Origin: a virus
Length of the DNA: 64,000 nt
IMG/VR virus record: IMGVR_UViG_3300029951_000013
Coordinates: 24,896 to 88,895 of that record
Strand: one strand, 5' to 3'
The notes below the pieces were generated by a model. It saw only the letters and a list, made by a program, of their open reading frames with translations, was not told the DNA's origin and ran no database searches. Position numbers and translations under genes: made by a program. Numbering within the stretch: the first letter of the stretch is position 1; the number at the start of each line of letters is the position of its first letter. Shown piece by piece: positions 1 to 64,000 of the stretch.

Positions 1-2
1 GG

Positions 3-320
3 CAGCGCTGGCAGAACGGCCGCCTGGTCGCTGAGAGCAGCCCGGAGCCCCGGGAGGTCCGCAAGGCGTTCGGCTGGCCCGCCCCGCAGCCGGCGCACAT
101 CAGCCGGGAGACGGCCAACCACGTGCTCTACCACTTCGGTTCCGGCGGATACCCGGCAGGCAGTTTCACCACCAACCTGATCCACCTCCTGGCCACGGCC
201 CAGGGACCGAACGCTGTGCGGCTCGCGGAGACCTTCCCGGAGCACGCCGCGGCCATGCGGCTCGCCTCGGACGTGGAAGACGGGGCCGACCAACTGCGTG
301 CCATCGCCACCGGGGCGTGA
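3..320 (+). CDS. Partial small phage protein, 5' end outside window
   Basis: The frame is open from the first bases of the window to a TGA at 318-320, so the N-terminus lies outside; a GTG at 123 could also start a shorter form. About 105 residues are visible, soluble and rich in Ala, His and Gly, with no signal peptide or membrane segment. I do not recognise a family. It runs in the same direction as, and just upstream of, other small rightward genes, so it is probably the tail of the early operon that also occupies the right end of the window. Confidence 0.6.
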   Translation, partial: QRWQNGRLVAESSPEPREVRKAFGWPAPQPAHISRETANHVLYHFGSGGYPAGSFTTNLIHLLATAQGPNAVRLAETFPEHAAAMRLASDVEDGADQLRAIATGA

Positions 321-356
321 CAGGGCGTCAACTCGGAGGGGAAGGACCACTGACCA

Positions 357-560
357 ATGACCATGACCTGCTGCCCCTACGGCAGCGCCACCGTGTACCG
401 CAGTCCAGGCGGTGACAACGATGCCCTGCGCCTGGCCGACCGGAAGGCGGCCGAAGAGGGCGGCGGGGCGCACGTCCACATGGATGCCGCTTCGGCCATC
501 TTCGTCGTTGTCCGGGCTCTGCCCCGGCAGGCCGTCTATCTCGCCGCTCTTCGGTGCTGA
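357..560 (+). CDS. Hypothetical small protein
   Basis: 67 residues with an ATG start preceded by a purine-rich GGAGGGGAAGGA and by the motif GACCACTGACCA (345-356) that recurs at other gene starts in this window. It overlaps the next gene by 7 bases, typical of a translationally coupled phage operon. No recognisable domain. The start-associated motif is the best support that it is real. Confidence 0.55.
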   Translation: MTMTCCPYGSATVYRSPGGDNDALRLADRKAAEEGGGAHVHMDAASAIFVVVRALPRQAVYLAALRC

Positions 561-778
561 CCGTGAGGTACCGTCTGCGCGACTGGCTGCGCCTGCGCCT
601 GCGGAGGCAGCGCACCTACCGCTGTGCCGATCCGGGCTGCCATGTGGTCGCCCGGATCGGCACCCGGGCCGACCCCGCTATCTCCCGCAGGATCATGGAG
701 GTGGTGGCGGCCCACCGCCTGCACCCGCCGCTGACTGAAGCTATGCGGAGGATCCGGGACAACAGGGGGTCTTCGTGA
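554..778 (+). CDS. Hypothetical basic small protein
   Basis: 74 residues from a GTG start inside the end of the preceding gene. The protein is strongly basic (many Arg) with a Cys-x4-Cys pair (RCADPGC) near residue 24 that could bind metal, followed by a predicted helix with alternating Arg and Leu. No family recognised. It could be a small nucleic-acid-binding protein, but that is inference from composition only. Confidence 0.5.
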   Translation: MLTVRYRLRDWLRLRLRRQRTYRCADPGCHVVARIGTRADPAISRRIMEVVAAHRLHPPLTEAMRRIRDNRGSS

Positions 779-1028
779 CCTTCCCTGGACTTCTCGGCCG
801 CAAGTCCCCGGCGTGAATCCGTCGGCCCACTACCAGTCCTGCACCGTTTCCAATTCCTCGAACATTGTTTCCACTCGTTCGAGGAATCCACCGGATGTGT
901 CCGACTCTGCCCGTATCCCGACTGACGAATTCATGCCAACCACTACATCTGGTGTCCGCTGACCCCATGACAACTCGCGTCGCAGGGAGCACAGTTTGTT
1001 CACAGCACCTTAAGAGAGGCCCTACCTC
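779..1028 (+). promoter_or_regulatory. 250-base gap with an 11-bp inverted repeat
   Basis: No convincing gene on either strand. It holds a perfect 11-bp inverted repeat, ATTCCTCGAAC at 853-863 and GTTCGAGGAAT at 877-887, with a 13-base loop. There is no long T tract after it, so it could be an operator or a weak terminator between the upstream small genes and the WhiB operon. A promoter for the next operon is expected in 890-1020 but no clear -35/-10 pair was identified. Confidence 0.4.
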
Positions 1029-1280
1029 ATGGAGATCAGCAGAGAACCGTACCGCTTCAGTCCGGACCAGACCGGGGTCCTCCTCCCACCTGCGCACGAC
1101 GTCCTCGGACTTCCGTACCGGGGGGCCTACCTCGCCTGGGAGGACCATCTCGCCAGCTGTCCGCCGTGCGCCCACCGATCCCTGTGGGCCGAGAACGCCT
1201 GGTGCGAACGGGGCACCGCCTTGCAGTTGCAGGCCTCCACCGCACTGGCCCGCCAGCGCACTCTTGCGCACGCGAACTGA
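1029..1280 (+). CDS. Small protein with HxxxCxxC motif
   Basis: 83 residues, ATG start with AAGAGAGG upstream. The central HLASCPPC is an H-x3-C-x2-C arrangement like the zinc-binding core of ZAS-type anti-sigma factors, and another Cys follows at about residue 59. The protein is otherwise short and lacks the usual following domain or membrane helix. It sits immediately before a WhiB-like gene, so a metal-dependent regulatory partner role is plausible but unproven. Confidence 0.55.
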   Translation: MEISREPYRFSPDQTGVLLPPAHDVLGLPYRGAYLAWEDHLASCPPCAHRSLWAENAWCERGTALQLQASTALARQRTLAHAN

Positions 1281-1285
1281 CCGCC

Positions 1286-1762
1286 GTGGCCCGATCACTG
1301 ACGACACGACACGCACCCTCCGACTGGGTGCACCGGTCCCGCTGCCGGGAGCTGGACCCGAACGAGGCAGACCTCCTGTTCTTCCCTCCCCGGGAGAACG
1401 AGGCAGCGGCCCAGGACGCCCGGGAGACCGTGTGCAGCCTGTGCCCAGTCTTCGATGAGTGCCTCGCCTACGCCCTCGTCCACCGGACCACCGGGGTCTG
1501 GGCGGGTACGACGACTGACGCCAGGACACGCATGCTCAAGACCCGCACACGGGTCAAGTGCGCGGTGTGCCGGGCCCCGGACCCGGTGCCGCTGACCGAC
1601 ACCCGCAGGGGACGCCAAGTCGCCTGGCAGGTATGCCTGTGCTGCGGGGCGTCCTGGCAGGCCGACCGGCGCACGCTGCCTCCGATGCAGCGGACGCAGG
1701 GCAGCGGGCGGTCCCCCGCTGCTGCCCCGGCTTCTGAGCCGTCTTGGGCGGAGGCCGGGTGA
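1286..1762 (+). CDS. WhiB-like iron-sulfur regulator with C-terminal zinc ribbon
   Basis: 158 residues from a GTG six bases after the previous stop. The four WhiB cysteines are present: C20, then C50-x2-C53-x5-C59, followed by the family turn GVWAG (70-74). WhiB/Wbl proteins bind a 4Fe-4S cluster and act with the primary sigma factor region 4 in actinobacteria. Beyond the Wbl domain there is a second CxxC pair (C92/C95 and C117/C120), a zinc-ribbon-like extension that most host Wbl proteins lack. The C-terminus is low complexity (Ser/Ala/Pro). Phage Wbl proteins are known to redirect host cell division or development; the target here is unknown. A later GTG at 1328 would remove 14 residues but keep all cysteines. 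Confidence 0.85.
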   Translation: MARSLTTRHAPSDWVHRSRCRELDPNEADLLFFPPRENEAAAQDARETVCSLCPVFDECLAYALVHRTTGVWAGTTTDARTRMLKTRTRVKCAVCRAPDPVPLTDTRRGRQVAWQVCLCCGASWQADRRTLPPMQRTQGSGRSPAAAPASEPSWAEAG

Positions 1763-1941
1763 CGGCCGCCCGCAGTGCGGCAGAACTGGTGGCCGAGGCC
1801 GCCGAGTTACACGAACTGCTCGACCGCAAGCGCACCGAACCCGGCCGCTGCCGCTGGAGCGTCCGCCAGTTGGACGCCCTGGCCGGCCGGATCACCGAGG
1901 TGGAGCTTCAGGCACTGGTCCTGGCAGCGACTCCGGCCTGA
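1759..1941 (+). CDS. Hypothetical helical small protein
   Basis: 60 residues from a GTG overlapping the WhiB stop in a GTGA junction, preceded by GGAGG within the WhiB end. It is almost entirely helical with heptad-like Leu/Ala spacing. The end overlaps the converging glycosyltransferase gene by 34 bases. No family recognised. Confidence 0.5.
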   Translation: MTAARSAAELVAEAAELHELLDRKRTEPGRCRWSVRQLDALAGRITEVELQALVLAATPA

Positions 1942-3002
1942 GCCCGCTCCAGCCGCAGTGCCTCGTCCCACACCTCCGCCCACCGCCACGCCTGCTGTTC
2001 GATCCTGAGCCCGTCTACAGCTTGCCGACCCTGGTCGGACAGCTCTAGGCGGGCTCTTTCGTCTGTCCGCAGCAGGTTCAGCTTCTGGTACCAGGTCCGG
2101 GGGCGCTCGGCGAGCAGGCCCGCCCCCAGTGCGTGGATGCGCGAGTACTCGATCCGGGGCGATGCCACCCACGGCACGCCCAGCGCGGACATCTCCAGCG
2201 GCTTGAGCCAGGACTTCGCCCGGTTGAACTTCGTGTCGGCCAGCGGCGCGATGCCGATGCCGATCCGGTTGACCGCCGCCGCCCATTCGTTGATGGACGG
2301 CGGAGCCTCGCCGGTGGGGTCGGCTCCGATGCCGAAGGCCGTGCCGCAGCCGTCCGGGATGCCGGTGACGTGGAACCGGCCGCCGTCGGCCCGGACCCGG
2401 GCCATCGCCCCTCCCATGACCTGCGGGTCGTCCGGGTGGCTGGGTAGGTACGCGGGCCAGCCGACCAGGTCCGAGTCGGTGTGGGGCTGGCCGAAGTAGT
2501 GCTCCGGCAGGTAGTTGTAGAGGACCCGGCCGCGGCCGTGCCGGGCGTAGACGTCCAGCAGCGCCGGCGTGGAGACGGTCACCAGCGTGGCGTCCCGGCA
2601 GGCGTCCGCCAGGTACGCCCAGGAGTGCCGCCTGCTGTTCCTCGACTGCGGCAGTTTGGCGTACTTCGGGTGCATCGACTCGTAGGCCGGGTTCGCCGGG
2701 TTGATCGAGGACAGGTCGTCGTCTATGTCCACGACCACGGCGATGCCCTTGGCCCGCAGGATCGGCACCGCCTGGGCCAGCCACGGGTGGGTGACCCGCT
2801 GGAGCACGACCACGTCCATCTCGCCGGGGTCGACCAGGACGTCCTCGACCCCGTCCCGGTCGTTGACGACCAGCCTGATGTCCCGCTCGTCGGGGGCCAG
2901 CACCCGCACGTCATGGCCCTGCCGGGCCAGCACTCCGGCGGGCCAGATGATCCGGAAGTGGCCGCAGCCGAAAGTGTCCGCGGGGTAGCAGGTGACGCGC
3001 AA
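1908..3002 (-). CDS. Phage glycosyltransferase (GT-B fold)
   Basis: 364 residues. The N-terminus resembles a GT-B Rossmann half (residues about 8-110, including an RGHDVRVL-like strand-helix region and the VVVDIDDDL segment). The second half has the typical donor-side stretch KSWLKPLEMSALGVPWVAS, where family-4-type enzymes place a conserved acidic residue. It probably transfers a sugar to a phage structural protein, to DNA or to a host surface molecule; the acceptor cannot be read from sequence. It is the last gene of the leftward virion operon and is preceded by the recurrent motif CCGACCACTGACCAAGGAG (3009-3027), which doubles as its ribosome binding site. Confidence 0.75.
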   Translation of the reverse strand: MRVTCYPADTFGCGHFRIIWPAGVLARQGHDVRVLAPDERDIRLVVNDRDGVEDVLVDPGEMDVVVLQRVTHPWLAQAVPILRAKGIAVVVDIDDDLSSINPANPAYESMHPKYAKLPQSRNSRRHSWAYLADACRDATLVTVSTPALLDVYARHGRGRVLYNYLPEHYFGQPHTDSDLVGWPAYLPSHPDDPQVMGGAMARVRADGGRFHVTGIPDGCGTAFGIGADPTGEAPPSINEWAAAVNRIGIGIAPLADTKFNRAKSWLKPLEMSALGVPWVASPRIEYSRIHALGAGLLAERPRTWYQKLNLLRTDERARLELSDQGRQAVDGLRIEQQAWRWAEVWDEALRLERAQAGVAARTSA

Positions 3003-3051
3003 AGCCGGCTCCTTGGTCAGTGGTCGGTGAGGGGGCGTGCAGTGCCCCGGA

Positions 3052-3375
3052 TCAGTCCGGCGCGGGAGTGTACGGCGCCGGTGCCGGGGGCACGTCCGGG
3101 TACGACGACGGGTCGTCCAGGAACGCCGTGTAGGCGGCGCTGATCTGCGCGGTGGTGATCGCCCCGCCGTCCACCAGCATCTTCACCAGGACGCAGACCA
3201 TCCCCATGATCAAATTGAGGACGATCCGGTCCTCGGTGCTCTCGACAGCGATGTCCTCGCCCAGGGCCCGCCCGACCGCGACGGCCACCGGCCGCAGGGC
3301 GTCCACGTACTGGCGTACCGTCAGCGATCCCGTGGCGCCGGAGCTGGCCGCCGACAGGTCCACCGTCCGGCTCAC
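3052..3375 (-). CDS. Hypothetical virion-operon protein
   Basis: 107 residues starting at a GTG that overlaps the previous stop as GTGA, so it is coupled to the minor tail protein upstream. The middle is helical with hydrophobic stretches (NLIMGMVCVLVKMLV); the C-terminus is a Pro/Ala/Tyr tail. No family recognised. The same frame stays open far upstream but that extension lies over other genes and is not coding. Confidence 0.6.
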   Translation of the reverse strand: MSRTVDLSAASSGATGSLTVRQYVDALRPVAVAVGRALGEDIAVESTEDRIVLNLIMGMVCVLVKMLVDGGAITTAQISAAYTAFLDDPSSYPDVPPAPAPYTPAPD

Positions 3376-3878
3376 AGGGGTATCACCGTGATCCCCCGAT
3401 TGGAGAAGGTGCCGGTGCCGGTGCCGGTGCGGTACACCGCTGTGAAGGTGTTGGAGCCAGGAGTCAGGGCGTTGATCAGGAAGAGGCCGCCGGCCTGCTG
3501 CTGGGAGCTGCCGACCGCCCGGGAGTCGGCACTGCTGATAGAGCTGCTGCCGGTGACCGTGAAACTCATCAGCGCCGCGTTGGCCGAACTGGAGCATGTG
3601 CAGTTGGCCAGGATGTGCACCAGGGCGTTGGCCCCGGTCACCGCGGTGACCGAGGGCCCCGAGGTAGAGCCCAGGTTCGTGTAGGAGCTGGACGTGGTGG
3701 TATCGGACGTCGTCACGATGGCGGATGTCGGGGTCCGGGCAGCCAGGGTGTTCGGCCCGGTGGCGACCAGGATCTGCCCGGTCGCGGTGACCAGCGCCGG
3801 ACCGGTCTGGTTCAGGTTGTCTCTGATGTTCGCATTGAACTGGGCGGCGGTGAACACACTGCCCGCCACCGCAGTCAT
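3372..3878 (-). CDS. Minor tail / fibre-like protein
   Basis: 168 residues beginning with the FTAAQFNANIRDNL-type segment often seen at the N-terminus of actinophage tail appendage proteins. The rest is Thr/Ser/Gly-rich and beta-structured, ending in a repetitive TGTGTGTF stretch, as in short tail decoration or fibre proteins. Its place after the large minor tail gene supports an adsorption-apparatus role. The exact role is inference. Confidence 0.65.
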   Translation of the reverse strand: MTAVAGSVFTAAQFNANIRDNLNQTGPALVTATGQILVATGPNTLAARTPTSAIVTTSDTTTSSSYTNLGSTSGPSVTAVTGANALVHILANCTCSSSANAALMSFTVTGSSSISSADSRAVGSSQQQAGGLFLINALTPGSNTFTAVYRTGTGTGTFSNRGITVIPL

Positions 3879-3929
3879 TGGCGAGGTCCAGGCGATGAGG
3901 ACCGCCCCCTCTCTCTGGCTGTAGGAGGG

Positions 3930-4163
3930 CTACTTGGCCGAGCCGGTCGCCTGCGCCGGGCCCGCGTTCGCCGCAGTGCCGCGCGCCGGCTTCGCGGCGG
4001 GTGCCTTGGCGGCGTCGGGCCGATCGGCGTTGACATCGGCCTCCAGACCGACTATCCGGGCGTCCAAAGCCTCCAGCTTCGCGTCGATCCCGGCAGCGTG
4101 CTCCCCGATCAGCTTGCGGACCCGGTCGTCCACCCACTCTTCGAGCTTCCCCTGTGCGGACAT
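3930..4163 (-). CDS. Small coiled-coil protein
   Basis: 77 residues. The ATG at 4163 was chosen because GCAGGAGGAGCGC precedes it; a longer form is open upstream. Residues 5-50 form an amphipathic coiled coil and the C-terminal 30 residues are Ala/Pro/Lys-rich and disordered. Located between minor tail genes; no family recognised. Confidence 0.6.
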   Translation of the reverse strand: MSAQGKLEEWVDDRVRKLIGEHAAGIDAKLEALDARIVGLEADVNADRPDAAKAPAAKPARGTAANAGPAQATGSAK

Positions 4164-4221
4164 GCGCTCCTCCTGCGGTCGTTCCCGCCAGGATGCCACG
4201 CGGTGGGAGGCGGGCTGTCCG

Positions 4222-4587
4222 CTAGGCGACGCCGTGCTCCCGGCTCTCCGCGCGCAACTGCTCCAGAGTCTGGCCGTGCTCGATCCGGAAGCCGACCGCT
4301 CCCGCGTGGTCGGCCGGGTACCAGTTCCGGGTGGACGGGATCGGCCGCCGGCCCAGCAGTTCGACCACGGCGTCCATGAAAGGCTGCGGCGGCCATTCGA
4401 TCCGGGCCGCCTGTCCGCAGTAGGAGCACAGGAACGCGGGCTTGCGCACGTCGCGGGGGTTGCCGGGCCCCGCCGGGCAGCCGGGGCGTCGCAGGCCGAA
4501 CAGGTATTCGGCGTTGGCGCAGCCCTCGCGCGGGCAGTCTGCCGTCCACTCGCCGCTGTAGAGGTAGGCGCGCGCGGTCTCCGCCAT
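4222..4587 (-). CDS. Zinc-binding hypothetical protein of the tail operon
   Basis: 121 residues. The N-terminal half carries paired cysteines (CPREGC near residue 18 and CSYC near residue 54), consistent with a zinc ribbon. The second half contains hydrophobic beta strands. Its ATG overlaps the stop of the large minor tail gene by one base, so it is coupled to tail synthesis. No family recognised. Confidence 0.65.
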   Translation of the reverse strand: MAETARAYLYSGEWTADCPREGCANAEYLFGLRRPGCPAGPGNPRDVRKPAFLCSYCGQAARIEWPPQPFMDAVVELLGRRPIPSTRNWYPADHAGAVGFRIEHGQTLEQLRAESREHGVA

Positions 4588-7478
4588 CAGGTCCCCAGGA
4601 GGTTGACGTCGAACTGGCCGTTGGTCGGCGAGTCGAACACGAACACGGTAGCGGCACTGTCACTGGACGGGGGGTCGAAGACACCCGCGTCGAAGCCCGC
4701 ACCGCGCTGGTCGAAAGTGAACGGGTTGGTGCTTGCGTACGGTGCGGCCTCGCAGCCGAGGACCACGGCGTGGACCGGGGGCAGTCCGGGCTCGTTCATG
4801 CGCTGAACGGTGTGAGTGATCGTTTCTACAAAGAAGTCGCTGTTCAGGCCCAATTCGTCGTTCTCGATAGAGACCATGTCCGAGATCTGGCGGCCGACCA
4901 CCTGCATGTAGTGGACCGGGTCGCCTGAGACGACGCGCAGTTGGACGGTAGGGCGGCGCTGGGCGTAGTGCAGGAGGATGATCTCGCCGATGGCGTTGGC
5001 GTCCTCGACCCCGGCCCAGGGACACGACCCGGTGTAGTCCTGCTCGCCGTGCTCGGCCATGCTCCCGGTGTCCTGCTGGAGGACGGCCACCGTGGTCACC
5101 ACGGGCACCGTGTACGCCTGGAGCTGCATCCCGGTGACGACGATGTCCCCGCCGACGGCCTGGACCATCACCGTCACTGCCGCGCCGGAGGTCTGGCTCA
5201 GTGTGACACTCGCAGTCCCGGCACCGGTAGAGGTGACCTGGTAGTCGGTCCCGGCTACGGGGATCTGCGCCATCAGGAACGGATCGCTGGTCTGGACGGC
5301 CAGCAGCAGGGAGGTCCCGTTGCTGATGGCGTAGGTCGACGTGGTGGACCAGACCGGGGACAGGGCCTGGGCGACCGCCCGTTGGCCCACGGAGAACGGC
5401 ACACTGTTGACGATCTCCAGCCAGCCGTCGTCATAGGTGAACGGCGGTGTGAACGACAGCCCGGTGGGCGCCGGGGAGGCGCAGTCGAAGGCCTCGCCCG
5501 CCTGGAAGTACCCCTGCGGGGTCTGGCACCGGGGGTTGAGCAGCCGGTGGTCGCGGTCCTGGAAGGTGAAGGTCCCGTCGGGGGCGATGAAGGCGATCGA
5601 CGGCGGTCCCTCCGATGCCACCAGGTCGTTGATGGCGCTGCCCGCAGCGGACGAGGCCGTGCCGTCCAGCCACCACCAGGGCATCACGGTCGCCCCCGGG
5701 TCGACGTTCCGGGGCCCGGTCCAGCCGACCGCGTCCAGGATGTGGTTGACCGCGTCCCCGGTCCGGATGCCGGAGTACAGCGGAGTTATGATCTTGGTGG
5801 CCTGGAACAGGCCCTCGTCGTCCAGCAGGGTGAAGGCCACTGTGCGGTTGCTCTTGTCGGCGGTGACCGTGTAACCGTTGATCTGTCCGTGGAACAGCGG
5901 GTAGGCGGTGCCGGCGAACGTGACGAACCCCGCGGTGGGCCTGGCCGAGTCCAGTGTCCCCGCCAGCGGGGAGGACGACCAGCTCGGGGAGTAGGTGCGG
6001 TGGCTGTTGTTCAGCGTGTAGCTGGCGCTGCCGAGCTGCGCCGGGGTGGTCTGCCGCTGCTGGTCCCTGCCGTAGGTGAACGTGATGCCCGGATCGAGCA
6101 GGTCAGGCAGGATGTCGTTGCCCGGCTCGATCCGCAGGCCCGTCGCGGGCAGGGTCGGGTCCAGCAGCATCAGGCCCCACACGTAGTAGGCAGCCGAGGA
6201 AGCGGGTGTGCCGCTGTGCCGGGCCCTGGCGACCCCGGAGGAGGCCCCGGCCGGAGCCGTGAAGGCCTGGACCGACCGGGTCCAGGCCCCGGTTCCGACA
6301 GGGTTGGCAGACCCGGTGCTGGTGCTGATGAATGCCCCGGTGCTGGTGTACCAGTCGATGCAGGCCTGGATGTCGGTCCAGCCCGGAGGCGAGTAGACCC
6401 AGCAGTCCGCGGCGTAGCTGTTCCCGGGGACGACGGAGCCGGCGGGCGTGGGGGCCAGGTTGACCCCTCCGGTTGCCGAGGTTCCGTTGGGGGTTACCAG
6501 AGCGCAGGGCACCGCGGGTGAGAACGGCACGGTGTGCGCGGCCGAGGTGCGCCGCATCCACTGGAGGGTGCAGTTCGAGGGGTTCCAGCCGGACAGCCCG
6601 TAGACCGGGTACGGGTTGGTGCTCAGGACAGCGCCGATGAAGTCGAAGCCGTTCAGGGACCAGTCGGTGGCCCAGGAGTACTGCGGATAGCCCTGGGTGG
6701 TGCAGACGGTCGACCAGGGCTGCGCGACTGCGATCACAGCGGCAGCCGGGACAGTGCCGGAGGCGGAGGCGGTCTGCGCGAAGGCGGTGGTCTCTCCGGC
6801 GGAGGATCCGGGCACGATGCTGACGGCCAGCATGACGTCGCCCATAGACGTCCCGTTGTGGACTGCCGTGGTCTGCCGCTGGGTCTGCACTCCAGCAGAG
6901 AGGGAGCCGCTGTCCGCCAGGAAGTAGGACAGCTCGTTCGCCTGGCTGGAGTTGATGCGGACCGTGTCCGCCGGGGAGACCGAGCAGGTGGTCCCGGGCC
7001 CGTTGCGGAACCGCAGGGTGAGCACCCACTCACCGGCCTGGGAGGTGGTCAGCTGCGGATGCGCCTGCGCATCGGCCCCGCCGGCCGTGACGGTGTAGGC
7101 CCGGTAGTTGTCGATGGGGCCGCTGGCGCTGACCCCTGAGTACGCCCAGATGAACGCCGCTACCGTGGGGTCTCCCTTCGGCCAGGAGTCCTCGGCGTCC
7201 AGGTAGATGAACTGCTCTACGCCTTCGGTGCCGTCGGCGATCCGGTAGTAGACCGCCGCCATGGCGGGGGCCAGGGAGCCGCCGGAGGTGCCGGAGCGCC
7301 AGCGGCCCAGGAACGTCCAGCCGAAGGGCGGGCGCTCGTTGGCGTTGCAGTCGAACTGCAACGCCATCAGGAGCAGGTTGCCCGCGACGAAAGTCGGCGG
7401 AGTGGGTACGGACAGCGCTCCGGAGACCGGGGCGTACGCGGTGGCCACCGCGCCGATGGACTGGAAGGCGACGGCCAC
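4587..7478 (-). CDS. Large minor tail protein
   Basis: 963 residues, GTG start four bases after the tape measure stop. It is rich in Thr, Ser, Gly and aromatics with long beta-structured regions: a lectin- or jelly-roll-like first part (to about residue 430), a central region resembling baseplate/tail-hub proteins (LDDEGLFQATKIITPLYSGIR near 560), and a C-terminus with the ETITHTVQ segment typical of distal tail or hub proteins. Directly downstream of the tape measure is the usual place for distal tail and tail-lysin/hub genes. No peptidase motif was seen. Confidence 0.75.
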   Translation of the reverse strand: MAVAFQSIGAVATAYAPVSGALSVPTPPTFVAGNLLLMALQFDCNANERPPFGWTFLGRWRSGTSGGSLAPAMAAVYYRIADGTEGVEQFIYLDAEDSWPKGDPTVAAFIWAYSGVSASGPIDNYRAYTVTAGGADAQAHPQLTTSQAGEWVLTLRFRNGPGTTCSVSPADTVRINSSQANELSYFLADSGSLSAGVQTQRQTTAVHNGTSMGDVMLAVSIVPGSSAGETTAFAQTASASGTVPAAAVIAVAQPWSTVCTTQGYPQYSWATDWSLNGFDFIGAVLSTNPYPVYGLSGWNPSNCTLQWMRRTSAAHTVPFSPAVPCALVTPNGTSATGGVNLAPTPAGSVVPGNSYAADCWVYSPPGWTDIQACIDWYTSTGAFISTSTGSANPVGTGAWTRSVQAFTAPAGASSGVARARHSGTPASSAAYYVWGLMLLDPTLPATGLRIEPGNDILPDLLDPGITFTYGRDQQRQTTPAQLGSASYTLNNSHRTYSPSWSSSPLAGTLDSARPTAGFVTFAGTAYPLFHGQINGYTVTADKSNRTVAFTLLDDEGLFQATKIITPLYSGIRTGDAVNHILDAVGWTGPRNVDPGATVMPWWWLDGTASSAAGSAINDLVASEGPPSIAFIAPDGTFTFQDRDHRLLNPRCQTPQGYFQAGEAFDCASPAPTGLSFTPPFTYDDGWLEIVNSVPFSVGQRAVAQALSPVWSTTSTYAISNGTSLLLAVQTSDPFLMAQIPVAGTDYQVTSTGAGTASVTLSQTSGAAVTVMVQAVGGDIVVTGMQLQAYTVPVVTTVAVLQQDTGSMAEHGEQDYTGSCPWAGVEDANAIGEIILLHYAQRRPTVQLRVVSGDPVHYMQVVGRQISDMVSIENDELGLNSDFFVETITHTVQRMNEPGLPPVHAVVLGCEAAPYASTNPFTFDQRGAGFDAGVFDPPSSDSAATVFVFDSPTNGQFDVNLLGT

Positions 7479-7481
7479 GGG

Positions 7482-10400
7482 TCACGGCCCCGTCAGGGAC
7501 CGCAGGCGGCCCTTTTGCTTGGCGGCCTGGAGTGCGCTGATCATCCAGTTCTCCAGCTCCTGCTGGCTGCCGATGGGCCCGTGGAAGTGGAAGTTGTAGG
7601 TGTCTCCGCCGCCCGCCGACTCGCCGGGGCCGACGACCCGCTCCGGCTTGCCGGTGCCGTTGTGGGCCACCGTCGTGCCGGGCATGAGCCAGCCGCCCTT
7701 GTCGTACCAGTTGTCGGCGACCTCGTGGGACCAGGCCGCCGCCGGACTGCCGTACCGCTGGGCGATGTAGTCCTCGCCCCAGGCGACCTGGGCCTTGTAG
7801 TCTCCGAGTGCGTACGGGTGGCCGTGGCCGAGCGCCTGGGGGATTCCGTAGGCTCCTGAGCTGGCGTTCACCGCATTGGGGTTCCACCCGCTCTCCTGGT
7901 TCCAGAGCTTGATCAGCGGGCCCATCTGGTTGGACCCCCAGCCGTGGCCGGCCAGCAGGCTCTGTGCGAACTGCTGGATGGGGCCCACGGCGGTCCCGGA
8001 GAAGCCTCCGGAGTTGGTCGTCATCGCCGCGTACAGCGAGGACGCACTGGTCTGCGCGAGCTGGGAGACGGCCGACAGGACGGCTGCGCTGATCTGGGTG
8101 GCCGTGGGGCGTGCCACACGGACGTCGAAGCCGCCGACCGGGCCGCCGGCGGCGAAGGCGGGCAGTGTCCCGGCCACGGCCGCGCCGCGCATGTTCGCCA
8201 CGGCTCCGTGGCCGCCCGCCGACTGCACCTCGGCAGCCGTCCACATGTGCTCTCCGTTGGAGCCCAGCATCACCACGCTGTCCGAGGTGGCCGTACCGGG
8301 GCCGCGCACGGGGCCGCCGCCGGCCAGCCCGGGCAGGCCCTTCTTGCCGGTGTTCGCCGCGGCGGCGAAGTCCACCGACGCGGTGAAGGTCTTGTTCCGG
8401 ATCCCGCCCATGGAGGCGTTCACATCGTTCTTGAACGAGTTGATCGCCGCCGCCGCCGTCTTCAGCTTCCCGCCCAGGCCGGGCACCCAGCCGAAGGCGT
8501 CTGCGGCCCCCTTGACGATGACCTCGGCCACCTCCAGCCACAGGTCGATGATGAAGTTGAAGTACGGCTCCAGGACTTTCGACCACATGAACTTGGCGGC
8601 GGTCTCAATTCCTGAGAAGGTATCCTCGACTATCGAGCGGAAGGTCTGGCTGTGCTCCCAGGCCTCGTAGAAGCCGACCCCCAGGGCGACCAGTGCGATG
8701 ACCACAAGTCCGATGGGGTTGGCGTCCAGGACTACGTCCAGTGCGCCCTGCGCGATCGACAGCGCCCCGGTAGCGATAGTGGCGACTCCCTGGGCCCCTG
8801 CGAGGACAAGCGTCTTTGCAGCAGCCAGAGCCGTTCCGTCAGCCAGGGCGGTCATCGCTCCGGCGAGGCCCTCCCAGATAGCGATCCCGATAAGGCGGAC
8901 CCGGAGCACCAGCAGGCTGTCGTTGAACAGGTACGTCTTAACCGCGGCCAGGGCAGTCCCGTCGGCCACGGCGGTCACGGCCCCGGCGATGCCGTCCCAC
9001 ACGGCCATCGTGATCAGCCGGCCGCGCAGGACGAGCAGGCTGTCATCGAAGAGGTACGTCTTCACGGCGGCCAGAGCGGTGCCGTCGGCCAGGTTGGTGA
9101 CCGCGGTGGTGATCCCGTCCCACACGGATACCGCGATCAGCCTGCCGCGCAGAACGACCATGGAGTTGCCCAGGTTGAACACCGCGGTGGAGATGCCGTC
9201 CCAGACGGCCATGCCGATCAGCCGGCCGCGCAGGACGAGCATCGTGTTGCCCAGATTGGTGACCGCAGTGGTGATCCCGTCCCACACTGCGATGGCGATG
9301 AGCTTGCCGCGCAGCACGAACATGCTGTCGCCTACGCCGCCGACCACACCGGCGAGGTACGTCCATGCGGCAGAGACGGTCCCGCGCAGTTTCGTCGCTC
9401 CGGAGGACAGGCTGTCACTGATGATCAGCCATCGGAGGTACATCGTGTCCATCACGCCCTGGACCGCGGCTACCCCGCCCTGGATCCCGGACCAGATGAG
9501 GGCGGACTGCTGGAACGGGAACTTGACGATGCTGACAGCCAGACTGGTGATCGCCATGATTGGCTTGATCACCGCGAGAGCGGTCAGCCGGACTTCCAGC
9601 GGGATGAGGGCCAGTTCGACAAAGTTGTCGATTGCACCCTTGTTGGTGTCGATGAACTGCGACAGGTGCACCAGGGCCGGTCCGAGTGTGTTCGCCAGGA
9701 TCCCGGCGATGCTCTCGATGGCCTGGAACCCGGTGCCTCCCAGGTAGAGCAGCACGGGGGTGGCGGCGACCGACAGGTTGGTGAATGCGGTGCCTACGTC
9801 CTGGGCTGCGGTCGCGAAGTCCAGGAGGATCTTCTGGGTCTGGGAGCCGAAGGACTTCCCCAGCTGATCCGCTATGGACGTACTGGTCAGCGGCATCCCG
9901 GACAGGCCCCCGGCCAGCGGCAGTCCGACCGGGGCCTTGGCCGAGGACAGGTCCGTGTTGGTGGGGGCCTTCGGTGCCAGGTTCGAGCTGAAGGTCCCGA
10001 ACAGGGTGTTGGGGTCGACCAGGGCGGCTGCCTTCGCCTTGGTCTGCGTCAGGCTGCCGATGAAGCCGTTCAGGAACCCCTCAGCGACGTGCGTGTCCTG
10101 CTCCAGCTGACTGACCGGGATCAGGTTGCTCAGGTCCGAGGTGAAACGGGCCAGCAGGGGGAGGCCGGACTCGTTGACGAACGAGAAGAACTGGGTGGTG
10201 ACCGGGATCAGCTTCTCGCCGATCGAGATGGCCGCCGACTGGACGTTGCTCTCGAAGATCTTGATCTGCGCCGACATGGTCGCCTGCTGCGCGGCCTCGG
10301 CGGCAGCCAGGTTGCCCGACGTTGACTGGATCTGCACCAGTTTCTTCTGGAGGGTCGAGTAGTTGTTGACCATCGTCAGGATGGCCGAACTCGACCGACC

Positions 10401-11261
10401 GCCGCCGAACGCCTTGCTCAGCAGGATGGCCTGCTGGGACAGCGACAGGCCCGACTTGTCCAGGGCCGTCTTCAGCAGGCCGATGGTGCCGACCAGGCCC
10501 GCCGGGGAGCGCATCTCGTTGGCCAGCTGGAGGCCCGTCAGGCCGATCGTGGCCAGCTGCTTGGACGCGACGGAGGACGGGGCCGCCAGCAGGGACAGGC
10601 TCATCTTGAGCCTGGTGGCCGCGTCGGTGGCCGGGACGCCCTCGTCCGTCATCAGCGCGAGGGACGCGCCGATCTGGGACAGGCTCACGCCGAACGTCTT
10701 GGCGGCGGGCAGGATCCCGGTGCCGATGGCGGAGACGAAATCCGTCATCTTCATGTTGCCCGCGCCGATGATGGCGTTGACAGTCCCGGCAGCCATGGCG
10801 AAGGTCTGCGCCCCGGCGATGCCCGAACGCCAGGCCCCGGCCAGTGCGTTGGTCGTGGCCTCCAGGTTGCTGCCGCCGACCGCCGCCAGGTCGGACGCCT
10901 GCTTCAGGTCGACCATCGCCTGGGTGTTGTCCAGGCCCACGGACTTGAGGTGGTACAGCGCCTCGGCGAGCTGGTCGGGCCCCTGCTGGACGTCCTTCAT
11001 GCCGAGCACAGCGGTGGTCAGCGTCTTGACGTCCTTGGCGGACCCGCCTGCCTGGGTCTGGATCGTCTTCATGACGTTGTTGAAGGTGTTCGCCATCACC
11101 ACGGTGGTGGCCGCCGCGGCGCCGAGCGCCAGGACACCGACGGCCGCCCCGGCGGCGACTTTGCCGAACCCGCCCAGGGACTCCTCCGCGGCGGCGGTGT
11201 CGGCCGTCATGGTGATGTACCCCATGCCGAGCAGCGTGCCGCGCCCGATGCTAAGCGCCAC
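7482..11261 (-). CDS. Tape measure protein with C-terminal transglycosylase domain
   Basis: 1259 residues, the longest gene here, as expected of a tape measure that sets tail length. The first 350 residues match the TP901-type tape measure core (regions around AGAFR-like ALAGAWRSGIAGAQTFAMAA and IGASLALMTDEG). Hydrophobic helices fill the middle, including five copies of an LRGRLIxxAVWDGI repeat (about residues 640-800). Near residues 1100-1190 there is a soluble lytic transglycosylase-like domain with the catalytic glutamate in LWNQESGWNPNAV and the SSGAYGIPQ turn, which would locally open peptidoglycan during DNA entry. The GTG at 11261 overlaps the chaperone gene; an ATG at 11225 is an alternative start. 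Confidence 0.9.
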   Translation of the reverse strand: MALSIGRGTLLGMGYITMTADTAAAEESLGGFGKVAAGAAVGVLALGAAAATTVVMANTFNNVMKTIQTQAGGSAKDVKTLTTAVLGMKDVQQGPDQLAEALYHLKSVGLDNTQAMVDLKQASDLAAVGGSNLEATTNALAGAWRSGIAGAQTFAMAAGTVNAIIGAGNMKMTDFVSAIGTGILPAAKTFGVSLSQIGASLALMTDEGVPATDAATRLKMSLSLLAAPSSVASKQLATIGLTGLQLANEMRSPAGLVGTIGLLKTALDKSGLSLSQQAILLSKAFGGGRSSSAILTMVNNYSTLQKKLVQIQSTSGNLAAAEAAQQATMSAQIKIFESNVQSAAISIGEKLIPVTTQFFSFVNESGLPLLARFTSDLSNLIPVSQLEQDTHVAEGFLNGFIGSLTQTKAKAAALVDPNTLFGTFSSNLAPKAPTNTDLSSAKAPVGLPLAGGLSGMPLTSTSIADQLGKSFGSQTQKILLDFATAAQDVGTAFTNLSVAATPVLLYLGGTGFQAIESIAGILANTLGPALVHLSQFIDTNKGAIDNFVELALIPLEVRLTALAVIKPIMAITSLAVSIVKFPFQQSALIWSGIQGGVAAVQGVMDTMYLRWLIISDSLSSGATKLRGTVSAAWTYLAGVVGGVGDSMFVLRGKLIAIAVWDGITTAVTNLGNTMLVLRGRLIGMAVWDGISTAVFNLGNSMVVLRGRLIAVSVWDGITTAVTNLADGTALAAVKTYLFDDSLLVLRGRLITMAVWDGIAGAVTAVADGTALAAVKTYLFNDSLLVLRVRLIGIAIWEGLAGAMTALADGTALAAAKTLVLAGAQGVATIATGALSIAQGALDVVLDANPIGLVVIALVALGVGFYEAWEHSQTFRSIVEDTFSGIETAAKFMWSKVLEPYFNFIIDLWLEVAEVIVKGAADAFGWVPGLGGKLKTAAAAINSFKNDVNASMGGIRNKTFTASVDFAAAANTGKKGLPGLAGGGPVRGPGTATSDSVVMLGSNGEHMWTAAEVQSAGGHGAVANMRGAAVAGTLPAFAAGGPVGGFDVRVARPTATQISAAVLSAVSQLAQTSASSLYAAMTTNSGGFSGTAVGPIQQFAQSLLAGHGWGSNQMGPLIKLWNQESGWNPNAVNASSGAYGIPQALGHGHPYALGDYKAQVAWGEDYIAQRYGSPAAAWSHEVADNWYDKGGWLMPGTTVAHNGTGKPERVVGPGESAGGGDTYNFHFHGPIGSQQELENWMISALQAAKQKGRLRSLTGP
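8800..9325 (-). repeat. Tandem repeats inside tape measure gene
   Basis: Five successive units of roughly 33 to 42 codons share the core LRGRLI-x2-A-V-W-D-G-I. Two of the longer units also share GTALAAVKTYLF. The DNA copies are visibly similar, so this is recent internal duplication rather than convergent composition. In a tape measure such repeats change the helical length and hence tail length. Confidence 0.8.
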
Positions 11262-11634
11262 CCGGGGTCACCCCCATCGCGCTCAGGAAGCTGGACGAGG
11301 CCTCTTCCTCATCGGTCCACCAGCCGGGGGCCCGTGGATCGCGGGTACTCTCGCGCTGGTCCTGTACGCGGTCCACGCGCCAGACGTCCACCAGGAGGTC
11401 GTTGTCGAGGGCCCGCTGAGCGTCCTGCACGGTCCCTCCCTCCGCCGCCGACTGCCCTTCGTAGAGCGTGTAGTAGACGAGGTTCAGGAACTGGTCGAGG
11501 GGGAGTTCGCGGAGATCGATACCCCTCCCTGCGTACTTTCCGTCGAGAAGGTGCCAGACTCCAGGCCTGACTGCCCATCCGGCGAGTTGTCGGATGGCTG
11601 CGTAGGGCGCAGCCCGTACTCTCCAAACAGCCAC
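11251..11634 (-). CDS. Tail assembly chaperone, frameshift-encoded C-terminal part
   Basis: This frame lies one base back (-1) relative to the upstream chaperone and overlaps its last 150 bases. Its conserved-looking part is the WHLLDGKYAGRGIDLREL to LVYYTLYEGQ region, typical of the T-like extension of tail assembly chaperones, and it ends right at the tape measure start. In most siphoviruses this frame is reached by programmed -1 slippage rather than its own start; a GTG at 11634 is present but has no good ribosome binding site. No canonical X-XXY-YYZ heptamer is obvious; a CCCCC run at 11499-11503, just before the upstream stop, is a possible single-codon slip site. Confidence 0.7.
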   Translation of the reverse strand: MAVWRVRAAPYAAIRQLAGWAVRPGVWHLLDGKYAGRGIDLRELPLDQFLNLVYYTLYEGQSAAEGGTVQDAQRALDNDLLVDVWRVDRVQDQRESTRDPRAPGWWTDEEEASSSFLSAMGVTPGGA

Positions 11635-11924
11635 ATGGCTATGTCGTTGAGCTGGCCCAGGTCGACCGGCCGGTCGTTGTCGCCCAGCCGCTCATCAAAC
11701 CGGACGTACGACTCCTTCTGGAGGCAAAGCTGCATGACCTCGCGGCACGCCTCGTATTGGGCCTCGACACCGCCCGCGCTCTGGGCGGACAGGATCGCCG
11801 TGTTGACCTTGGTCACATAGCCGATCAGGGTCTTGGCGGCCATGCCCGGATAGGCGTGGAAGGTCTCACCCTCCAGCGTGAAGGAGATGTCATCGCGGGT
11901 CCTGCTGAAATCCTTGGTCGGCAT
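11484..11924 (-). CDS. Tail assembly chaperone (G-like)
   Basis: 146 residues, helical with a conserved-looking core (AAKTLIGYVTKVNTAILSAQ to LNDIAMWLFGEYGL) and a Ser/Thr-rich tail where the second frame overlaps. The G-like chaperone coats the tape measure before tube assembly. Position upstream of the tape measure, and partner frame in -1, support the assignment. Confidence 0.75.
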   Translation of the reverse strand: MPTKDFSRTRDDISFTLEGETFHAYPGMAAKTLIGYVTKVNTAILSAQSAGGVEAQYEACREVMQLCLQKESYVRFDERLGDNDRPVDLGQLNDIAMWLFGEYGLRPTQPSDNSPDGQSGLESGTFSTESTQGGVSISANSPSTSS

Positions 11925-11961
11925 GCGTTCACGGTAGAGCTGCGAATTCCATGATCGTTCC

Positions 11962-12345
11962 CTAGAGGTCGACTTCCTCCATCGCCCTGGTCAGGAACGG
12001 GTTGGCCTTGGTCCCCGGGTGGTGTACGACGGGTCCGAAGACCTGGCCGCTCGACACGTTCCTCAGCGGCCAGGAGCCCTTGCTGCGGATGATGTGCGGC
12101 CGGGTCCCCTCGTTGACGAACACCGTGGCCGGGTGGGTGCTGCGGATCACCACGGTGGTGCCGAGGATGTTGCCGGTGTAGTCCGAGCTGATGCCCTTGC
12201 GCATGCCCTCTGGGGCCAGTTCCTTGGCCCGCTTGGCGACGGCCTGGCCGCGCAGGATCATCCGGCGGCCGACGGCCCCGGTGGGGCTGCGGAGCATCCG
12301 GCGGATGGCGATCTGGTCCATCTCGATGCGGATGTGCTCAGCCAC
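11962..12345 (-). CDS. HK97 gp10-like head-tail connector / tail completion protein
   Basis: 127 residues from a GTG that overlaps the preceding gene. It has the family pattern: an N-terminal helix with many Arg, VAKRAKELAPEG, then beta strands and HHPGTKANPFLTRAM, where the PGTKANPFL element is highly typical. Such proteins cap the tail or join it to the head. The next genes are the tail chaperones, as expected. Confidence 0.75.
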   Translation of the reverse strand: MAEHIRIEMDQIAIRRMLRSPTGAVGRRMILRGQAVAKRAKELAPEGMRKGISSDYTGNILGTTVVIRSTHPATVFVNEGTRPHIIRSKGSWPLRNVSSGQVFGPVVHHPGTKANPFLTRAMEEVDL

Positions 12346-12853
12346 GGGGCATCCCCACCAGGAAGCGCAGTTCCGTGCCGACGCAGCCGCCCTCGGGCCC
12401 CATGGTGGCCTGCTGGTCGATCACGTAGTCGATGAGGTCGTTGTCGCCCTTCTCCTGGCACAGGAACGCTGCCGAGGTGGTCAGCACAGTCCAGGCGTCC
12501 CCGAGGAGAGTCTGAGCAGCCGTCGTCATGGCCTGCTCAGTGGGGTAGATCGTGGTGTTGTTCTGCGGTACCGGGGCGCAGCGGATGATCTGCACCACGT
12601 ATTCCGCCACCTCCCAGGCTGGCTGGCAGCTGCCGACGACCTCGGTCTGCTGCTCGGGGAAGCGGTCGGAGAGGTAGATCCGGTCGACACTGATGGCCAG
12701 CATGCCGCAGTCGCAGGCGTCCCACGGGATCGACCCGGGCACCATGCAGGCCCTCTGGACCGCGACCGGCAGCGCCGCCTGAATCAGGGTCAGCAACGCG
12801 GTACCCAGGTCGAAGAACTTGATGGCGCCGGTCTCCGGCGCGGTGGTGGTCAC
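12338..12853 (-). CDS. Tail terminator-like / minor tail protein
   Basis: 171 residues from a GTG overlapping the lipoprotein stop. Cys-rich segments (WDACDCGML, SCQPAWEV) and a conserved pattern VVQIIRCAP suggest the actinophage neck/terminator family that sits between the adaptor and gp10-like genes. Function is inferred mainly from gene order. Confidence 0.55.
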   Translation of the reverse strand: MTTTAPETGAIKFFDLGTALLTLIQAALPVAVQRACMVPGSIPWDACDCGMLAISVDRIYLSDRFPEQQTEVVGSCQPAWEVAEYVVQIIRCAPVPQNNTTIYPTEQAMTTAAQTLLGDAWTVLTTSAAFLCQEKGDNDLIDYVIDQQATMGPEGGCVGTELRFLVGMPRG

Positions 12854-13080
12854 GGTGTTCCCGTGGATCCGCTGAGTACCTCGGCGGCCAGCTTGTCGAT
12901 CACCGCGTTGCTCAGGCCCTTGCAGGCGGCGGGCTCGGTTCCGGTGACGCCCTGCTCCCCGGCCTTGAGTTCCTGGACCAGTGCCGCCTTGCAGGCGGAC
13001 TGGCTGGGTGCCGGGCTGCTGCCGCAGGCAGCCAGCAGCGGTAGAACGGCGATGACGAGGAGCAGAGCAGCGCGCTTCAT
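12850..13080 (-). CDS. Small lipoprotein
   Basis: 76 residues. The ATG at 13080 follows CCCGGAGGCACGG. Residues 1-18 are a lipoprotein signal (MKRA, a hydrophobic core, then lipobox LLAAC with the acylated Cys19), followed by a Ser/Pro linker and a 50-residue soluble domain with two further Cys. It would be exported and anchored on the outer face of the host membrane. Being inside the virion operon between neck genes is unusual; phage lipoproteins often block superinfecting phages, which is the best guess. Confidence 0.75.
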   Translation of the reverse strand: MKRAALLLVIAVLPLLAACGSSPAPSQSACKAALVQELKAGEQGVTGTEPAACKGLSNAVIDKLAAEVLSGSTGTP

Positions 13081-13138
13081 CCGTGCCTCCGGGAGTGGGT
13101 GACGGTCCGGGAGGGCCAGTGTCGCAGCCGGGTCCATT

Positions 13139-13948
13139 TCACGTCCCGGTCCTCCGCACGCGTGGCCGGTCCACGCTGTAGACCCGGGCCCGGCTCTGGA
13201 GCATGTTCGGGTTCTCGGAGGCCAGGAACAGGTCGCACAGGTACAGCCCGGTCCGGCCTTCGTTGATGATCGAGTTGATGTCCGGGAAGGTCATCGTCAC
13301 ACCCTGGCGAGCGAGGTTGGTCACCGTGGTCGGCAGGTGGCAGTCCCCGTCGCCGGTGATGGCGGCGATGATCTCGCAGGCGAGCTGGCCGACCGCCAGT
13401 TGACCGCTGACCGGGACGGCCAGGCCGTAGTCGGCGGTGACCGACCAGGTGCCCGGCTGGCTGTCGGCCAGCGCCAAGTTGTTGCACCGGGGCCAGTGCC
13501 CGCCGTCGGTGCGGACCACGATCCGGTTGTTATCGAGCCGGTAGGCGGAGGAGTCCAGGACCGCCCCGTCCACCAGGATCTGGGTGATGTCGGCGACCTC
13601 GGCCGGAAGGTAGAACTCCGGGACGAAGGCACAGGAGCAGCTGTCCCCGCAGGACCCGCAGCCCATGGGGAACCAGTAGGAGAAGTCCCAGGCGGCGGTG
13701 GCCAATGGTGCCCCGTAGGAGGCCCAGGGCACCGCGTACGCCCCGCCGTCGCCGGGGCCGCCGTCGTAGTCCTCGCGGCGGCACGGCCGCAGCGTCACCG
13801 AGCAGGTGCCGAACCGGCGCCCCGACAGCGACCACAGGATTCGTGTCGCGCTCTGCACGGCGTAGCCGGTCACAGTCGGGGAGGCCGTGGAGACGTCGCA
13901 CGACCAGTACACGGGCCACGGTGAGCAGGGCCCTGCGTCCAAGGTCAT
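13139..13948 (-). CDS. Head-to-tail adaptor-like protein
   Basis: 269 residues, ATG with AGGAG upstream. It contains a CGSCGDSCSC cluster (near residues 97-106), a central beta region, and the segment NLARQGVTMTFPDINSIINEGRTGL, which is typical of actinophage head-to-tail adaptors. It precedes the terminator and gp10-like genes as expected for a neck protein. Confidence 0.7.
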   Translation of the reverse strand: MTLDAGPCSPWPVYWSCDVSTASPTVTGYAVQSATRILWSLSGRRFGTCSVTLRPCRREDYDGGPGDGGAYAVPWASYGAPLATAAWDFSYWFPMGCGSCGDSCSCAFVPEFYLPAEVADITQILVDGAVLDSSAYRLDNNRIVVRTDGGHWPRCNNLALADSQPGTWSVTADYGLAVPVSGQLAVGQLACEIIAAITGDGDCHLPTTVTNLARQGVTMTFPDINSIINEGRTGLYLCDLFLASENPNMLQSRARVYSVDRPRVRRTGT

Positions 13949-13964
13949 GGCCTGGCTCCTCTCA

Positions 13965-15860
13965 TCACGCCGCCATCAGGGCGAACAGGCTCTGGGTGAT
14001 CCGACGGGCCAGGTAGGCGTGCCCGGCGTCGTTCGGGTGGACGTTGTCGGTCGCGTTCACGTAGGTCGAGGCGTTCGCGGCGGTGATCCAGGGCCCGCTG
14101 GTGAACACCTGGGCCCCGGCGGCGTTGTAGACGTTCCCGGTGATCGGGCTGACGAACGGCAGCCCGGCCGCCAGCGCCGCAGCCTGGAGGGTGCTGTCCG
14201 TGGCGGTGACCGAGGGCGCCGCGGTGCCGCTGGGCGACCAGCAGCCGAACACGGTGACCGCCGCGTTCGGGGCCGCCGCCTTCAGGTCGGTGTAGACCTG
14301 CGCGGCGGCTGCGGAGATGGCCGGCTGGCTGCCGGTGTTGTCGTTGTAGCCGCCCCAGACGATCAGCCGGTCGAAGGCGTAAGGTGCGATGTCCTGGGCT
14401 ATGCGCACGTCGAAGACCGCGTACGCGCCCGGCGTGATGTAGCCGGTTCCGCCGCGCGCCTGGTCCCAGACGTCGGTGCAGCCGAGCAGCCGGGCCGCCC
14501 GCAGCAGCCAGGTGCCGCTGCCCGCACCGGTGTTGTAGGCGGAGCCGTCGGTGATGGAGTCGCCCAGGACGCCGAGACGGCCGCCGAGCGAGGCGACCTG
14601 CCAGGCGGTGCCGGTAGCGCCCAGGAACAGACCGCCGAACGGCATCGACAGGAAATCGAACCGGATCCGGCGCGGCGCGGCCGACCCGAGGTCGAACTTG
14701 AGGGTGTACCGGCTGCCCGCGGTCACCGCGCCGGTGGCCTGCATGAGGTCGGTGACCTTGCGCCCGTCGATGGACAGCCGGTACATGGTGGCGCTGCTGA
14801 TGTACTTGAACAGGATCTCGACCAGCTGCGCGTCGGTGGCGAACTCGACCGACCAGACAGCCTGGCCGGAAGCGTACGTGTTCGGGTACTTGCTCAGCGG
14901 CAGGTACATCGTGGTGTCGGGGAACGCCGCCCCGAAGGCGAAGTCGCCGGCACCCAGGTAGGTGAAGGGCCCGGTGTTCGGCGCCATCAAGGCCTGGGCG
15001 CCGCTGATCGTACTGGTGGACCCGAGGGTGGTCGTGATGACCGGAGCGGTCCCGGCGTACAGCGAGTCAGCCGTCACCTGGTCGGGCAGGTCACGGCGGC
15101 GCCAGGCCGTCGTGCCCACGTACCGGGCGTCCGAGGTGGCCGGATAGTCCACCAGGGAGGTGAGCGACGGGCGCACCTCGCGCAGGAAGGACGTGCCGTT
15201 GCCGACCAGCTCCATGCTGCCGTACTGGTGGGTGAGCGAAGGGTTCACCGTGCCGTCGACCGTGCCGACCACGCTGACCGCGTTGGCGGTGCTGTCCATC
15301 TTCTTGACGGTCAGCCGGATGCCCGCCGCGGGCGCGGGGAGGACGACGGCCACCGGCTGGGATGCGGCGCTGACCTCCAGCACCTGCCATGCGGACCCGG
15401 TGACGGTCGGCGTGCTGGCCGACACCACGGTGGAGACGGGGGTGCCGTCCAGGTTGGCCAGCGCCGCAGCGGGGTTGCCGACGTCGGACAGGTCGTTGGC
15501 GGCTGCGAGGTACACCGTGGGGGCAGGCACGTTGAAGGGGTCCTCCGTGTACTGGACCTGGAAGTTGATCGGCACGCTGGTGATCCGGTTGGTGCCGTTG
15601 TCGGCCCAGAAGTACGCGGTGTACCGGCCTTGGGTGGAGAACTCCCCGCCGGCCCAGGTGTATGTCACCTGGCCCTCGGGACCGCTGGTGACCTCTGCCG
15701 TGCCACTGAAGGGCGGCCCGTCGTGCTCCTGGCAGGTGAACGCGGCGGAGTAGCCCTCGGACAGGTCGATCGGGACCCCGGTGCTGTCCAGGAAGGAATA
15801 GACCAGCGGAGGCGGCACGTCGCCCAGTGCGTAGGTGCCCAGAGCAACCGATGCTGTCAT
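13965..15860 (-). CDS. SGNH/GDSL esterase with N-terminal virion domain
   Basis: 631 residues; the ATG at 15860 overlaps the previous gene as ATGA with GGGGAACGAGCC upstream. Residues 1-110 form a beta domain similar to BppU-type baseplate proteins (YSFLDSTGVPIDLSEGYSAAF). From about residue 430 an SGNH hydrolase follows: block I GVLGDSITDG with the catalytic Ser, GGYND (block III Asn, about 501), and DNVHPNDAGH with the catalytic Asp-x-x-His (about 604-613). It probably deacetylates host surface polysaccharide during adsorption. A frame extension upstream of 15860 overlaps the fibre gene and was rejected. Confidence 0.85.
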   Translation of the reverse strand: MTASVALGTYALGDVPPPLVYSFLDSTGVPIDLSEGYSAAFTCQEHDGPPFSGTAEVTSGPEGQVTYTWAGGEFSTQGRYTAYFWADNGTNRITSVPINFQVQYTEDPFNVPAPTVYLAAANDLSDVGNPAAALANLDGTPVSTVVSASTPTVTGSAWQVLEVSAASQPVAVVLPAPAAGIRLTVKKMDSTANAVSVVGTVDGTVNPSLTHQYGSMELVGNGTSFLREVRPSLTSLVDYPATSDARYVGTTAWRRRDLPDQVTADSLYAGTAPVITTTLGSTSTISGAQALMAPNTGPFTYLGAGDFAFGAAFPDTTMYLPLSKYPNTYASGQAVWSVEFATDAQLVEILFKYISSATMYRLSIDGRKVTDLMQATGAVTAGSRYTLKFDLGSAAPRRIRFDFLSMPFGGLFLGATGTAWQVASLGGRLGVLGDSITDGSAYNTGAGSGTWLLRAARLLGCTDVWDQARGGTGYITPGAYAVFDVRIAQDIAPYAFDRLIVWGGYNDNTGSQPAISAAAAQVYTDLKAAAPNAAVTVFGCWSPSGTAAPSVTATDSTLQAAALAAGLPFVSPITGNVYNAAGAQVFTSGPWITAANASTYVNATDNVHPNDAGHAYLARRITQSLFALMAA

Positions 15861-17773
15861 GGCTCGTTCCCCGCGATCGTCGTGGACGGCTCCCTGCCCG
15901 AGACGGCCGTGACGGGCTCCCGGCCCTGGACTCTGGTCCGTGCCGCTGTGACGGGCCATCTCGACAGGACGCCGAAGGCTGTGCCGGAAACCGCCGCTGC
16001 CAGGGCCGTTCCCACGATAGCCGTGCTCGAAGGCGCGCTCGTCCCGACCGCTGAACTGGTGCTCGGGAGCACGGTCACGCCGGACAGCCCCGTGAGAGCG
16101 GTGCCCTGCGCCTGCGCCGTCCCGGCCACCGCCACCGAGGCCGACCCCGCGGTGGGCAGGTACGCCGTGCCAGTGGCCGTAGCCGTGGAAGCCGTGGCGC
16201 CGGTGGACATCCCAGGGGCGTACGCCGTGCCGGTTGCTGCGGCGGGACCCGGCTGGACAGAAGTCCCCGGCGCGGGCTGCCCGGCAGCCCCGGTCACTGC
16301 CGCTGATCCGGCCAAGGCACCCAGCGCGACCGCAGCCGGGTAGGCGGCGCCCAAGACTCCGGCTGTGCCGGCAAGGACACTCGGAGCAGCGGCACCCGGA
16401 CAGGCCGTGCCGGTCACCGCTGCCGCCGTGGCGAGGGCACCCAGGGCGACCGTGCTCGAGTAGGCCGCACCGGCCGCAGTGGCGGTTCCCGCAGTTCCCG
16501 TGGCCGAGACGGAAGCTGCGGCCACCGCCGCGTAGGCCGTGCCGGTGGCCGCAGCCGTCTCCGCCGTGGCCGTGCCGGGGACGGAGGCGCTGCCGGTCGC
16601 GGGATAGGCCGTGCCGGTGGCCGCGGCCGATCCAGCGGAGACGGCCAGGGCTGCGGCCACCGGCACGCCGGTCCCGGTTGCACCCGCGGATCCGGCAGGG
16701 ACGGCCAGGGCAGGGCTCGGCTGCAAGGCGGTACCGGTGGCCGCACCGGTCCCGGCGGAGACGGTCACCGCGGTTCCCGGCGGCCAACCGGTACCGGTGC
16801 CGGCCGCCGACCCGGCGGAGACCGCCAGCCCGGCGGCCGGTGCGGAGCCTGTCCCTGTCGCAGCAGCGGACCCCGCGGAGGCCGTCAGTGCCGCAGTGGT
16901 GGCCAGGCTCACTCCGACGGCCTGGGCTACCCCCGCGAGCCCGGTGACGGGCGTCGAGGTTCCGGCGGAGACGGTGTAGGCCGTGCCTGTGGCAGGGGCA
17001 GATCCGGCGGAGACCTGCACGCCACTGTTCGGCGCCAGGCCCGTGCCGGTGGCCGCCGCAGACACGGCAGAGGCGGCCAGTCCGGTGCTCGGCGCGAGGC
17101 CGGTCCCCGTGGCAGCTGCGGATCCGGCGGAGACCGCCAGACCCAGGGGCGAGATCACGATCGCGGCCATGACGGCGTCCGCCAAGGACTGGGACGCGGT
17201 GGACGTCCAGGTGGCGCTGCCCACCGGCGCCGCGCCGCTGGTGTCGAAGACGGCGATGCTCGCGTCCGCCGAGCCGGTGTTGCCGGTGGCGGCGCGCGAG
17301 GCGGTGCCGACCGGCACGGTCCAGGTGGAGGTGATGGTGGACGCGCGGTCGGCGAAGATCTGGACGACCCAGTCACCCGTCCCGATACTGGTGACCGAGG
17401 GAGTGGTGTGCGTGGTCGAGGCCCCGGACTGCGCAACGGCCGCTGAGGCCTCGACCGGCGCGGAGGTCGAGGTCCCCGAGTAGGCGAGGCAGGCCAGGAG
17501 CAGTTTGGAGACGGGCGAGATCGTCCAGGTGTAGGAGGACGGCTCGGAGGCGGCGATCCGGTAGAACGCATCGACGGTGCAGTTCACGGCCGTGACCGGG
17601 AAGTTGGGGATGCGTGTCCAGCCGGAGGCGACGGTGACCGCCGAACCGGCGGTGTTGAGGACGGCCACCGTCAGCAGCAGGTTCCCGTTGGCGGTGCCCG
17701 ACGGCACGGCGACAGCCAGGGAGGAGGTGGTGTTGGCAACGGCGACGTCGGCGTTTACCGGGGCGATCGTCAC
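15857..17773 (-). CDS. Repeat-rich fibre-like structural protein
   Basis: 638 residues. A GTG at 17773 is preferred because GGAGG lies five bases upstream; the GTG at 17779 is too close to it. Residues 1-210 form a globular beta domain (SYTWTISPVSKLLLACLAYSG, then DWVVQIFADRAS) seen in phage surface proteins. About 350 residues of Ala/Gly/Ser/Thr repeats with the consensus AVSAGSAAATGTG follow, ending in a short charged tail. The composition suggests an extended flexible shaft. It lies next to the esterase, so the pair may form one host-binding appendage. Confidence 0.7.
   Translation of the reverse strand: MTIAPVNADVAVANTTSSLAVAVPSGTANGNLLLTVAVLNTAGSAVTVASGWTRIPNFPVTAVNCTVDAFYRIAASEPSSYTWTISPVSKLLLACLAYSGTSTSAPVEASAAVAQSGASTTHTTPSVTSIGTGDWVVQIFADRASTITSTWTVPVGTASRAATGNTGSADASIAVFDTSGAAPVGSATWTSTASQSLADAVMAAIVISPLGLAVSAGSAAATGTGLAPSTGLAASAVSAAATGTGLAPNSGVQVSAGSAPATGTAYTVSAGTSTPVTGLAGVAQAVGVSLATTAALTASAGSAAATGTGSAPAAGLAVSAGSAAGTGTGWPPGTAVTVSAGTGAATGTALQPSPALAVPAGSAGATGTGVPVAAALAVSAGSAAATGTAYPATGSASVPGTATAETAAATGTAYAAVAAASVSATGTAGTATAAGAAYSSTVALGALATAAAVTGTACPGAAAPSVLAGTAGVLGAAYPAAVALGALAGSAAVTGAAGQPAPGTSVQPGPAAATGTAYAPGMSTGATASTATATGTAYLPTAGSASVAVAGTAQAQGTALTGLSGVTVLPSTSSAVGTSAPSSTAIVGTALAAAVSGTAFGVLSRWPVTAARTRVQGREPVTAVSGREPSTTIAGNEP
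16050..17150 (-). repeat. Degenerate tandem repeats coding AGSAAATGTG
   Basis: Roughly 18 to 20 units of about 17 codons, each reading close to L-x-V-S-A-G-S-A-A-A-T-G-T-G/A. Individual units diverge, particularly toward the 3' end of the gene. Repeats of this kind expand and shrink by recombination. Confidence 0.75.
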
Positions 17774-17797
17774 GGCCACCTCCGATCAGGGAACGGA

Positions 17798-18289
17798 TCA
17801 GACCGTGAAGGTGAAGATCCCGGATCCGCTGAAGTTCAGGGAGAAGGTCCCTGAGGTGACGGACTGCGCCCCGCCGAAGTAGTTGAAGCAGACGCCCTGC
17901 TTGGCCACGGTGCCGCCGGTGATGGCGGAGTCGTAGACCAGGGTCCCGTAGATGTTGGCCATGGTGCAGGTGGCCGAACCAGCGATGTTCGAAGCCGAGT
18001 AGGTGACCGTGCCCGCGCTGCCCGCCACAGCGCCGCCGCTCAGGGCGACGCCTCCGGCGACCCACTGGGTACCGTTGGCCACCTCGTTGGCGGTGACCCA
18101 TTGGCCGGTGTTGTAGCCGCTCAACGCTGCGGCCACGGTCCGGTCCGGCGTGCCGGTGTTGTTGAACAGGGCGGCCTTGACCGTGTCGGCGACCAGGCCG
18201 GCGTAGCTGGTCGGCATGCTGGCGGTGTTAGCCAGCATGGGGTTGACCACCCAGGCCTGGAAGATGTTGCTGGAGGACCATCCGGACAT
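17798..18289 (-). CDS. Structural (decoration-like) protein
   Basis: 163 residues, beta-rich with Gly, Ser, Thr and Ala, and the segment YGTLVYDSAITGGTVAKQG frequently seen in actinophage virion operons. No enzyme motif. Located after the tail tube protein gene; likely a minor virion or decoration protein. Confidence 0.6.
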   Translation of the reverse strand: MSGWSSSNIFQAWVVNPMLANTASMPTSYAGLVADTVKAALFNNTGTPDRTVAAALSGYNTGQWVTANEVANGTQWVAGGVALSGGAVAGSAGTVTYSASNIAGSATCTMANIYGTLVYDSAITGGTVAKQGVCFNYFGGAQSVTSGTFSLNFSGSGIFTFTV

Positions 18290-18290
18290 C

Positions 18291-18599
18291 TCAGGCCACC
18301 GTCCCTTGTGCCGTCGGCACGTTCACCATCACGTCGTTGCTGCCGTCCGGCCGCTCAGTGACGACGGCCATGACCGGACGCCCCTCGCCGTCGAAATGGA
18401 CCAGCTCACTGCCCACGTAGTCCTCGCGCTCCACCGCGATGACGCGGCCCAGGAAGCCGTCCAGGACCATCGGCGCGAGCAGCCCTCGCAGGCCGCCGCA
18501 GTTGTGGTAGCGGTTCGGCTTCCCGGCCGTCACCGCGGTCGTGGTGCAGTTCGGGCAGGTCCAGTGCTGCTCCGGAGGCTGGAGGATCACGGCACTCAC
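18291..18599 (-). CDS. Zinc-ribbon hypothetical protein
   Basis: 102 residues, GTG start with AGGGGGCC upstream. A CPNC pair near residue 15 and a lone Cys (HNCGG) near residue 34 give a partial zinc-ribbon pattern near the N-terminus; the rest is beta-rich. Conserved placement between the tail tube and decoration genes suggests a structural or assembly role, not known. Confidence 0.6.
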   Translation of the reverse strand: MSAVILQPPEQHWTCPNCTTTAVTAGKPNRYHNCGGLRGLLAPMVLDGFLGRVIAVEREDYVGSELVHFDGEGRPVMAVVTERPDGSNDVMVNVPTAQGTVA

Positions 18600-18608
18600 T
18601 GCGGCCCC

Positions 18609-19301
18609 CTACAGGTAGAGCGGGTTGCAGGCGGGCGCGGGCGGCGCGACCGAGGTGATGCTCCAGTACCAGTGGTCGGCGGCCTGGGCGGCGAAGCCCG
18701 GCGGCAGGTAACTGGTACTGCTCTGGTTCGAGGGCTTGCCCCAGCCCACCGTGGGTGCCAGGGACACCGCCCGGGTCTCCGCCGTGATCGTCAGCGTCGA
18801 CTTGTCGTTCAAGATCGTGTAGGCCCCGAGCTGGGCGGCGCCGACGTTGGGCCACGCGTTGTAGATGTACTGCTGGGCGCCGTTGATGTCGCAGGAGTAC
18901 TGGCCGGCGATCCTCTGCCAGACCTCCAGGGACCAGCGGTTGGTCATCTGGCCCTCCTGCCCGGCGAAGCCGTAGCCGGTGGCACCGTTGCTGGAGGTCA
19001 GCTCGCGCATGGAGGCCATCCAGGAGGCACCGGTCTGGTTCGTCTCGCAGAAGTCCATGACCAGCTCGTAGCGCTTGAGGACCGCGTCGTCTATCTGGTT
19101 GACGCAGGGCGTGCCGTCGGCGGTGACCTCGAAGAACTCGACCCCGGCCTGGTACTGCGGGGTCATCGCCACCTGGACGAAGCCCTTGGAGGTGATCACG
19201 TTCCCGCCGGTGCCCGTGATCGGGTTGCCGCAGGTATCGAGCGCGATCATTCGGTAGACGGTGCCCTTGATCGGGACTACACAGCTAGCTGTGGCTGACA
19301 T
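18609..19301 (-). CDS. Major tail (tube) protein
   Basis: 230 residues; the ATG at 19301 is chosen because GAGGGG lies five bases upstream, rather than the GTG two codons earlier. The N-terminal beta strands VVPIKGTVYRMIALDTCGN and FVQVAMTPQYQAGVEFFE, followed by PCVNQIDDAVLKRYELVMDF, fit the tube fold. It follows the capsid genes. Assignment rests on size, fold impression and position. Confidence 0.65.
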   Translation of the reverse strand: MSATASCVVPIKGTVYRMIALDTCGNPITGTGGNVITSKGFVQVAMTPQYQAGVEFFEVTADGTPCVNQIDDAVLKRYELVMDFCETNQTGASWMASMRELTSSNGATGYGFAGQEGQMTNRWSLEVWQRIAGQYSCDINGAQQYIYNAWPNVGAAQLGAYTILNDKSTLTITAETRAVSLAPTVGWGKPSNQSSTSYLPPGFAAQAADHWYWSITSVAPPAPACNPLYL

Positions 19302-19310
19302 CTTCACCCC

Positions 19311-20216
19311 TCACGTGGGCACGCCGAGTTCTATCTGAGCCGCCAGGTGGCAGCACTCGAAACCGATTGCATACGTACGAAAAGCCTGGGCCTTGACGGT
19401 GTTCTTGGCCCGGTCGAAGGTCTCCGGCATGTGGCGGACGGTCACATCCGACCGGTAGCCGAAGACTGCGCCGGTGGCGTAGAGCCACGCGTACCCGGCG
19501 GCCGGGGCGGCTCCGGCCGGGGAGGTCCCCGGGTAGCCGCCGCCGACGACGACCTTGTTCCCGGCGGCGGTGTACAGCATCCCGTCGTCCTTGCTGATCA
19601 TCACTAGCTGCCAGGCCCTCAGCGTGGACAGGGCCAGGCGCGGGACATGGATGACGCCTTGGCCGCCGTAGCAGGAAGCAAGAGCGGTCTCCAGCTGGCC
19701 CATCGCTGTGGCCGCGTCCACCCCGGTCCCGGTGACGACCGGGCTGGCGGCGGTCTGGATCAGGATCCCGTTGGCGTCGTCCAGCACGGTGTTGGAGGAC
19801 AGGTGCGGCCACACGGTCGCCTGTCCCCCGGACACGCCGGTCCAGAACGCCTGCTCGACCGTGAACGGCTCCATGCGGGCCAGGTTGGTCTCCGCCAGCG
19901 CCCGGGCCCCGAGCGAGTCCAGGCCGACCGGCGAGGCGTCGAACTCCGCGTAGATCGTGAACGGCGTCGCACCTCGGACAGTCTGGGTGACGTCGCTGGC
20001 GACCAGCGGCGGAGCAGAGGGCGCCCCGCCGGTGCCGGTGACCGCTATGCAGTCGTCATAGGTGGTCGACCCGATGGGGGACGGGCAGATGTCCACCCAG
20101 GTGATGCCGTTCTGCCAGTGCGGGTCGGTCGCGGTCCGCTGCTGGATGGTGTCCCACAGCCCGAACGGAAGCGTGGTGAAGTCCGGGCCGTCGACTATCT
20201 GCCTTGCTCCGGCCAT
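19311..20216 (-). CDS. Second HK97-fold capsid protein (candidate pentamer subunit)
   Basis: 301 residues, ATG with GGGAGGAG upstream. It resembles a short HK97-type shell protein: E-loop-like region (residues 80-100), a spine helix ARALAETNLARMEPFTVEQAFWTG, a P-domain with VIHVPRLALSTLRAW and LYTAAGNKVVVGGGYPG, and a C-terminal strand with AFRTYAIGFECCHLAA. Since a 600-residue major capsid protein precedes it, this may occupy the vertices, as in actinophages with separate hexamer and pentamer proteins. A minor head protein is the alternative. Confidence 0.6.
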   Translation of the reverse strand: MAGARQIVDGPDFTTLPFGLWDTIQQRTATDPHWQNGITWVDICPSPIGSTTYDDCIAVTGTGGAPSAPPLVASDVTQTVRGATPFTIYAEFDASPVGLDSLGARALAETNLARMEPFTVEQAFWTGVSGGQATVWPHLSSNTVLDDANGILIQTAASPVVTGTGVDAATAMGQLETALASCYGGQGVIHVPRLALSTLRAWQLVMISKDDGMLYTAAGNKVVVGGGYPGTSPAGAAPAAGYAWLYATGAVFGYRSDVTVRHMPETFDRAKNTVKAQAFRTYAIGFECCHLAAQIELGVPT

Positions 20217-20255
20217 GGCTCACTCCTCCCGCTCGGACTGTGGACTGACAGCGGA

Positions 20256-22058
20256 TCAGAGGTTGGGCTGGCCGCCGGTAGCGAGGCTGGCGACGCCCTG
20301 GCCGCTGACCATGAAGGTCAGCGTGTAGAGGCGGGACTCGTGGCCGACCTTGGCCACCAGGTGCGCCTCTTCTGCCCAGGCCGCGGTGAAGTCGTTCTCC
20401 GCGTTGAGGATGGAGTCCCGGATCACGCCGAGGTCCAGGCTCAGACCCGTGCCGTGCAGGAACGTCCCGGCGGCGTACATCATGAACTGCACCGTGGTCG
20501 GCCACGCGGTCATCTGGGCTGCGGCCTGCCCGAACTGGCTGGCACCGCGCACCTGCCAGTCGCTGACGAACTGGACGGCCACGCCGCGGGTGGCGAACAT
20601 GGCGATGATCGCCGAGTCCGGGACCGACAGGGTGGAGTCGTCGCCGTAGGTGCGCCAGGTCAGGTCGGCCCGGATCGCAGCCAGCACCCACGTGGGGAGC
20701 ACAACCTCCAGGACGGCAGTGTCGCTCATGCCGAACCGGTTGCGGTAGTCGACCGCAGCCAGCTCGATGCCGTTCATGACGCCCTGGAAGGCGGGGACGG
20801 TAGCGCTGGCCGGAAGGGCTGCGGTGACGGTGGACGCGGCGGACATCAGCGAGATGAGCCTGGCGTTGATGACGTGAGCGTAGGCGTTGCGCAGCAGCCG
20901 CAGGAAGTTCTGCGCGGCCTCGGGGTACGCGCTGTCGGTCAGGTTGCCCGCGGTGAGCGTGATGCCGTAGACCTCAAGGCGCGAGTTGCTGAAGCTGGCG
21001 CAGGGTACCCGCAGGGTCGGCTTGTTGATCGAGCCGGTGACGGTGTTGATGTCGTCGGTCTCGCTCCACAGCCACGGGTCGCTCGTGTTGGCGAAGGTGG
21101 CCGCGAAACCGCCCATGCCGGTCGCCGGGTTGCTCCCGCCTGCGGTGAAGAACACGTCCTTGATGGACGGGCTGGTCGGGAATTGGATGCCGCCACGGCT
21201 GATCCCGACGGTCGGCAGGTCGATGATCCCGCTCGGCACGTCGGAGATGTTGAACAGGTCGTAGTAGATCTCGCTGGGCGCGCACCATCCGCCGCCGGCA
21301 AGGAGTGCCTGCTGCTTGTCGCCGCCGGTCAGCTCCCGGACCAGGCGGTCGATCTGCGCCGGGCCCGTGCGCTCGTCCACCGTGTGGGTGAACTGGTTCT
21401 GGATCGAGGCGACGGGGTAGCGCGCGGCGCCCTGGCCCTGGGCCGTGGTCGGGATGTTGCTGGCCCGCTGGATGAACGCGTCAGCCATCGCCTCCATCGA
21501 GACGACCACGCCGCCGGAGGCCACGCCGCGCTTCGGAATATCCACCGAGGCAGTGATCACCTTGAGGTTCGCCTTGGCCGGGGCGACGCCCGGGTCCGGC
21601 GCGAACTGCCTCGAGGCGCTGAGGCTGGCGGCCTGGCGGACCACGTCCGCCGGGCTGTTGCCGCCGCGTCCGCTGCCCATCGCGGCGACCAGGCCCTGGG
21701 TGACACCGCGGGCTGCCGCAGCAGCGACGGCCTCCAGGTCGCCGGTGGTCTGCGATGCGGCTGCCGGATCGGCCGGCCCGTGGACCCGCTCGCTCAGCTT
21801 GGCCATCGCCTGCGCGGCGGTGTCCTTGGCCGCGGTGGCCTTCAGTTCGGCACGCACGTCGCGGACGCGCAGCTCCTCGTTGATCCGGTCCAGGTCGTCG
21901 GCCACCGAAGTGGCCTGCTGGAGGATCTCCGGGGTCAGGTCGTCCTGGCCGTGGACCCGCTCGAACGCGGCGACAGCCTGGTCCCGCAGGGCGGCCAGTT
22001 CGGCGTCACCCATGAGGGTGAGTTCGAGAGGGCAGGAAAAGACTTCGTCTCCCGACAC
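20256..22058 (-). CDS. Major capsid protein with N-terminal scaffold region
   Basis: 600 residues; the GTG at 22058 has TTGGAGG five bases upstream. Residues 1-170 are helical and charged, like the cleavable scaffolding delta domain; residues about 200-600 are an HK97-fold shell protein (ELTGGDKQQALLAGGGWCAPSEIYYDLF, NFLRLLRNAYAHVINARL, and a Thr/Ser-rich core). It lies right after the portal and maturation protease genes. The scaffold region is presumably removed by the upstream protease. Confidence 0.85.
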   Translation of the reverse strand: MSGDEVFSCPLELTLMGDAELAALRDQAVAAFERVHGQDDLTPEILQQATSVADDLDRINEELRVRDVRAELKATAAKDTAAQAMAKLSERVHGPADPAAASQTTGDLEAVAAAAARGVTQGLVAAMGSGRGGNSPADVVRQAASLSASRQFAPDPGVAPAKANLKVITASVDIPKRGVASGGVVVSMEAMADAFIQRASNIPTTAQGQGAARYPVASIQNQFTHTVDERTGPAQIDRLVRELTGGDKQQALLAGGGWCAPSEIYYDLFNISDVPSGIIDLPTVGISRGGIQFPTSPSIKDVFFTAGGSNPATGMGGFAATFANTSDPWLWSETDDINTVTGSINKPTLRVPCASFSNSRLEVYGITLTAGNLTDSAYPEAAQNFLRLLRNAYAHVINARLISLMSAASTVTAALPASATVPAFQGVMNGIELAAVDYRNRFGMSDTAVLEVVLPTWVLAAIRADLTWRTYGDDSTLSVPDSAIIAMFATRGVAVQFVSDWQVRGASQFGQAAAQMTAWPTTVQFMMYAAGTFLHGTGLSLDLGVIRDSILNAENDFTAAWAEEAHLVAKVGHESRLYTLTFMVSGQGVASLATGGQPNL

Positions 22059-22138
22059 AACAGCCTCCAAGGCGGGCGGGGTGGCATCTGCCCGAACCGT
22101 ACGCCCGACCTTGGAAATAGCAAGGAGAAGCTTTTCAC

Positions 22139-22155
22139 TTCACCGAATCGGTGAA
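22139..22155. promoter_or_regulatory. 17-base palindrome upstream of capsid gene
   Basis: TTCACCGAATCGGTGAA is an exact inverted repeat of 8-base arms around one base, lying between the tiny Cys-rich gene and the major capsid gene in an AT-richer patch. It could be an operator or a processing or termination hairpin that lets capsid mRNA be made separately. No T tract follows on either strand. Confidence 0.4.
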
Positions 22156-22156
22156 A

Positions 22157-22300
22157 TTAAAGCGCTGCGACCTCAGAATTGTCGGATGTCTCTTGGGGGT
22201 CCCCCGCTGCCTCCGGGCCTGCCGCCTGCTGGATCGGCGCTGGTGCCTGGACGGGCGGTGTCTGGTACGGCGGGGGCAGCTGGTTGCCGCAGTTGCACAT
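22157..22300 (-). CDS. Tiny CxC protein
   Basis: 47 residues with GGAGGA eight bases before the ATG. It starts MCNCGN and continues as a Pro/Gln/Ala-rich chain. Very short N-terminal Cys-x-Cys proteins near capsid genes are common in actinophages but have no known role. It is supported by the ribosome binding site and fit between neighbours. Confidence 0.55.
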   Translation of the reverse strand: MCNCGNQLPPPYQTPPVQAPAPIQQAAGPEAAGDPQETSDNSEVAAL

Positions 22301-22309
22301 CGTGTCCTC

Positions 22310-22423
22310 CTAGACCGTGCGCTCGGTGAAGCGGAAGATCCGGGTGCCGAACTGCCACCAGGACGCCTTCCGCCGGGTGTTGCTGGCCACATCGAAGTAC
22401 TCGGTGCGGTAGTAACCGATCAT
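22310..22423 (-). CDS. Tiny basic/aromatic protein
   Basis: 37 residues. The ATG overlaps the stop of the protease fusion gene as ATGA, and the stop is nine bases before the next ATG. Sequence begins MIGYYRTEYFDVASN and is rich in Arg, Trp and Phe. No family recognised. The exact packing between its neighbours argues for a real gene. Confidence 0.5.
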   Translation of the reverse strand: MIGYYRTEYFDVASNTRRKASWWQFGTRIFRFTERTV

Positions 22424-25400
22424 GCGTCCGCCTTCACTCGTTTGGCCAGCATCTCCAGGACCCGGCGCATCGCCATCTGGTCCAGGTCGTGCTCGCTGGG
22501 TCCAGCCACGCCCGGCGCCACGGTGGGCTGACCTGCGGCGACCAGCGCCACCTGGGCCCCGGCGGAGACCCGGGCGCGCATACGCGGCACCGGGAACCCC
22601 GGCACGTTGACGGCCAGCAGGCCGACCAGGCGCAGCTTGCCGCCGATGCGCCGCCAGTCGCCGGACACCTGGCCCGCCGCACGCAGTGCCGCCACCTTCC
22701 CCGCGTCCGCGTCAGCCCGGATCGAGCCGGCGACCCAGATGCCGTGGACGTCGTTGCCCACGACCACGTCGGCCACTGCCCATCCGGTGTGGTCGTAGTG
22801 CTCCTTGGCCGCCTGGGCCCCGACGTTGAGGCTGGCGTGGCCGGTGCCGACGGTGATCTGGCCGACGGAGGCGGTAGTGCCGTCGTCCAGGCCGACCTCC
22901 CCGGTCATGTAGTAGGCGTGGTAGTCCTCGCGCGGCGGCTGGACGCACTGCCCGGTCTGGCCGATGTGGCAGGTCCCCCACTGCGCGGCGTGGCCGTAGA
23001 TCCGGCCGGAGTCGGACACGGTGATCGGGGTGGGCACCGACAACCCCGGGTCGGCGAACCACTCGGCGGGCGGAGTGTAGACGCCGAGGGAGGCGGTGAC
23101 CGCCCCGGTCTCGTCAGGCTCCTCGACCTGGGCGGCCTCCCACTCGGCCGGGTCCATCGCGCCGCCGGCCACCACAGCGCCGGTGTCGGCGTCGGTGAGC
23201 TGGATGTACGCGTCCTTGAACGCGGGTATGTCGCACAGGGTCGCCGCGCGGATCTGGCCGCCGTGGAAGATGACCTTCTCCGGCTGGGCGAAGAGCATGG
23301 CGAAGATGTCCTCTTCGTCGTCGCCCTCGTTGTTCCGCTCGGGCCAGACCATCTCGATATCGGCATCGCCGATCGAGTCGGCGTCGATGCTGACTCCGCG
23401 GACGAAACGGCCCGCGATCTTGTCGCGCGCGGCCACGCCGTTCGGGTCGGAGAGGTCGAGGACGCCGGTGGCCTGGATCTGGTTGCCGACCCGCTGGATC
23501 GTGTCGATCCGGCCGACGTTGACCGCTACCGTCCTCGGCTCCCCGCCGTGGGAGTCCTGGATGTTCCAGCGCAACGGGATCGGCGGGTCCTGCCAGGTCA
23601 GCGCGTCCGGCGCGAACTCGCGGCCGTCGCCGGTGGTCACGCCCTCCACCGCGAGGACACCCGACCACGGCGCGGTCGGACCGCCGGGCGCGATGACCGG
23701 AGCAGGCTGGATCGCCGGGGCTCCGGTGGCTGCTGCGGCCTTGAGGTTGTCCGGCACCGGCTCCTTGATGGCGTTGTAGTGCGCCACCAGGTGGGACTTC
23801 GCCGCCGCGACGGCCGCCGGGCTGTGCCCGGTCAGGCTGCTAAACCGGCCTGCTGCCGCGGCCAGTCCGGCGCGGTTCAGCTCGCCGTCCGGGTCGTGGT
23901 GCGGCAGGAAGCACTCCTCCTCGGGAGTCCCGTTGCCGGGGTCGCAGGCGGCCGACGCCGTCTTGTACTGCACGGGGGTGAAGTTCGAGGGACTGCCGTC
24001 CCAGGGTGCGTCGCTGACGGTGTTGCTGGAGCCGAAGTGCGCAGCGTCGTCCGGGCACTCGGCGCAGGGCGCACCGCCGCTGTCGGACATGCCGCTGGGG
24101 GCGGTGCTCCCGTCCGGCTTGTTCTTGCTCAGCCGCTTGTCCTTGGCGGTCCCCTTGTTCGGCTTGCCGCCGAGCTCTTCCTCAACAACGGTGGTCACGG
24201 GCGTACCCTCCTCGGCGGATGCCAGCATCCCCTGGTCCCAGACAGCGTAGATCGTGCCCCGGCAGTTACCGCCCCCTAGGCAGTCGGCATAGCCGCCGCC
24301 CGGGTAGGCGTCCTCGGCGTCGTCCAGCGAATTGAACGCCTTTCCGTCGACTGATTGACAGGGCTGACATGTCCGGTCGTCCAGAATCTCGGTGGCGTAG
24401 TAAGTGGCTGGAGGCGCGGCTTCCAGCACGGCGATGCGTCCGGCGTTCTGGGCAGCCGACATGGCCTCGCCCAGCCACTGCTTGTCGAAAGCGTCGGACA
24501 GGCCCTGTAGTGCCAACTCCACCTCGGACGCGAGCCTGATCCCGGAGAGGACGCTGAACAGGCCCATCGCGCGGTGCTTCGCGGCCTGCACCAGCCGGTT
24601 GCCCATGGTGTCGGCGGCGATGGACGCCACCTGGCGCAGCAGGTCGAGACCGGCCAGCGCAGCGACCCGGCCCGGTTCCAGACTCCAAGGCGGGACGTGG
24701 ACGCCCTGCTGCTCGGCCTCCTGCTGCTGCGCCACCCCGGCGGCCTGCGCAGTAGTGCGCATCCGGCCGTACAGGGTGTCGGCGGCCGTGTCCGTGGTGA
24801 TGGACAGCGTGGACAGGGCATCAGTGCCGCCGGCCAGGATCTGGTCCTTGATCTGGGTGCGCCAGTCGGCGGTGACCGCCTGCCAGTCCGTCAGGGCCCC
24901 GTTCACGGCCTGCTGCCAGCTGCGCTGGTGTGCCGCGAAGTCGACGCGTGCGGCCAGCTCGGTGGCGTTCGGCAGGCGGCGGAACTCGTCCGGGCGCTTC
25001 GCCCGCTTCGGCTTAGCGGCGGCGGTGATCGCGGTGCCGGTCGCGGCCAGGCTCGCGGTCAGCGGGATGTCCGTGTCCTCGTTTCCGAAGCTGACGCGGA
25101 TCCGGTCGAACGTCACCGGGCCGAGTTTCGCCTCCAGCGTGGAAGCCAGGCTCAGGTCGTCGGTGTAGGCAGCGCAGATGTGCGCCACCCACGGACTGTG
25201 CTGGTCCGGCAGCGGAACCGGATCGCCGCCGCGCTGCTGGTGGAGCATCAGCGCGTCCTGGACCGCCATGGCCGCCAGCTGGTGGAAGTCGTCCAACGGG
25301 CAGTCCGCAGCGTCGGCGTCCGGGTTGTCGCCGACGTTCCAGACCCAGGACGCGCCCGGGCTGTCGCCGTTCCAGTGTCCGATGCCGAAGACCTTGGTGG

Positions 25401-25737
25401 TGACTTGGTCCTGGTCGCCGGGGTACTGGTGCAGGGCGGCGATGATGTTCTGCTGCACTTCGGGCGGGAACGCCGAGGCGTCACCGCCGAGGAACATCAG
25501 CGTGCAGTGCAGCTCAGCCGCCACCTCGCCGCCCTTGACCGCGAGCCGCTTGGCATCGGCTGGAGTCGGCATCAGTGCGATCATGGCCCCGGAATGGGCG
25601 TCCGCGCCGGCGTCGGACGCCAGCATCCGGCGGCCGTGGGCGGACTGTACGTGGTGGCCGCGCTGATGGAGCTGCTCGACCACCGGCTGGCCGTCCCGGG
25701 TGCCGATACGCAATCGGGACGGTGTTCCCTCAGACAT
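22420..25737 (-). CDS. 2H-domain / MuF-like / capsid maturation protease fusion
   Basis: 1105 residues with three recognisable parts. Residues about 50-210 resemble a 2H phosphoesterase (2'-5' RNA ligase-like): first motif H77-C-T79 in LHCTLMFLGG, second His H186 in WVAHICAAY (Thr replaced by Cys188). Residues about 250-500 are SPP1 gp7/MuF-like with the family signature DRTCQPCQSVDG and CLGGGNCRG. From about 690 on is a prohead protease: PLRWNIQDSHGG with its His and FVRGVSIDADS with the likely Ser. It would attach to the portal, mature the capsid, and possibly carry a nucleotide-cleaving domain into the head. The usual phage versions are separate, shorter proteins. Confidence 0.8.
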   Translation of the reverse strand: MSEGTPSRLRIGTRDGQPVVEQLHQRGHHVQSAHGRRMLASDAGADAHSGAMIALMPTPADAKRLAVKGGEVAAELHCTLMFLGGDASAFPPEVQQNIIAALHQYPGDQDQVTTKVFGIGHWNGDSPGASWVWNVGDNPDADAADCPLDDFHQLAAMAVQDALMLHQQRGGDPVPLPDQHSPWVAHICAAYTDDLSLASTLEAKLGPVTFDRIRVSFGNEDTDIPLTASLAATGTAITAAAKPKRAKRPDEFRRLPNATELAARVDFAAHQRSWQQAVNGALTDWQAVTADWRTQIKDQILAGGTDALSTLSITTDTAADTLYGRMRTTAQAAGVAQQQEAEQQGVHVPPWSLEPGRVAALAGLDLLRQVASIAADTMGNRLVQAAKHRAMGLFSVLSGIRLASEVELALQGLSDAFDKQWLGEAMSAAQNAGRIAVLEAAPPATYYATEILDDRTCQPCQSVDGKAFNSLDDAEDAYPGGGYADCLGGGNCRGTIYAVWDQGMLASAEEGTPVTTVVEEELGGKPNKGTAKDKRLSKNKPDGSTAPSGMSDSGGAPCAECPDDAAHFGSSNTVSDAPWDGSPSNFTPVQYKTASAACDPGNGTPEEECFLPHHDPDGELNRAGLAAAAGRFSSLTGHSPAAVAAAKSHLVAHYNAIKEPVPDNLKAAAATGAPAIQPAPVIAPGGPTAPWSGVLAVEGVTTGDGREFAPDALTWQDPPIPLRWNIQDSHGGEPRTVAVNVGRIDTIQRVGNQIQATGVLDLSDPNGVAARDKIAGRFVRGVSIDADSIGDADIEMVWPERNNEGDDEEDIFAMLFAQPEKVIFHGGQIRAATLCDIPAFKDAYIQLTDADTGAVVAGGAMDPAEWEAAQVEEPDETGAVTASLGVYTPPAEWFADPGLSVPTPITVSDSGRIYGHAAQWGTCHIGQTGQCVQPPREDYHAYYMTGEVGLDDGTTASVGQITVGTGHASLNVGAQAAKEHYDHTGWAVADVVVGNDVHGIWVAGSIRADADAGKVAALRAAGQVSGDWRRIGGKLRLVGLLAVNVPGFPVPRMRARVSAGAQVALVAAGQPTVAPGVAGPSEHDLDQMAMRRVLEMLAKRVKADA

Positions 25738-27595
25738 GAGCGCGGCCGTTCACCCGGCTGTGCGGAGTGACCAGGGTGGACTCCATGGCCGTCGTGTCCA
25801 GATACGGCGACAGGCCGTCCAGGCGCACGCGGCCGAAGGCGTCCAGGTGGCACAGGTAGGTGCCGGGCGTTCCGGGGATCGCCGCCGGGGCGTCCTGCAT
25901 CACCGCCTCGGTGAAGGGGCACGAATAGGAGTGGTCCCGGCAGACATCGGGGTGCCGCAGGTCCCAGCGTCCGTCCAGCCGGAACAGCACCGCGTGCTGG
26001 ACCTTCCCCTGCCGCACCCGCCGCGCCAACTCCGGGTTGACCGCCGCCGCTTGGGTCGGCGGCCCTGCGGCGGGAGCCGGGGCAGCGGGCACCGTCGGTC
26101 CGGCGGGCGGCGTGTGCTCGTCCGGCTCGCCGGTCTGGCCGGGGGCCGGGATGACGCCCTGGATCTCCTGCGCCGCGCCCGGGCCGGAGGTGGCCGGGGT
26201 GACCAGCTCGGTGCCGGTCAGGACGTCCAGCGCACCGGGGGCCGCGCCGTGCGCGAGCCGGATCAGGGATTTGAGGCCCTGGTCCCGCAGATCCTGCGGA
26301 GTCGGTGCGTCGTCCTCGCTCATACCGATCTCGCGCCGGTACGCCTGCCCGCTCAATTCCAGCCGGTCGTAGGCGTTCTGAGCGTTGATGCTCTTGTCCG
26401 GACGGAGTGTCAGCTCGGACAGGTCGTACCAGACGACGATGCTGGGGTCGGTCACGCCAGCGGCTGCCAGCAGGGGCTGGAGGTAGCCTGTGGTCAGTGC
26501 GGCGCAGATGATCTCAGCCAGCGGAGCTATGTGGACCTTGAGTCCGGACTCCTCGACGGCCCACGCCGACCAGTGGTTACTGTCGCCCAGGCCGAGCATG
26601 ACGTCCGAGGGGATGTCGAGCTGGGTGGCCACGCGGCGTATCGCCTGATCCCGCTTGTTGATCACCTGGTCGTCTATCTTGAGGGTGAAATCCAAGTGCT
26701 GGACGTCCTTGACCCACTCCGCCGGTACCCGCAGCGGGATCGGGATCACAGCGGATGCGGTTCCCGGCGTCTTGATCGCCTCGGCGGCGACCGTGATCCA
26801 CTCCTCCATGAAGGGGTCTTCGGCGTCGGCGAACTCCTCGCGCGCCGGGAAGGACACCTCCTCCGGCAGGATCAGTACTCCCGCTGAGGCGAGGCGGCTC
26901 AGGTACTGTGCCGTGATGTGCCGGTTGACCAGCTCCAGCTCCCGCATGGCGGTCAGCGCGGACCGGGCTGGGCTGGTGGCTAGGTGGTAGAAGCGGTCGT
27001 GTGGACGCCACACCCGGATCGGGACCATGGAGTCCTCGGCCAGGGGCCGCCAGACCGTCCCCAGGTTCGGGTTGTTCTCGTCGGTGACCTCGTAGCCAGT
27101 CCGCCCGGTCACCGCGCCCACCGCGCGGACCTCGTCCACCGCGCGCACCTGCCAACGGTAGAGGCCGTTGACCTTCTCGCCGATCAGGTACCCCTCGCCG
27201 GGGACCGAGAGCTGGACCGTGAGCCGCTTCATGATCTCGGACCGGCCGCCGATGCCGTTGCCGAGCTGCTGGATCAGGTCGGCGGCCGGTCCGGTGTCCA
27301 GGACGGTGGGCTCGTCGTTGCCGGGCTCCATCTGGCCCGCCCGGAGCCGTACCCGGGACAGCATGTTGGCCAGCCAGCTCACCCCGTAGTTGAACTCCCC
27401 CAGGGTGTCGAAGTACCCCCACACCTCGTTCTGCCAGCGGTCGGTGTGGCGCATGAACTGGGCGGAAGGCCCGGCGGCCGGGACGGCGGCGGCGGTGACC
27501 GCGGACGGTTCGGCTGCGGCGGTCAGAGACGCGGGCTCAAGCCCGGCCTCGTCGGGCAGCATCCGCCGGTACCCGACGTTGTGGTACCAGGCCAT
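25730..27595 (-). CDS. Portal protein
   Basis: 621 residues. The ATG at 27595 has GGGAGGACAGTG upstream; the frame is open for 77 further codons but without a start signal. Portal features include the QLSVPGEGYLIGEK strand region, the stem-crown segment VINKRDQAIRRVATQLDIPSDVMLGLG, and an acidic SEDDAPTPQDLRDQG clip-like helix. A Pro-rich C-terminal linker leads to a small Cys/His region (HPDVCRDHSYSCPF). It overlaps the protease fusion by 8 bases, the standard order portal to protease. Confidence 0.85.
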   Translation of the reverse strand: MAWYHNVGYRRMLPDEAGLEPASLTAAAEPSAVTAAAVPAAGPSAQFMRHTDRWQNEVWGYFDTLGEFNYGVSWLANMLSRVRLRAGQMEPGNDEPTVLDTGPAADLIQQLGNGIGGRSEIMKRLTVQLSVPGEGYLIGEKVNGLYRWQVRAVDEVRAVGAVTGRTGYEVTDENNPNLGTVWRPLAEDSMVPIRVWRPHDRFYHLATSPARSALTAMRELELVNRHITAQYLSRLASAGVLILPEEVSFPAREEFADAEDPFMEEWITVAAEAIKTPGTASAVIPIPLRVPAEWVKDVQHLDFTLKIDDQVINKRDQAIRRVATQLDIPSDVMLGLGDSNHWSAWAVEESGLKVHIAPLAEIICAALTTGYLQPLLAAAGVTDPSIVVWYDLSELTLRPDKSINAQNAYDRLELSGQAYRREIGMSEDDAPTPQDLRDQGLKSLIRLAHGAAPGALDVLTGTELVTPATSGPGAAQEIQGVIPAPGQTGEPDEHTPPAGPTVPAAPAPAAGPPTQAAAVNPELARRVRQGKVQHAVLFRLDGRWDLRHPDVCRDHSYSCPFTEAVMQDAPAAIPGTPGTYLCHLDAFGRVRLDGLSPYLDTTAMESTLVTPHSRVNGRAHV

Positions 27596-27808
27596 AGCAC
27601 TGTCCTCCCGCCGGTCCGGTTGGGCCCAAGGTACCGCCGGTTCCGGGGGCGATCGTCCCGGGCGCGATAGCGGCACCGCAGTCCCGGTCCGGCGCTGCGC
27701 TTGCCCGGGTACTGGGCGATCCACCAGACTCAGGGCAGTGCCCTTCCTGCACTGGCTCGGAATCGGGATGACAGGGCGGGACCACCGTGTTGGCGCACGG
27801 CCCGCCGG
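27596..27808. other. Intergenic stretch between portal and recombinase, left part
   Basis: About 210 bases without a credible gene on either strand. Being divergent to the portal operon (-) and the recombinase (+), it should hold the promoter of the virion operon. No sigma-70-like pair could be identified in this GC-rich sequence. Confidence 0.3.
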
Positions 27809-27843
27809 GAGCCGGCACCCCTGCAAGGGTGCCGGCTCTTTCC
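27809..27843 (+). terminator. 12-bp stem-loop, rho-independent terminator-like
   Basis: GAGCCGGCACCC (27809-27820) pairs perfectly with GGGTGCCGGCTC (27827-27838) around the loop CTGCAA, followed by TTTCC on the plus strand. It looks like a terminator for plus-strand transcripts. No plus-strand gene lies immediately to its left, so it may insulate the recombinase or end a short untranslated RNA. Confidence 0.6.
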
Positions 27844-27852
27844 GTAGGCGTC

Positions 27853-27880
27853 GCTCTCGATAATCTGCCTTATCGAGAGC
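27853..27880. other. 28-bp 11-6-11 palindrome, dif/attP-like recombination site
   Basis: GCTCTCGATAA (27853-27863) and TTATCGAGAGC (27870-27880) are perfect inverted 11-base arms separated by the 6-base spacer TCTGCC. Length and geometry are exactly those of XerCD dif sites (11-6-11), and the site lies 53 bases upstream of the tyrosine recombinase start. It is a strong candidate for the recombinase core site, either attP or a resolution site. An operator is the alternative. Confidence 0.55.
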
Positions 27881-27914
27881 CAGAATCAGCGTGTTTCTGC
27901 GATTCGATCAATCA

Positions 27915-27933
27915 GACCTGAGACAATCAGGTC
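27915..27933 (+). promoter_or_regulatory. 7-bp hairpin abutting recombinase start codon
   Basis: GACCTGA (27915-27921) and TCAGGTC (27927-27933) form an inverted repeat with loop GACAA that ends directly before the ATG at 27934. There is no other Shine-Dalgarno sequence; the AGG inside the right arm is the only candidate and would be masked in the hairpin. This could restrict recombinase translation or bind a repressor. Confidence 0.4.
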
Positions 27934-28938
27934 ATGACACCAGGCGAACTGACCCTCTTCGGATCATCAGATCACGCGCAGGCCCTGGCAGACCGGGCTC
28001 TGTCCGACCGGACGCGCGACCGCCTGGAGCGGTCGGTGCCGGAGAACACCCGGCGAGCCTACGCCCGGCAGTGGACCCAGTTCGCGAACTGGTGCGCGGC
28101 GCAGGGCCGTACCGACCTCCCGGCCACCGGGCACACCCTGGCCGAGTACACCGGCCACCTCGCCGACCTCGACCGGGCGCCCGCGACGATCGAGCAGGCG
28201 ATCGCCGCCGTCCGCACCGCGCACCGCACCGCCGGGTACCGCCAGCAGCCGGACACCTGTGACGCCCTGGCCGTCCTCAAGGTCCACAAACAGGACCGGG
28301 CGGAAGCCGGCAAGCGGAAGCGGAAGGCGCCCCCGGTCACCCTGGAGCCGCTGCGCGCCATGGTCGAAACTACCGACCCGGGCACCCTCGCCGGGAAGCG
28401 GGACCGCGCGCTGCTCGTCCTCGGCTTCGCCATGATGGCCCGCCGCTCCGAGCTGGCCGTTCTGCGCATCGCCGACATCAGGTTCACCGATGACGGGCTC
28501 ACCGTCACCGTGCGGGCCAGCAAGACCGACCAGGACGCCGAAGGCGTCGAGGTCAACATCCCGGCCGGCGTTCACCCCGACACCGACCCCGTCCGGGTGG
28601 TCCGGGCGTGGCTGGCCGCCCTGGCCGGACTCGGGGTGACCGGGGGATCGCTGCTGCGCAGCGTCGACCGCTGGGGACGGCTCGGTGCGAGCATGACCGG
28701 CGAGGCCGTCAACGAGGCAGTACAGCGGCGGGCCGCTACGGCGGGTCTGGAGGACGCCGGGGCCTACAGCGCCCACGGCCTGCGGGCGGGCGGGCCCACC
28801 GAGGCCGCCCGGGCCGGGCACCCGGTCAGCTTTATCGCCGAGCACGGCCGCTGGTCCAAATCGTCGCCGGTGGTGTACGAGTACGTCCGCGCGGTAGACA
28901 AGTGGCGGGACAACCCGATGCGCGGGATCGGTCTCTGA
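27934..28938 (+). CDS. Tyrosine recombinase / integrase
   Basis: 334 residues with an N-terminal SAM-like core-binding domain (residues 20-125) and a C-terminal catalytic domain. All active-site residues are visible: Arg171 in ARRSEL, Lys197 in SKTDQ, His281-x2-Arg284 in HGLRAG, His304/Trp307 in EHGRW, and the nucleophile Tyr315 or Tyr317 in VVYEYVRAVDKW. It is short and lacks the arm-type DNA-binding domain of lambda-like integrases, resembling Xer/Cre-type recombinases. It would catalyse integration/excision or resolve multimers of a circular prophage. The palindrome at 27853-27880 is its probable site. Confidence 0.9.
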   Translation: MTPGELTLFGSSDHAQALADRALSDRTRDRLERSVPENTRRAYARQWTQFANWCAAQGRTDLPATGHTLAEYTGHLADLDRAPATIEQAIAAVRTAHRTAGYRQQPDTCDALAVLKVHKQDRAEAGKRKRKAPPVTLEPLRAMVETTDPGTLAGKRDRALLVLGFAMMARRSELAVLRIADIRFTDDGLTVTVRASKTDQDAEGVEVNIPAGVHPDTDPVRVVRAWLAALAGLGVTGGSLLRSVDRWGRLGASMTGEAVNEAVQRRAATAGLEDAGAYSAHGLRAGGPTEAARAGHPVSFIAEHGRWSKSSPVVYEYVRAVDKWRDNPMRGIGL

Positions 28939-29001
28939 CTGTCAGCTCCTCCTGACATCCTGAACCCGTTCTTCGAACCGCATGAAGTGGAGACAGACCT
29001 G

Positions 29002-29544
29002 ATGGACGACGAACCGCGCGGTGCCCGTACCCACGCCATCCCATTGCCGCAGGCCCGGCAGGTCAAACGGGCGATCAACTCCCTGGACCTCGGCCTGGAG
29101 GTGCGCAGGCCGCCCGGCACGGTCCACCCGATGGGTGATCGCGGCGAAGCGGCGCAGTACCTCGGGATGCTGAAAGCCGTCGTGGCCCAGATGGAGTACG
29201 GCCTGCGGGGCGGCCCGCTCCAGAACGACGTGCAGAAGGGCTGGTTCCAGGGTTTCGACCGGGAGACGCCGCCCATCCTGGCGAACATCGCCTCGCAGGT
29301 ACGGGAGTTGTCCGCGTTCGCCCGACAGGGCATCCTCCAGGTCCCGCACGCCTCGCAGCAGATGGGCGTCGCCGCTGCGGCTCTTCTGGCTGCGGCTCAC
29401 GCGTTCGCCGCTGCCGCCGAGATCGCGGTGGGCCTCGACTCACCGAACTTCGATGAGAACAAGGTGGTCAGGCAATCCGAGCAGATGTACGAGGCGTTCA
29501 GTGTGCTCGCCGAGTACGTGGCCCAGAAGATGGACGGCCTCTGA
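29002..29544 (+). CDS. Hypothetical helical protein next to recombinase
   Basis: 180 residues; the ATG at 29002 has GTGGAGACAG upstream and a GTG at 28987 is a less likely start. Mostly alpha-helical, with an Ala-rich hydrophobic helix (VAAAALLAAAHAFAAAAEI) near residues 122-140 that is too polar at its edges to be a sure membrane segment. No family recognised. It shares direction with the recombinase and ends six bases from a converging gene, so it is the last of this short plus-strand unit. Confidence 0.65.
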   Translation: MDDEPRGARTHAIPLPQARQVKRAINSLDLGLEVRRPPGTVHPMGDRGEAAQYLGMLKAVVAQMEYGLRGGPLQNDVQKGWFQGFDRETPPILANIASQVRELSAFARQGILQVPHASQQMGVAAAALLAAAHAFAAAAEIAVGLDSPNFDENKVVRQSEQMYEAFSVLAEYVAQKMDGL

Positions 29545-29550
29545 CCGGGG

Positions 29551-29838
29551 CTATTCCCGGGTGCCGACAGACTGCAACGCCGCGCGGTGCGCGTCCTGGA
29601 CGTCCCGCGCGGTGAGCCTGTCGTCCGGGTGGTGCTTGCGGCAGACCGTATGGCCGCCGGCTGTGGTGTGGCGGCCGAGCCGCCAGCAGCCGTGGACCTC
29701 GCAGTTGTGCTTGCGCAGGACCATCAGCAGACCGCCGATGATGGTGATCTCGCCGAGGTCCGAGCCGATACCGGACCAGAACGAGTAGGCGTGCCCGGCG
29801 GCATTGGTGATGCCGAACCAGATCAGGAGTCCGTGCAC
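29551..29838 (-). CDS. Small membrane protein with Cys/His tail
   Basis: 95 residues. The N-terminal 42 residues contain one or two hydrophobic helices (LLIWFGITNAAGHAYSFW; ITIIGGLLMVL). The remainder has CEVHGC and H-x-V-C-RKHH, a zinc-type arrangement on the cytoplasmic side. Such membrane/zinc-tail proteins are frequent in actinophages; function unknown. Confidence 0.65.
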   Translation of the reverse strand: MHGLLIWFGITNAAGHAYSFWSGIGSDLGEITIIGGLLMVLRKHNCEVHGCWRLGRHTTAGGHTVCRKHHPDDRLTARDVQDAHRAALQSVGTRE

Positions 29839-29839
29839 G

Positions 29840-30097
29840 TCAGCCTCCCGGGAGGATCAGGCCGTTCATCTTGGCCACCTCGGCGCGGATCTGGTCGGCC
29901 CAGCGCAGGGCGTCGTCCTTGGCCAGCAGCACCGAGACGGTGGTGTTGGGGACGCGCACCGCCAGGGCCAGCCGCTGGCCGCCGAGGGTCGGCACCACCT
30001 CGGTCACCAAGAAGGCGGGCACCTCGCCGACGAAGGGGTGGTCCAGGTCGCGCCAGGATCCCGGCTGGGCCCCGGTCACGAGCGGAGGAGTTGTCAT
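29840..30097 (-). CDS. Hypothetical conserved-looking small protein
   Basis: 85 residues starting at the ATG that overlaps the stop of the nucleotidyltransferase gene (ATGA). It is a compact alpha/beta protein ending VSVLLAKDDALRWADQIRAEVAKMNGLILPG. No catalytic motif. The longer frame upstream is not supported. Confidence 0.6.
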   Translation of the reverse strand: MTTPPLVTGAQPGSWRDLDHPFVGEVPAFLVTEVVPTLGGQRLALAVRVPNTTVSVLLAKDDALRWADQIRAEVAKMNGLILPGG

Positions 30098-30441
30098 CGG
30101 CCACCGTCCACGTAGAGACCGACCGGGTATCGGACATGCGTCGAGTCGTACCGCTTGTTGGCGTCGGACATCCGCTGGATCTGGAAGTCGACCGGCAGTC
30201 CGGTTCGCTGCCTGCCCAGTTCGGACAGGGCCGCGCACATCAGCGACCACATCGGATTCGTTCGAGACGGCTTGACCAGCTTCGGGAACAGCGCGTCGAA
30301 CTGGGCGTCCGGCAGAATCAGCCGAAGGTCGACGTCTCGCCACGTCGTGCTAGTGGCTGACGAGCCAACGAGCATCGGGAACGAGTCGAAGGCGTCGTTG
30401 ACCTCGCGACCGAACGCGTCCAGATGAAGTGACGCGGGCAT
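30094..30441 (-). CDS. Nucleotidyltransferase-fold protein
   Basis: 115 residues. The segment MLVGSSATSTTWRDVDLRL matches the MNT/polymerase-beta nucleotidyltransferase core: the GSS loop and two acidic residues D36-V-D38. The second acidic strand is less clear (PVDFQIQ, D85). These minimal enzymes transfer nucleoside monophosphates to proteins or small molecules. The ATG has only a weak ribosome binding site. Confidence 0.6.
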   Translation of the reverse strand: MPASLHLDAFGREVNDAFDSFPMLVGSSATSTTWRDVDLRLILPDAQFDALFPKLVKPSRTNPMWSLMCAALSELGRQRTGLPVDFQIQRMSDANKRYDSTHVRYPVGLYVDGGR

Positions 30442-30494
30442 TCCGACGCCGATGGGGCCGACACCTCGGCTCGGGCTGCGGCGTTCGGTACCTG

Positions 30495-31118
30495 TCACTT
30501 CGCCAGCACCGCCTGGAAGAGGCCGACCTGCTCGTGCCGTTCGATCTGCCAGCCCGCCCGGCGCAGCAGCGCAGCGTAGCCGTCCATGTCCCAGGCCCAG
30601 GCGTGCTCGGGGCAGTGGTTGCCGGGCCCCTCGTTCCACGGGCTGGAGCACACCAAGCGCTTCGACCCGGCACGCACCCAGCGCAGGACGTCCTCCGGGT
30701 CGGCAACGTGCTCCAGCACCTCGGTCATGACCGAGACCTCCCCTAGAGCCGCCTCGGACCGGCCTGCACCGAAGACGTCCAGGAGTTCGGCGTCCACCCC
30801 GCGCTCCCGCCAGCCGGCTTCGTTGGACGGCTGGAAGTCGTAGCCCCAGTGCAGTTGATCCGGCATCCCTTTGAGCAGGGAGAGAAGTCCGCCGTCTCCG
30901 CATCCCAGATCGGAGACGGTGACCCAGCCGTCCTGGCCCTCAGGGCGCGAGATGTCAGCGTGCAACTCGTAGACCGCCTGCCGGACGAACCCGGCGGCCG
31001 TCTCCAGCCGTGGCCGGTGGTGGTCCTGCTCCAGGTGCGGGGCCCGCTCGCGGTCGGCGTGGAACTGGGCGGTGGAGACGTGCGGCACCTCTTCGGTGAA
31101 CAGCCGGTGCTCGGTCAC
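30495..31118 (-). CDS. SAM-dependent methyltransferase, class I
   Basis: 207 residues from a GTG overlapping the previous stop (GTGA). Motif I is VSDLGCGDGGLL (residues 68-79), followed by GYDFQPSNEA (motif II acidic) and SVMTEVLEHVADPEDVLRW (motif IV region), as in UbiE/methyltransferase-11-type enzymes. It lacks DNA methylase signatures such as DPPY, so a small molecule, lipid or sugar substrate is more likely. It may work with the phage glycosyltransferase. Confidence 0.8.
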   Translation of the reverse strand: MTEHRLFTEEVPHVSTAQFHADRERAPHLEQDHHRPRLETAAGFVRQAVYELHADISRPEGQDGWVTVSDLGCGDGGLLSLLKGMPDQLHWGYDFQPSNEAGWRERGVDAELLDVFGAGRSEAALGEVSVMTEVLEHVADPEDVLRWVRAGSKRLVCSSPWNEGPGNHCPEHAWAWDMDGYAALLRRAGWQIERHEQVGLFQAVLAK

Positions 31119-31294
31119 GCGACCCACTTCCCGATGATGGCGAGGATCTCGGCAGGGTCCACCAGATCAGCAGTCGTCCAGTTCCCGTCATCATCCGGCA
31201 CCTGGTGCTCCCGGCACAGTCCGATCACCTGATTCAATGCCCCGGCCAGACCAGACTGTCCTGCTACCGCCGTGGGCCCTGCTCGCTCCGTCAT
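31115..31294 (-). CDS. Small hypothetical protein
   Basis: 59 residues, ATG at 31294 overlapping the preceding stop (ATGA) and AAGGACGC upstream. Helical, with an acidic middle (VPDDDGNWTTADLVDPAEIL). No family recognised; coupled to both neighbours by 4-base overlaps. Confidence 0.55.
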   Translation of the reverse strand: MTERAGPTAVAGQSGLAGALNQVIGLCREHQVPDDDGNWTTADLVDPAEILAIIGKWVA

Positions 31295-31476
31295 GGCGCG
31301 GCGTCCTTCGTCTTGTCGGGCCTGCCACCAGGACAAGTCGTACCGCCTTCGGCGGTCTGGCGGTTGTGCGCCGTGATCCGGGCCTCGCGCGGCCCGAGGG
31401 TCCGCACATCACCGCAGACTGGGCAGTAGAACCGGCGCAGGATCCCGCGCGGTCGGCGCGCGTAGGTCTGGGTCAC
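31291..31476 (-). CDS. Small zinc-ribbon protein
   Basis: 61 residues. FYCPVCGDVRTLG gives one CxxC pair and a later Cys (TTCPGG) a third ligand; basic N-terminus (RRPRGILRR) suggests nucleic acid contact. It overlaps both neighbours by 4 bases. No family recognised beyond the zinc ribbon. Confidence 0.6.
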   Translation of the reverse strand: MTQTYARRPRGILRRFYCPVCGDVRTLGPREARITAHNRQTAEGGTTCPGGRPDKTKDAAP

Positions 31477-32006
31477 AGCGACCGCCCGGTCTTCAGGTCG
31501 ACCGGGTCCAGAACGGTCCTCAGTCGGTAGAGGTCGCCCGGCGTGGCGTAGCCCGGCCAGCGGCCGTCGGCGAAGAGGTGCCAGCCGCCGTCGGCCGCCG
31601 CGCGGTCGGCCAGCTGGGAGCAGATCATGTGGCCTGTATCGCCGATGTACTCCCGTAGCCCCGGTGCCGGGAGGTGCAGCCGGTGTGCGGCGATCGCGGC
31701 GTAGTCGAGGAACGAGTACGGCACGCCGAGGTACGCCTCTGCTGCTGCGGCCACGGCCGACCCGTACTGGACCGGGCAGTGCAGCCAGGCCACCGTGTTC
31801 GAGGCGTACTCGGCCAGGGCCGCCTTGCGCGCGCCGCTGGGTTCGGCTTCCACGATCCAGCCGTTCCCGGTGTAGACGAACGCGTGTTCGTAGTTCACAA
31901 AACCGTCACCGTCGAGCCACTGAGCAGCCCTGATGCCCAGGCCCACGCCACTCTGGATCTGAGTCAGCCCGATGTCCCCCGGACTCGGCGTGTAGAGGTC
32001 GACCAC
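31473..32006 (-). CDS. Permuted papain-like (YiiX/NlpC-P60 superfamily) enzyme
   Basis: 177 residues. The PSPGDIGLTQ start, NYEHAFVYTGNG (His41), EAEPSGAR (Glu53) and TGHMICSQLAD (Cys129) match the circularly permuted NlpC/P60 arrangement, where His precedes Cys. Such enzymes cut amide bonds in peptidoglycan, lipids or proteins. There is no signal peptide, so it acts in the cytosol, or in the virion or after lysis. It lies between the beta-helix protein and small zinc proteins. Confidence 0.65.
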   Translation of the reverse strand: MVDLYTPSPGDIGLTQIQSGVGLGIRAAQWLDGDGFVNYEHAFVYTGNGWIVEAEPSGARKAALAEYASNTVAWLHCPVQYGSAVAAAAEAYLGVPYSFLDYAAIAAHRLHLPAPGLREYIGDTGHMICSQLADRAAADGGWHLFADGRWPGYATPGDLYRLRTVLDPVDLKTGRSL

Positions 32007-32021
32007 GGTGCGCTCCCAGTC

Positions 32022-33200
32022 TCAGATGTTGTCGCCGTCGGCGACGTAGACGAACCGCAGGGACGAGGCATCGGCCCCGTCAGTCACCAGGAAGGTGGCG
32101 GCCGTCCTGTTGTTCTTCCTGGTGCAGCCCTCGTACAGAGCGAGCTGCCGGACCAGCGGTGCCGTGGCGTGGTAGGCGTGCTTTCCGGTCAGGTCGCAGT
32201 TCCGGTAGGCCACCATGCCCGGGTTGGTGTAGTCCGAGGTGACCAGGGCACTGCTGAACGGCTCGAAGCCGAGCGCGGTGTCCGAGCAGCCGTCGAAGAC
32301 GACCTGGCCGTTCCACAGGGAGGTGATGACCCGGTGGGTGGCGTTGCGCAGCTCGAACCGGACGTCCCGGACGGCCAGCTTCTGGACGGAGTCGGCATGG
32401 CCCGCTACCGGGAAGTCGAAGAACTGGCTGATTCCGCCGTCGGCCCGGGTGCCCTCCAGGATGTAGCTGCCGCCCTGGCACTTCACGAAGCCGCCGCGGT
32501 CCATCCGGATGAAAGTGCCCGAATTGAACTCGATCTTGCAGTCGTTGAACCAGTAGTTGAGGAACTGGTCCTGCTGGCTGATCGCAGGCTGCATGCCGCC
32601 GTAGAGGAAGGCGATGCCGTAGTCCCCGCCGACCTGGCAGTTGTTCCAGCCGAACTCCGAGTTGAGGTTGTTGCCGTCCAGGCCGATGCCGTAGTTCCAG
32701 GTGCCGCGCCACTCGACGTTGTCGAAGCCCCAGTCCTGGGCCCCGGTGCTGGCGTAGCTGTAGAGGAACTCCGCACCGGAGGCCGCGCCCCGGAAGGAGC
32801 AGTCCCTGATCCGGACACCCATCCAGCGGTCCTGGTTGACGAACAGTGGACCGGGGCCGGTCTTGACGATCTCGCTGGTCCGCTTGCCGAGGCCGGTGAT
32901 GGTCAGGCCCTCGGCCCGGCCCGGCTTGGCGACCATGATGGTGCCGGACACCGGGTAGGACGCACCGGACAGCAGGACCACGGCCGTGCACACCGGTACG
33001 CTGCCGCCCTCGTCGGAGGCGAGGGACCCCTCCAGGTCGTCCATCAGAGCGGTGAAGGCGGCGGTCCAGTCGACCGGATCCTGCCCGCCCGCCACGTAGT
33101 CCTCAGGGCGAAGCACCAGGGCCTGGCGGCCCAGCAGGGTCTGGACGGTCGACGTCAGTGCGGCGAAGTCGGCTTCGGTCGGTACGGATACGGCGCTCAT
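32022..33200 (-). CDS. Beta-helix (tail spike-like) protein
   Basis: 392 residues from an ATG overlapping the membrane protein stop (ATGA). The N-terminal 60 residues are helical; thereafter short beta rungs dominate (ITGLGKRTSEIVKTG, RIRDCSFRGAASGAEFLYSY, FDNVEWRGTWNYGIGLDGN), characteristic of pectin-lyase-like right-handed helices. It probably binds or depolymerises a host surface glycan. It is outside the main virion operon but in the same direction as terminase and holin. Confidence 0.75.
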   Translation of the reverse strand: MSAVSVPTEADFAALTSTVQTLLGRQALVLRPEDYVAGGQDPVDWTAAFTALMDDLEGSLASDEGGSVPVCTAVVLLSGASYPVSGTIMVAKPGRAEGLTITGLGKRTSEIVKTGPGPLFVNQDRWMGVRIRDCSFRGAASGAEFLYSYASTGAQDWGFDNVEWRGTWNYGIGLDGNNLNSEFGWNNCQVGGDYGIAFLYGGMQPAISQQDQFLNYWFNDCKIEFNSGTFIRMDRGGFVKCQGGSYILEGTRADGGISQFFDFPVAGHADSVQKLAVRDVRFELRNATHRVITSLWNGQVVFDGCSDTALGFEPFSSALVTSDYTNPGMVAYRNCDLTGKHAYHATAPLVRQLALYEGCTRKNNRTAATFLVTDGADASSLRFVYVADGDNI

Positions 33201-33604
33201 GACCAAGTCCTGGAGGCGAGTAGGGCGGCGGCGGCCCACACAGCGGGGGCGACCAGCCAGGGATCGGGGATGCCGGTGGTCAGCGCGACCGCGGCGGTGA
33301 GTGCCCCGGCCAGCCACCCCGAGCAGCACCAGGGGCAGCTGACCAGTTCGGCCAGCCAGTGGGGAGACCAGTCCGCCCGGTTGACGTAGCGGTTCTCTAC
33401 GCCGTCGACCGCCTGGTGGACGAACGGCTCCCCGTCTCCGGCCGTTCTCCGGAGCAGCGCCCACTCTGGTTCAGTCAGTGGCCGCCAGCCGCCTGCAAGG
33501 CGGTCGCGCACCCACAGCACCGGCGGGAAATCGTCCTTCGTGACGATCCGCGCGGCCCGGTAGGTGGTAAGCGCCATCAGGACCAGGAGGAGTGGCAGGC
33601 TCAT
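33197..33604 (-). CDS. DUF1360-like membrane protein
   Basis: 135 residues; the ATG at 33604 lies where the next gene's stop overlaps. Pattern MALTTYRAARIVTKDDFPPVLWVRDRL, then SCPWCCSGWLAGAL, then a terminal hydrophobic helix matches the DUF1360 membrane family (Tyr-Arg-x2-Arg motif, CPWC). Probably three membrane passes. Phage members are often near holins; function unknown. Confidence 0.65.
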   Translation of the reverse strand: MSLPLLLVLMALTTYRAARIVTKDDFPPVLWVRDRLAGGWRPLTEPEWALLRRTAGDGEPFVHQAVDGVENRYVNRADWSPHWLAELVSCPWCCSGWLAGALTAAVALTTGIPDPWLVAPAVWAAAALLASRTWS

Positions 33605-33912
33605 ACGGCTTCCCTCAGACCGGGGCACTGAGCGGCCAGTTCGCCGTCCGCCCAGGAGTGCTGCGCGTGGACCTCTTCGGCGTACCAGCGGGGACAGGGC
33701 AGCGCCAGCATGTCGCTGCTCCGGCGCTGGGAACGCATGTGCTGGTTCAGAGGCCATCCCTCGGAGTCCAGGTGCGCGCCGCGGTTCCGGTTGAAGTCGG
33801 CCAGGGCCTGCTCCGGATCGACCGCACTTCCGGCAGCGCAGGCAGGAGGCTCGGCACTACGCCCTGCGTACTTCTCCTGGATGTGGCGGAGCCCCCGCTG
33901 GAGGGCGCTCAC
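33601..33912 (-). CDS. Hypothetical protein of the lysis region
   Basis: 103 residues from a GTG overlapping the holin-like gene stop. Basic, with His-rich portions (HMRSQRRSSDMLALPCPRWYAEEVHAQH) and three Cys. No family recognised. Position between holin-like and DUF1360-like genes suggests co-expression in lysis. Confidence 0.55.
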   Translation of the reverse strand: MSALQRGLRHIQEKYAGRSAEPPACAAGSAVDPEQALADFNRNRGAHLDSEGWPLNQHMRSQRRSSDMLALPCPRWYAEEVHAQHSWADGELAAQCPGLREAV

Positions 33913-34274
33913 GCCTGGACGGCTGGTGCCGGTGCAGGCGTGCGCTTCACCAGGGTCACCGGGGTGACGTGGCCTCGGGAGATCAGCATCAGGAGCGCGA
34001 GGACGAGGCCGTTGACGGCCCCGACGACCCCTGGGCTGATGGAGAAGTGGAAGGTGGCCAGCAGGTCGACGGCGGCCACGACCAGGCCGGTGAAGGCGGT
34101 AGGTGCCAGCGGCCGGGTGAGGACGGCGGCCACGACGGCGAAGACAGCGGTGATGATCGCGGTGATGGCCCCGGCCTGGTCGGTCGTCAGACCGACGTTC
34201 AGGGTCACCACCACGGAGAGCACGGCGGATATGAAGGTGGTGATCAGGACAGGCTCGTTGCCCAGCGGCTTCAT
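33909..34274 (-). CDS. Holin-like membrane protein
   Basis: 121 residues with three hydrophobic helices (about 10-28, 35-53, 60-100) and a short charged tail, ATG preceded by GAAGGATCC. Size and topology match phage holins that release endolysin, and the endolysin gene is 3.5 kb away across the terminase genes. No sequence-specific family could be assigned. Confidence 0.65.
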   Translation of the reverse strand: MKPLGNEPVLITTFISAVLSVVVTLNVGLTTDQAGAITAIITAVFAVVAAVLTRPLAPTAFTGLVVAAVDLLATFHFSISPGVVGAVNGLVLALLMLISRGHVTPVTLVKRTPAPAPAVQA

Positions 34275-34331
34275 CGGGATCCTTCTCTCGGTTGGCAGCA
34301 GTATGACCCGAGTGTTTTCAAGATCTGTCCG

Positions 34332-36704
34332 CTAGCCGATGGCCCGGGAGGCAGCCTTGCTGCCGAGGCCGGACCGGCCGGTACCCCTGGAAGTGGTGTG
34401 CACCAGTTTCTGCCCCCAGGCGTTCCAGACGCTGTTGTGCACCAGGATCCCGTTGGCGAAGAACTCCGGAACTTCCTCCACCGTCAGGTCATAGACCGGC
34501 CGCCTTCCTACGGGCTCGGAGATGCGCTCCACAGGAGTTGGAGCAAGTCGCGGGCACGGGCCGGTACTTGCTCTGCATGAACCCGGCGCCGCAGACGGGG
34601 CATTCAGCAGGCACCCTGTACCGGTCAGCCCGGTCGGACATACGCCGGTTGCAGGCTCGGGAGCAGTGCCGCGACTCTCCGGCATGCCGGGTCGAGTAGG
34701 TCTTTCCGCAAGCCTCGCAGGCCGAAGTGCGGGCCTCCCGGTTCGCGTAGCTGGCAGTAGCCTGCTGGGAATGCCAGGTCCGGCCTTCGTCACTCCGGTG
34801 CCAGTCCACGGCGAGGCCCCGGATAGCGTCCAGGTGGGCCAGCCACTCGGCGCTTCCCCGGTCGAAGTCTCCGGGATGTATCCGGGAATGCTCAAGGCGG
34901 GTGACGCACTGGAGGTTGGACGGGTCGTTGTTGAGAGGATCGAAGTCGACGTGATGGATGACGCAGCCGCGAGGTACACCGCTCGCTCCGTGAGCCGCCT
35001 TCCACACCTCGGTATGGAGTTGACCGACGCCCCGAAGCCGTTTCCCGTCGGCGTAAGCGGTGTAGTAGACCCGGGCCGACCTGTGTCCAGATGCCGGATT
35101 CCGGCTGTAGGTGATGCCGTTGAAGACCACGGACTCCTTCTCGGATGCCATGCCCCCAGTCTATCGCCCCAGACTATGGCGTCCAGTCTTACGAACCCTT
35201 TGCCGAGCACCCAGACCCGATGGTTGGCCGTCCCGGTAAGGGGGCCCGCAGGGGTGTCCACGCGGATGACCTCCTCGCTGGAGGACGTCATCCAGGAGCG
35301 CAGAACGCGCCGCCAGCCCTGTCGCGTCATTACCTGGTCGTCCGTAGTCACCGCTTCGATCGGGACCGGCCCCCGGCGGGTGGTGACCAGGGTCCCCGCT
35401 ACAAGGCAGGCGTCCAAGTGGTCCGGAGACCAGTCGAGTTCGGGGTACCAGGTGGTCATCTGATCTTCCAAAACTTCGAAGACGCCGGCATGCCTCCAAT
35501 ACCCCTGTGAGGTCAGAGCGCTGACAGGCTGCGCCCGGATCGCCTTGCCCCGGGTGGCCGTCACGATCCGGATGGGGATGTTCACCCCCATGGCCTCGGC
35601 GGCCGTCCGGAGAGTCGAGACGCACATGGCCCCGCCGTAGTTGGTCTCCACGAAGATCTCGTCCGCGTTCCAGTCCACGGCCGCACTGACCGCCTTCCGG
35701 CCCCACCCGTCCGGAGACAGGTGGCAGCTCCGGTCGTCCAGGACGAAGCCCTGGTGGCGGGCCCTGGACGGAGGGAGCGTCAGACCTTCCTCAACGGGCA
35801 TCACCGGAGGCAGTAGCAACCTCTTCGACTTGCCTACCACGATGATCCCCTGCTCCCCGGCTCCACCTGACGGGTCTACTCCGATCGAGATGCGGCCGAG
35901 ATCCGGGACCGACCCTGCGTCGATGCGGGCGGCATCAATCGTGGACCGCTTCCACAGGGCGTTCTCGTCCTCGTCAATCACCAGGCCCAGGAGTTCCTGC
36001 CGACCGAGTTGCGTCCCGCCGTACGCGTCCTCCAGTGCTTCCCTGATCGACAGCGGCAAGTGCGGGTTGTCGTACATGGACGCCCGCGTAACGACGGTGT
36101 CCCGGATGCCGTTCGCTGCCAGTTTCCGGATCAGGTCCCGGGGCTTGGGTGTGGTGGACCCGACCCAGTGCGGGTGCGGCCCGGCGCGCAAGCCGAACCT
36201 CATGTGGTCCCAGGCGTCCGCCAGGTACCGCCAGGCAGCTAGCTCCTCAGCCCAAACAGAGCACCGGTTCCCGCCAGAGCGGAGGCGCTCCACGTCATCG
36301 GCACTGTTGGCGCCGAACAGCTTGGCCTCGGAACCGTTCGGCCAGATCACGGTGAGCCCGCCGGGCCGCTGCACCATCCGGGCCGTCGGGTCGTGGGCGC
36401 GTATTCCGGACGGCCCTGCGAAGCAGGATGTGGCGGCATCGCCCAAGGTCGGCGCGATGATGCCGACCCAGTGCGGGACGGGGCCGGGCAGGCATGCGGG
36501 GCCCTTGACGTGCTCCACGATGTGGTTGGCGCAGACGTCCGTCTTCCCGGCACCGCGTCCGGCGAGCAGCAGCCAGCCGTACCAGTCCCCCGGCGGGGTC
36601 ACCTGGTGCGGCAGCGGGGTCCAACGCGGCGAGCGCAGCTCGGCGACCCGCTGGGCCAGCAGGTCGGCCGCCTTGCGGGCGACTATCTCAGCGTCACCGG
36701 GCAT
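34332..36704 (-). CDS. Terminase large subunit interrupted by an intein
   Basis: 790 residues before splicing, 465 after. The ATPase shows Walker A GRGAGKT (49-55) and an acidic pair in SVWAEELAAW (149-158). The nuclease part has VDPSG (Asp277), FVETNYGG, and the DHLDA motif at the final acidic site. Right after DHLDA, an intein begins (Cys433) and ends (Asn757), giving the mature junction DHLDA-SVWNAWG. The enzyme translocates DNA into proheads and cuts it. Insertion at an active-site motif is typical of inteins, which persist where deletion is lethal. The C-extein is short (33 residues). Confidence 0.9.
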   Translation of the reverse strand: MPGDAEIVARKAADLLAQRVAELRSPRWTPLPHQVTPPGDWYGWLLLAGRGAGKTDVCANHIVEHVKGPACLPGPVPHWVGIIAPTLGDAATSCFAGPSGIRAHDPTARMVQRPGGLTVIWPNGSEAKLFGANSADDVERLRSGGNRCSVWAEELAAWRYLADAWDHMRFGLRAGPHPHWVGSTTPKPRDLIRKLAANGIRDTVVTRASMYDNPHLPLSIREALEDAYGGTQLGRQELLGLVIDEDENALWKRSTIDAARIDAGSVPDLGRISIGVDPSGGAGEQGIIVVGKSKRLLLPPVMPVEEGLTLPPSRARHQGFVLDDRSCHLSPDGWGRKAVSAAVDWNADEIFVETNYGGAMCVSTLRTAAEAMGVNIPIRIVTATRGKAIRAQPVSALTSQGYWRHAGVFEVLEDQMTTWYPELDWSPDHLDACLVAGTLVTTRRGPVPIEAVTTDDQVMTRQGWRRVLRSWMTSSSEEVIRVDTPAGPLTGTANHRVWVLGKGFVRLDAIVWGDRLGAWHPRRSPWSSTASPTAGIRHLDTGRPGSTTPLTPTGNGFGASVNSIPRCGRRLTERAVYLAAASSITSTSILSTTTRPTSSASPALSIPGYIPETSTGEAPSGWPTWTLSGASPWTGTGVTKAGPGIPSRLLPATRTGRPALRPARLAERPTRPGMPESRGTAPEPATGVCPTGLTGTGCLLNAPSAAPGSCRASTGPCPRLAPTPVERISEPVGRRPVYDLTVEEVPEFFANGILVHNSVWNAWGQKLVHTTSRGTGRSGLGSKAASRAIG
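34434..35408 (-). mobile_element. Intein in terminase large subunit
   Basis: Residues 433-757 of the precursor (325 codons). Block A: CLVAGTLVTTRRGPVPIE with the N-terminal Cys; block B: GTANHRVWV with Thr492-x2-His495; then GFVRLDAIVWGDRL ends the N-terminal Hint half. Blocks F/G: VYDLTVEEVPEFFANGILVHN with the penultimate His and terminal Asn, followed by Ser as the +1 residue. The roughly 220 codons between the halves read as low-complexity Ser/Thr/Pro in this frame, because the DNA there encodes an HNH endonuclease in another frame. Confidence 0.9.
34489..35151 (-). CDS. HNH homing endonuclease nested out of frame in the intein
   Basis: 220 residues starting at an ATG with TGGGGGC upstream, exactly where the N-terminal intein half ends, and stopping where block F begins. 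HNH motif: VIHHVDFDPLNNDPSNL (H66, H67, N74/N75, N79) with later H88. Two zinc-finger-like modules follow: CEACGKTYSTRHAGESRHC and CPVCGAGF to CSNSC. It would cut intein-less terminase genes to spread the element. It is not fused to the intein frame; the frames differ, so it must be translated independently. Confidence 0.85.
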   Translation of the reverse strand: MASEKESVVFNGITYSRNPASGHRSARVYYTAYADGKRLRGVGQLHTEVWKAAHGASGVPRGCVIHHVDFDPLNNDPSNLQCVTRLEHSRIHPGDFDRGSAEWLAHLDAIRGLAVDWHRSDEGRTWHSQQATASYANREARTSACEACGKTYSTRHAGESRHCSRACNRRMSDRADRYRVPAECPVCGAGFMQSKYRPVPATCSNSCGAHLRARRKAAGL

Positions 36705-36724
36705 GGGCCCATGATGCCCGTGGA

Positions 36725-37192
36725 TCAGGCCTCGGCCTTCCGGCGGCGCTTCCGCTCGTGCCGGTGCCTGCCCTTCTCGGCCGCACTGATCTTCCGACGG
36801 GTGGCCGCTGACAGGTGGTGGTGGCTCTTGCTGCGCCGGGACTCCCGGGCCCGGCGCTTGCCCTTCTCTGCCAGACTGATCTTCCGGCGGGTGGCCGCAG
36901 ACTCCCGGTGACCCCTGTGCGGGTGCCGCTTGCCTAGGCGCTCCGCCCGCTCCTTCGCCCGGGTCGCCAAGGACTGCTTGTGCCCCTTGTGCGGGTGCTT
37001 TCTGCCGAGGCGCTCGGCCCGCTCCTTGGCCCGGGTGGCCGCCGAGGCCTTGTGGCCGCGGTGCGGGTGGTGCCTGCCGCGCTCGGCCGCACTGATCTTC
37101 CGGCGGGTGGCCGCAGACTCCGGCCGCCTGGCACGCCGGGCGCGGTGCGGGCCATCAGGCAGGGTCCCCGGTATCGGATATGACCTCGCCAT
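36725..37192 (-). CDS. NUMOD3-repeat DNA-binding protein
   Basis: 155 residues, extremely basic. It consists of five tandem 24-30 residue units with the core SAATRRKISAAEKG or SAATRAKERAERLG, each followed by a His/Arg/Lys stretch (HPHRGHK). This is the NUMOD3 nuclease-associated module usually attached to GIY-YIG or HNH homing enzymes, here without a nuclease. It sits between the terminase subunit genes and overlaps the small-subunit end by 38 bases. It may be an endonuclease remnant or a DNA-binding accessory. Confidence 0.65.
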   Translation of the reverse strand: MARSYPIPGTLPDGPHRARRARRPESAATRRKISAAERGRHHPHRGHKASAATRAKERAERLGRKHPHKGHKQSLATRAKERAERLGKRHPHRGHRESAATRRKISLAEKGKRRARESRRSKSHHHLSAATRRKISAAEKGRHRHERKRRRKAEA

Positions 37193-37748
37193 CGATCGCT
37201 GACAGCTTCGCCTGGGCAGCCTCCAGGGCGACCATCCGCTGCCTGGGGTCCAGGTTGATGGCACCGAGCCCGGCCAGGATCGCCTCCACCACGACGGTGG
37301 CCTCCAGGTCGGTGCGCTGCTCGAAAGCTATGGTCAGCGACGGAGAGGCGTCCAGGCCGTGGCGTTTGGAGTACCGCTCGCTGATCCGGCCGAGCCGGTC
37401 GATCGCCGCCATGTTGGGGCCGAAGTCACGGACCGGGTTTCCGTCGCGGTCCGTGACGACCTTTCCGCCCTGGATGAGCGGATGGCGGCCGGCGAGGATG
37501 GCGTACAGGGTGCGCCGCATACCGTCGTCGCGCTCGTCCTCGATCTGGCGCAGCATCTCGACACTCTCGGCGAGTTCGGCGCGGTGCTGCGCCAGGGCCC
37601 GGGATATGTCCATGTACGCGGCGGCTTTGTCACCGTGGTAGTGCTCCGCCATCTGGTCGGCGATCTGCTGGTAGGTGAAGCCGCTGCGCTTCAGCTCGAT
37701 GGCCTTGGTCCGCCGTGCCGCCAGGTGCGCCTGGTCTCCGGTGCCCAT
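37155..37748 (-). CDS. Terminase small subunit (candidate)
   Basis: 197 residues; ATG with CCAGGAGGTTCCCC upstream. An N-terminal helix-turn-helix (RSGFTYQQIADQM) for packaging-site recognition is followed by long oligomerisation helices (ALAQHRAELAESVEMLRQIEDERDD). Position before the large subunit, same strand, is the main argument. A motif like CGACCCCGACCAGGAGG, a variant of the start-associated sequence, precedes it. Confidence 0.7.
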   Translation of the reverse strand: MGTGDQAHLAARRTKAIELKRSGFTYQQIADQMAEHYHGDKAAAYMDISRALAQHRAELAESVEMLRQIEDERDDGMRRTLYAILAGRHPLIQGGKVVTDRDGNPVRDFGPNMAAIDRLGRISERYSKRHGLDASPSLTIAFEQRTDLEATVVVEAILAGLGAINLDPRQRMVALEAAQAKLSAIDGEVISDTGDPA

Positions 37749-37811
37749 GGGGAACCTCCTGGTCGGGGTCGCCCTTAGTGTAGGAGCGACCGCGCGGACG
37801 GAAGGACGCTG
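37749..37811. promoter_or_regulatory. Divergent promoter region between terminase and endolysin
   Basis: 63 bases between divergent genes. Plus strand carries TAGTGT (37776-37781) as a possible -10 for the endolysin, whose ATG follows GGAAGGACGCTG. The reverse strand reads TACACT at the same place, a possible -10 toward terminase. No clear -35 boxes; assignment is tentative. Confidence 0.35.
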
Positions 37812-38780
37812 ATGGGGATCTACGGTGCCGACTGGGCCGACTACCAGTCCGCCAGGCCCTCGACCGCCGGACTGGCCTACGGCTTCACGAAGGTCAGTGA
37901 GGGCCTGGGCTACGTCAACCCGGAATGGGCCTCGCAGTACCGCACCGCCGTAGCGGCGGGACTCGTGCCGGGGAAGTACCACTATCCCCACATGGCCAAC
38001 GCGGCCTCGGCCGAAGTCGACTACTTCCTGGCGCACGCCGACGTGCGGCCCGGTGACCTACTGGCTCTGGACTGGGAGGGCAACGGCCCCGGCGAGGCCA
38101 ACGCCGGGCTGCCGGACTCACAGCTGGCCGCCTTCAAGGACGACTGGCTGGCCGAAGCCAAGGCCCGCTGCCCGGAGAACCCGGTGGGCCTGTACTGCGA
38201 CAAGTCCTTCTGGCTGGACATCGATACGACGTCCTACTGCCAGGACTTCCTGTGGATCGCCACCGCCGGCGTGGCCGCCGGCGAGCCCGGCATCCAGTAC
38301 CCCTGGCTGTTCCACCAGTACGGCACCGCCGCCGGAGCGGACGCCGACTACTGCCACCTGCCGTCCGCCGCGGCCCTGCGCGCCTGGGCCGCCACCTTCC
38401 AAGGAGTACCCCCCGTGGCCCAGACCCTGACCCCTGAAGACCTGACCGCCCTCCAGAACCTGATCATGTCCGGGCCCGTCCGGGACAACCAGGCGTTCGC
38501 CGACCTCTACTGGCTCAACAGGGCCCTGGACCCGTCCATCACTTTGTCGGCCGCTGCCGAGGCGACCGGCGTGGGCCAGCAGGTCGTGGCGATCCGCAAG
38601 GTGCTGGCCGGCCAGCAGGCCGCGCAGACTGCCGCGCTGGCCAGGGTCGAGACGGCGCTGGCCGCCCTCCAGGCTGCCGTGGGCGCGGGGGGCACCCTGA
38701 CCGAGGCCCAGGCCACCGCTGCGGCGCAGGCCGGGGCCACCGCTGCTCTCGGCATCCTGGGAAAGGACCTGAGCGCCTGA
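37812..38780 (+). CDS. GH25-type endolysin (lysozyme/muramidase)
   Basis: 322 residues. GH25 active-site elements: GADWADYQ with Asp7, ALDWEGNG with Asp87 and Glu89, and the GKYHYPH strand. The GH25 domain spans residues 1-195. The C-terminal part is an Ala/Gln-rich helical region (LAGQQAAQTAALARVETALAAL) probably for wall binding or oligomerisation. It hydrolyses the glycan backbone of peptidoglycan at lysis. No signal peptide, so it relies on the holin. Confidence 0.9.
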   Translation: MGIYGADWADYQSARPSTAGLAYGFTKVSEGLGYVNPEWASQYRTAVAAGLVPGKYHYPHMANAASAEVDYFLAHADVRPGDLLALDWEGNGPGEANAGLPDSQLAAFKDDWLAEAKARCPENPVGLYCDKSFWLDIDTTSYCQDFLWIATAGVAAGEPGIQYPWLFHQYGTAAGADADYCHLPSAAALRAWAATFQGVPPVAQTLTPEDLTALQNLIMSGPVRDNQAFADLYWLNRALDPSITLSAAAEATGVGQQVVAIRKVLAGQQAAQTAALARVETALAALQAAVGAGGTLTEAQATAAAQAGATAALGILGKDLSA

Positions 38781-38788
38781 GTCCGGAC

Positions 38789-38832
38789 AGCAAGGAGCCC
38801 TGCCTCATCCCAACCAGGCAGGGCTCCTTGCT
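38789..38832. terminator. Bidirectional terminator
   Basis: Perfect 17-bp inverted repeat AGCAAGGAGCCCTGCCT (38789-38805) and AGGCAGGGCTCCTTGCT (38816-38832) with loop CATCCCAACC. It lies between the converging endolysin (+) and Acb2-like (-) genes, as expected for a shared terminator. The plus-strand tail is weakly T-rich (GACTGTGTTCC). Confidence 0.75.
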
Positions 38833-38859
38833 GACTGTGTTCCTCGACCAGGGCCGAGC

Positions 38860-39084
38860 CTACTCCTGGAGGAAGCCCGCATGCACGACAAACGAGTTCT
38901 TCGCCTCCCACAGGCTGCGCAGCCCGGCGGTCAGCTCGGGGCCGTCCGGCAGCAGGTCGACCATCTGCTGCGCCAGGTCGTGGCACGGCTTGCTGACCGC
39001 CTGGAGGTGCGGCGGAAGGTGGTCGTAGGCGAACATGCGGCTGAAGTGCTTCGTTCCGGCGTGCCGGTCGGGTGCGATGTCCAT
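38860..39084 (-). CDS. Acb2-like (cyclic nucleotide sponge family) small protein
   Basis: 74 residues whose ATG overlaps the previous stop by one base. The pattern FAYDHLPPHLQAVSKPCHDLAQQMVDLLPDGPELTAGLRSLWEAKNSFVVHA, shown here only in parts, is a two-helix hairpin of the Acb2/T4 Vs.4-like type: a start with F-x-Y-D-H-L-P, a Pro-Asp/Gly-Pro-Glu turn, and a C-terminal L-x2-L-x-EAK helix. Known members bind cyclic di- or trinucleotides and block CBASS or Thoeris signalling. Assignment is by pattern only; a general phage helical protein is the alternative. Confidence 0.6.
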   Translation of the reverse strand: MDIAPDRHAGTKHFSRMFAYDHLPPHLQAVSKPCHDLAQQMVDLLPDGPELTAGLRSLWEAKNSFVVHAGFLQE

Positions 39085-39998
39085 CAGGACAGACCCGCCT
39101 TGGATGCAGTGGTCTTGAAGGCGTCCCAGAGGGACTGTGCCGTGACCGGTGTCGGCTCGGGCGTCGGCGGGACCGGCGCGGGCGGTACAGGTGCCGGGGT
39201 AGGCGGAACCACGGCCGGGAACGGCTTGCCGGTGACCGCGGTGTAGTCGGCCGCGAAGGTCACCAGGTTGAGCCCCGCCAGGAAGTCGGGGTCTGCCAGG
39301 TGCTCCGGCCAGATGACGGCGTAGCACTCCTCGACCTCATGGCTCCAGAAGCCGTCGGTGAAGGACGTCTCCTGCGCCCAGGTGATGAACCGCTCGTCCC
39401 CGCCGAGGGCACCGGTGCCCGCCGGGCCGTAGCCGCCGGTGATGACCGAGTGCCCGCCGTCCACCTGGGAGTCGGAGTAGGCCCACGGCTGGCCGTCCTC
39501 GAACTCGGTCTGGTTGGCGTCCAGGACGTTGATCCCGGTCCACACCGAGCCGAAGACGGCTATCGCCGCCTGCACCTCGGCGGCATTGGCGTGGTCGACC
39601 AGGGCGAAGCCGACCGCCTTGACGCCGTCCGGGCCGCCTTCCTTGACCAGGTACTCCAGAGCGGTCTGGATGTCCATGCCGTCGTCCTCGGACGGGAAGT
39701 CCGGGTTCTGGGTCTTGTAGAACTGGAAGACCTGACCCTGGTTCGGGTAGTTCTCGGTGCTCAGCCAGGCGGTGACGAGGCGTCGGACGTTGGCCCAGGT
39801 GACCGCGACGCAGTCGCCGTACTGGTCGTTGCCGAGCATCTGCCAGTCCGCCAGACGGGACAGGTAGTCGGCGGCGGCGGGGTGGGCTGGGACCACGCCG
39901 GTGAGGTGGTCGCCCAGCCGGATGACCGGCGCCCGCTTGGGGGAGCGCCGGCCGTAGTGGCGCTCCACGTTCCGGTGGTTCCGGTGAAAGAGGCTCAT
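39084..39998 (-). CDS. Papain-like cysteine peptidase-fold protein
   Basis: 304 residues; the ATG at 39998 is preferred to a GTG three codons upstream. MLGNDQYGDCVAVTWAN (Cys63 helix) and DGGHSVITGGYG (His region) resemble C1-type papain domains, followed by an NTD-like WAQETSF strand. A Pro-rich linker (PTPAPVPPAPVPPTPEP) joins a short C-terminal helix. Proteins of this type occur in actinophages near lysis or structural genes; substrate unknown. Candidate leaderless promoter: TAGGGT seven bases before the ATG. Confidence 0.55.
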   Translation of the reverse strand: MSLFHRNHRNVERHYGRRSPKRAPVIRLGDHLTGVVPAHPAAADYLSRLADWQMLGNDQYGDCVAVTWANVRRLVTAWLSTENYPNQGQVFQFYKTQNPDFPSEDDGMDIQTALEYLVKEGGPDGVKAVGFALVDHANAAEVQAAIAVFGSVWTGINVLDANQTEFEDGQPWAYSDSQVDGGHSVITGGYGPAGTGALGGDERFITWAQETSFTDGFWSHEVEECYAVIWPEHLADPDFLAGLNLVTFAADYTAVTGKPFPAVVPPTPAPVPPAPVPPTPEPTPVTAQSLWDAFKTTASKAGLS

Positions 39999-40128
39999 GC
40001 GCGGCACCCTACAGCTGTATCCGACGCGGTCCGCCCCGCGCCGGACGTCACGGTTCGGCCTTCTCGCGGACGAGCGAAGATCCGGAATGCCGCACTATGG
40101 CTGAACAACGGATGGGGAGGCTGAACCG

Positions 40129-40434
40129 GTGGTGGACGCGATCAACGCGGCTCTGGCGGGATACGGGGCAGTGGGCATCTTCTCCGTGGTCGCCATGCTC
40201 GCGGTGCGGTCCCTGTTCAAGCAGATGCAGGAGGACCACGACCAGGAATTGCAGCGGCTGGCCGACGAGAGCGGTCTCAAGCAGCAGCGGGCGGATCGGC
40301 TTGAAGCGGAGCTGGGTAGGCTCAATGAATCGGTGAGGAATGACTACATCAACACGATCGCCCGGACAGCCCAGACCGTGGCCGACGCCCAGCGTGCCGT
40401 TGCGGATGCCATGGCCGCCGTGCGCAGGAGCTGA
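40129..40434 (+). CDS. Membrane-anchored coiled-coil protein
   Basis: 101 residues, GTG with GGGGAGG upstream (a second GTG follows directly). One N-terminal membrane helix (AALAGYGAVGIFSVVAMLAV) then a charged coiled coil to the end. First of four small plus-strand genes packed head to tail. Similar short proteins often sit beside lysis genes; role unknown. Confidence 0.6.
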   Translation: MVDAINAALAGYGAVGIFSVVAMLAVRSLFKQMQEDHDQELQRLADESGLKQQRADRLEAELGRLNESVRNDYINTIARTAQTVADAQRAVADAMAAVRRS

Positions 40435-40438
40435 TCAC

Positions 40439-40642
40439 ATGGCCAAGAGCAGCCCGGTGGACCAGCTGCTGGCCGAGTCCGAACGGCTGCGCGCCGAACT
40501 CCAGCAGCGGGCTGACGAGTTGCGGCAGACCACGGACGGGGTGGAGGACTTCACCCGGGAATTGACGGACGCAATCAATCAGTTGCGGACAGGGAAGGCT
40601 GTCCCGCCACAGGACGACCGTGAGGGAAGGGCGAAGCCGTGA
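40439..40642 (+). CDS. Small coiled-coil protein
   Basis: 67 residues, ATG with CAGGAG ten bases upstream. Heptad-rich helix (LLAESERLRAELQQRADELRQ), no membrane segment. It overlaps the next gene by four bases. Likely partners with the membrane-anchored neighbours. Confidence 0.55.
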   Translation: MAKSSPVDQLLAESERLRAELQQRADELRQTTDGVEDFTRELTDAINQLRTGKAVPPQDDREGRAKP

Positions 40643-41136
40643 GCACCGAACCGGAGCCCGACGCGGCACAGGAGTCCCTGGACCGGCTGGCGGACGCCGC
40701 GCCCCGGATCGTGGAGGAGCTGCACCGGATCGGCCGCGACAGCGGGGAGCAGTTCGTATCGCTGGCGCGGCAGGACGCCGCGACACTGAAGCTGGTCCGC
40801 AGGGTGCGCCGGTTCAACTGGGCCCTGGCCGCGAGCGTCCTCCTGGACATCGCGCTGTCGGTCGCCCTCGCCGTCAGCCTGGTGCAGCTGGACGGCAACA
40901 CCCGCCGGATCAGCACTCTGACGGAGCGGCTGGACATCTCGCAGACGACCACCCGCAAGGACACCCTGTGCCCGCTGTACACCCTGCTGCTCAGCGGCGA
41001 CACAGCGGCGGCCCGGCAGCAGTCGGTGGACAAGGTGCAGTTCGACCACTCCTTCGCGGTGATCTCCGCCGGGTACAAGGCGCTGGGCTGCACTGCGGTG
41101 GTCTCCAAGGCAGTCCCTCCGCCGAAGCTGGGCTGA
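40639..41136 (+). CDS. Single-pass membrane protein
   Basis: 165 residues from a GTG overlapping the previous stop. Residues about 59-83 are a membrane helix (FNWALAASVLLDIALSVALAVSLVQL), preceded by a basic cytoplasmic part and followed by an extracytoplasmic domain with two Cys that could form a disulfide. No family recognised. Confidence 0.6.
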   Translation: MSTEPEPDAAQESLDRLADAAPRIVEELHRIGRDSGEQFVSLARQDAATLKLVRRVRRFNWALAASVLLDIALSVALAVSLVQLDGNTRRISTLTERLDISQTTTRKDTLCPLYTLLLSGDTAAARQQSVDKVQFDHSFAVISAGYKALGCTAVVSKAVPPPKLG

Positions 41137-41139
41137 CCT

Positions 41140-41598
41140 GTGTCCGAGTGGACGGTCGACACGCTGCGGGAGCACCTGGAGACCGTGCTGTCGGAACGTG
41201 ATCTGCGGCTCCAGCAGCGGTTCGACGCCCAGCAGGCCGCTCTGGACGCGGCGATGATCGCCGCCAAGGAGGCTGTGGCCACCGCCATGACGGCGGCGAA
41301 GGAGGCGACCGCCAAGGCCGAACTGGCGGCGGACAAGCGGTTCGAAGCAGTAAACGAGTTCCGCCAGACATTGACCGACCAGCAGCAGACTTTCATCACC
41401 CGGCCTGAGGCCCTGGCGGCGATCGACCGGAACACCGAACGTACCCAGGACGTGGCCAAGACCGTGCAGACATTGACCGACCGGGTCAATACCCGGGACG
41501 GCCGGAGCGAGGGGCTCAGCTCCGGATGGGCTGTGCTGGCCACGGCGCTGCTCGTCATCGCCGCAGTGGCCGGAGTGATCGGGCACTTCATCCACTGA
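41140..41598 (+). CDS. Coiled-coil protein with C-terminal membrane anchor
   Basis: 152 residues, GTG start. A long Ala/Lys/Glu coiled coil (residues 10-125) ends in a membrane helix (WAVLATALLVIAAVAGVIGHFI). Tail-anchored coiled coils next to lysis genes are sometimes spanin- or holin-like accessory proteins, but Gram-positive hosts need no spanin. Function unknown. Confidence 0.6.
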   Translation: MSEWTVDTLREHLETVLSERDLRLQQRFDAQQAALDAAMIAAKEAVATAMTAAKEATAKAELAADKRFEAVNEFRQTLTDQQQTFITRPEALAAIDRNTERTQDVAKTVQTLTDRVNTRDGRSEGLSSGWAVLATALLVIAAVAGVIGHFIH

Positions 41599-41664
41599 TC
41601 ACAGCACGCCGAGGACGGCCAGCACCGCGAGGATCAGCAGGACGACGATCAGTAGGTAGAGCAT
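41599..41664 (-). CDS. 21-residue hydrophobic peptide
   Basis: MLYLLIVVLLILAVLAVLGV-type peptide with GGAGGACCCCGTGAAC before the ATG. Nearly every residue is hydrophobic, forming one membrane helix. Its stop codon abuts the converging plus-strand gene. Similar tiny membrane peptides occur in actinophages and could be lysis regulators or simply small membrane proteins. Below usual gene-calling length. Confidence 0.45.
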   Translation of the reverse strand: MLYLLIVVLLILAVLAVLGVL

Positions 41665-41720
41665 GTTCACGGGGTCCTCCGCCCGGTAGGATCCCCCGCA
41701 CCTACCCCGGCGCGCCCTGG

Positions 41721-42248
41721 TCACTTGCGGGCGGCCACCATGTGGTCGTGAATCGCCCGGTGGCGGGTCGAAGCCTGCTTGGCGACAACCGGATCCAGGA
41801 TCACGGTCAACTCGTTGTCCTGGAGGCCCTCGCCGCCGCCGGACCAGTTGGTCGAGCCGCTGATCCGCAGGACGCCGTCCACCACGATCTCTTTAAGGTG
41901 CATGATAGCGCCGTGCTCGCTGCGCCCCACCGCGACGTCGGAGTCCGGGTAGGACTCGACCGCGAGGATCTGGCGTTCGTGGGCGCCGCCGGCCTGGCTG
42001 GAGTCGAGGGTGAGCAGCACTCGGACGTGCTCGTCCAGCAGCTTGGACCGTATGGCGTCGGCCAGTTCCTGGTCATCGAACCCGTACATCGCTACGGACA
42101 GGCTGGTCTGGGCGGAGCCGATGAGGGCGACCAGGGCGGCGTGCACCCGGTCCACCGGGCTGTACAGCGTGCGGACGTTGGCCGGATACGCGGCGTCCAG
42201 CGGCTCGGCGAAGTACTGGTCCAGGACGGACAGGTCAGCGAAGGTCAC
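41721..42248 (-). CDS. Phospholipase D-like nuclease
   Basis: 175 residues with one HKD motif: H117-x-K119-x4-D124 (MHLKEIVVDGVL) followed by GSTNWS (131-136). This matches Nuc/PLDc_2-type enzymes that dimerise to build an active site and cleave phosphodiesters in DNA. The GTG start at 42248 directly follows the 3' arm of a large hairpin, which would mask GGGAG, its ribosome binding site. It may degrade host DNA or defend against other DNA; function inferred. Confidence 0.8.
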   Translation of the reverse strand: MTFADLSVLDQYFAEPLDAAYPANVRTLYSPVDRVHAALVALIGSAQTSLSVAMYGFDDQELADAIRSKLLDEHVRVLLTLDSSQAGGAHERQILAVESYPDSDVAVGRSEHGAIMHLKEIVVDGVLRISGSTNWSGGGEGLQDNELTVILDPVVAKQASTRHRAIHDHMVAARK

Positions 42249-42304
42249 GGCAGGCTCCCGGGTCGGCGGTCGCCGCGAGCGTACGTCCGTCCCGGGAGCC
42301 TGCC
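42249..42304 (-). promoter_or_regulatory. 14-bp hairpin covering the PLD nuclease ribosome binding site
   Basis: GGCAGGCTCCCGGG (42249-42262) and CCCGGGAGCCTGCC (42291-42304) are perfect complements with a 28-base loop. On the minus strand, the 3' arm ends exactly at the GTG start and includes the GGGAG. Such a leader would repress translation until opened. A terminator for transcripts from the right is an alternative. Confidence 0.55.
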
Positions 42305-42351
42305 GTCCGCTAGGCCCTCCGGCTGCGGTACCGCCGTCGCTGTCCCCGTGA

Positions 42352-42462
42352 TCAGGCGGTAAGCCTCCTGGCCGCAGCAGCCCCGCGCCGGACAGCGGTA
42401 CCGCCGTCGCGCGTGCCCAGGAGGACCAGCATCAGGAAGAGGTCCGTCACAGCGTGCATCAT
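42352..42462 (-). CDS. Tiny hypothetical protein
   Basis: 36 residues (start MMHAVTDLFLMLVLL) with GGAGAAACC before the ATG. The N-terminus is a short hydrophobic stretch, the rest Arg/Ala-rich. It carries one of two copies of a 16-base direct repeat. Support is the ribosome binding site only. Confidence 0.35.
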   Translation of the reverse strand: MMHAVTDLFLMLVLLGTRDGGTAVRRGAAAARRLTA

Positions 42463-42561
42463 GGTTTCTCCGATTCGTAGAATTACTGGAGTCACCGTAC
42501 GCTACGGACCGCTGACTGGGAGACTTGACGCCGTCTCAACCACTCGACCAGAGGAACCGCC

Positions 42562-42885
42562 GTGCCCCATACGGACTCCGCCCCCGTACTGCTCGCCGCC
42601 TTACAGGCGGCCGGCCTGACCCGCACCGCAGTGGTGCGCGACCTGCGCCTGCCGAGCGAGGTCGGCGTGCACCTGCCGCCCGCCGACTCCGAGGCCCTGA
42701 TGAAGGCCCTGTTCGCCGGGCCCGTGCTGCTCCCCATGGCGCTGGCCGACCTGGGCCTGTGGCCGCGCGGCGGCAGCCTCACCGCACAGGGCTGCTCGGT
42801 GTACCTGACCGACACCGACGGCCTGCGCCTGGCCCGGCTGGTGCGCGAGGCCTTCCACCTGCCGGGGCTGCTCCCGGCCGGGTGA
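42562..42885 (+). CDS. Hypothetical protein
   Basis: 107 residues, GTG start, preceded by CAACCACTCGACCAGAGG (42537-42554), a degenerate copy of the start-associated sequence. Composition is Leu/Ala/Pro-rich with few charged residues. It converges with the Rpf-type enzyme gene, leaving three bases. No family recognised. Confidence 0.5.
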   Translation: MPHTDSAPVLLAALQAAGLTRTAVVRDLRLPSEVGVHLPPADSEALMKALFAGPVLLPMALADLGLWPRGGSLTAQGCSVYLTDTDGLRLARLVREAFHLPGLLPAG

Positions 42886-42888
42886 CGG

Positions 42889-43905
42889 CTACCAGTGCAG
42901 AACCTCGCCCGGATAGATCAGGCCCGGATCGGCGCCGATCGTCCGGGCGTTGTCGCGGTACAGCGCCTGCCAGCCGCCGGGGACGCGGTACTCCGCCGCG
43001 ATGCCGGACAGGGTGTCGCCGCGCCGGACAGTGACGGTGTGTCCGGTCGTCCTGGGCACCGGGGCAGGCTTGGACGGCTTCGAGGCCGGACTGGACGTCA
43101 GGCGCACTCCGGCCGGGCGCACGGCGTACCAGCCGCGTCCCTGGGCGTCGTAGGCGACCGTGCGCAGCCTCACCCCGGTGGACGGGTTCTCCGCCACCAC
43201 GACGTCCCCGTGGCCGATGTACAGGGCCACATGGCTGCCGTTCGTGTAGACGATGATGTCCCCGGCGGCCAGGGCGGCGCGCGGCAGGCGGGCGTCGGCG
43301 GACGAAGTGCGGGGCACAGCAACGCCTGCGGCCCGCCAAGCGGCCTGGACGAGGCCGGAGCAGTCGAAGGCTCGTGGCCCTTCGTCACCGTAGCCGTACG
43401 CCGTGCCAACCTGGGCCAGGGCATAGTCCACGGCCCGGCTGGCGGAGACGCTGCGCACGGCCGCTGTCTCCCGGACTGCGGCGTGGACCACCGGGGACGC
43501 CTGGACTACGGCGGGCGCTGAGCCTGCGTCACCCCGGCTGAGTCCGGCGCGCGGTCCGCAGACAGGCCACGCGCCGGGGCCCTGCGCCGACAGTACCCGG
43601 TTGGCGACAGCGATCTGGGCCGATTCCGAAGCCCCGCTGGCGGTGGCGGCGTAGGCCCGGCCACCGTAAGCGTCCCAGGTGGAGGCGGAGAACTGGAGGC
43701 CGCCGTAGTAGCCGTTCCCGGTGTCGGCCGACCAGTTGCCACTGGACTCGCAGGCGGCGACCCGGTCCCAGACCGAGGAGTCGGCGGCACGGGCGGGCAC
43801 CGCGAAGGCGGCGATCCCGGCGGCGCACAGGGCCCCGGCGGTGAGCAGTCGTGCGGTTGTGCGCGGTACGGAAGTGCGTCCTTGGGGCGTGCGAACAGCA
43901 GCCAC
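42889..43905 (-). CDS. Secreted Rpf / NlpC-P60 / LysM muralytic enzyme
   Basis: 338 residues; GTG at 43905 with GAAGGACCGATT upstream. A Sec signal peptide ends at ARA-ADSS (about residue 40). Resuscitation-promoting-factor domain 41-85 has the catalytic Glu53 in ACESSGNW and [12 protein letters not shown]. NlpC/P60 domain 157-265: Cys182 in FDCSGL, His225 in SHVALY, and Asn240. LysM 289-337 ([18 protein letters not shown]). It would be exported, bind peptidoglycan and cut both glycan and stem peptide. This differs from the cytosolic GH25 endolysin and resembles host growth/germination enzymes. Confidence 0.9.
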
Positions 43906-44064
43906 AATCGGTCCTTCGGTAGGCGGTCCCCCCGACATGGGGGCGGACGCTACCCACACGATCCACTGCGTTGCAAGGAGTTCTCGATCGGTACCCCATG
44001 CGGAGTCCGGGATTCCGCCATCGGTCGCTGTCAAGGTCGACCGGAGCCGGCTACGGCATCGCCG

Positions 44065-44112
44065 CTGCTCACTGCCCCCTTGGTACCTCCTCGCCGGGGA
44101 GGCAGTGAGCAG
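44065..44112 (-). terminator. Stem-loop after modification cassette
   Basis: CTGCTCACTGCC (44065-44076) and GGCAGTGAGCAG (44101-44112) form a 12-bp stem with 24-base loop, 27 bases past the CoA-transferase stop. Position suggests transcription termination or mRNA stabilisation for the leftward operon. No T tract follows. The remaining bases to 43906 hold a TTGACA (minus strand, near 44036) without a clear -10. Confidence 0.45.
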
Positions 44113-44138
44113 CAGTGGCCGGAGAGGCAGGGACCAAT

Positions 44139-44831
44139 TCAGATCGTGTACCGCCCACCATCGTTCCGCAGGTTCGCCCGGCGCCACGCGGCGTCCCGGA
44201 ACGGCTCGGCGATGACCTCGCCGCGGTACTCCACCCGGACGCCGTCACCGTCCCGGCCGTAGGTGCCCGGGTCGTCCCAGGGGGTCGCCGCACCGTCCCG
44301 GACGGCGGGCACCACGTCCTCCCCCTCGACCAGCTTCGCCAGCGCCGCGGCCTGCCGGACGACGAAGTGCCCGGGCCCGTCCACGGCCATCGCCTTGAAG
44401 GCCAGCCAGAGCCCGGCCGTGGTGTCGCCGATGTACACCGGGACGTAGCCGACGTGGTCTCCCCAGGCCCGCGCCTGCGCCACGGCATCGAAGGACCGGC
44501 CGTCGAAGTCGTCCCGCAGAGAGACCCAGCGCACCCCGAGCCGCTTGGCCTCCACCGCCGGGTCGATGCCCCAGGAGTCCCAGGTGGCCGCACGTATGTT
44601 GTCCACCACCACGTCGTAGGCGCCGGGCGGCAGCGAGGCCACCTCCAGGGCGTGCCTGGTCATGACCCGTTTCTGCCAGTTGAGCCAGTCCCACAGCAGC
44701 TCGCCGTCGGCGAGGCCCTGCACCGGGTCGGCCCGCTCGCCGACCCACTTCTCCACTTCGTGGCCCTGCTCAGCCAGGAGCATCCCGCAGTAGGCGGGGG
44801 CCAGGTACACCCCGAGTTCGAGGATCTTCAC
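44139..44831 (-). CDS. Class III CoA-transferase-like protein
   Basis: 230 residues from a GTG overlapping the Mom-fusion stop (GTGA). N-terminus [21 protein letters not shown] and [19 protein letters not shown] match the CaiB/BaiF (formyl-CoA transferase) fold, and [17 protein letters not shown] aligns with the region of the catalytic Asp, here Asp136. The family is usually about 400 residues, so this is a half-length form. In the cassette it could activate or supply the acyl group used by the Mom-like enzyme; that link is inference. Confidence 0.7.
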
Positions 44832-45922
44832 GGTGCCGCCTTGGGTGCGGTGTACTCGAAGGACCGGGTGGTCAACCGGCGCGGGTTCAACTGCGCGGCA
44901 CGTAGGCCCCGATCCCTGGTGGTGGTCTGGAGCCGCCCGCCTGCGGAGGTGTCCCGCCAGCGCGGCGACTGCTGGTAGTAGTGGATCATCGCCGGGTGGG
45001 CGACCACGTTCCGGTACCGGTAGTTCCGGTCCCACAGGTACTGGCCCAGCCAGTCGTCCAGCCGGCCGCCGATGCCCAGGCCCTGGTAGTCAGGCAGGAC
45101 GACCAGCCGGTGGCCCATCTTGATGTTCCTGGTCTGAGCGTGCGGGAAGTGCCGGTAGCTGGTGAAGGCGACCAGGTCGTCCCCGAGGAAGCCGCCGAAG
45201 CACTTCGCGCCGGTAGCGAGGGACCCGCTCAGATAGTGATGCGGGCGAAACAGGGGCCAGACGGAACGATCGACCTGGTGGACGCGGAGGTCCAGGTGTG
45301 GCCGGGATGGAACCGACCCCCAGGTGAGCGTATCCGTGGGCACCTCGTAGACCCAGTCCGGCTGGAGCCACTCGGCGATGTCGTAGTGGCAGGACACGGC
45401 GACGAACCGGCGCCCGCTGCGCCGCACGGCCTTCTGGACGGTGTGGCTGGCCACCTTGGCCACCTGGCGGTCCACCACCGAGGTGAACTCATCGATCACC
45501 ACCAGGCCGTCGGCCTCGGCGAGTGCCCGGGCTATGTCGGCGCGGAACTGCTCCCCGTTGGACAGGGTCCCGTGCGGCCGGAGCCAGACCGGCACCGAGC
45601 CGAGGCCCACCGAGCCGAGCAGCCCGGTGATGTCCTTGATGCCCATCCCGGCCGGGAAGTCGTCCACCAGGGACCGGTCCGAGGACCAGCGGTGGCCCTG
45701 GCTGTAGGCGTCCGGCCACAGGGCCCGGGCCACCGACGACTTCCCGGAGCCGGACGGGCCGACCACCAGGCCGACCGCCCAATCCCGGTCCTCGACCGGC
45801 AGGTGGACGTCCCAGGAGTTGGTCGCCTTCTCCTCGACCGTGACGTCCATCAGGGAGCTGATCTGGGCCAGCCGGGAGGACCCCCGGACCGGGGAGCTGA
45901 CCTCTACGCGCATCTCGGGCAC
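44828..45922 (-). CDS. ABC ATPase fused to Mom-like GNAT acyltransferase
   Basis: 364 residues, GTG with GAGGGGG upstream. Residues 40-190 are an ABC-type ATPase: Walker A GPSGSGKSS (55-63), signature LSNGEQ (120-125), Walker B VVIDEF (141-146), H-loop His179. Residues 205-345 resemble phage Mu Mom: FRPHHYLSGSLATG (226-238) and the GNAT acyl-CoA site RLVVLPDYQGLGIGGRL (272-288). Mom converts adenine to a carbamoylmethyl derivative and protects phage DNA from restriction. The fusion couples ATP-driven DNA remodelling with base modification. Confidence 0.8.
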   Translation of the reverse strand: MPEMRVEVSSPVRGSSRLAQISSLMDVTVEEKATNSWDVHLPVEDRDWAVGLVVGPSGSGKSSVARALWPDAYSQGHRWSSDRSLVDDFPAGMGIKDITGLLGSVGLGSVPVWLRPHGTLSNGEQFRADIARALAEADGLVVIDEFTSVVDRQVAKVASHTVQKAVRRSGRRFVAVSCHYDIAEWLQPDWVYEVPTDTLTWGSVPSRPHLDLRVHQVDRSVWPLFRPHHYLSGSLATGAKCFGGFLGDDLVAFTSYRHFPHAQTRNIKMGHRLVVLPDYQGLGIGGRLDDWLGQYLWDRNYRYRNVVAHPAMIHYYQQSPRWRDTSAGGRLQTTTRDRGLRAAQLNPRRLTTRSFEYTAPKAAP

Positions 45923-45932
45923 GGCCGCCCCC

Positions 45933-46526
45933 TCAGGTGATCAGAGCGCGGACCCGCAGGCCCTCGGCGGCGAACCGGTCCAGCAGACCGGCCTGCTCGG
46001 CCTCGTCGGCGCAGTCCACCACCAAGGCCCAGGTGCCAGGGACGGCCTCGACCGCGGCGTCGCCGGCGGGAGGCATCGCCTCGTCCTGGCCGAGCAGCTT
46101 GGCCAGGTCCTCGTCCGTGTACCCGGTGCCGTAGAGCACCTGGCCGTCCGAGGCGGCGTCGGCCTCGGCCGCAGCGGTGAGCAGGTCGGCCAGGGCCTGC
46201 TGGTCGTACCCCCCGGCGTCCGAGGTGCGGTTGTCGGCGAGATTTACACGCCGCGCGGTGTCGTCGTCGCACTCGACCAGCTCACAGCGGACGGTGGTGT
46301 GGCGCTCGGCCGCCATGGCCCGCATCGTGTGGTTCCCGGCGAGCACGGTCAGCACCGGCTTCGCCTTGGCGGTGCCGCCCGGCATCCGGCGGACCACCAG
46401 GGAGCGGTACTGGCCGTTGCGGCGGAGCGATTCCCGGATCAGGGCGACGTCGCCGCGCTTGGCGTTTCCGGGGTAGGGCGTCAGATCCTTGATCGGGACG
46501 TCCTCCACCCCCAAGTGAGTGATCAT
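45933..46526 (-). CDS. ParB/sulfiredoxin-fold protein
   Basis: 197 residues; ATG with GGGAG upstream. ParB-like N-terminal domain: IKDLTPYPGNAKRGD, IRESLRRNGQYRSLVVRR, and VLAGNHTMRAMAAE, where the GNHTMRA box is the family nucleotide-binding or catalytic element. The C-terminal half lacks the helix-turn-helix of chromosomal ParB. Stand-alone ParB folds are known in phage DNA-modification loci; no ParA gene is near. It is followed by the Mom fusion and transferase. Confidence 0.85.
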   Translation of the reverse strand: MITHLGVEDVPIKDLTPYPGNAKRGDVALIRESLRRNGQYRSLVVRRMPGGTAKAKPVLTVLAGNHTMRAMAAERHTTVRCELVECDDDTARRVNLADNRTSDAGGYDQQALADLLTAAAEADAASDGQVLYGTGYTDEDLAKLLGQDEAMPPAGDAAVEAVPGTWALVVDCADEAEQAGLLDRFAAEGLRVRALIT

Positions 46527-46588
46527 CGGCTGCTCCCGGCGGTTAACGGCGTTTGAGTGTTCGCGCCATTGTGGGCCCGCCGGGCCGG

Positions 46589-46945
46589 TCAACCGTCCTG
46601 CCCGTCCCCGGTGTACTTGTCCTCCAGCAGCTCGGGCAGCCAGCGCGCCGCGTCATCGCTGTCCTCCCAGCAGTCGTCCGCATAGCGGTCCGTGCCGTAA
46701 ACCCGGTCGAGCTGCGCCGTCAAGAACTCCGGGCCGTACGGCTCCAGCCCTGCCGAGTCCGGCGCGTAGCCGCCCAGGTCCGCCTCCGGTAGCGGCAGGC
46801 CGTAGCCGTACGACTCGCGGTACGCCTGCACAGACATCGGGCGGAGGTAGCCGTAGTATCTGACCTCCAGGTCAGCCGACGACTGACGGCGTACCGGAGC
46901 GCGTCCAGCCGGTCGAGGGCGCTCCGGCTCCACTCCGCTGCTCAC
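46589..46945 (-). CDS. Hypothetical acidic protein
   Basis: 118 residues; the GTG at 46945 overlaps the preceding stop and follows AGAGGACTGGAT. Acidic, Tyr-rich (VRYYGYLRPMSVQAYRESYGYG; EPYGPEFLTAQLDRVYGTDRY). No family recognised. It is the gene just upstream of the modification cassette. Confidence 0.55.
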   Translation of the reverse strand: MSSGVEPERPRPAGRAPVRRQSSADLEVRYYGYLRPMSVQAYRESYGYGLPLPEADLGGYAPDSAGLEPYGPEFLTAQLDRVYGTDRYADDCWEDSDDAARWLPELLEDKYTGDGQDG

Positions 46946-47115
46946 ATCCAGTCCTCTCGAGTGGCCTCGGCCGTCGTCCAGGGCACCAGCACCCCTGCGG
47001 CGGCGAAGAGGAAGAACACCTGGGCCGACCAGGGGCTGGTGCACCCCATCCAGGCGAAGAGGCCCAGACAGGCCGTGCTGGCCGCACGCATGTACCAGAG
47101 CAGTGCCGTCTTCAT
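46942..47115 (-). CDS. Small membrane protein
   Basis: 57 residues, ATG with GGGAGGACTCGACC upstream. Two hydrophobic helices (TALLWYMRAASTACLGLFAWMG; AQVFFLFAAAGVLVPW). No family recognised. Confidence 0.6.
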   Translation of the reverse strand: MKTALLWYMRAASTACLGLFAWMGCTSPWSAQVFFLFAAAGVLVPWTTAEATREDWM

Positions 47116-47140
47116 GGTCGAGTCCTCCCGATCGTCATTT

Positions 47141-47344
47141 CTACCGGTCATCTTTCTTTTCGTCACGTGACGAATTTGAAGCCGCCTCAAGAGCCGAGGC
47201 GATTCGCTCCTGCTCCCGGCGGCCCTCGTAGGCGCGCTGGCGGCAGTTCCGGCCGCAGTAGATGGCCCGGCGGCCGATGGTCTTGGGGCGGAAGGCGGTG
47301 CCGCACCAGGCGCACCGCCGGACCTCGTCTGGTTGGTCGGTCAT
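47141..47344 (-). CDS. Zinc-finger protein
   Basis: 67 residues with CAWCGTAF and YCGRNCRQRAYEGRREQ, a CxxC-x16-CxxxC module like short actinobacterial zinc fingers, followed by a basic helical tail. Probably DNA or RNA binding. The start lacks a clear ribosome binding site. Confidence 0.65.
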   Translation of the reverse strand: MTDQPDEVRRCAWCGTAFRPKTIGRRAIYCGRNCRQRAYEGRREQERIASALEAASNSSRDEKKDDR

Positions 47345-47367
47345 GCCGACGACGGTAGTCGGCGCGG

Positions 47368-47730
47368 TCAGTCCTTGTAGGCCAAGGCACCGAGTCCGCT
47401 GTGCGCCCGGTCCAGGCTGCGGTACAGGGCGTCTGCCGCCCGGGCGGCGTCGGCCAGTCCGGCCAGGGACTCGGCTACACGCCGGTTGAGACTCCCCCGG
47501 TCGCTGCTGAGATGCCCGCCTTCGGCCAGTCCGGACAGGAACAGGCTGATCTGGTCGAGGCACTGCGGCAGGCTGCTGGCCACCTGCTTGAGGTTGGCGA
47601 CGGTGTCGTAGGCGTCACAGGGCGTCCGCAGTTCATCCTTGCCGGACTGGGTGGCATGTGCCAGACCCCGGATCGCGTCACCGGCGATGGAGGCCAGTTC
47701 GGCCGGGGTCGAAGTCGTCTCGTTCGTCAT
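47368..47730 (-). CDS. Helical hypothetical protein
   Basis: 120 residues whose ATG overlaps the RuvC-like stop (ATGA) with GGGAGGATCGGCGGC upstream. All-helical, Ala/Ser/Leu-rich, several heptads. No family recognised. Translational coupling to the RuvC-like resolvase hints at a replication/recombination role. Confidence 0.6.
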   Translation of the reverse strand: MTNETTSTPAELASIAGDAIRGLAHATQSGKDELRTPCDAYDTVANLKQVASSLPQCLDQISLFLSGLAEGGHLSSDRGSLNRRVAESLAGLADAARAADALYRSLDRAHSGLGALAYKD

Positions 47731-48248
47731 GCCGCCGATCCTCCCGCAGTCGGCCGGAGCCCCGCAGGCCACTGGAACTTCCCGAGGTAGGCCCGCTGGG
47801 CCGCAGGCAGGGTGAACTCCGCTGCGCCGTAGTGGTCCAGGCCCGCGTGCCGCAGCCACCAGGCGTCGCACTCGTCATCGGTGGGGAACTCCAGTGAGGC
47901 CCGTTTGAGGGCGGCCACGGCCAGCTGTGACTTGGTCGCGTTTCCCTTGGCGACCGCGTAGGACTTGAGCGCCGCCGGGAGACAGAGAGCGTAGGGAACT
48001 CCCATGTCCAGCAGCTGGGAACGGACCGCCCCGTGCACCATCGCGAGGGACTTGGTCGAGAACGAGGTCTTGGGCACGTCCTCGATCACCGCCAAGTCCG
48101 CGCCCAGAGCCACGGCCGCCACCGCGTTTCTGATCTGGCAGAGCCGGGTGTCGCCGTCCCGGTCCCGGGTCTTGACGGCGAACGTGGTCCCGTCGGCCCG
48201 GGCCACTCCGGTCTGGGCCACGCTGAGGTCGAGTCCTATGACACGCAT
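47727..48248 (-). CDS. RuvC-like Holliday junction resolvase
   Basis: 173 residues; ATG with AAGGAG. RNase H-fold acidic residues: Asp7 in VIGLDLSVAQTG, Glu56 in LAVIEDVP, and the terminal pair Asp125/Asp128 in PTDDECDAWWLRHAG. RuvC enzymes cut four-way junctions before packaging. Preceded by CGACCACCGACCAAGGAG (48257-48274), where the AAGGAG acts as ribosome binding site. Confidence 0.85.
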   Translation of the reverse strand: MRVIGLDLSVAQTGVARADGTTFAVKTRDRDGDTRLCQIRNAVAAVALGADLAVIEDVPKTSFSTKSLAMVHGAVRSQLLDMGVPYALCLPAALKSYAVAKGNATKSQLAVAALKRASLEFPTDDECDAWWLRHAGLDHYGAAEFTLPAAQRAYLGKFQWPAGLRPTAGGSAA

Positions 48249-48280
48249 CTGCTGGTCTCCTTGGTCGGTGGTCGAAAAGC

Positions 48281-50116
48281 TCATTTGGCGTAGCAGGCAG
48301 CCCAGTCGGTGCCCGGCTTGCTCGCGCCACAGGTGATCGGCACGTCGTTCCAGGTGAAGGTCATCGCCTTCACGATCTCGTGCGACGCTTCCTCGGCATC
48401 CCCCTGCGGGATGTCGAACACGATCTCGTCGTGGACAACGCCCCGCAGCCATCCGGTGGCCTCCGGAATCCGGTCCACGACTGTCAGGAGGCCGGTGCAG
48501 AGGAGATCGCGCGCGCCCCCCTGCCCCATGAGGGCGGGTGCCTGGGTGTACGCCTTGGCACGGTCGCAGCGCATGAGTCGGCCGAAGCCGTTGTCCAGCA
48601 TCTCGCCGTCCCGGGCACGGTCACGGACATCACTGCGCCAGGACATCAGCTTCGGGAACTGCTCGGACATGGCCGCGTCGAACTGCTGGGCCAACTCCAT
48701 CTGAACGCCCTGGTTGGCGATCCCCTTGACGCCCATGCCGTAGTTCCAGCCGTGCCCGATTCTCTTGGCGTACTCGCGCCACTCCCCGTCATGACGTCCG
48801 AACACCCGGTCGGCGATCATGGAGTGCGCGTCCTCGCCGGGAGCGAACAGGGCCATGTAGGCGGGGTCCTGGCAGTGTCCGGCGATGGCGCGCATGTCGA
48901 CCTGGTCCATGTCGAACGCCATCAGGACGTTCCCCGGGTCCGGGACGAAGACAGCACGTTGGACCACCTTGCCGCCGCGCTTGCCCAGGTTGGTGGTCGA
49001 GGGCTTGACCATGGCCCACCGGCCGGAGGCCTGGTCGGTGGCGTTCCCCTCGTCCTCGCTGCCGATCCGCGCGTGGACCCGGTCGCCGACCAGGTGTTTG
49101 GCGATCTCGGCGTACTTCCCGGTGGTGCCGGTCACCCGGACCACGTGCTCGCAGATCTCCCGTACCGCGCTGTTGCCCCCATAGGCCCGGGGGTTGAGCA
49201 TCCCCGGGTGGAGCTTCCCCTCCGCACCCTTGCCGACCATGTAGCTTCCCTCGCCCAGAGCATCCGAGGACAGCGCCATGACTCCGGACTGCGTCCGGGG
49301 GACGTACGGTGCGCCGGCCCGCTTGAAAGCAGCCTCCAGGGCCTCCCGGCCGGGGCCCGACGACAGCGGCGACTTCCGCAGTTCCTCGTAGGCGACCTTC
49401 GCCGCACCCCGTCCCCGGTACTTCGTCTCGGTGAGCGGTACCCCGCAGTTGGCCGCGAGCCAGTCCAAGGACCCCTGCCGGGCGATTTCGTCCGCCTCTA
49501 TGCGCCGCTCCAGCTCCGGGACGTCGATGCGCCAGCCGTTGAGGGTCATCCGGTTCTGGAGGTGGGCGATCCGCATCTCCCGGCGGACGTAGTCCGGGAG
49601 GTCATCGCATCCGAGGGCCTGGTGGACCCCACGCAGGGCGAACAGGTCCCCGCGCAGGTACGAGACGTAGTCCGGGTCGTCCACCGGGATGCGGTCGTAC
49701 CCGCCGAACCGGGCGGCCAGTCCGGCCAGGTCATCGGTCTTGCCGGGTACGCCGAGCCGGGCGGCCAGCGAGTTCATGGAGTAGTACCCCTTCTCGCTCC
49801 AGGGCTTCTGGTGCTTGGAGCCGGGGGGGTCGTAGATCTGCGCCACCCGCATGGGGTCGACCATCTTCCGGGCCAGGGCGTCGTAGTCCGCCCCGCAGTA
49901 CCTCGCGATGGCGATCAGATCGAAAGCGAATCCGTTGTAGGCCGAGATCAAATCTGCGCGTTCCAGGACCGCCCGCAGCTTGGCAGGGTCCGCAGTGACG
50001 CCGGTGGTGTCACTGTCGTCGCGCAGCGCCCCGCAGATCCGGACGTATCCAGGGCCGTAGGTGAACAGGTCGGCGGCCGAGCCGGTCTCCAGGTCGAAGT
50101 ACACGGTGCCTGGCAT
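48281..50116 (-). CDS. DNA polymerase, family A with 3'-5' exonuclease
   Basis: 611 residues; the ATG at 50116 overlaps the upstream stop by one base. Exonuclease: Asp/Glu in YFDLETGS, AYNGFAFD, and a terminal YxxxD region (SYLRGDLFAL). Polymerase: motif A FDMDQVDMR, motif B around YAKRIGHGWNYGMG, motif C VHDEIVFDI. Lacks the 5'-nuclease domain. It would replicate phage DNA together with the adjacent primase-helicase. Confidence 0.95.
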   Translation of the reverse strand: MPGTVYFDLETGSAADLFTYGPGYVRICGALRDDSDTTGVTADPAKLRAVLERADLISAYNGFAFDLIAIARYCGADYDALARKMVDPMRVAQIYDPPGSKHQKPWSEKGYYSMNSLAARLGVPGKTDDLAGLAARFGGYDRIPVDDPDYVSYLRGDLFALRGVHQALGCDDLPDYVRREMRIAHLQNRMTLNGWRIDVPELERRIEADEIARQGSLDWLAANCGVPLTETKYRGRGAAKVAYEELRKSPLSSGPGREALEAAFKRAGAPYVPRTQSGVMALSSDALGEGSYMVGKGAEGKLHPGMLNPRAYGGNSAVREICEHVVRVTGTTGKYAEIAKHLVGDRVHARIGSEDEGNATDQASGRWAMVKPSTTNLGKRGGKVVQRAVFVPDPGNVLMAFDMDQVDMRAIAGHCQDPAYMALFAPGEDAHSMIADRVFGRHDGEWREYAKRIGHGWNYGMGVKGIANQGVQMELAQQFDAAMSEQFPKLMSWRSDVRDRARDGEMLDNGFGRLMRCDRAKAYTQAPALMGQGGARDLLCTGLLTVVDRIPEATGWLRGVVHDEIVFDIPQGDAEEASHEIVKAMTFTWNDVPITCGASKPGTDWAACYAK

Positions 50117-50373
50117 CAGGCACCGTCCGCGGCGAACCAGTTGGCGGCGCCGGCCCTGTTCTCGTCCTGGCTGCGGTGGCCGGTGGGGGCGGAGGTGCAC
50201 CGGACGAGGCCCTGTGCCTCCAGTGCGGCCAGGGCGAGGTAGGCGGCTCCGGGGAACGCCTTGGGCGGGTAGCCGAGCCGGTTGCGGACGGCTCCGGCGG
50301 TCAGCCCGCCGGGCTCGGAGCGGAGCAGCTCCAGGACGGCGGCCGTGCGTGCGGCCTTGTGGTCGGTGGTCAT
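50116..50373 (-). CDS. Winged-helix-like small protein
   Basis: 85 residues. Helices AAVLELLRSEPGGLTAGAVRNRLGY followed by LALAALEAQGLVRCTSA and a polar tail resemble a winged helix used for DNA binding. Its start is MTTD-type (ATGACCACCGACCAC), a recurring start pattern here. Wedged between polymerase and primase-helicase, it may be a replication accessory or regulator. Confidence 0.6.
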   Translation of the reverse strand: MTTDHKAARTAAVLELLRSEPGGLTAGAVRNRLGYPPKAFPGAAYLALAALEAQGLVRCTSAPTGHRSQDENRAGAANWFAADGA

Positions 50374-52901
50374 CAGGACTCCCAGTCGAATCCGTCGTCG
50401 GGGTCGGTCGGTTCTGCCGCCGGGGCGGCGGAGGGGTTCGGTTCGGGCAGCGGGTCCGGGGGAGCAGGCAGGGCGTCCGCCTCACACTCGGTAGTCGCCG
50501 GAAGAGGGCCGAAGAGGAAGGCGAGCGCGTCAGCGTCGGACACAGCCCGGGGCTTCGGAGGCACCGGACCGCCATCGGGTGTGGGAAGTGTGGGCTGGGG
50601 GCCACCACTCAAGAACTTTACGGCCGCATCGTCGGCCGCCGTCCGGCTTCCCGGAACGGGGTGTGGAACGGTGTGGGTAGTGTGGGCAGTCAGACCATTC
50701 CTGCCATAGGCCGACTGACTCACACCCTTAATGATCTCTTTCTCAGAGCCAACGTATGGTAGGGATGTCCCAGAACCCACACTACCCACACTCTGGGACA
50801 CCTCCGTGTCCTGGTTAGGCTGGATTTTCACCGGTTCGCGGTCTTCCCCGGTGTGGGTTGTCACGTTGACCCCGAGATTCTTGCTCCGGTGCCTGAGTCG
50901 GACCTCGCCCACACCGGGGATCGTCCGGAGCCGTTCGGCGAACTTCGGCCTGGACATGGGGTCAGCCCCACCGTCGTCCTTCACCCACGCTTGGAAGGCC
51001 TTGTACAGAACCGACAGGCCTTCTCCGTGCTCCGCCCCCACCAGCTGCCCGGCGACGTCCGGGTGGATGTCACACCGAGTGGCGACCCAACGCGCTACCC
51101 GGTCGCTCTTGGTCTCGAACTCCTCGGCTACGTCCGGGGCGGTCGGCAGGTAGGTGCCGCGCTCGTTGAAGGCCCGCCAGGCGGCTACCCAGCGACAGAG
51201 GATCCCCGGCAGCTCCTGGAGCATCGCCGCCTCGATCGTAGGGTCCTCACGCCCTGCGAAGGTCTTCCCGAACCGGTAGGGCTTGATCCGGTTGACGTAG
51301 GCCCGGGAGGTCTCGCTGACGGTCGGCAGCTCGTTGGCGGCGAAGACGAACAGGGCCTGGTTGGTGAACCGGAACGGCAGGCCGTACTTGCGGTCCGCCT
51401 CGATCAGGTCCTCGCCGGTCAGCATCTTGAAGAGCGAGATGTCGCTGACGTGCGCGGCCGACAGGTCACCGGAGACGTTGACCATCTTCTGGTACACGGC
51501 CGAGGACATGAACTTGTTGTCGGACAGCTGGAGCAGGCTGACCCCGCTCACATTCCCCTTTCCCGCTATGGCCTCGATCAGCCGCAGGAAGGTCCCCTTG
51601 CCCGACCGCGACGGCCCGAAGGCGAACAGGGCACGGCTCGGCGTCCTGGAGGGGTCGAGCATGGTCGAGGCCACCTCCTCCAGGGAGGTGTACTGGTTGG
51701 GGATGACCTGCCGGAGCCAGTCCTCGTAGACAGGGCACTGCGCGTCCGGTGTCCAGGCGATCGGGATCTGGAGTGCGCTCAGGTACTTGGGGCTGTGCTC
51801 CAGGAGTTCGCCGGTCTCCAGGTCGAGCATGCCGTTGGCGCAGTTGAGCAGCGGCCGGGGCTGCCGGTCGGGCAGCCGCATGCCGCGTTCGGCCAGTTCG
51901 CCGACCAGGTACTCCTCGATCGTGGCGCGCCAGTTGGGCCGGAAGTCCTCGCCCAGCATGGTCTTGACCCGGGCGATGAGCGGTTCCCGACCGCGCTCCA
52001 TCCGGAAGGCCCCGCCGCGGTACAGCGAGATCATGGACCCGCTGGCCAGGGCGGCCGGCTGGTCCTCCAGGACCGCCAGCGAGGCGGTGCGCGCCAGGAG
52101 CCCCTTGTCCGTGAAGTACGCCGACTCGGTCCGGCGCGACGGCGGGCGGCCCAGCTTGGTGACGGCTGCCTCGGCAATGCGCTGGATGTAGGACTCGCGC
52201 CGCTCGGGTGCCCGGCGTCCGAGGACGTCGTCCAGGCCCTCGCGCGCCTTGGCCCCGGCCAGCTTGGCGAACACGATCTCGTCCGCCCCCTCGGCCTCCA
52301 GCGCCTCCTTGAACGCCACCGCGGCGTCGTGGACGTTCCGGTTGGTCGCCACGTCGGCGTCGAACAGGACGACGACCCGGCGCCCCTCGGCCCAGGACAG
52401 GTCGGTGCCGATCCAGGAGTTGCAGCCGGGCACGGCGACCACGCCCCAGGCGGCAGGGGCCCACACGGCGGCGGCCAGTCCCTGCTTGGTGCCTTCCACG
52501 AAGAGGTACGGTGCGCTGTCCTCAGCGGGTGCGCGCAGGTGGGACAGAAAGGACCCGCAGCCCTTCGGCAGGATGTACTTGTGGGCCTCGCCCGCCTCGT
52601 CTACGACCGGGACGTCGGGCCGGAACTGGACGACGGTGCGGTCCAGGTCGCGCCACTCGAAGAGCATGCCCGGGCCGCGGCCGGGACCGGTGATCCAGTA
52701 CCTGGCGATCTCCTCAGGGACGTGCTCGGGCAGCCGGACGGCCCGTACGCCGAAGCGCACGGCCTGCTCGGGGGTCAGCGCGCCGGCGGCCAGGATCTCC
52801 AGGCTGTAGGGCGTGAACTCGTTGCCCAGGGCGTCCAGGACGCGCTGCCCGGCGTCGGGGACGTGGCCGTTGGACGAGGCGGGCGGTACCGCGGTCATCA
52901 T
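50373..52901 (-). CDS. D5-type primase-helicase
   Basis: 842 residues. N-terminal Toprim/DUF3854-like region: YLFVEGTKQGLAAAVWAP with its Glu, and VVLFDADVATN with DxD. C-terminal SF3/D5 helicase: Walker A FGPSRSGKGTF (about 426-436), VNVSGDLSAA and the sensor FVFAANELPTV. Then a D5 C-terminal winged region and a long Pro/Ser-rich acidic tail. It primes and unwinds at the replication fork. Two ATG codons in tandem mark the start, with a weak ribosome binding site. Confidence 0.9.
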   Translation of the reverse strand: MMTAVPPASSNGHVPDAGQRVLDALGNEFTPYSLEILAAGALTPEQAVRFGVRAVRLPEHVPEEIARYWITGPGRGPGMLFEWRDLDRTVVQFRPDVPVVDEAGEAHKYILPKGCGSFLSHLRAPAEDSAPYLFVEGTKQGLAAAVWAPAAWGVVAVPGCNSWIGTDLSWAEGRRVVVLFDADVATNRNVHDAAVAFKEALEAEGADEIVFAKLAGAKAREGLDDVLGRRAPERRESYIQRIAEAAVTKLGRPPSRRTESAYFTDKGLLARTASLAVLEDQPAALASGSMISLYRGGAFRMERGREPLIARVKTMLGEDFRPNWRATIEEYLVGELAERGMRLPDRQPRPLLNCANGMLDLETGELLEHSPKYLSALQIPIAWTPDAQCPVYEDWLRQVIPNQYTSLEEVASTMLDPSRTPSRALFAFGPSRSGKGTFLRLIEAIAGKGNVSGVSLLQLSDNKFMSSAVYQKMVNVSGDLSAAHVSDISLFKMLTGEDLIEADRKYGLPFRFTNQALFVFAANELPTVSETSRAYVNRIKPYRFGKTFAGREDPTIEAAMLQELPGILCRWVAAWRAFNERGTYLPTAPDVAEEFETKSDRVARWVATRCDIHPDVAGQLVGAEHGEGLSVLYKAFQAWVKDDGGADPMSRPKFAERLRTIPGVGEVRLRHRSKNLGVNVTTHTGEDREPVKIQPNQDTEVSQSVGSVGSGTSLPYVGSEKEIIKGVSQSAYGRNGLTAHTTHTVPHPVPGSRTAADDAAVKFLSGGPQPTLPTPDGGPVPPKPRAVSDADALAFLFGPLPATTECEADALPAPPDPLPEPNPSAAPAAEPTDPDDGFDWES

Positions 52902-53197
52902 CGGCGGACCGCCCAGTCCCGGTCGGTGTGCATGACGGTGGCCGGGTGCAGGCCGCGCCGGGCGCACTCGGCGTCCAGGGCGTTGTGCGCGGCACTGGCC
53001 ATCGCTACGTACCAGTCGGAGGACGCCCGGGCTCCGGCGTCCTTGCGGGCCAAGTGCGTGCGGCCGGGGCACGGCTCGCCGACGGCCGGCCGGCAGATGC
53101 GGCACCGGACGTCCAGCAGGCCCGGCTGGGGGTGTTCCCGGCGGTAGGTCTGGAGAGCAGAGGCGTACACCGCGGCGGGTGTGGGGTCAGCGTGCAT
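52898..53197 (-). CDS. Zinc-binding hypothetical protein
   Basis: 99 residues; preceded by the start-associated motif CCGACCACTGAC (53216-53227) and GGAGGGGCGCTC. Central CRICRPAVGEPCPGRTHLARK gives a Cys3-His site like phage-borne zinc ribbons that precede primases. It overlaps the primase-helicase by four bases. Confidence 0.65.
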   Translation of the reverse strand: MHADPTPAAVYASALQTYRREHPQPGLLDVRCRICRPAVGEPCPGRTHLARKDAGARASSDWYVAMASAAHNALDAECARRGLHPATVMHTDRDWAVRR

Positions 53198-53247
53198 GAG
53201 CGCCCCTCCGTTCGTGTCAGTGGTCGGTGTTCGGAAGGCTACGGGCG

Positions 53248-53835
53248 CTACGAAGCGCGCTGTCCTCCCTGTACGTGCGTGGCAGTCAGGTCTATCGGGG
53301 CGTCCGTGCCGGGCAGTTCAGGAGAGTGAGTCAACAGGGTCTCGACCTCTTCTACGGAGATACGGACGCGGTTCAGCCTGTCGTGGTACCGGGTCAGCCG
53401 TCCGTCGGCCAGCATGCGGTCTACAGAACGAATGTGAAGGCCCAACCGGGCAACGGCTTGCCGTCGAGACAGCCAGGGATACGTTGGACCGGGGAGAGGC
53501 TCCTCCTTGAGACGTTTGCCTCGGTGCATGCGCCAGGAATTGACCTGGGGTGTCACAGGCTCCAGGTGCCAGGGATTCCAGCAGCTGCGCACGTGGCACA
53601 GGTGATCGAGGTACAGCTCCGCCGGATAGTCGCCTCTGTGGAAGAGGTAGGAGGTCGTGTGCGCGGACCGGGTAACGGCACGACCATCCAAAATGATCTG
53701 ACTGGTCATGTAGTTCCCACGCTGGCCATTGCGGGCGACCCAGCACCCCGAGGTGAGGCCTCGGGTCAGGCAGGGGACCTCAATGGACCTCTGCTCCAAG
53801 CTGGCGATCCTCTCCGAGAGAAGATCCGTCGTCAT
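53248..53835 (-). CDS. HNH endonuclease with fused helix-turn-helix
   Basis: 195 residues. HNH centre: YLDHLCHVRSCWNPWHLEPVT with D77, H78, N87, H90 and zinc ligands C80/C85. Residues 122-169 form an excisionase/MerR-like helix-turn-helix (WLSRRQAVARLGLHIRSVDRM), ending with EVETLL. The HTH closely parallels the neighbouring 63-residue protein. It would bind a target and make a homing-type break. Confidence 0.8.
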   Translation of the reverse strand: MTTDLLSERIASLEQRSIEVPCLTRGLTSGCWVARNGQRGNYMTSQIILDGRAVTRSAHTTSYLFHRGDYPAELYLDHLCHVRSCWNPWHLEPVTPQVNSWRMHRGKRLKEEPLPGPTYPWLSRRQAVARLGLHIRSVDRMLADGRLTRYHDRLNRVRISVEEVETLLTHSPELPGTDAPIDLTATHVQGGQRAS

Positions 53836-54023
53836 GCCTGAACCTCTGGCTCCGGCGGCTTTATCAGGAATGCGCCGACTTCTTGAGCACTCAGGCAGGG
53901 GCGTCCGCGATTGTCGCGGTAGGTGGTGAGCAGACCGCGCTTACGCCAGCCGTCCACGGTCCGCACGTGGACGCCCGCCTTGACGGCAACCTGCTTTCGA
54001 GTGAGAAACGTGTCTGGTTGCAT
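53832..54023 (-). CDS. Helix-turn-helix regulator (excisionase/MerR-like)
   Basis: 63 residues: FLTRKQVAVKAGVHVRTVDGWRKRGLL is a helix-turn-helix with wing residues following. Starts at the divergent control region opposite the early operon, so it may be an early repressor or excisionase-like directionality factor. The ATG at 54023 has TAGTGT ending seven bases upstream, suggesting leaderless translation; a GTG at 54032 is an alternative. Confidence 0.75.
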   Translation of the reverse strand: MQPDTFLTRKQVAVKAGVHVRTVDGWRKRGLLTTYRDNRGRPCLSAQEVGAFLIKPPEPEVQA

Positions 54024-54088
54024 GACTCCCACACTATCACTCGCTTTCTCTTATTTACAGCTTCGCGCACTGCGTCTATCGTGGAGCC
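54024..54088. promoter_or_regulatory. Divergent promoter region of early control locus
   Basis: 65 bases, AT-richer than surroundings, between the HTH gene (-) and the early operon (+). Minus strand: TAGTGT (54036 to 54031) with TGTAAA 17 bases upstream fits a sigma-70-like promoter whose transcript would begin at the HTH start codon. Plus strand: ATCGTGGAGCC is the ribosome binding site of the early operon, but no plus -10 was identified with confidence. Confidence 0.45.
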
Positions 54089-54784
54089 ATGACCACAGAC
54101 CAGAAGCCCGACAAGAGTGCTGACGGCATGTCAGCCGAGGACCTCGTCCTGCGGCTGCTGACCGGCAGCGGCCAGCTGACCCCGGAGGACGCGCAGCGCC
54201 TCCTCACCGGGCTCCGCGCCGACTGGACCGGCCACGGTACTCCCGCCCTGGCCGTCCGCGAAGGAGAAGCGGACGTCCTCCAGCTGCCGGTGAGCCGCGG
54301 CGACCTGCGCGAGCTGGCCGCAGTCCTGACGGCCGAGCGCTACCGCCTCGACAGGGGCGACGACAGCCCGGTGCCGCAGCCGCGCTGGGCCGCGAACGTC
54401 CGGATCTCCCAGGCGGTCTATTCGGCGCTGGCTTCCAGCACCGGCACGCAGAAAGAGGCAGTACAGGGGGGCGCCCGCAGGGCTCTGGCCCGCATGCTGA
54501 CGCCGGGCCTCGGCGTGATGAGCGACCGGGAGGAGGAGGAACTCCTCGACGCCTACCGGGCTGAAGTGCTGCACGAAGCTCCCGGATCGGAGCCGGCCCG
54601 GCCGGGCTCCGACTACTCCGCCGTGTACCTGGACCAGCACGACAGGATCTGGTCCGACTACCCGGTGCTGCCGCCGAGCGACCTCGTACTGCCCATGGTC
54701 TGGGCGGACGAGCAGGCGCGGTCCAAGGCTGATCTCGTGGACGCCGGCACCGAGCTGCGGATCATCGGCTGGGTCGCCCCGTGA
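54089..54784 (+). CDS. First gene of early operon, hypothetical
   Basis: 231 residues; ATG with GTGGAGCC. Begins MTTDQKPD, the recurrent start pattern. Helical N-terminal half (AEDLVLRLLTGSGQLTPEDAQRLL), then a region GTQKEAVQGGARRALARML, an acidic middle, and a short beta C-terminus. No family recognised. As the leading early gene, a host-takeover or regulatory role is plausible. Confidence 0.65.
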   Translation: MTTDQKPDKSADGMSAEDLVLRLLTGSGQLTPEDAQRLLTGLRADWTGHGTPALAVREGEADVLQLPVSRGDLRELAAVLTAERYRLDRGDDSPVPQPRWAANVRISQAVYSALASSTGTQKEAVQGGARRALARMLTPGLGVMSDREEEELLDAYRAEVLHEAPGSEPARPGSDYSAVYLDQHDRIWSDYPVLPPSDLVLPMVWADEQARSKADLVDAGTELRIIGWVAP

Positions 54785-54981
54785 CCACCGTCCACGAGCT
54801 GGCAGTGGAGCTGGACTGCCGTCCGGACGCCGTCCTCGAAGAGGTCTTCGGGCTGTGCGTCGCCCACCGGGAGGCAGCAGTGATCGTCGCCGGCGACCTG
54901 TGCGTGGCCCTCGGCCAGGACACGGAGCTGACTGCTTTCGGGGCAGCCCGGGTGCGCAGCCGGCTGGGAGCCTCCCGGTGA
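54781..54981 (+). CDS. Small HTH-like paralog 1
   Basis: 66 residues from a GTG overlapping the preceding stop. Pattern TTVHELAVELDCRPDAVLEEV, a middle with VIVAGDL, then AFGAARVRSRLG. The same three-part pattern recurs in the next two genes, showing tandem duplication. The first helix pair looks like a helix-turn-helix. Confidence 0.55.
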   Translation: MTTVHELAVELDCRPDAVLEEVFGLCVAHREAAVIVAGDLCVALGQDTELTAFGAARVRSRLGASR

Positions 54982-55193
54982 CCGCCGGCCAGCCGGGCGA
55001 GACCACGGTCTCCGACCTGGCGCAGGAGTTCGACGTCGCTGATACCCGGGAGGTCGCCGTCCAGGTGGCCGGCCTGTGTACCGCCTACGGCGCCAAGCGC
55101 ATCGTCGCCCGCGACGGAGGACTGAACGACATGGTCCTGACCGCCTGGGGCGCCTCGCTGGTCCGCCGCCGACTGACCGAAAGGGCGTACTGA
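54978..55193 (+). CDS. Small HTH-like paralog 2
   Basis: 71 residues, GTG start overlapping the previous stop. TTVSDLAQEFDVADTREVAVQVAGL, RIVARDGGLND, then AWGASLVRRRLTE: aligns with genes on both sides. No other motif. Confidence 0.55.
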   Translation: MTAGQPGETTVSDLAQEFDVADTREVAVQVAGLCTAYGAKRIVARDGGLNDMVLTAWGASLVRRRLTERAY

Positions 55194-55195
55194 GC

Positions 55196-55645
55196 ATGAG
55201 CAAGACCAAGAAGCCGAAGATCACACTGGGGGAACTGGCGACCGAGTTCGGCATCCCAGTCGAGACCGCCGGATGGGTGCTGTTCCTGGTAGTGGGGAAC
55301 CAGTTGAGCGTTGAAGGGGCGAAGAACGTTCTGGTTCTGGACGGAGGACGACTGGCCTCGGATTGGAAACAGTGCCCGGACACCAGACTGACCTCTTCAG
55401 GCGCGAAGCTCATGCGCCGGATTCTGACTGAGACGACGGCACGCGGCGAGGCGTACACCGAAGCGCTCTACTACCTGCTCGAAAAAGGCGCGCCTCCCTA
55501 CGGATCCGTCGTCGTCCTTGCTTCCCTTGACATAGCTGTCCGCGCCGACCAGCGGGAGAAGGACGCCACGCTGGTCGAGTCGAGAGCGACAGGCCCGCAA
55601 GTCCTCCGACTGGCAGCCGACGTCCGAAACGGAGTCAAGCCGTGA
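55196..55645 (+). CDS. HTH-like paralog 3 with RADQR-type tail
   Basis: 149 residues. The first 80 residues repeat the paralog pattern (ITLGELATEFGIPVETAGW, VLVLDGGRL, SSGAKLMRRILTE). A second part, absent in its smaller relatives, includes DIAVRADQREKDATLVESR, the RADQR-x-x-DA motif shared with the following two or three genes. No known family. Confidence 0.6.
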   Translation: MSKTKKPKITLGELATEFGIPVETAGWVLFLVVGNQLSVEGAKNVLVLDGGRLASDWKQCPDTRLTSSGAKLMRRILTETTARGEAYTEALYYLLEKGAPPYGSVVVLASLDIAVRADQREKDATLVESRATGPQVLRLAADVRNGVKP

Positions 55646-55851
55646 GCGACCTGGTGCGCGCCGTTCGCGAACAGATGCGCGCAAGCGGTGACCTGGCCCG
55701 GATCGACTTGGCGCTGATCGAGTTCGAGACAGAGATCCGCGCCGACCAGCGCGAGCGGGACGCCGTGTTGGCCGAGCGCATCGAACACCTCAAGGCCCCC
55801 GGTATCGGCCGGGTCATCGCAGGGATGATCCGAGAGGCAGGGGAGTCATGA
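55642..55851 (+). CDS. Small RADQR-motif protein
   Basis: 69 residues, GTG start overlapping the previous stop (GTGA). Contains FETEIRADQRERDAVLAERIEHL in a helix. The motif may be a protein interaction helix. Function unknown. Confidence 0.5.
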   Translation: MSDLVRAVREQMRASGDLARIDLALIEFETEIRADQRERDAVLAERIEHLKAPGIGRVIAGMIREAGES

Positions 55852-56066
55852 ACGGCCCGGTGGAGGTCAACGCGGTCACGCTGGCGGAGATCGACCTGCG
55901 CCGGGCCCAGCTCACCGAGTGGGCCGAACGGCTGCGCGAGCGGCAGGCGGCCACCACGTCCACATCAGGTGCCGCATGCACCCTGGCCCGCGAGGTGCGG
56001 CGCGTCCAGCGCCGGGCCGACGACTACGCCGCGATACTGCGGCTCCTGAGAGGAAGTGCGGCGTGA
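55848..56066 (+). CDS. Small helical protein
   Basis: 72 residues, ATG overlapping the previous stop. Arg/Glu/Ala-rich helix (LRRAQLTEWAERLRERQ; LAREVRRVQRRADDYAAILRLL). No family recognised. Confidence 0.5.
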   Translation: MNGPVEVNAVTLAEIDLRRAQLTEWAERLRERQAATTSTSGAACTLAREVRRVQRRADDYAAILRLLRGSAA

Positions 56067-56443
56067 GCGACTACGGAGTGCGTCTCGGTATGTCCCTGGA
56101 AATGCTGGTCGCACGAGGGGTAGCGGCAGATACCGCACGCCATATTCTGAGCCGTTTCGAGGAGGCGGTCCGTGCCGACCAGCGGGAGGAGGACGCCGCG
56201 CTGGCCACGAGGGCCGGATCCTCCCCGCTCGACAGGATGCTCGACTTCCTGGAGGTGAGGGATGGGATCCTGGCGGACCGTCCGCCTGAGTCCGTCGACT
56301 GGGCTGCGCGCGCGACAGATCGCCGATCTCGCACTCCACGAAGAGGCGGTCCGCGCCGACCGCCTGTCCGAAGTGCTACCCCGATGCAGCCCGCAAGAAG
56401 ATCTGACACCCAGCACGACTCGACCACTGACCAAGGAGAATGA
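56063..56443 (+). CDS. RADQR-motif protein with possible frameshifted end
   Basis: 126 residues, GTG start overlapping the previous stop. Residues 1-50 include RFEEAVRADQREEDAALATR. From about residue 80 the frame becomes Arg/Pro-rich and unlike its neighbours, while another frame (56280-56450) reads RQIADLALHEEAVRADRLSEVL, a degenerate copy of the same motif. This could mean a lost frame or overlapping short genes. Confidence 0.45.
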   Translation: MSDYGVRLGMSLEMLVARGVAADTARHILSRFEEAVRADQREEDAALATRAGSSPLDRMLDFLEVRDGILADRPPESVDWAARATDRRSRTPRRGGPRRPPVRSATPMQPARRSDTQHDSTTDQGE

Positions 56444-56449
56444 TCGATC

Positions 56450-56590
56450 ATGAAGGACATCCAGAAACTGGTCCTCGCGGCAGCCGTGCTCGCCGTGTTC
56501 TGGCTCTGGGGTCAGGGCAGCCAGCAGGCGGCGCACGCCGTCCGCCAGGCCCCGCACTCGACCGCCCCGGCGGTGCAGCACCGTGGCTGA
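56450..56590 (+). CDS. Small membrane protein
   Basis: 46 residues, ATG ten bases after AAGGAG in CGACCACTGACCAAGGAG (56421-56438). A single N-terminal membrane helix (KLVLAAAVLAVFWLWG) and a polar tail. It overlaps the next gene by eight bases. Too short for standard gene-calling thresholds but well supported. Confidence 0.55.
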   Translation: MKDIQKLVLAAAVLAVFWLWGQGSQQAAHAVRQAPHSTAPAVQHRG

Positions 56591-56780
56591 CCGGGAGGAG
56601 TGCGCAGGCTGCGGTACCTGGACGTGCCTCGACTGCGGTTGGAAGCGGACCAGGGCCAATCTTGATCACACGCACGCGTGCGGGTCCTGCGGCAGCAGTC
56701 GTGGCGAGATGCGGCCGACCCGGCACCGGCGGGCCTTCCTCACCCGGGAGCACGGGCCGGAGGCGAACCACCATGCCTGA
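56583..56780 (+). CDS. Zinc-ribbon protein
   Basis: 65 residues, GTG start. Three CxxC pairs: CAGC (7-10), CLDC (15-18) and CGSC (33-36), with HTH before the last pair, making a compact zinc finger. C-terminus basic. Possible nucleic acid binding; no family recognised. Confidence 0.6.
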   Translation: MADREECAGCGTWTCLDCGWKRTRANLDHTHACGSCGSSRGEMRPTRHRRAFLTREHGPEANHHA

Positions 56781-57036
56781 CCGCTGGGAGATCCGCGAGA
56801 AGCCCGAGAATCCGCGCCTGGCCGCCGAGTACGGTTCCTGGGGCCCGGTGTTCCAGGTCTGGGACACGGTCGCCGATCGGCGGGTGGCGTTCGGCAAGTA
56901 CGACAGCCGCGAACACGCGCAGGCCCGGATCGACCGCATGGACTCTGCGGACCACTGCACTGGTTGCGGACTACGCAACGACGTCCTGCCATCGCCCTAT
57001 CGAACTTGCCCAACTCCGGAGGCGCACCATGTCTGA
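56773..57036 (+). CDS. Small protein with MxDRWEI start
   Basis: 87 residues. Starts MPDRWEIREK, similar to the next gene's MSDRWEIP, suggesting related N-termini. The middle WGPVFQVWDTVADRRVAFGKYDSREHAQARIDRM is a small alpha/beta fold and the C-terminus has CTGC and another Cys. No family recognised. Confidence 0.6.
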   Translation: MPDRWEIREKPENPRLAAEYGSWGPVFQVWDTVADRRVAFGKYDSREHAQARIDRMDSADHCTGCGLRNDVLPSPYRTCPTPEAHHV

Positions 57037-57259
57037 CCGCTGGGAGATCCCCTGCGTAGGCGATCGAGTCCGCTTCACTACGTGCGGTGAAACTCTGGAG
57101 GGCGTCGTGATGGATACCGACGGGGACGACCTGGAAACTGGCAAGCCGTACGTCTCGATTCGGGCTGACGATGGCCTGGATTACGGCCCGCTGGTTGAAC
57201 GAGTGACCCGCCTCGATCCCGGCACCGATCTGGGGGGACCCCAATGGATGACGCCCTGA
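57029..57259 (+). CDS. Small beta-barrel-like protein
   Basis: 76 residues, ATG with CCGGAGGCGCACC. After MSDRWEIPCVGD, RVRFTTCGETLEGVVMDTDGDDL reads like an SH3-type small barrel. No family recognised. Overlaps both neighbours. Confidence 0.55.
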   Translation: MSDRWEIPCVGDRVRFTTCGETLEGVVMDTDGDDLETGKPYVSIRADDGLDYGPLVERVTRLDPGTDLGGPQWMTP

Positions 57260-57750
57260 GCCTGCACCTACCGGAGTCAGGCCATGCGTCGTGGTCGTCC
57301 CTGCACGAGTATGTGAGCACCGTGATCGCACAGAACACGTTGCCGAGCACAGACACCAATGAGTTCCGGTTGGCACGAGCCCTGCTTATGTCGCTGATGA
57401 ACCGGCTGGGGATCGATGCCACTGGGATGAACGACTGCACGTGCGCGGTGCCCAGCGACAGCGGGGACGTAGCGGACCACGAGATCAGGTGCCCCCGGGC
57501 GAACGGAAGGCTTGTCGTGGATGACGCTCTGGACCCGGCGCTGACGGCTCGGCAGAACGCCGAGAAGCGCACCCTCTGGACGCAGCAGCAGGTGCTGGAG
57601 ATGCTGACCCTCCAGCGCCGGGACGATGCGGCGGCCCTCCGGGCATTCATCAGCGGGTACGGAAGCTGGCCCGAGATGCAGCTCGAATGGGATGCCGCTG
57701 CGAGCTACCTGTGGATGCCCGAAGAGAAGAGGACCGATGAAGATCAGTGA
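57244..57750 (+). CDS. Hypothetical protein
   Basis: 168 residues, helical with acidic N-terminus. A Cys pair in NDCTCAV near residue 60 and Cys in IRCPRANG. No recognisable domain. Part of the densely overlapping early operon. Confidence 0.55.
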   Translation: MDDALSLHLPESGHASWSSLHEYVSTVIAQNTLPSTDTNEFRLARALLMSLMNRLGIDATGMNDCTCAVPSDSGDVADHEIRCPRANGRLVVDDALDPALTARQNAEKRTLWTQQQVLEMLTLQRRDDAAALRAFISGYGSWPEMQLEWDAAASYLWMPEEKRTDEDQ

Positions 57751-58030
57751 ATTGACCCTGGCCGAACTGCGGCACGAGGCCGCCCAGCGGGCGCTGGAGC
57801 TGGCCCGCATCAAGGCGAGCGCCGTGATCGGACTGTCCGACACCGCCGAGGATCGGATGGCGCAGGCGCAGCAGCGCGCCGACGAGTACGCCCTGATCGT
57901 GGCCTGGGCGGAGGCGGAGAACGACGGGGACGTTCCGCCGCCGGTCGCCGACTGCCTGGAACCCTACGTCCACGATCCACACGTCTGGCAGTCCAAGAAC
58001 GGCGCGCGGCGCTGCCTCGGAGAGGGGTAA
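57737..58030 (+). CDS. Small helical protein
   Basis: 97 residues, ATG with AGAGGACCG. N-terminal helices ISELTLAELRHEAAQRALELARIKASAV, then DRMAQAQQRADEYALIVAWAEAE. The C-terminus has a CLEPYVHDPH-WQS segment with Cys/His. No family recognised. Confidence 0.55.
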   Translation: MKISELTLAELRHEAAQRALELARIKASAVIGLSDTAEDRMAQAQQRADEYALIVAWAEAENDGDVPPPVADCLEPYVHDPHVWQSKNGARRCLGEG

Positions 58031-58033
58031 GGA

Positions 58034-58282
58034 GTGTCCGCTGACCCCAGCTACCGGGGCATCCCGGTGCCGACCGCCTACCGTGCCGACCCGCAGGCCC
58101 TGCGCGTCTGGAAGGAGGGCGTGGACGCGGTCAGGGACTGCGTTCAGCCTGATCCGGAGTGTGTCGCGCGGTACGGGCCGATCTCTGGGATTCAGCTCTA
58201 CCACGGTGAGGAGTTCCACTGGCACTCCGATTTCCACGGGCATGCCCGGCCGGAAGACCCGCTGGTCTACCGGCAGCAGTGA
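58034..58282 (+). CDS. Hypothetical small protein
   Basis: 82 residues, GTG start three bases after the previous stop behind AGGGGTAAGGA. Rich in His and aromatic residues near the C-terminus (YHGEEFHWHSDFHGH). No family recognised; metal binding is possible. Confidence 0.5.
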   Translation: MSADPSYRGIPVPTAYRADPQALRVWKEGVDAVRDCVQPDPECVARYGPISGIQLYHGEEFHWHSDFHGHARPEDPLVYRQQ

Positions 58283-58329
58283 GAATCCCACGACTACGAA
58301 GACCACCGACAACGAGTAGGACACGACCG

Positions 58330-58704
58330 ATGACCACTGACCTGTACCTGCCCCGTCCGGCGTCCGTGCCGGACCCCGGGTTCCGTGAGACGGTCCAGGG
58401 CGGCCACGCCCTGGTCCTGGAGTACTCCCCCGGCCACGCGCTGGTGGTCGAGTACGGCGACTGCGAGTTCCGGATGGAGTGCCAGTGCGGCACGGTGTTC
58501 GTCCTCGGGCTGACGCCGGACCAGCCGTGGACCGGGCACATCCTGCGCTGGCTGTCCCACCGTTCCGGTCCGCGTGCGGCGGTCAAGCCGCATTGCCAGT
58601 GCCGGGCGGCCCTGCCGCGTCTCCCTCGCGCCTTCGGCGAAGCCGAGCTGAACCGGCTGTGTGACGCCTGGGAGCACCACACCATGACCGGGGTGCCGCG
58701 ATGA
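58330..58704 (+). CDS. Hypothetical protein with Cys pairs
   Basis: 124 residues starting ATGACCACTGACC. Cys-rich segments CEFRMECQCG and HCQCRAALP plus two beta strands (HALVLEYSPGHALVVEYG, a repeated half). No family recognised. Confidence 0.6.
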   Translation: MTTDLYLPRPASVPDPGFRETVQGGHALVLEYSPGHALVVEYGDCEFRMECQCGTVFVLGLTPDQPWTGHILRWLSHRSGPRAAVKPHCQCRAALPRLPRAFGEAELNRLCDAWEHHTMTGVPR

Positions 58705-59342
58705 GCGAGCAACTGCTGGGTCAGTGGTCCGTGAAGTCCTTCGAGACGTGGGACCGCAACGAGTGCGTGTTCCTGCGCCCGCCGGGCCTGCGCGGTCTGG
58801 ACGTCGAGGTACTGGCCGCTGACGGCCAGGACGTCTTCTGCGGTTGGACCGCGGTCCCGGCCGCCGACGGCGCGCTGCATGTCGTGTTCGATCCGCCCGA
58901 GGCGGGCTGGGTCTTCCCGATACAGGTCCGGGTCATCGGGATCACCGACGCAGGCGGTCATTTCACCGCTCCGGCGGCCAGCGCGCAGTACCGTGAGCTG
59001 ATCGCCCGGATGGGGCCGCTCGCAGAGGAGCTGGTCCGTAGCCTCCAGCAGGCGCTGGCACAGGCTGGTCTGATCCTGACCCCCCTCACTGAGGCGATGA
59101 ACGCTGCCGCCGCGTTGGGCGGTCAGTCGGTGGCAGACATCGATCGAGCGTTGAGCCAGACAGCAGCGCAGCCGACAGAGAGCTGGACGACCGCGTTCGT
59201 CGGCAGCCGACTGAAGAGCGCGGTAGCGCCGCTCGGACCGGCTTGCCCGGGATGTGCTCAGCCTTACCGGGTGACGCGGATCGGCCGATCGTGCCTGCAC
59301 TCCGAGGGCTGTGAGTACGGGAAGGCGGCCGACCATGGCTGA
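58701..59342 (+). CDS. Hypothetical early protein with C-terminal zinc motif
   Basis: 213 residues, ATG overlapping the preceding stop. N-terminal 95 residues are beta-rich (SVKSFETWDRNECVF; VFCGWTAVPA); the middle is helical; the C-terminus has CPGCAQPYRV, then C-x4-C (CLHSEGC), a CxxC-CxxxxC zinc ribbon. No family recognised. Confidence 0.6.
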   Translation: MSEQLLGQWSVKSFETWDRNECVFLRPPGLRGLDVEVLAADGQDVFCGWTAVPAADGALHVVFDPPEAGWVFPIQVRVIGITDAGGHFTAPAASAQYRELIARMGPLAEELVRSLQQALAQAGLILTPLTEAMNAAAALGGQSVADIDRALSQTAAQPTESWTTAFVGSRLKSAVAPLGPACPGCAQPYRVTRIGRSCLHSEGCEYGKAADHG

Positions 59343-59532
59343 GGATCCGCGTACTGCCAGCGTGAAGGAGCTGACCCGGGCGATGCGCTGCCGCCGGGAT
59401 CGGCAGGGTGCCTTCGCCGATGCGGTGGCCGAGCTGGAGCGCCTGCGGGCGCACCCGTACTTCGCCGATCAGGCGCAGGGACTGGAGACCGCCATAAGCG
59501 CGGTCCGACGCGTGGAGGAGAACGATGTCTGA
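59335..59532 (+). CDS. Small helical protein
   Basis: 65 residues, start at the ATG inside the preceding gene's end. Helical, basic (KELTRAMRCRRDRQGAFADAVAELERL). No family recognised. Confidence 0.5.
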   Translation: MAEDPRTASVKELTRAMRCRRDRQGAFADAVAELERLRAHPYFADQAQGLETAISAVRRVEENDV

Positions 59533-59680
59533 GGAACTGACCGACCGGCAGAAGGCCGCAGTCCAGCGGCTGGCCGAGCTGACCGGTGTGAGCGATGACG
59601 CGCGACAGAAGATGGAGGAGGCCGTTGCGGAGTTCAACCGAGGCGTGGCTGCCGACCGCAAGGCGCAGAAGGATGTCTGA
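59525..59680 (+). CDS. Small helical protein
   Basis: 51 residues, ATG overlapping the end of the previous gene and ending in the start of the next. Sequence MSEELTDRQKAAVQRLAEL is highly helical with a charged C-terminus. Supported by overlaps on both sides. Confidence 0.45.
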   Translation: MSEELTDRQKAAVQRLAELTGVSDDARQKMEEAVAEFNRGVAADRKAQKDV

Positions 59681-60026
59681 CCAGAGAATCGCCCGGTCCG
59701 AGCTGGAGGAGTTGAAGACGGCTGTACTGGAGATGGCCGGGCAGACCGACGCTGATCCCGTGGCTGTTGGAATCCGTCGCGACTTGGACGGCCTGCTGCG
59801 GGCGCATCAGGAGCAGCGCGGCTTCATCGAGTACTTCGCTGAGGGCGATACGGTCTGGTTCCCGGGCGGCTGGCCGGACGAGAACAAGCGGGTTCCGTTT
59901 ACTGTAAAGACGATCTACGCCAACGGCGTGGTGGTGGCCAGTCTGGAAGGGTTCGAGCAGCAGCACCTGGACGAGGCCGTGATCCGGCTCGGCATGACGC
60001 ACACGCCGCCGGTCAGCGGCGAGTGA
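59673..60026 (+). CDS. Hypothetical small protein, last before a stem-loop
   Basis: 117 residues. N-terminal helices (RSELEELKTAVLEMAG), then a beta part (DTVWFPGGWPDENKRVPFTVKTIYANGVVVASLEGF). No family recognised. A strong stem-loop follows, marking the end of this operon segment. Confidence 0.55.
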   Translation: MSDQRIARSELEELKTAVLEMAGQTDADPVAVGIRRDLDGLLRAHQEQRGFIEYFAEGDTVWFPGGWPDENKRVPFTVKTIYANGVVVASLEGFEQQHLDEAVIRLGMTHTPPVSGE

Positions 60027-60036
60027 CTGACCGTCA

Positions 60037-60078
60037 GGAGAAGTCCGACCGGGGAACCTGCCCCAGTCGGACTTCTCC
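60037..60078 (+). terminator. Stem-loop between early operon segments
   Basis: GGAGAAGTCCGAC (60037-60049) pairs with GTCGGACTTCTCC (60066-60078) around a 16-base loop that can itself pair (GGGG/CCCC). It follows a stop codon by about 10 bases and precedes a new promoter. T-rich tail is weak, so factor-dependent termination or attenuation is possible. Confidence 0.6.
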
Positions 60079-60111
60079 GTCTCCGGGCTGGTGCCCGCGG
60101 GTCCCGAACGG

Positions 60112-60134
60112 GTAGACTTGGATTTAATTAAATC
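60112..60134 (+). promoter_or_regulatory. Promoter-like TAGACT with palindromic AT-rich operator
   Basis: TAGACT at 60112-60117 fits an actinobacterial -10. Directly after it lies GATTTAATTAAATC (60121-60134), a perfect 14-bp palindrome and one of the most AT-rich stretches here, overlapping the expected transcription start. An AGAAGGAC ribosome binding site and the ATG at 60151 follow. A repressor or activator probably binds this site. Confidence 0.5.
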
Positions 60135-60150
60135 AGAGAAGGACGAATAC

Positions 60151-60369
60151 ATGACCACTGACTACGGACGAGGGATGCGGGAGCGGGCCGCCTCGATGAC
60201 GGAGGCGGAACTGCGCTGTGCGGTGGACCGCCTGCTGGAGCAGGCCGGACGCGAGGAACTGAACTCCAGTGAGTACCGGCGCTACCTGACGGTGTCGGAG
60301 ATCGGCTGGCTCTCGGGCACCGGCTCGGAGCAGGCGCTGGACAACGTGCGCAAGGCGGTCCGCGGATGA
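60151..60369 (+). CDS. Small early protein under the AT-rich operator
   Basis: 72 residues, ATG of the MTTD type. Helical (RAASMTEAELRCAVDRLLEQAGREEL), then LTVSEIGWLSGTGSEQALDNVRKAV. No family recognised. First gene after the candidate operator, so it may be expressed separately from the main early operon. Confidence 0.6.
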   Translation: MTTDYGRGMRERAASMTEAELRCAVDRLLEQAGREELNSSEYRRYLTVSEIGWLSGTGSEQALDNVRKAVRG

Positions 60370-60884
60370 GCGTCGGCATCCGCGTTCGGATCACGCCTGA
60401 ATTTCCAATCTTGGTGATTTCAGCAGACGGCACGATACAGGGTCCTGGACACGGAGGTCGGCACGTGTGGCTGCATCAACGCCCAGACCGACAGGGGTAC
60501 CTGTACATCTCGACCCGAGTAGCCGGAAGTCCGCGCAGGCAGGATCGAATTGCTGTTCAGACCGTGGTCTGCACGGCCTTTCACGGACCGCGACCCTCCC
60601 CAGCGCATCAGGTAGCGCATGCGAACGGGATCAACACGGACAACCGGGCTGAGAATCTGCGTTGGGCTACCTCTCTGGAGAACCATGCGGATCGTGTCCG
60701 GCATGGTCGGACGTCCGCAGGTGCAAAGAATCCGAAGGTCAAGCTGACGGAGGAACAGGTACGGCAGATCCGTCGCCTGCGCTCCGAGGGAGTCCCCCGC
60801 GCAGAGGTAGCTCTTCGGTACGGCGTCCACCAAGGGACGGTCAAAAGCATCACTTCGCGGACGACTTGGGGATGGTTGACATGA
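60366..60884 (+). CDS. HNH endonuclease with C-terminal helix-turn-helix
   Basis: 172 residues. HNH centre: QVAHANGINTDNRAENLRWAT (H85, N93, N97), preceded by a beta region (YLYISTRVAG). The C-terminus KLTEEQVRQIRRLRSEGVPRAEVALRYGVHQGTVKSI is a resolvase-like helix-turn-helix. Typical free-standing homing enzyme. Its end overlaps the helicase start (ATGA), so expression of the helicase is coupled to it. Confidence 0.85.
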   Translation: MSVGIRVRITPEFPILVISADGTIQGPGHGGRHVWLHQRPDRQGYLYISTRVAGSPRRQDRIAVQTVVCTAFHGPRPSPAHQVAHANGINTDNRAENLRWATSLENHADRVRHGRTSAGAKNPKVKLTEEQVRQIRRLRSEGVPRAEVALRYGVHQGTVKSITSRTTWGWLT

Positions 60885-62509
60885 CCGCGGACATGATGGC
60901 GCTTCGGGAATACCAGCGCGAGACGATCGACGCTGTTGTGAAGGCGTGGGCGGCCGGGATGCGCCGTCCGGCGGTCGTCCTCCCAACAGGTGCCGGGAAG
61001 TCGGTGATCACAGCCCACCTGGCGAACGAGTACACCGCCCGGGAGGGCAAGCGCGTCCTGGTCCTCGTCCACAGGAACGAGTTGGCGCTCCAGGCGGTTG
61101 CCAAGCTCCATTCCGTGGCGCCGCACCTGTCGATCGGAAAGGTGAAGGCCGAGAGTGACGAGATCCACGCAGACATCGTGGTGGCCAGCGTGCAGACCCT
61201 CAGCAGGCCGAACCGGCTGGCCCGGCTGATCGGATCCCCTGCTAGGCCGATCGGCCTGGTGGTCCATGACGAATGCCACCACAGCGCTTCCCCCAGCTGG
61301 CTGGCCGTCGCGAACGCGTTCTCGGACGCGGTGCACACGGGGTTCACTGCGACACTGGCCCGCGGCGACGGCGTCGGTCTCGGTGACGTCTGGGAGGAAG
61401 TGGTCTATACCCGGTCGGTCCTCTGGATGGTGTCCAAGGGCTTCCTGGTGGATGCCCGCCAGATCGAGGTGACTGCGGACGGGCTGGACTTGGCAGCGGT
61501 GAAGCGCTCCGGCGGCGACTATTCGGACCGGGCGCTGGGGGCTGCGATGGTGGAGTCTGGCGTCGGGGCGGTCATCGCCGCCGCATACCGGGAACACGCC
61601 GCCGACCGGCCCGGGATCGTCTTCACCCCCACGGTGGCCGCCGCCCACGACACGGCGCAGGAGCTGGAGAAGCAGGACATCCGGGCTGCGGTCGTCCAGG
61701 CGAGTACTCCGACCGAGGAGCGGTCCCGGGTGTACGAGGCATCCCGGACCGGAGAGGTCCAGGTGATCGTCAACTGCGGCATCCTCACTGAGGGAGCCGA
61801 CTTCCCCTGGATCTCCTGCGTCGTCCCCCGCATGACGCAGTCCGCCGGACTCTGGATCCAGATGGCCGGGCGCGGACTGCGCCTGTGGCCAGGCAAGCCG
61901 GATGCACTGATCCTCAGCATCGGCGGATCCTCTGGGCGCATCCGGACCCTGATCGACCTGGAACCCGGGGTGGTTGAGTCCATCAGGCCCGGCGAGTCGC
62001 TGGCCGAGGCCGCGGTCCGCACCGAGGAGGAGGGCAACCGCCGGGCCCCGGCCGGGTCGCTGGCGTTCGCGCTCAAGCACCGCGAGCTGGACCTGTTCGC
62101 GGCCACCGGCATGAACTGGCTCCGCACCGACGCCGGGGTGATGTTCATCCCGGTCGAGGGCGGCTACCTGCTGCTCTGGCCCTCCGCCGTGACGCCGGGA
62201 AACTGGGACGTCCGGGTGGCCCCGGCGCAGGGCAGGAAGTTTCCGGTGATCCATGCGGACCTGCCGATGGGCACGGCGATGGCCTGGGCCGAGACCGAAG
62301 CCGACCTCACCCGGGACGCGGGCACCGGCGACCTGTCCGGCAGCAGGGCCCGGTGGCGCAAGGAGCCCGCCGGAACAGCCCAGTTGGCCAAGGCCCGGGG
62401 CCTGGGCCTGACTGTCGCGCCGGGCGCGCGCAAGGGCGACGTGACCGATCTGATCTCGGTCCGCCTCGCCTCCATGAAGTTCGACCGCTACGTAGGAGTG
62501 ATCGCATGA
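60881..62509 (+). CDS. SF2 DEAD/DEAH-type DNA helicase
   Basis: 542 residues; ATG overlaps the HNH stop. Walker A PTGAGKS (35-41), Walker B VVHDECHH (DECH, 128-134), TATL motif III, and motif VI QMAGRGLR; the N-terminal LREYQRETIDAV is the Q-like motif of type III restriction/UvrB-like helicases. The last 120 residues form a substrate domain. It may assist replication, recombination or defence avoidance. Confidence 0.9.
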   Translation: MTADMMALREYQRETIDAVVKAWAAGMRRPAVVLPTGAGKSVITAHLANEYTAREGKRVLVLVHRNELALQAVAKLHSVAPHLSIGKVKAESDEIHADIVVASVQTLSRPNRLARLIGSPARPIGLVVHDECHHSASPSWLAVANAFSDAVHTGFTATLARGDGVGLGDVWEEVVYTRSVLWMVSKGFLVDARQIEVTADGLDLAAVKRSGGDYSDRALGAAMVESGVGAVIAAAYREHAADRPGIVFTPTVAAAHDTAQELEKQDIRAAVVQASTPTEERSRVYEASRTGEVQVIVNCGILTEGADFPWISCVVPRMTQSAGLWIQMAGRGLRLWPGKPDALILSIGGSSGRIRTLIDLEPGVVESIRPGESLAEAAVRTEEEGNRRAPAGSLAFALKHRELDLFAATGMNWLRTDAGVMFIPVEGGYLLLWPSAVTPGNWDVRVAPAQGRKFPVIHADLPMGTAMAWAETEADLTRDAGTGDLSGSRARWRKEPAGTAQLAKARGLGLTVAPGARKGDVTDLISVRLASMKFDRYVGVIA

Positions 62510-62736
62510 CCAAGGACGAGCACGCTGAGACGATCCGCCGGGCTGTTGCCGCGGCCGAGGCCGACGGGATGGCGGTGTGGATCGAGAACGACTGCTGCGG
62601 TTGCGGGTTCGGGGCGCTTGTCGTCACCGATGACCGGCTGCCGGAGACGGAGCAGCGGATCCCGGCGAACCAGGCTCGGGTGATGGGAGCACTGAAGTCC
62701 GACGACCAACTGACTGAGAGGAATCCGTTCGTATGA
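62506..62736 (+). CDS. Small Cys-rich hypothetical protein
   Basis: 76 residues, ATG overlapping the helicase stop. CCGCGFGALVV in the middle (three Cys), acidic/helical ends. No family recognised. Confidence 0.55.
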   Translation: MTKDEHAETIRRAVAAAEADGMAVWIENDCCGCGFGALVVTDDRLPETEQRIPANQARVMGALKSDDQLTERNPFV

Positions 62737-62948
62737 GCGTCGAGAAGGACCAGCTGTACCCGGCCTGCAACCCGCTGGACGAGGGGCGGACGCTCCGGAT
62801 CGTCGGAGTTGTCGGCGGCCATGCCCGGATCTTCACGGTCGGCGGCCCGGCGCGGGAACGCTGGATCGCCGTCAAGCACCTGCACGCCACTGCCACCACC
62901 CGGGACGGCCAGCCGCGCCGGTCCGGATACGCCCTCGTAGAGGAGTAG
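62733..62948 (+). CDS. Small hypothetical protein
   Basis: 71 residues, ATG overlapping the previous stop. Predominantly beta (RTLRIVGVVGGHARIFTVGG; RWIAVKHLHATATT). No family recognised. Confidence 0.5.
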   Translation: MSVEKDQLYPACNPLDEGRTLRIVGVVGGHARIFTVGGPARERWIAVKHLHATATTRDGQPRRSGYALVEE

Positions 62949-62956
62949 GGAAGACC

Positions 62957-63223
62957 ATGACCACTGACCAGAATCCGACCACTGAGACCGAAGAGAACCG
63001 CATCCGGCGCATCGTTCGGCAGGAGATGCGCAACAACCTGGGTCCGCGCATGCGCCGCATCGCGCGAGAGGAGATCATCGCGACCTTGGCCGACATGTTC
63101 GATCACGCGCCGTCGGGATCTGAGGTCGAAGCCGTCGTCAAGGCAGCGCGAACGCTCGCCGACCAGCGACGCAAGGCGGAGATGACCACGCAGGGATCGA
63201 GGCTGGCCGATGACCAGCGCTGA
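62957..63223 (+). CDS. Helical hypothetical protein
   Basis: 88 residues starting ATGACCACTGACCAG. Basic amphipathic helix RIRRIVRQEMRNNLGPRMRRIAREEI, then an acidic helical end. DNA- or membrane-contacting helix is possible. No family recognised. Confidence 0.55.
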   Translation: MTTDQNPTTETEENRIRRIVRQEMRNNLGPRMRRIAREEIIATLADMFDHAPSGSEVEAVVKAARTLADQRRKAEMTTQGSRLADDQR

Positions 63224-64000
63224 CGACTTCCTGCGCCTGGGTCAGCCCTACGACGCCACCGCGCCCGGCCCGTGGTTCCCTGCTCGCCACTCCGGAGAGT
63301 GCGGCACCTGCTTCATGGAGTTCGAGGAGGGCGACACGATCCGTGCCGATGGCGAGGGCGGATGGGAGGCGCAGGACCACGGGCACGAGGACGAGAGCGG
63401 GCAGGCCGCGCCGCGCGTCCAGGTGTTGGAGCCTGTCCCGACCGCGCCAGGAGAACAGAACGACCGCACACCCGACCACCGGCCAGAGGACGAGAACGTG
63501 AACGATGATGCGCAGAGCGAGTTGGACCAGGCCGAGGAGCGGTCGGCCGTGATGGAGTCGGACGGGAAGGTACGGTGCCCGGCGTGCCTGCGCGACTTCG
63601 CGCCCGTCAAGGGCGGAGGTGTCCGGGGGCACAAGCCCGCGCCCGATGACACGGTGTCACAGGGGAAGTACAGATGCGCGGGCGGCAAGGGCGGCGCTTA
63701 CCTGCCCGGCTGCGGACCGCTGACACCGGCACAGAAGATGGAGGCGCGCATCGCCGCCGGGCCTCAGCCGGGCCCGAACCCGCACCGGGTGCCGCTGCCG
63801 ACCATCGGCCCCTCTAGGGAGCTGACACAGGCCGCAGTTGAGGCGTTGCAGTGCCGGACGCCCGAGCAGAAAGCGGCCACGGCCGCGCGCATGGACGCTG
63901 TCGCCTCGGCGGTGCTGGGCCTGCCACTCGACGCGGGCAACCCGGTAGCGGAGGCCGTTGCCGACCTGCCCGTCGGGGCTCAGGTCGAGGTCGGTGGCCA
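63210..64000 (+). CDS. Partial zinc-binding hypothetical protein, runs off window
   Basis: ATG at 63210 overlaps the previous gene's end; the frame stays open to the last base, so the C-terminus is missing. At least 263 residues. CGTCFMEFEEGD near the start and CPACLRDFAP to C-x-GG-x near the middle suggest two zinc ribbons joined by an acidic, Pro/Glu-rich linker. Part of the rightward early operon. Confidence 0.65.
   Translation, partial: MTSADDFLRLGQPYDATAPGPWFPARHSGECGTCFMEFEEGDTIRADGEGGWEAQDHGHEDESGQAAPRVQVLEPVPTAPGEQNDRTPDHRPEDENVNDDAQSELDQAEERSAVMESDGKVRCPACLRDFAPVKGGGVRGHKPAPDDTVSQGKYRCAGGKGGAYLPGCGPLTPAQKMEARIAAGPQPGPNPHRVPLPTIGPSRELTQAAVEALQCRTPEQKAATAARMDAVASAVLGLPLDAGNPVAEAVADLPVGAQVEVGG

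What the first reader, a model, noticed from the sequence alone, without database searches (positions are those of the whole stretch)
44139..46526. ParB-like / ABC ATPase-Mom fusion / CoA-transferase cassette, a probable DNA hypermodification system
Three adjacent same-strand genes. The middle one joins a complete ABC-type ATPase (Walker A, LSNGEQ signature, Walker B, H-loop) to a Mom-like GNAT domain; Mom is known to modify adenine in phage Mu DNA. ParB folds have been linked to phage modification loci by comparative genomics. The third gene keeps the catalytic Asp region of class III CoA-transferases (YIGDTTAG), suggesting a dedicated acyl donor supply, a component I do not associate with classical Mom.
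Basis: partly seen in the sequence, partly recalled or inferred. Interest (0 to 1): 0.9.

Follow-up and report, generated by a model that had tools for sequence, protein, structure and literature searches.

The report
Phage DNA-acylation operon with donor-making enzyme
This phage carries a three-gene operon that probably attaches a small acyl group, most likely one built from beta-alanine, to bases of its own DNA, and it includes a dedicated enzyme to prepare that group; the core was predicted before, but the donor-making part appears new and can be tested directly in an isolated phage.

Summary
In detail: three tightly packed minus-strand genes encode a ParB-fold protein (46526-45933), a fused ABC ATPase-GNAT (45922-44828) and a 230-aa class III CoA-transferase-like protein, CoA-T (44831-44139). 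The ParB + ABC-GNAT core is a widespread phage module already predicted to acylate DNA bases. Its GNAT is not a member of the Mom family. What looks new is the third gene. In 17 of 21 non-redundant loci found with CoA-T alone as query, CoA-T sits beside ABC-GNAT, usually with a complete aspartate 1-decarboxylase (PanD) between them. PanD never occurs there without CoA-T. Three actinobacterial chromosomes instead pair CoA-T with an unrelated PLP decarboxylase and an aminobutyraldehyde-dehydrogenase-like enzyme, so its substrate is probably an omega-amino acid. A three-residue GNAT signature (D/E289, N305, Y316; present in the window) tracks CoA-T, including in hold-out loci (3/3 against 0/81). 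Best model: CoA-T makes beta-alanyl-CoA, from host beta-alanine in this phage, and ABC-GNAT, guided by ParB, transfers it to DNA bases. The acylated target and the acyl group are inferred, not shown. The isolated phage Jace carries the full four-gene set, so LC-MS of its DNA would decide.

The parts
45933..46526 (-). ParB-fold protein, 197 aa (GNHTMR motif within 46314-46343)
   Evidence: phrog_723 ParB-like E=8e-42; ParB homologues immediately upstream of ABC-GNAT in most relatives with enough flank; no Pfam ParB_N hit for the window protein
44828..45922 (-). ABC ATPase-GNAT fusion, 364 aa
   Evidence: phrog_11143 full length E=6e-103; Pfam ABC_tran and Acetyltransf_1 above cut-off; AF2 pLDDT 94.5; Foldseek ABC ATPases
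45380..45760 (-). ABC ATPase motifs: Walker A 45737-45760, signature LSNGEQ 45548-45565, Walker B 45488-45502, D-loop 45464-45481, H-loop 45380-45391
   Evidence: coordinates; near-invariant in 105 relatives
44975..45241 (-). GNAT core: HHYLS 45227-45241, CoA-pyrophosphate loop QGLGIG within 45068-45088, beta5-alpha4 segment RNVVAHPAMIHYY 44975-45013
   Evidence: conservation
45056..45058 (-). D289 of the CoA-T-tracking signature D/E289-N305-Y316 (N305 at 45008-45010, Y316 at 44975-44977)
   Evidence: 17/21 CoA-T-linked vs 0/78 unlinked for D/E289; Y316 19/21 vs 2/78; N305 19/21 vs 6/78; hold-out 3/3 vs 0/81 with all three
44139..44831 (-). short class III CoA-transferase-like protein (CoA-T), 230 aa
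   Evidence: PF02515 E=1.2e-4 for the window protein, 26/28 family members match, best 8e-14; AF2 pLDDT 88, top Foldseek hits all class III CoA-transferases or their AMACR relatives
44424..44426 (-). D136 in YIGDTTAG, candidate catalytic aspartate of CoA-T
   Evidence: invariant in 28/28 relatives; Pfam CoA_transf_3 matches of relatives run through this segment (to model position 177-179)

Best explanation
The operon is a phage DNA-base acylation module with its own acyl-donor supply. (1) CoA-T, a minimal class III CoA-transferase using D136, moves CoA from a host acyl-CoA onto an omega-amino acid, most likely beta-alanine, giving beta-alanyl-CoA. In most relatives a phage PanD makes the beta-alanine from aspartate; in the window phage the host PanD must supply it. 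(2) The GNAT half of the ABC-GNAT fusion binds this acyl-CoA and transfers the beta-alanyl group to an exocyclic amino group of a DNA base (N6 of A or N4 of C, undecided). N305, Y316 (the usual GNAT alpha4 tyrosine that protonates the leaving thiolate) and the acidic residue 289 tune this active site, 289 perhaps by pairing with the donor's ammonium group. (3) The ABC half, expected to dimerise on ATP, powers DNA loading or base exposure, and the ParB-fold protein recruits or positions the machine on DNA. (4) The modified DNA resists host restriction. Shown here: gene content, folds, motif conservation, linkage, and covariation of the GNAT signature with CoA-T. Inferred: the substrate identity, DNA as the target, the roles of ATP and ParB, and the anti-restriction benefit.
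For: Linkage found with CoA-T as the query: 17 of 21 non-redundant CoA-T loci hold ABC-GNAT close by on the same strand, nearly all with ParB; one exception lies at a contig end and three are chromosomal. PanD lies with CoA-T in 15 of 24 non-redundant loci and in no locus without CoA-T. The phage PanDs keep K9, Y22, the G24-S25 cleavage site, R54, T57, Y58 and N72 (E. coli numbering) in all scorable copies, and PanD of Jace matches solved PanDs at E=4.5e-22. Chromosomal CoA-T in three actinobacteria lies between a GAD-like PLP decarboxylase and an aminobutyraldehyde-dehydrogenase-like enzyme, a second, unrelated route to omega-amino acids. CoA-T fold and Asp. CoA-T-linked GNATs carry D/E289, N305 and Y316, confirmed in loci not used to find it; the window has all three. 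CoA-T-linked ABC-GNATs lie almost wholly in one part of the tree. Beta-alanyl-CoA made by a CoA-transferase has precedent (PMC4619459). ABC-GNAT as a DNA acylator was predicted before (PMC7824862). ParB also sits directly before a Mom homologue in phage Appa.
Against: No modified base has been measured. PanD is absent from the window record and from several other CoA-T phages, so beta-alanine is inferred from relatives. CoA-T lacks roughly the second half of a normal class III CoA-transferase (230 against about 400 aa), so it may not act alone or may not be a transferase. The chromosomal partners would fit GABA as well as beta-alanine. Signature positions were first chosen post hoc; the tree-independent tests are only p about 0.016-0.03 for 8 pairs, and one CoA-T+PanD locus (L165) lacks the signature. 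One signature-like protein (L215: E, N, M) has no CoA-T in a 107-kb record. Nothing here proves that DNA rather than RNA or protein is the target.
Confidence: 0.48

Rival explanations
1. The operon acylates DNA as above, but the acyl group is not beta-alanyl: CoA-T activates another acid (for example 4-aminobutyrate or another decarboxylation product) or uses a host acyl-CoA directly.
For: Chromosomal CoA-T neighbours are GAD-like and aminobutyraldehyde-dehydrogenase-like, which would give GABA. The phage PanDs carry an invariant Trp next to R54, which might mark a changed substrate.
Against: The phage PanDs keep every catalytic residue of aspartate 1-decarboxylase, including R54, and match solved PanDs closely.
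Confidence: 0.2
2. PanD and CoA-T are auxiliary metabolic genes that raise the general CoA or acyl-CoA pool; the GNAT uses ordinary acetyl-CoA.
For: PanD makes the beta-alanine needed for pantothenate and CoA (established pathway; PMC4537548 abstract).
Against: PanD never occurs in these loci without CoA-T, whereas CoA-T occurs without PanD. GNAT residues 289, 305 and 316 change with the presence of CoA-T, which a pool effect would not require. CoA-T is not part of CoA synthesis.
Confidence: 0.1
3. The ABC-GNAT machine acylates RNA or protein (host RNA polymerase, tRNA, ribosome) rather than DNA.
For: Most GNATs act on small molecules or proteins. TmcA, which makes N4-acetylcytidine in tRNA, also joins an ATPase to a GNAT (own knowledge). 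Phage GNATs acting on RNA polymerase are known (PMC7824862).
Against: The ParB-fold partner, a ParB partner of a Mom homologue in phage Appa, and frequent placement next to terminase genes favour DNA. ASCH proteins, a fold proposed to read or remove acylated bases, sit at the end of some operons.
Confidence: 0.14
4. One reading: a Mom-type system that makes the phage Mu adenine modification with help from an acyl donor gene.
For: Both are GNATs linked to ParB in some phages. A short HHYLS/HYS segment aligns.
Against: No PF25680 match and low profile-profile probability. The annotated genes around Mom in phage Mu and in the six other phages viewed include neither ABC ATPase nor CoA-T.
Confidence: 0.05
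5. CoA-T is a pseudo-enzyme or regulatory CoA binder derived from a class III CoA-transferase.
For: It is missing the C-terminal half of the family chain; the Foldseek alignments cover only part of the targets.
Against: D136, E169, E171 and other polar residues are invariant across 28 proteins as far apart as 40% identity, and its neighbours make acids that a CoA-transferase could use.
Confidence: 0.1

Closest known systems
Predicted ABC ATPase-GNAT phage DNA-acylation system (earlier work of the Aravind group, described in PMC7824862)
   Same: ABC ATPase coupled with GNAT in phage genomes, predicted to add an uncharacterised acyl group to a DNA base. Tenacibaculum phage pT24, which that paper names as carrying the system, was also hit with the window protein.
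   Different: The CoA-T, PanD and formyltransferase partner genes and the signature that tracks CoA-T are not mentioned in the passages I read. The original 2013 paper was not available, so earlier mention cannot be excluded.
Phage Mu Mom (PF25680)
   Same: GNAT-superfamily enzyme in phage DNA modification; a ParB-like gene precedes a Mom homologue in phage Appa.
   Different: Separate family by profile; no ABC domain; no donor-making gene in the loci seen.
Class III CoA-transferases (Frc, CaiB, YfdW, Rv3272)
   Same: Fold, N-terminal motif VxxDNxR, catalytic-Asp segment.
   Different: 230 aa instead of about 400; encoded in phage operons beside PanD and ABC-GNAT.
Aspartate 1-decarboxylase PanD (PF02261) in relatives
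   Same: All active-site residues and the self-cleavage site.
   Different: Carried between ABC-GNAT and CoA-T in phages; absent from the window record.
TmcA/NAT10 N4-acetylcytidine enzymes (own knowledge)
   Same: Works like: ATPase coupled to GNAT for nucleobase acylation.
   Different: TmcA has a helicase-like ATPase and acts on RNA; no homology is claimed.

Membership tests
Predicted ABC-GNAT DNA-modification family | ABC ATPase and GNAT in one protein, full-length family match | tested here: met
   phrog_11143 4-360, E=6e-103; Pfam ABC_tran and Acetyltransf_1; model
Predicted ABC-GNAT DNA-modification family | ParB-fold partner gene | tested here: met
   ParB immediately upstream in the window and in most relatives with flank
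Predicted ABC-GNAT DNA-modification family | acyl group on a DNA base | not testable with these tools
   needs LC-MS of DNA
Mom (PF25680) | match to the Mom profile | tested here: not met
   no PF25680 hit at E<=1, whereas Mu Mom hits at 2e-75
Mom (PF25680) | profile-profile similarity over the GNAT domain | tested here: not met
   hhalign probability 20%, 49 columns
Mom (PF25680) | N6-adenine modification | not testable with these tools
   needs nucleoside analysis
Class III CoA-transferase (PF02515) | family profile match | tested here: met
   26 of 28 members at E<=1e-3, best 8e-14; the window protein itself 21.8 bits, just under the 23.3 cut-off
Class III CoA-transferase (PF02515) | fold | tested here: met
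   all 50 listed Foldseek PDB hits are class III CoA-transferases or their AMACR relatives, best E=6e-8
Class III CoA-transferase (PF02515) | catalytic aspartate | tested here: met
   D136 invariant in 28/28; Pfam alignments of relatives cover the segment; the residue-by-residue match to Frc Asp169 was not printed
Class III CoA-transferase (PF02515) | full-length two-domain chain of about 400 aa | tested here: not met
   213-241 aa throughout the family; called CoA-transferase-like for this reason
Class III CoA-transferase (PF02515) | CoA transfer activity | not testable with these tools
   needs enzyme assay
ABC ATPase | Walker A, signature, Walker B, H-loop and NBD fold | tested here: met
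ParB/Srx fold | Pfam ParB_N match | tested here: inconclusive
   none for the window protein; Jace homologue 25.4 bits, under the 26.3 cut-off; PHROGs ParB match strong
PanD (in relatives, not in the window) | active-site and self-cleavage residues | tested here: met
   17 sequences, all key positions conserved

The most novel reading that the evidence does not exclude
Phages of this lineage carry beta-alanyl (or another omega-aminoacyl) nucleobases, a kind of DNA modification not known to me. They make the acyl-CoA donor with a dedicated decarboxylase and a minimal CoA-transferase, and other branches of the same ABC-GNAT family swap that supply gene for a formyltransferase-like one, giving an interchangeable donor slot with matching GNAT residues.
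Probability: 0.38. Interest if true: 0.87.

Novelty: new variant of a known kind. Interest (0 to 1): 0.72.

Why it matters
Hundreds of phage contigs carry ABC-GNAT genes whose acyl group has been unknown since they were predicted. The linked CoA-T and PanD genes give a concrete chemical candidate, with an exact mass to look for and an isolated phage (Jace) in which to look. If right, it adds a new class of hypermodified base, explains how a phage secures an unusual acyl donor, and yields an enzyme set for placing a primary amine on DNA. The matching GNAT signature also allows sequence-based prediction of which ABC-GNAT systems use this donor.

Tried and rejected
CoA-T single-sequence search of viral contigs failed because its patterns were too specific; the four-sequence alignment worked. 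Mom membership was tested and rejected. PanD, ASCH and Pfam ParB_N were searched in the window's own record: none found. CoA-T or PanD elsewhere in the genomes of CoA-T-clade ABC-GNAT phages that lack them beside the gene: none found. Clustering of neighbours gave mainly what look like terminase, portal and small-terminase genes plus antisense shadow ORFs. ASCH as a proven N4-acylcytosine deacylase was considered: YqfB needs Lys21 and Thr24, but the one phage ASCH protein I compared by eye reads GGKDVENR (Glu in place of Thr), so I do not claim deacylase activity and do not use it to choose cytosine. Literature searches for PanD or CoA-T with phage DNA modification found nothing relevant, but only open-licence papers are held and the key 2013 paper was not available. 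CoA-T in plasmids: one weak, distant hit only.

Full report
What is there. The finding lies in a 64-kb stretch of an 88.9-kb virus record. Three minus-strand genes are tightly packed: ParB-fold 46526-45933, ABC-GNAT 45922-44828 and CoA-T 44831-44139, with a 10-bp gap and then a 4-bp GTGA overlap. They follow the replication genes (primase/helicase, DNA polymerase, RuvC) and precede a cell-wall hydrolase on the same strand. A related phage contig keeps the set (L006; protein identities 58, 82 and 80%), and for ABC-GNAT and CoA-T the codon-position pattern is that of selection on protein sequence.

The core is a known predicted module. The ABC-GNAT protein matches phrog_11143 end to end. Tblastn finds relatives in 51 phage records, from Gordonia to Leptospira, Lactococcus and Tenacibaculum phages, and one scan found at least 594 viral stretches encoding relatives. 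ABC motifs are invariant or nearly so in 105 aligned relatives, the model is confident (pLDDT 94.5), and its best PDB matches are ABC ATPases. The GNAT half has the acyl-CoA loop QGLGIG and matches Pfam Acetyltransf_1. A 2021 overview of jumbo phages states that the same group had earlier identified a GNAT coupled with an ABC ATPase, predicted to make an uncharacterised acyl modification of a DNA base, with phage pT24 as an example (PMC7824862); pT24 is among the relatives found here. The earlier paper, which I take to be the group's 2013 survey, was not held.

It is not Mom. Mu Mom hits PF25680 at 2e-75; the window protein does not. Profile-profile comparison gave 20% probability over 49 columns, around HHYLS in ABC-GNAT and HYS in Mom, so a distant tie is possible but membership is not met. 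A ParB-like gene does lie directly before a Mom homologue in Microbacterium phage Appa, which supports ParB as a partner of DNA-modifying GNATs.

The third gene. CoA-T and its relatives are 213-241 aa. Pfam CoA_transf_3 matches 26 of 28. The window protein is just below the curated cut-off (21.8 against 23.3 bits). The predicted structure (pLDDT 88) matches class III CoA-transferases and their AMACR relatives in all 50 listed PDB hits. D136 of YIGDTTAG is invariant in 28 of 28 proteins, as are E169, G170 and E171. The protein lacks the C-terminal half of ordinary family members, so I call it CoA-transferase-like.

Linkage. Searching viral and cellular contigs with CoA-T alone and then looking for partners gave 21 non-redundant loci (80% identity clusters); three more came from ABC-GNAT searches. 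Of the 21, 17 carry ABC-GNAT on the same strand, nearly all with ParB. The four others are one contig end (L139) and three actinobacterial chromosomes. PanD, aspartate 1-decarboxylase, lies with CoA-T in 15 of 24 loci, usually between ABC-GNAT and CoA-T. It was never seen in these loci without CoA-T, while CoA-T occurs without PanD, as in the window. The phage PanDs keep Lys9, Tyr22, the Gly24-Ser25 cleavage site, Arg54, Thr57, Tyr58 and Asn72 in all scorable copies, so they should be working enzymes. The isolated phage Jace has the full set: gp85 ParB, gp86 ABC-GNAT, gp87 PanD, gp88 CoA-T.

An independent pointer to the substrate. In the three chromosomal loci (L156-L158) CoA-T lies between a GAD-like PLP decarboxylase (PF00282) and an aldehyde dehydrogenase nearest to aminobutyraldehyde dehydrogenase. 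Two unrelated decarboxylases next to CoA-T suggest that it activates an omega-amino acid: beta-alanine where PanD is present, possibly GABA in the chromosomes. A CoA-transferase step to beta-alanyl-CoA is known in beta-alanine degradation (PMC4619459).

GNAT residues that track CoA-T. Comparing CoA-T-linked with unlinked ABC-GNATs, three GNAT positions stand out: 289 acidic in 17 of 21 linked and 0 of 78 unlinked, Y316 in 19 of 21 and 2 of 78, N305 in 19 of 21 and 6 of 78. They were chosen post hoc. Tree-independent pairs gave p about 0.016-0.03 with at most 8 pairs, so a hold-out was made: new loci from two further scans, with near-copies of the first set removed. All three CoA-T-linked newcomers had the full signature, against none of 81 unlinked ones (Fisher about 1e-5; the test printed used 79). 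One fragment upstream of the already known L137 system was set aside; counting it gives 3 of 4. The newcomers are not phylogenetically independent of the first set, so the test shows prediction within the family, not repeated origin. By sequence position Y316 falls on helix alpha4, where GNATs keep the tyrosine that protonates the CoA thiolate (established knowledge); most unlinked relatives have Arg or another residue there. The window protein has D289, N305 and Y316. The exceptions are L165 (linked, no signature), the second copy in L143, L006 (Y316 only) and L215 (E, N, M; no CoA-T in its 107-kb record).

A second donor slot. In another, deep branch of the ABC-GNAT tree the third gene is a formyltransferase-like protein (phage NHagos gp3, Formyl_trans_N E=2e-8; nine discovery loci, and many more in the hold-out). 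There the three GNAT positions read Leu-Phe-Leu in 27 of 28. This is one clade, so it is only suggestive, but it fits an exchangeable supply gene matched to the GNAT pocket.

Model and confidence. I think CoA-T makes an omega-aminoacyl-CoA, most likely beta-alanyl-CoA, and the ABC-GNAT enzyme, with ParB, puts it on a DNA base. I give about 0.7 to DNA acylation with a CoA-T-supplied donor and 0.48 to the full beta-alanyl model. Steps shown: genes, folds, motifs, linkage, covariation. Steps inferred: substrate, target, which base, role of ATP and ParB, benefit. In the window phage the beta-alanine must come from the host.

Limits. No chemistry is available. Viral records may be incomplete. The literature held is open-licence only; whether the PanD/CoA-T link was listed before cannot be excluded.

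Noticed in passing
L003 1826-2473; L026, L030, L035, L045-L047, L051, L052 and many hold-out loci: A formyltransferase-like gene takes the third-gene slot in a deep branch of ABC-GNAT systems. It keeps H and D of the usual motif (HPSLLP, DxG) but lacks the usual Asn two residues before the His.
   Followed up: partly
L139 781-1158 (-), L140 6677-7135 (-), L136, L142, L155, L058, L014, L090: ASCH-domain proteins are found in 8 of 18 CoA-T-linked and 13 of 75 other ABC-GNAT loci, often convergent at the very end of the operon; possible readers or removers of the modification. Jace gp89 overlaps this ASCH gene but is annotated as an HTH protein.
   Followed up: partly
L156, L157, L158 (actinobacterial chromosomes): Cluster of GAD-like PLP decarboxylase, CoA-T and aminobutyraldehyde-dehydrogenase-like gene without ABC-GNAT: an unexplained cellular use of the short CoA-T.
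   Followed up: partly
L143-L149: A second ABC-GNAT follows CoA-T in the same operon and lacks the full signature (H316, A289); perhaps two different acylations in one phage.
   Followed up: no
L209 969-2121 (Microbacterium phage Appa): ParB-like gene directly followed by a Mom homologue.
   Followed up: no
L162-L166, L160 (Planctomycetes and Acidobacteriota contigs): CoA-T/PanD/ABC-GNAT sets in cellular contigs, probably prophages; several copies in one Gemmataceae genome, one of them (L166) broken.
   Followed up: no
L070 3917-4267 and other phage PanDs: Trp next to Arg54 is invariant in the phage PanDs but not in the cellular PanDs aligned; may mark altered specificity.
   Followed up: no
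window 42889-44187 (-): Protein just downstream of the operon joining a transglycosylase-like domain, an NlpC/P60-like domain and a LysM-like domain, with a likely signal peptide.
   Followed up: no
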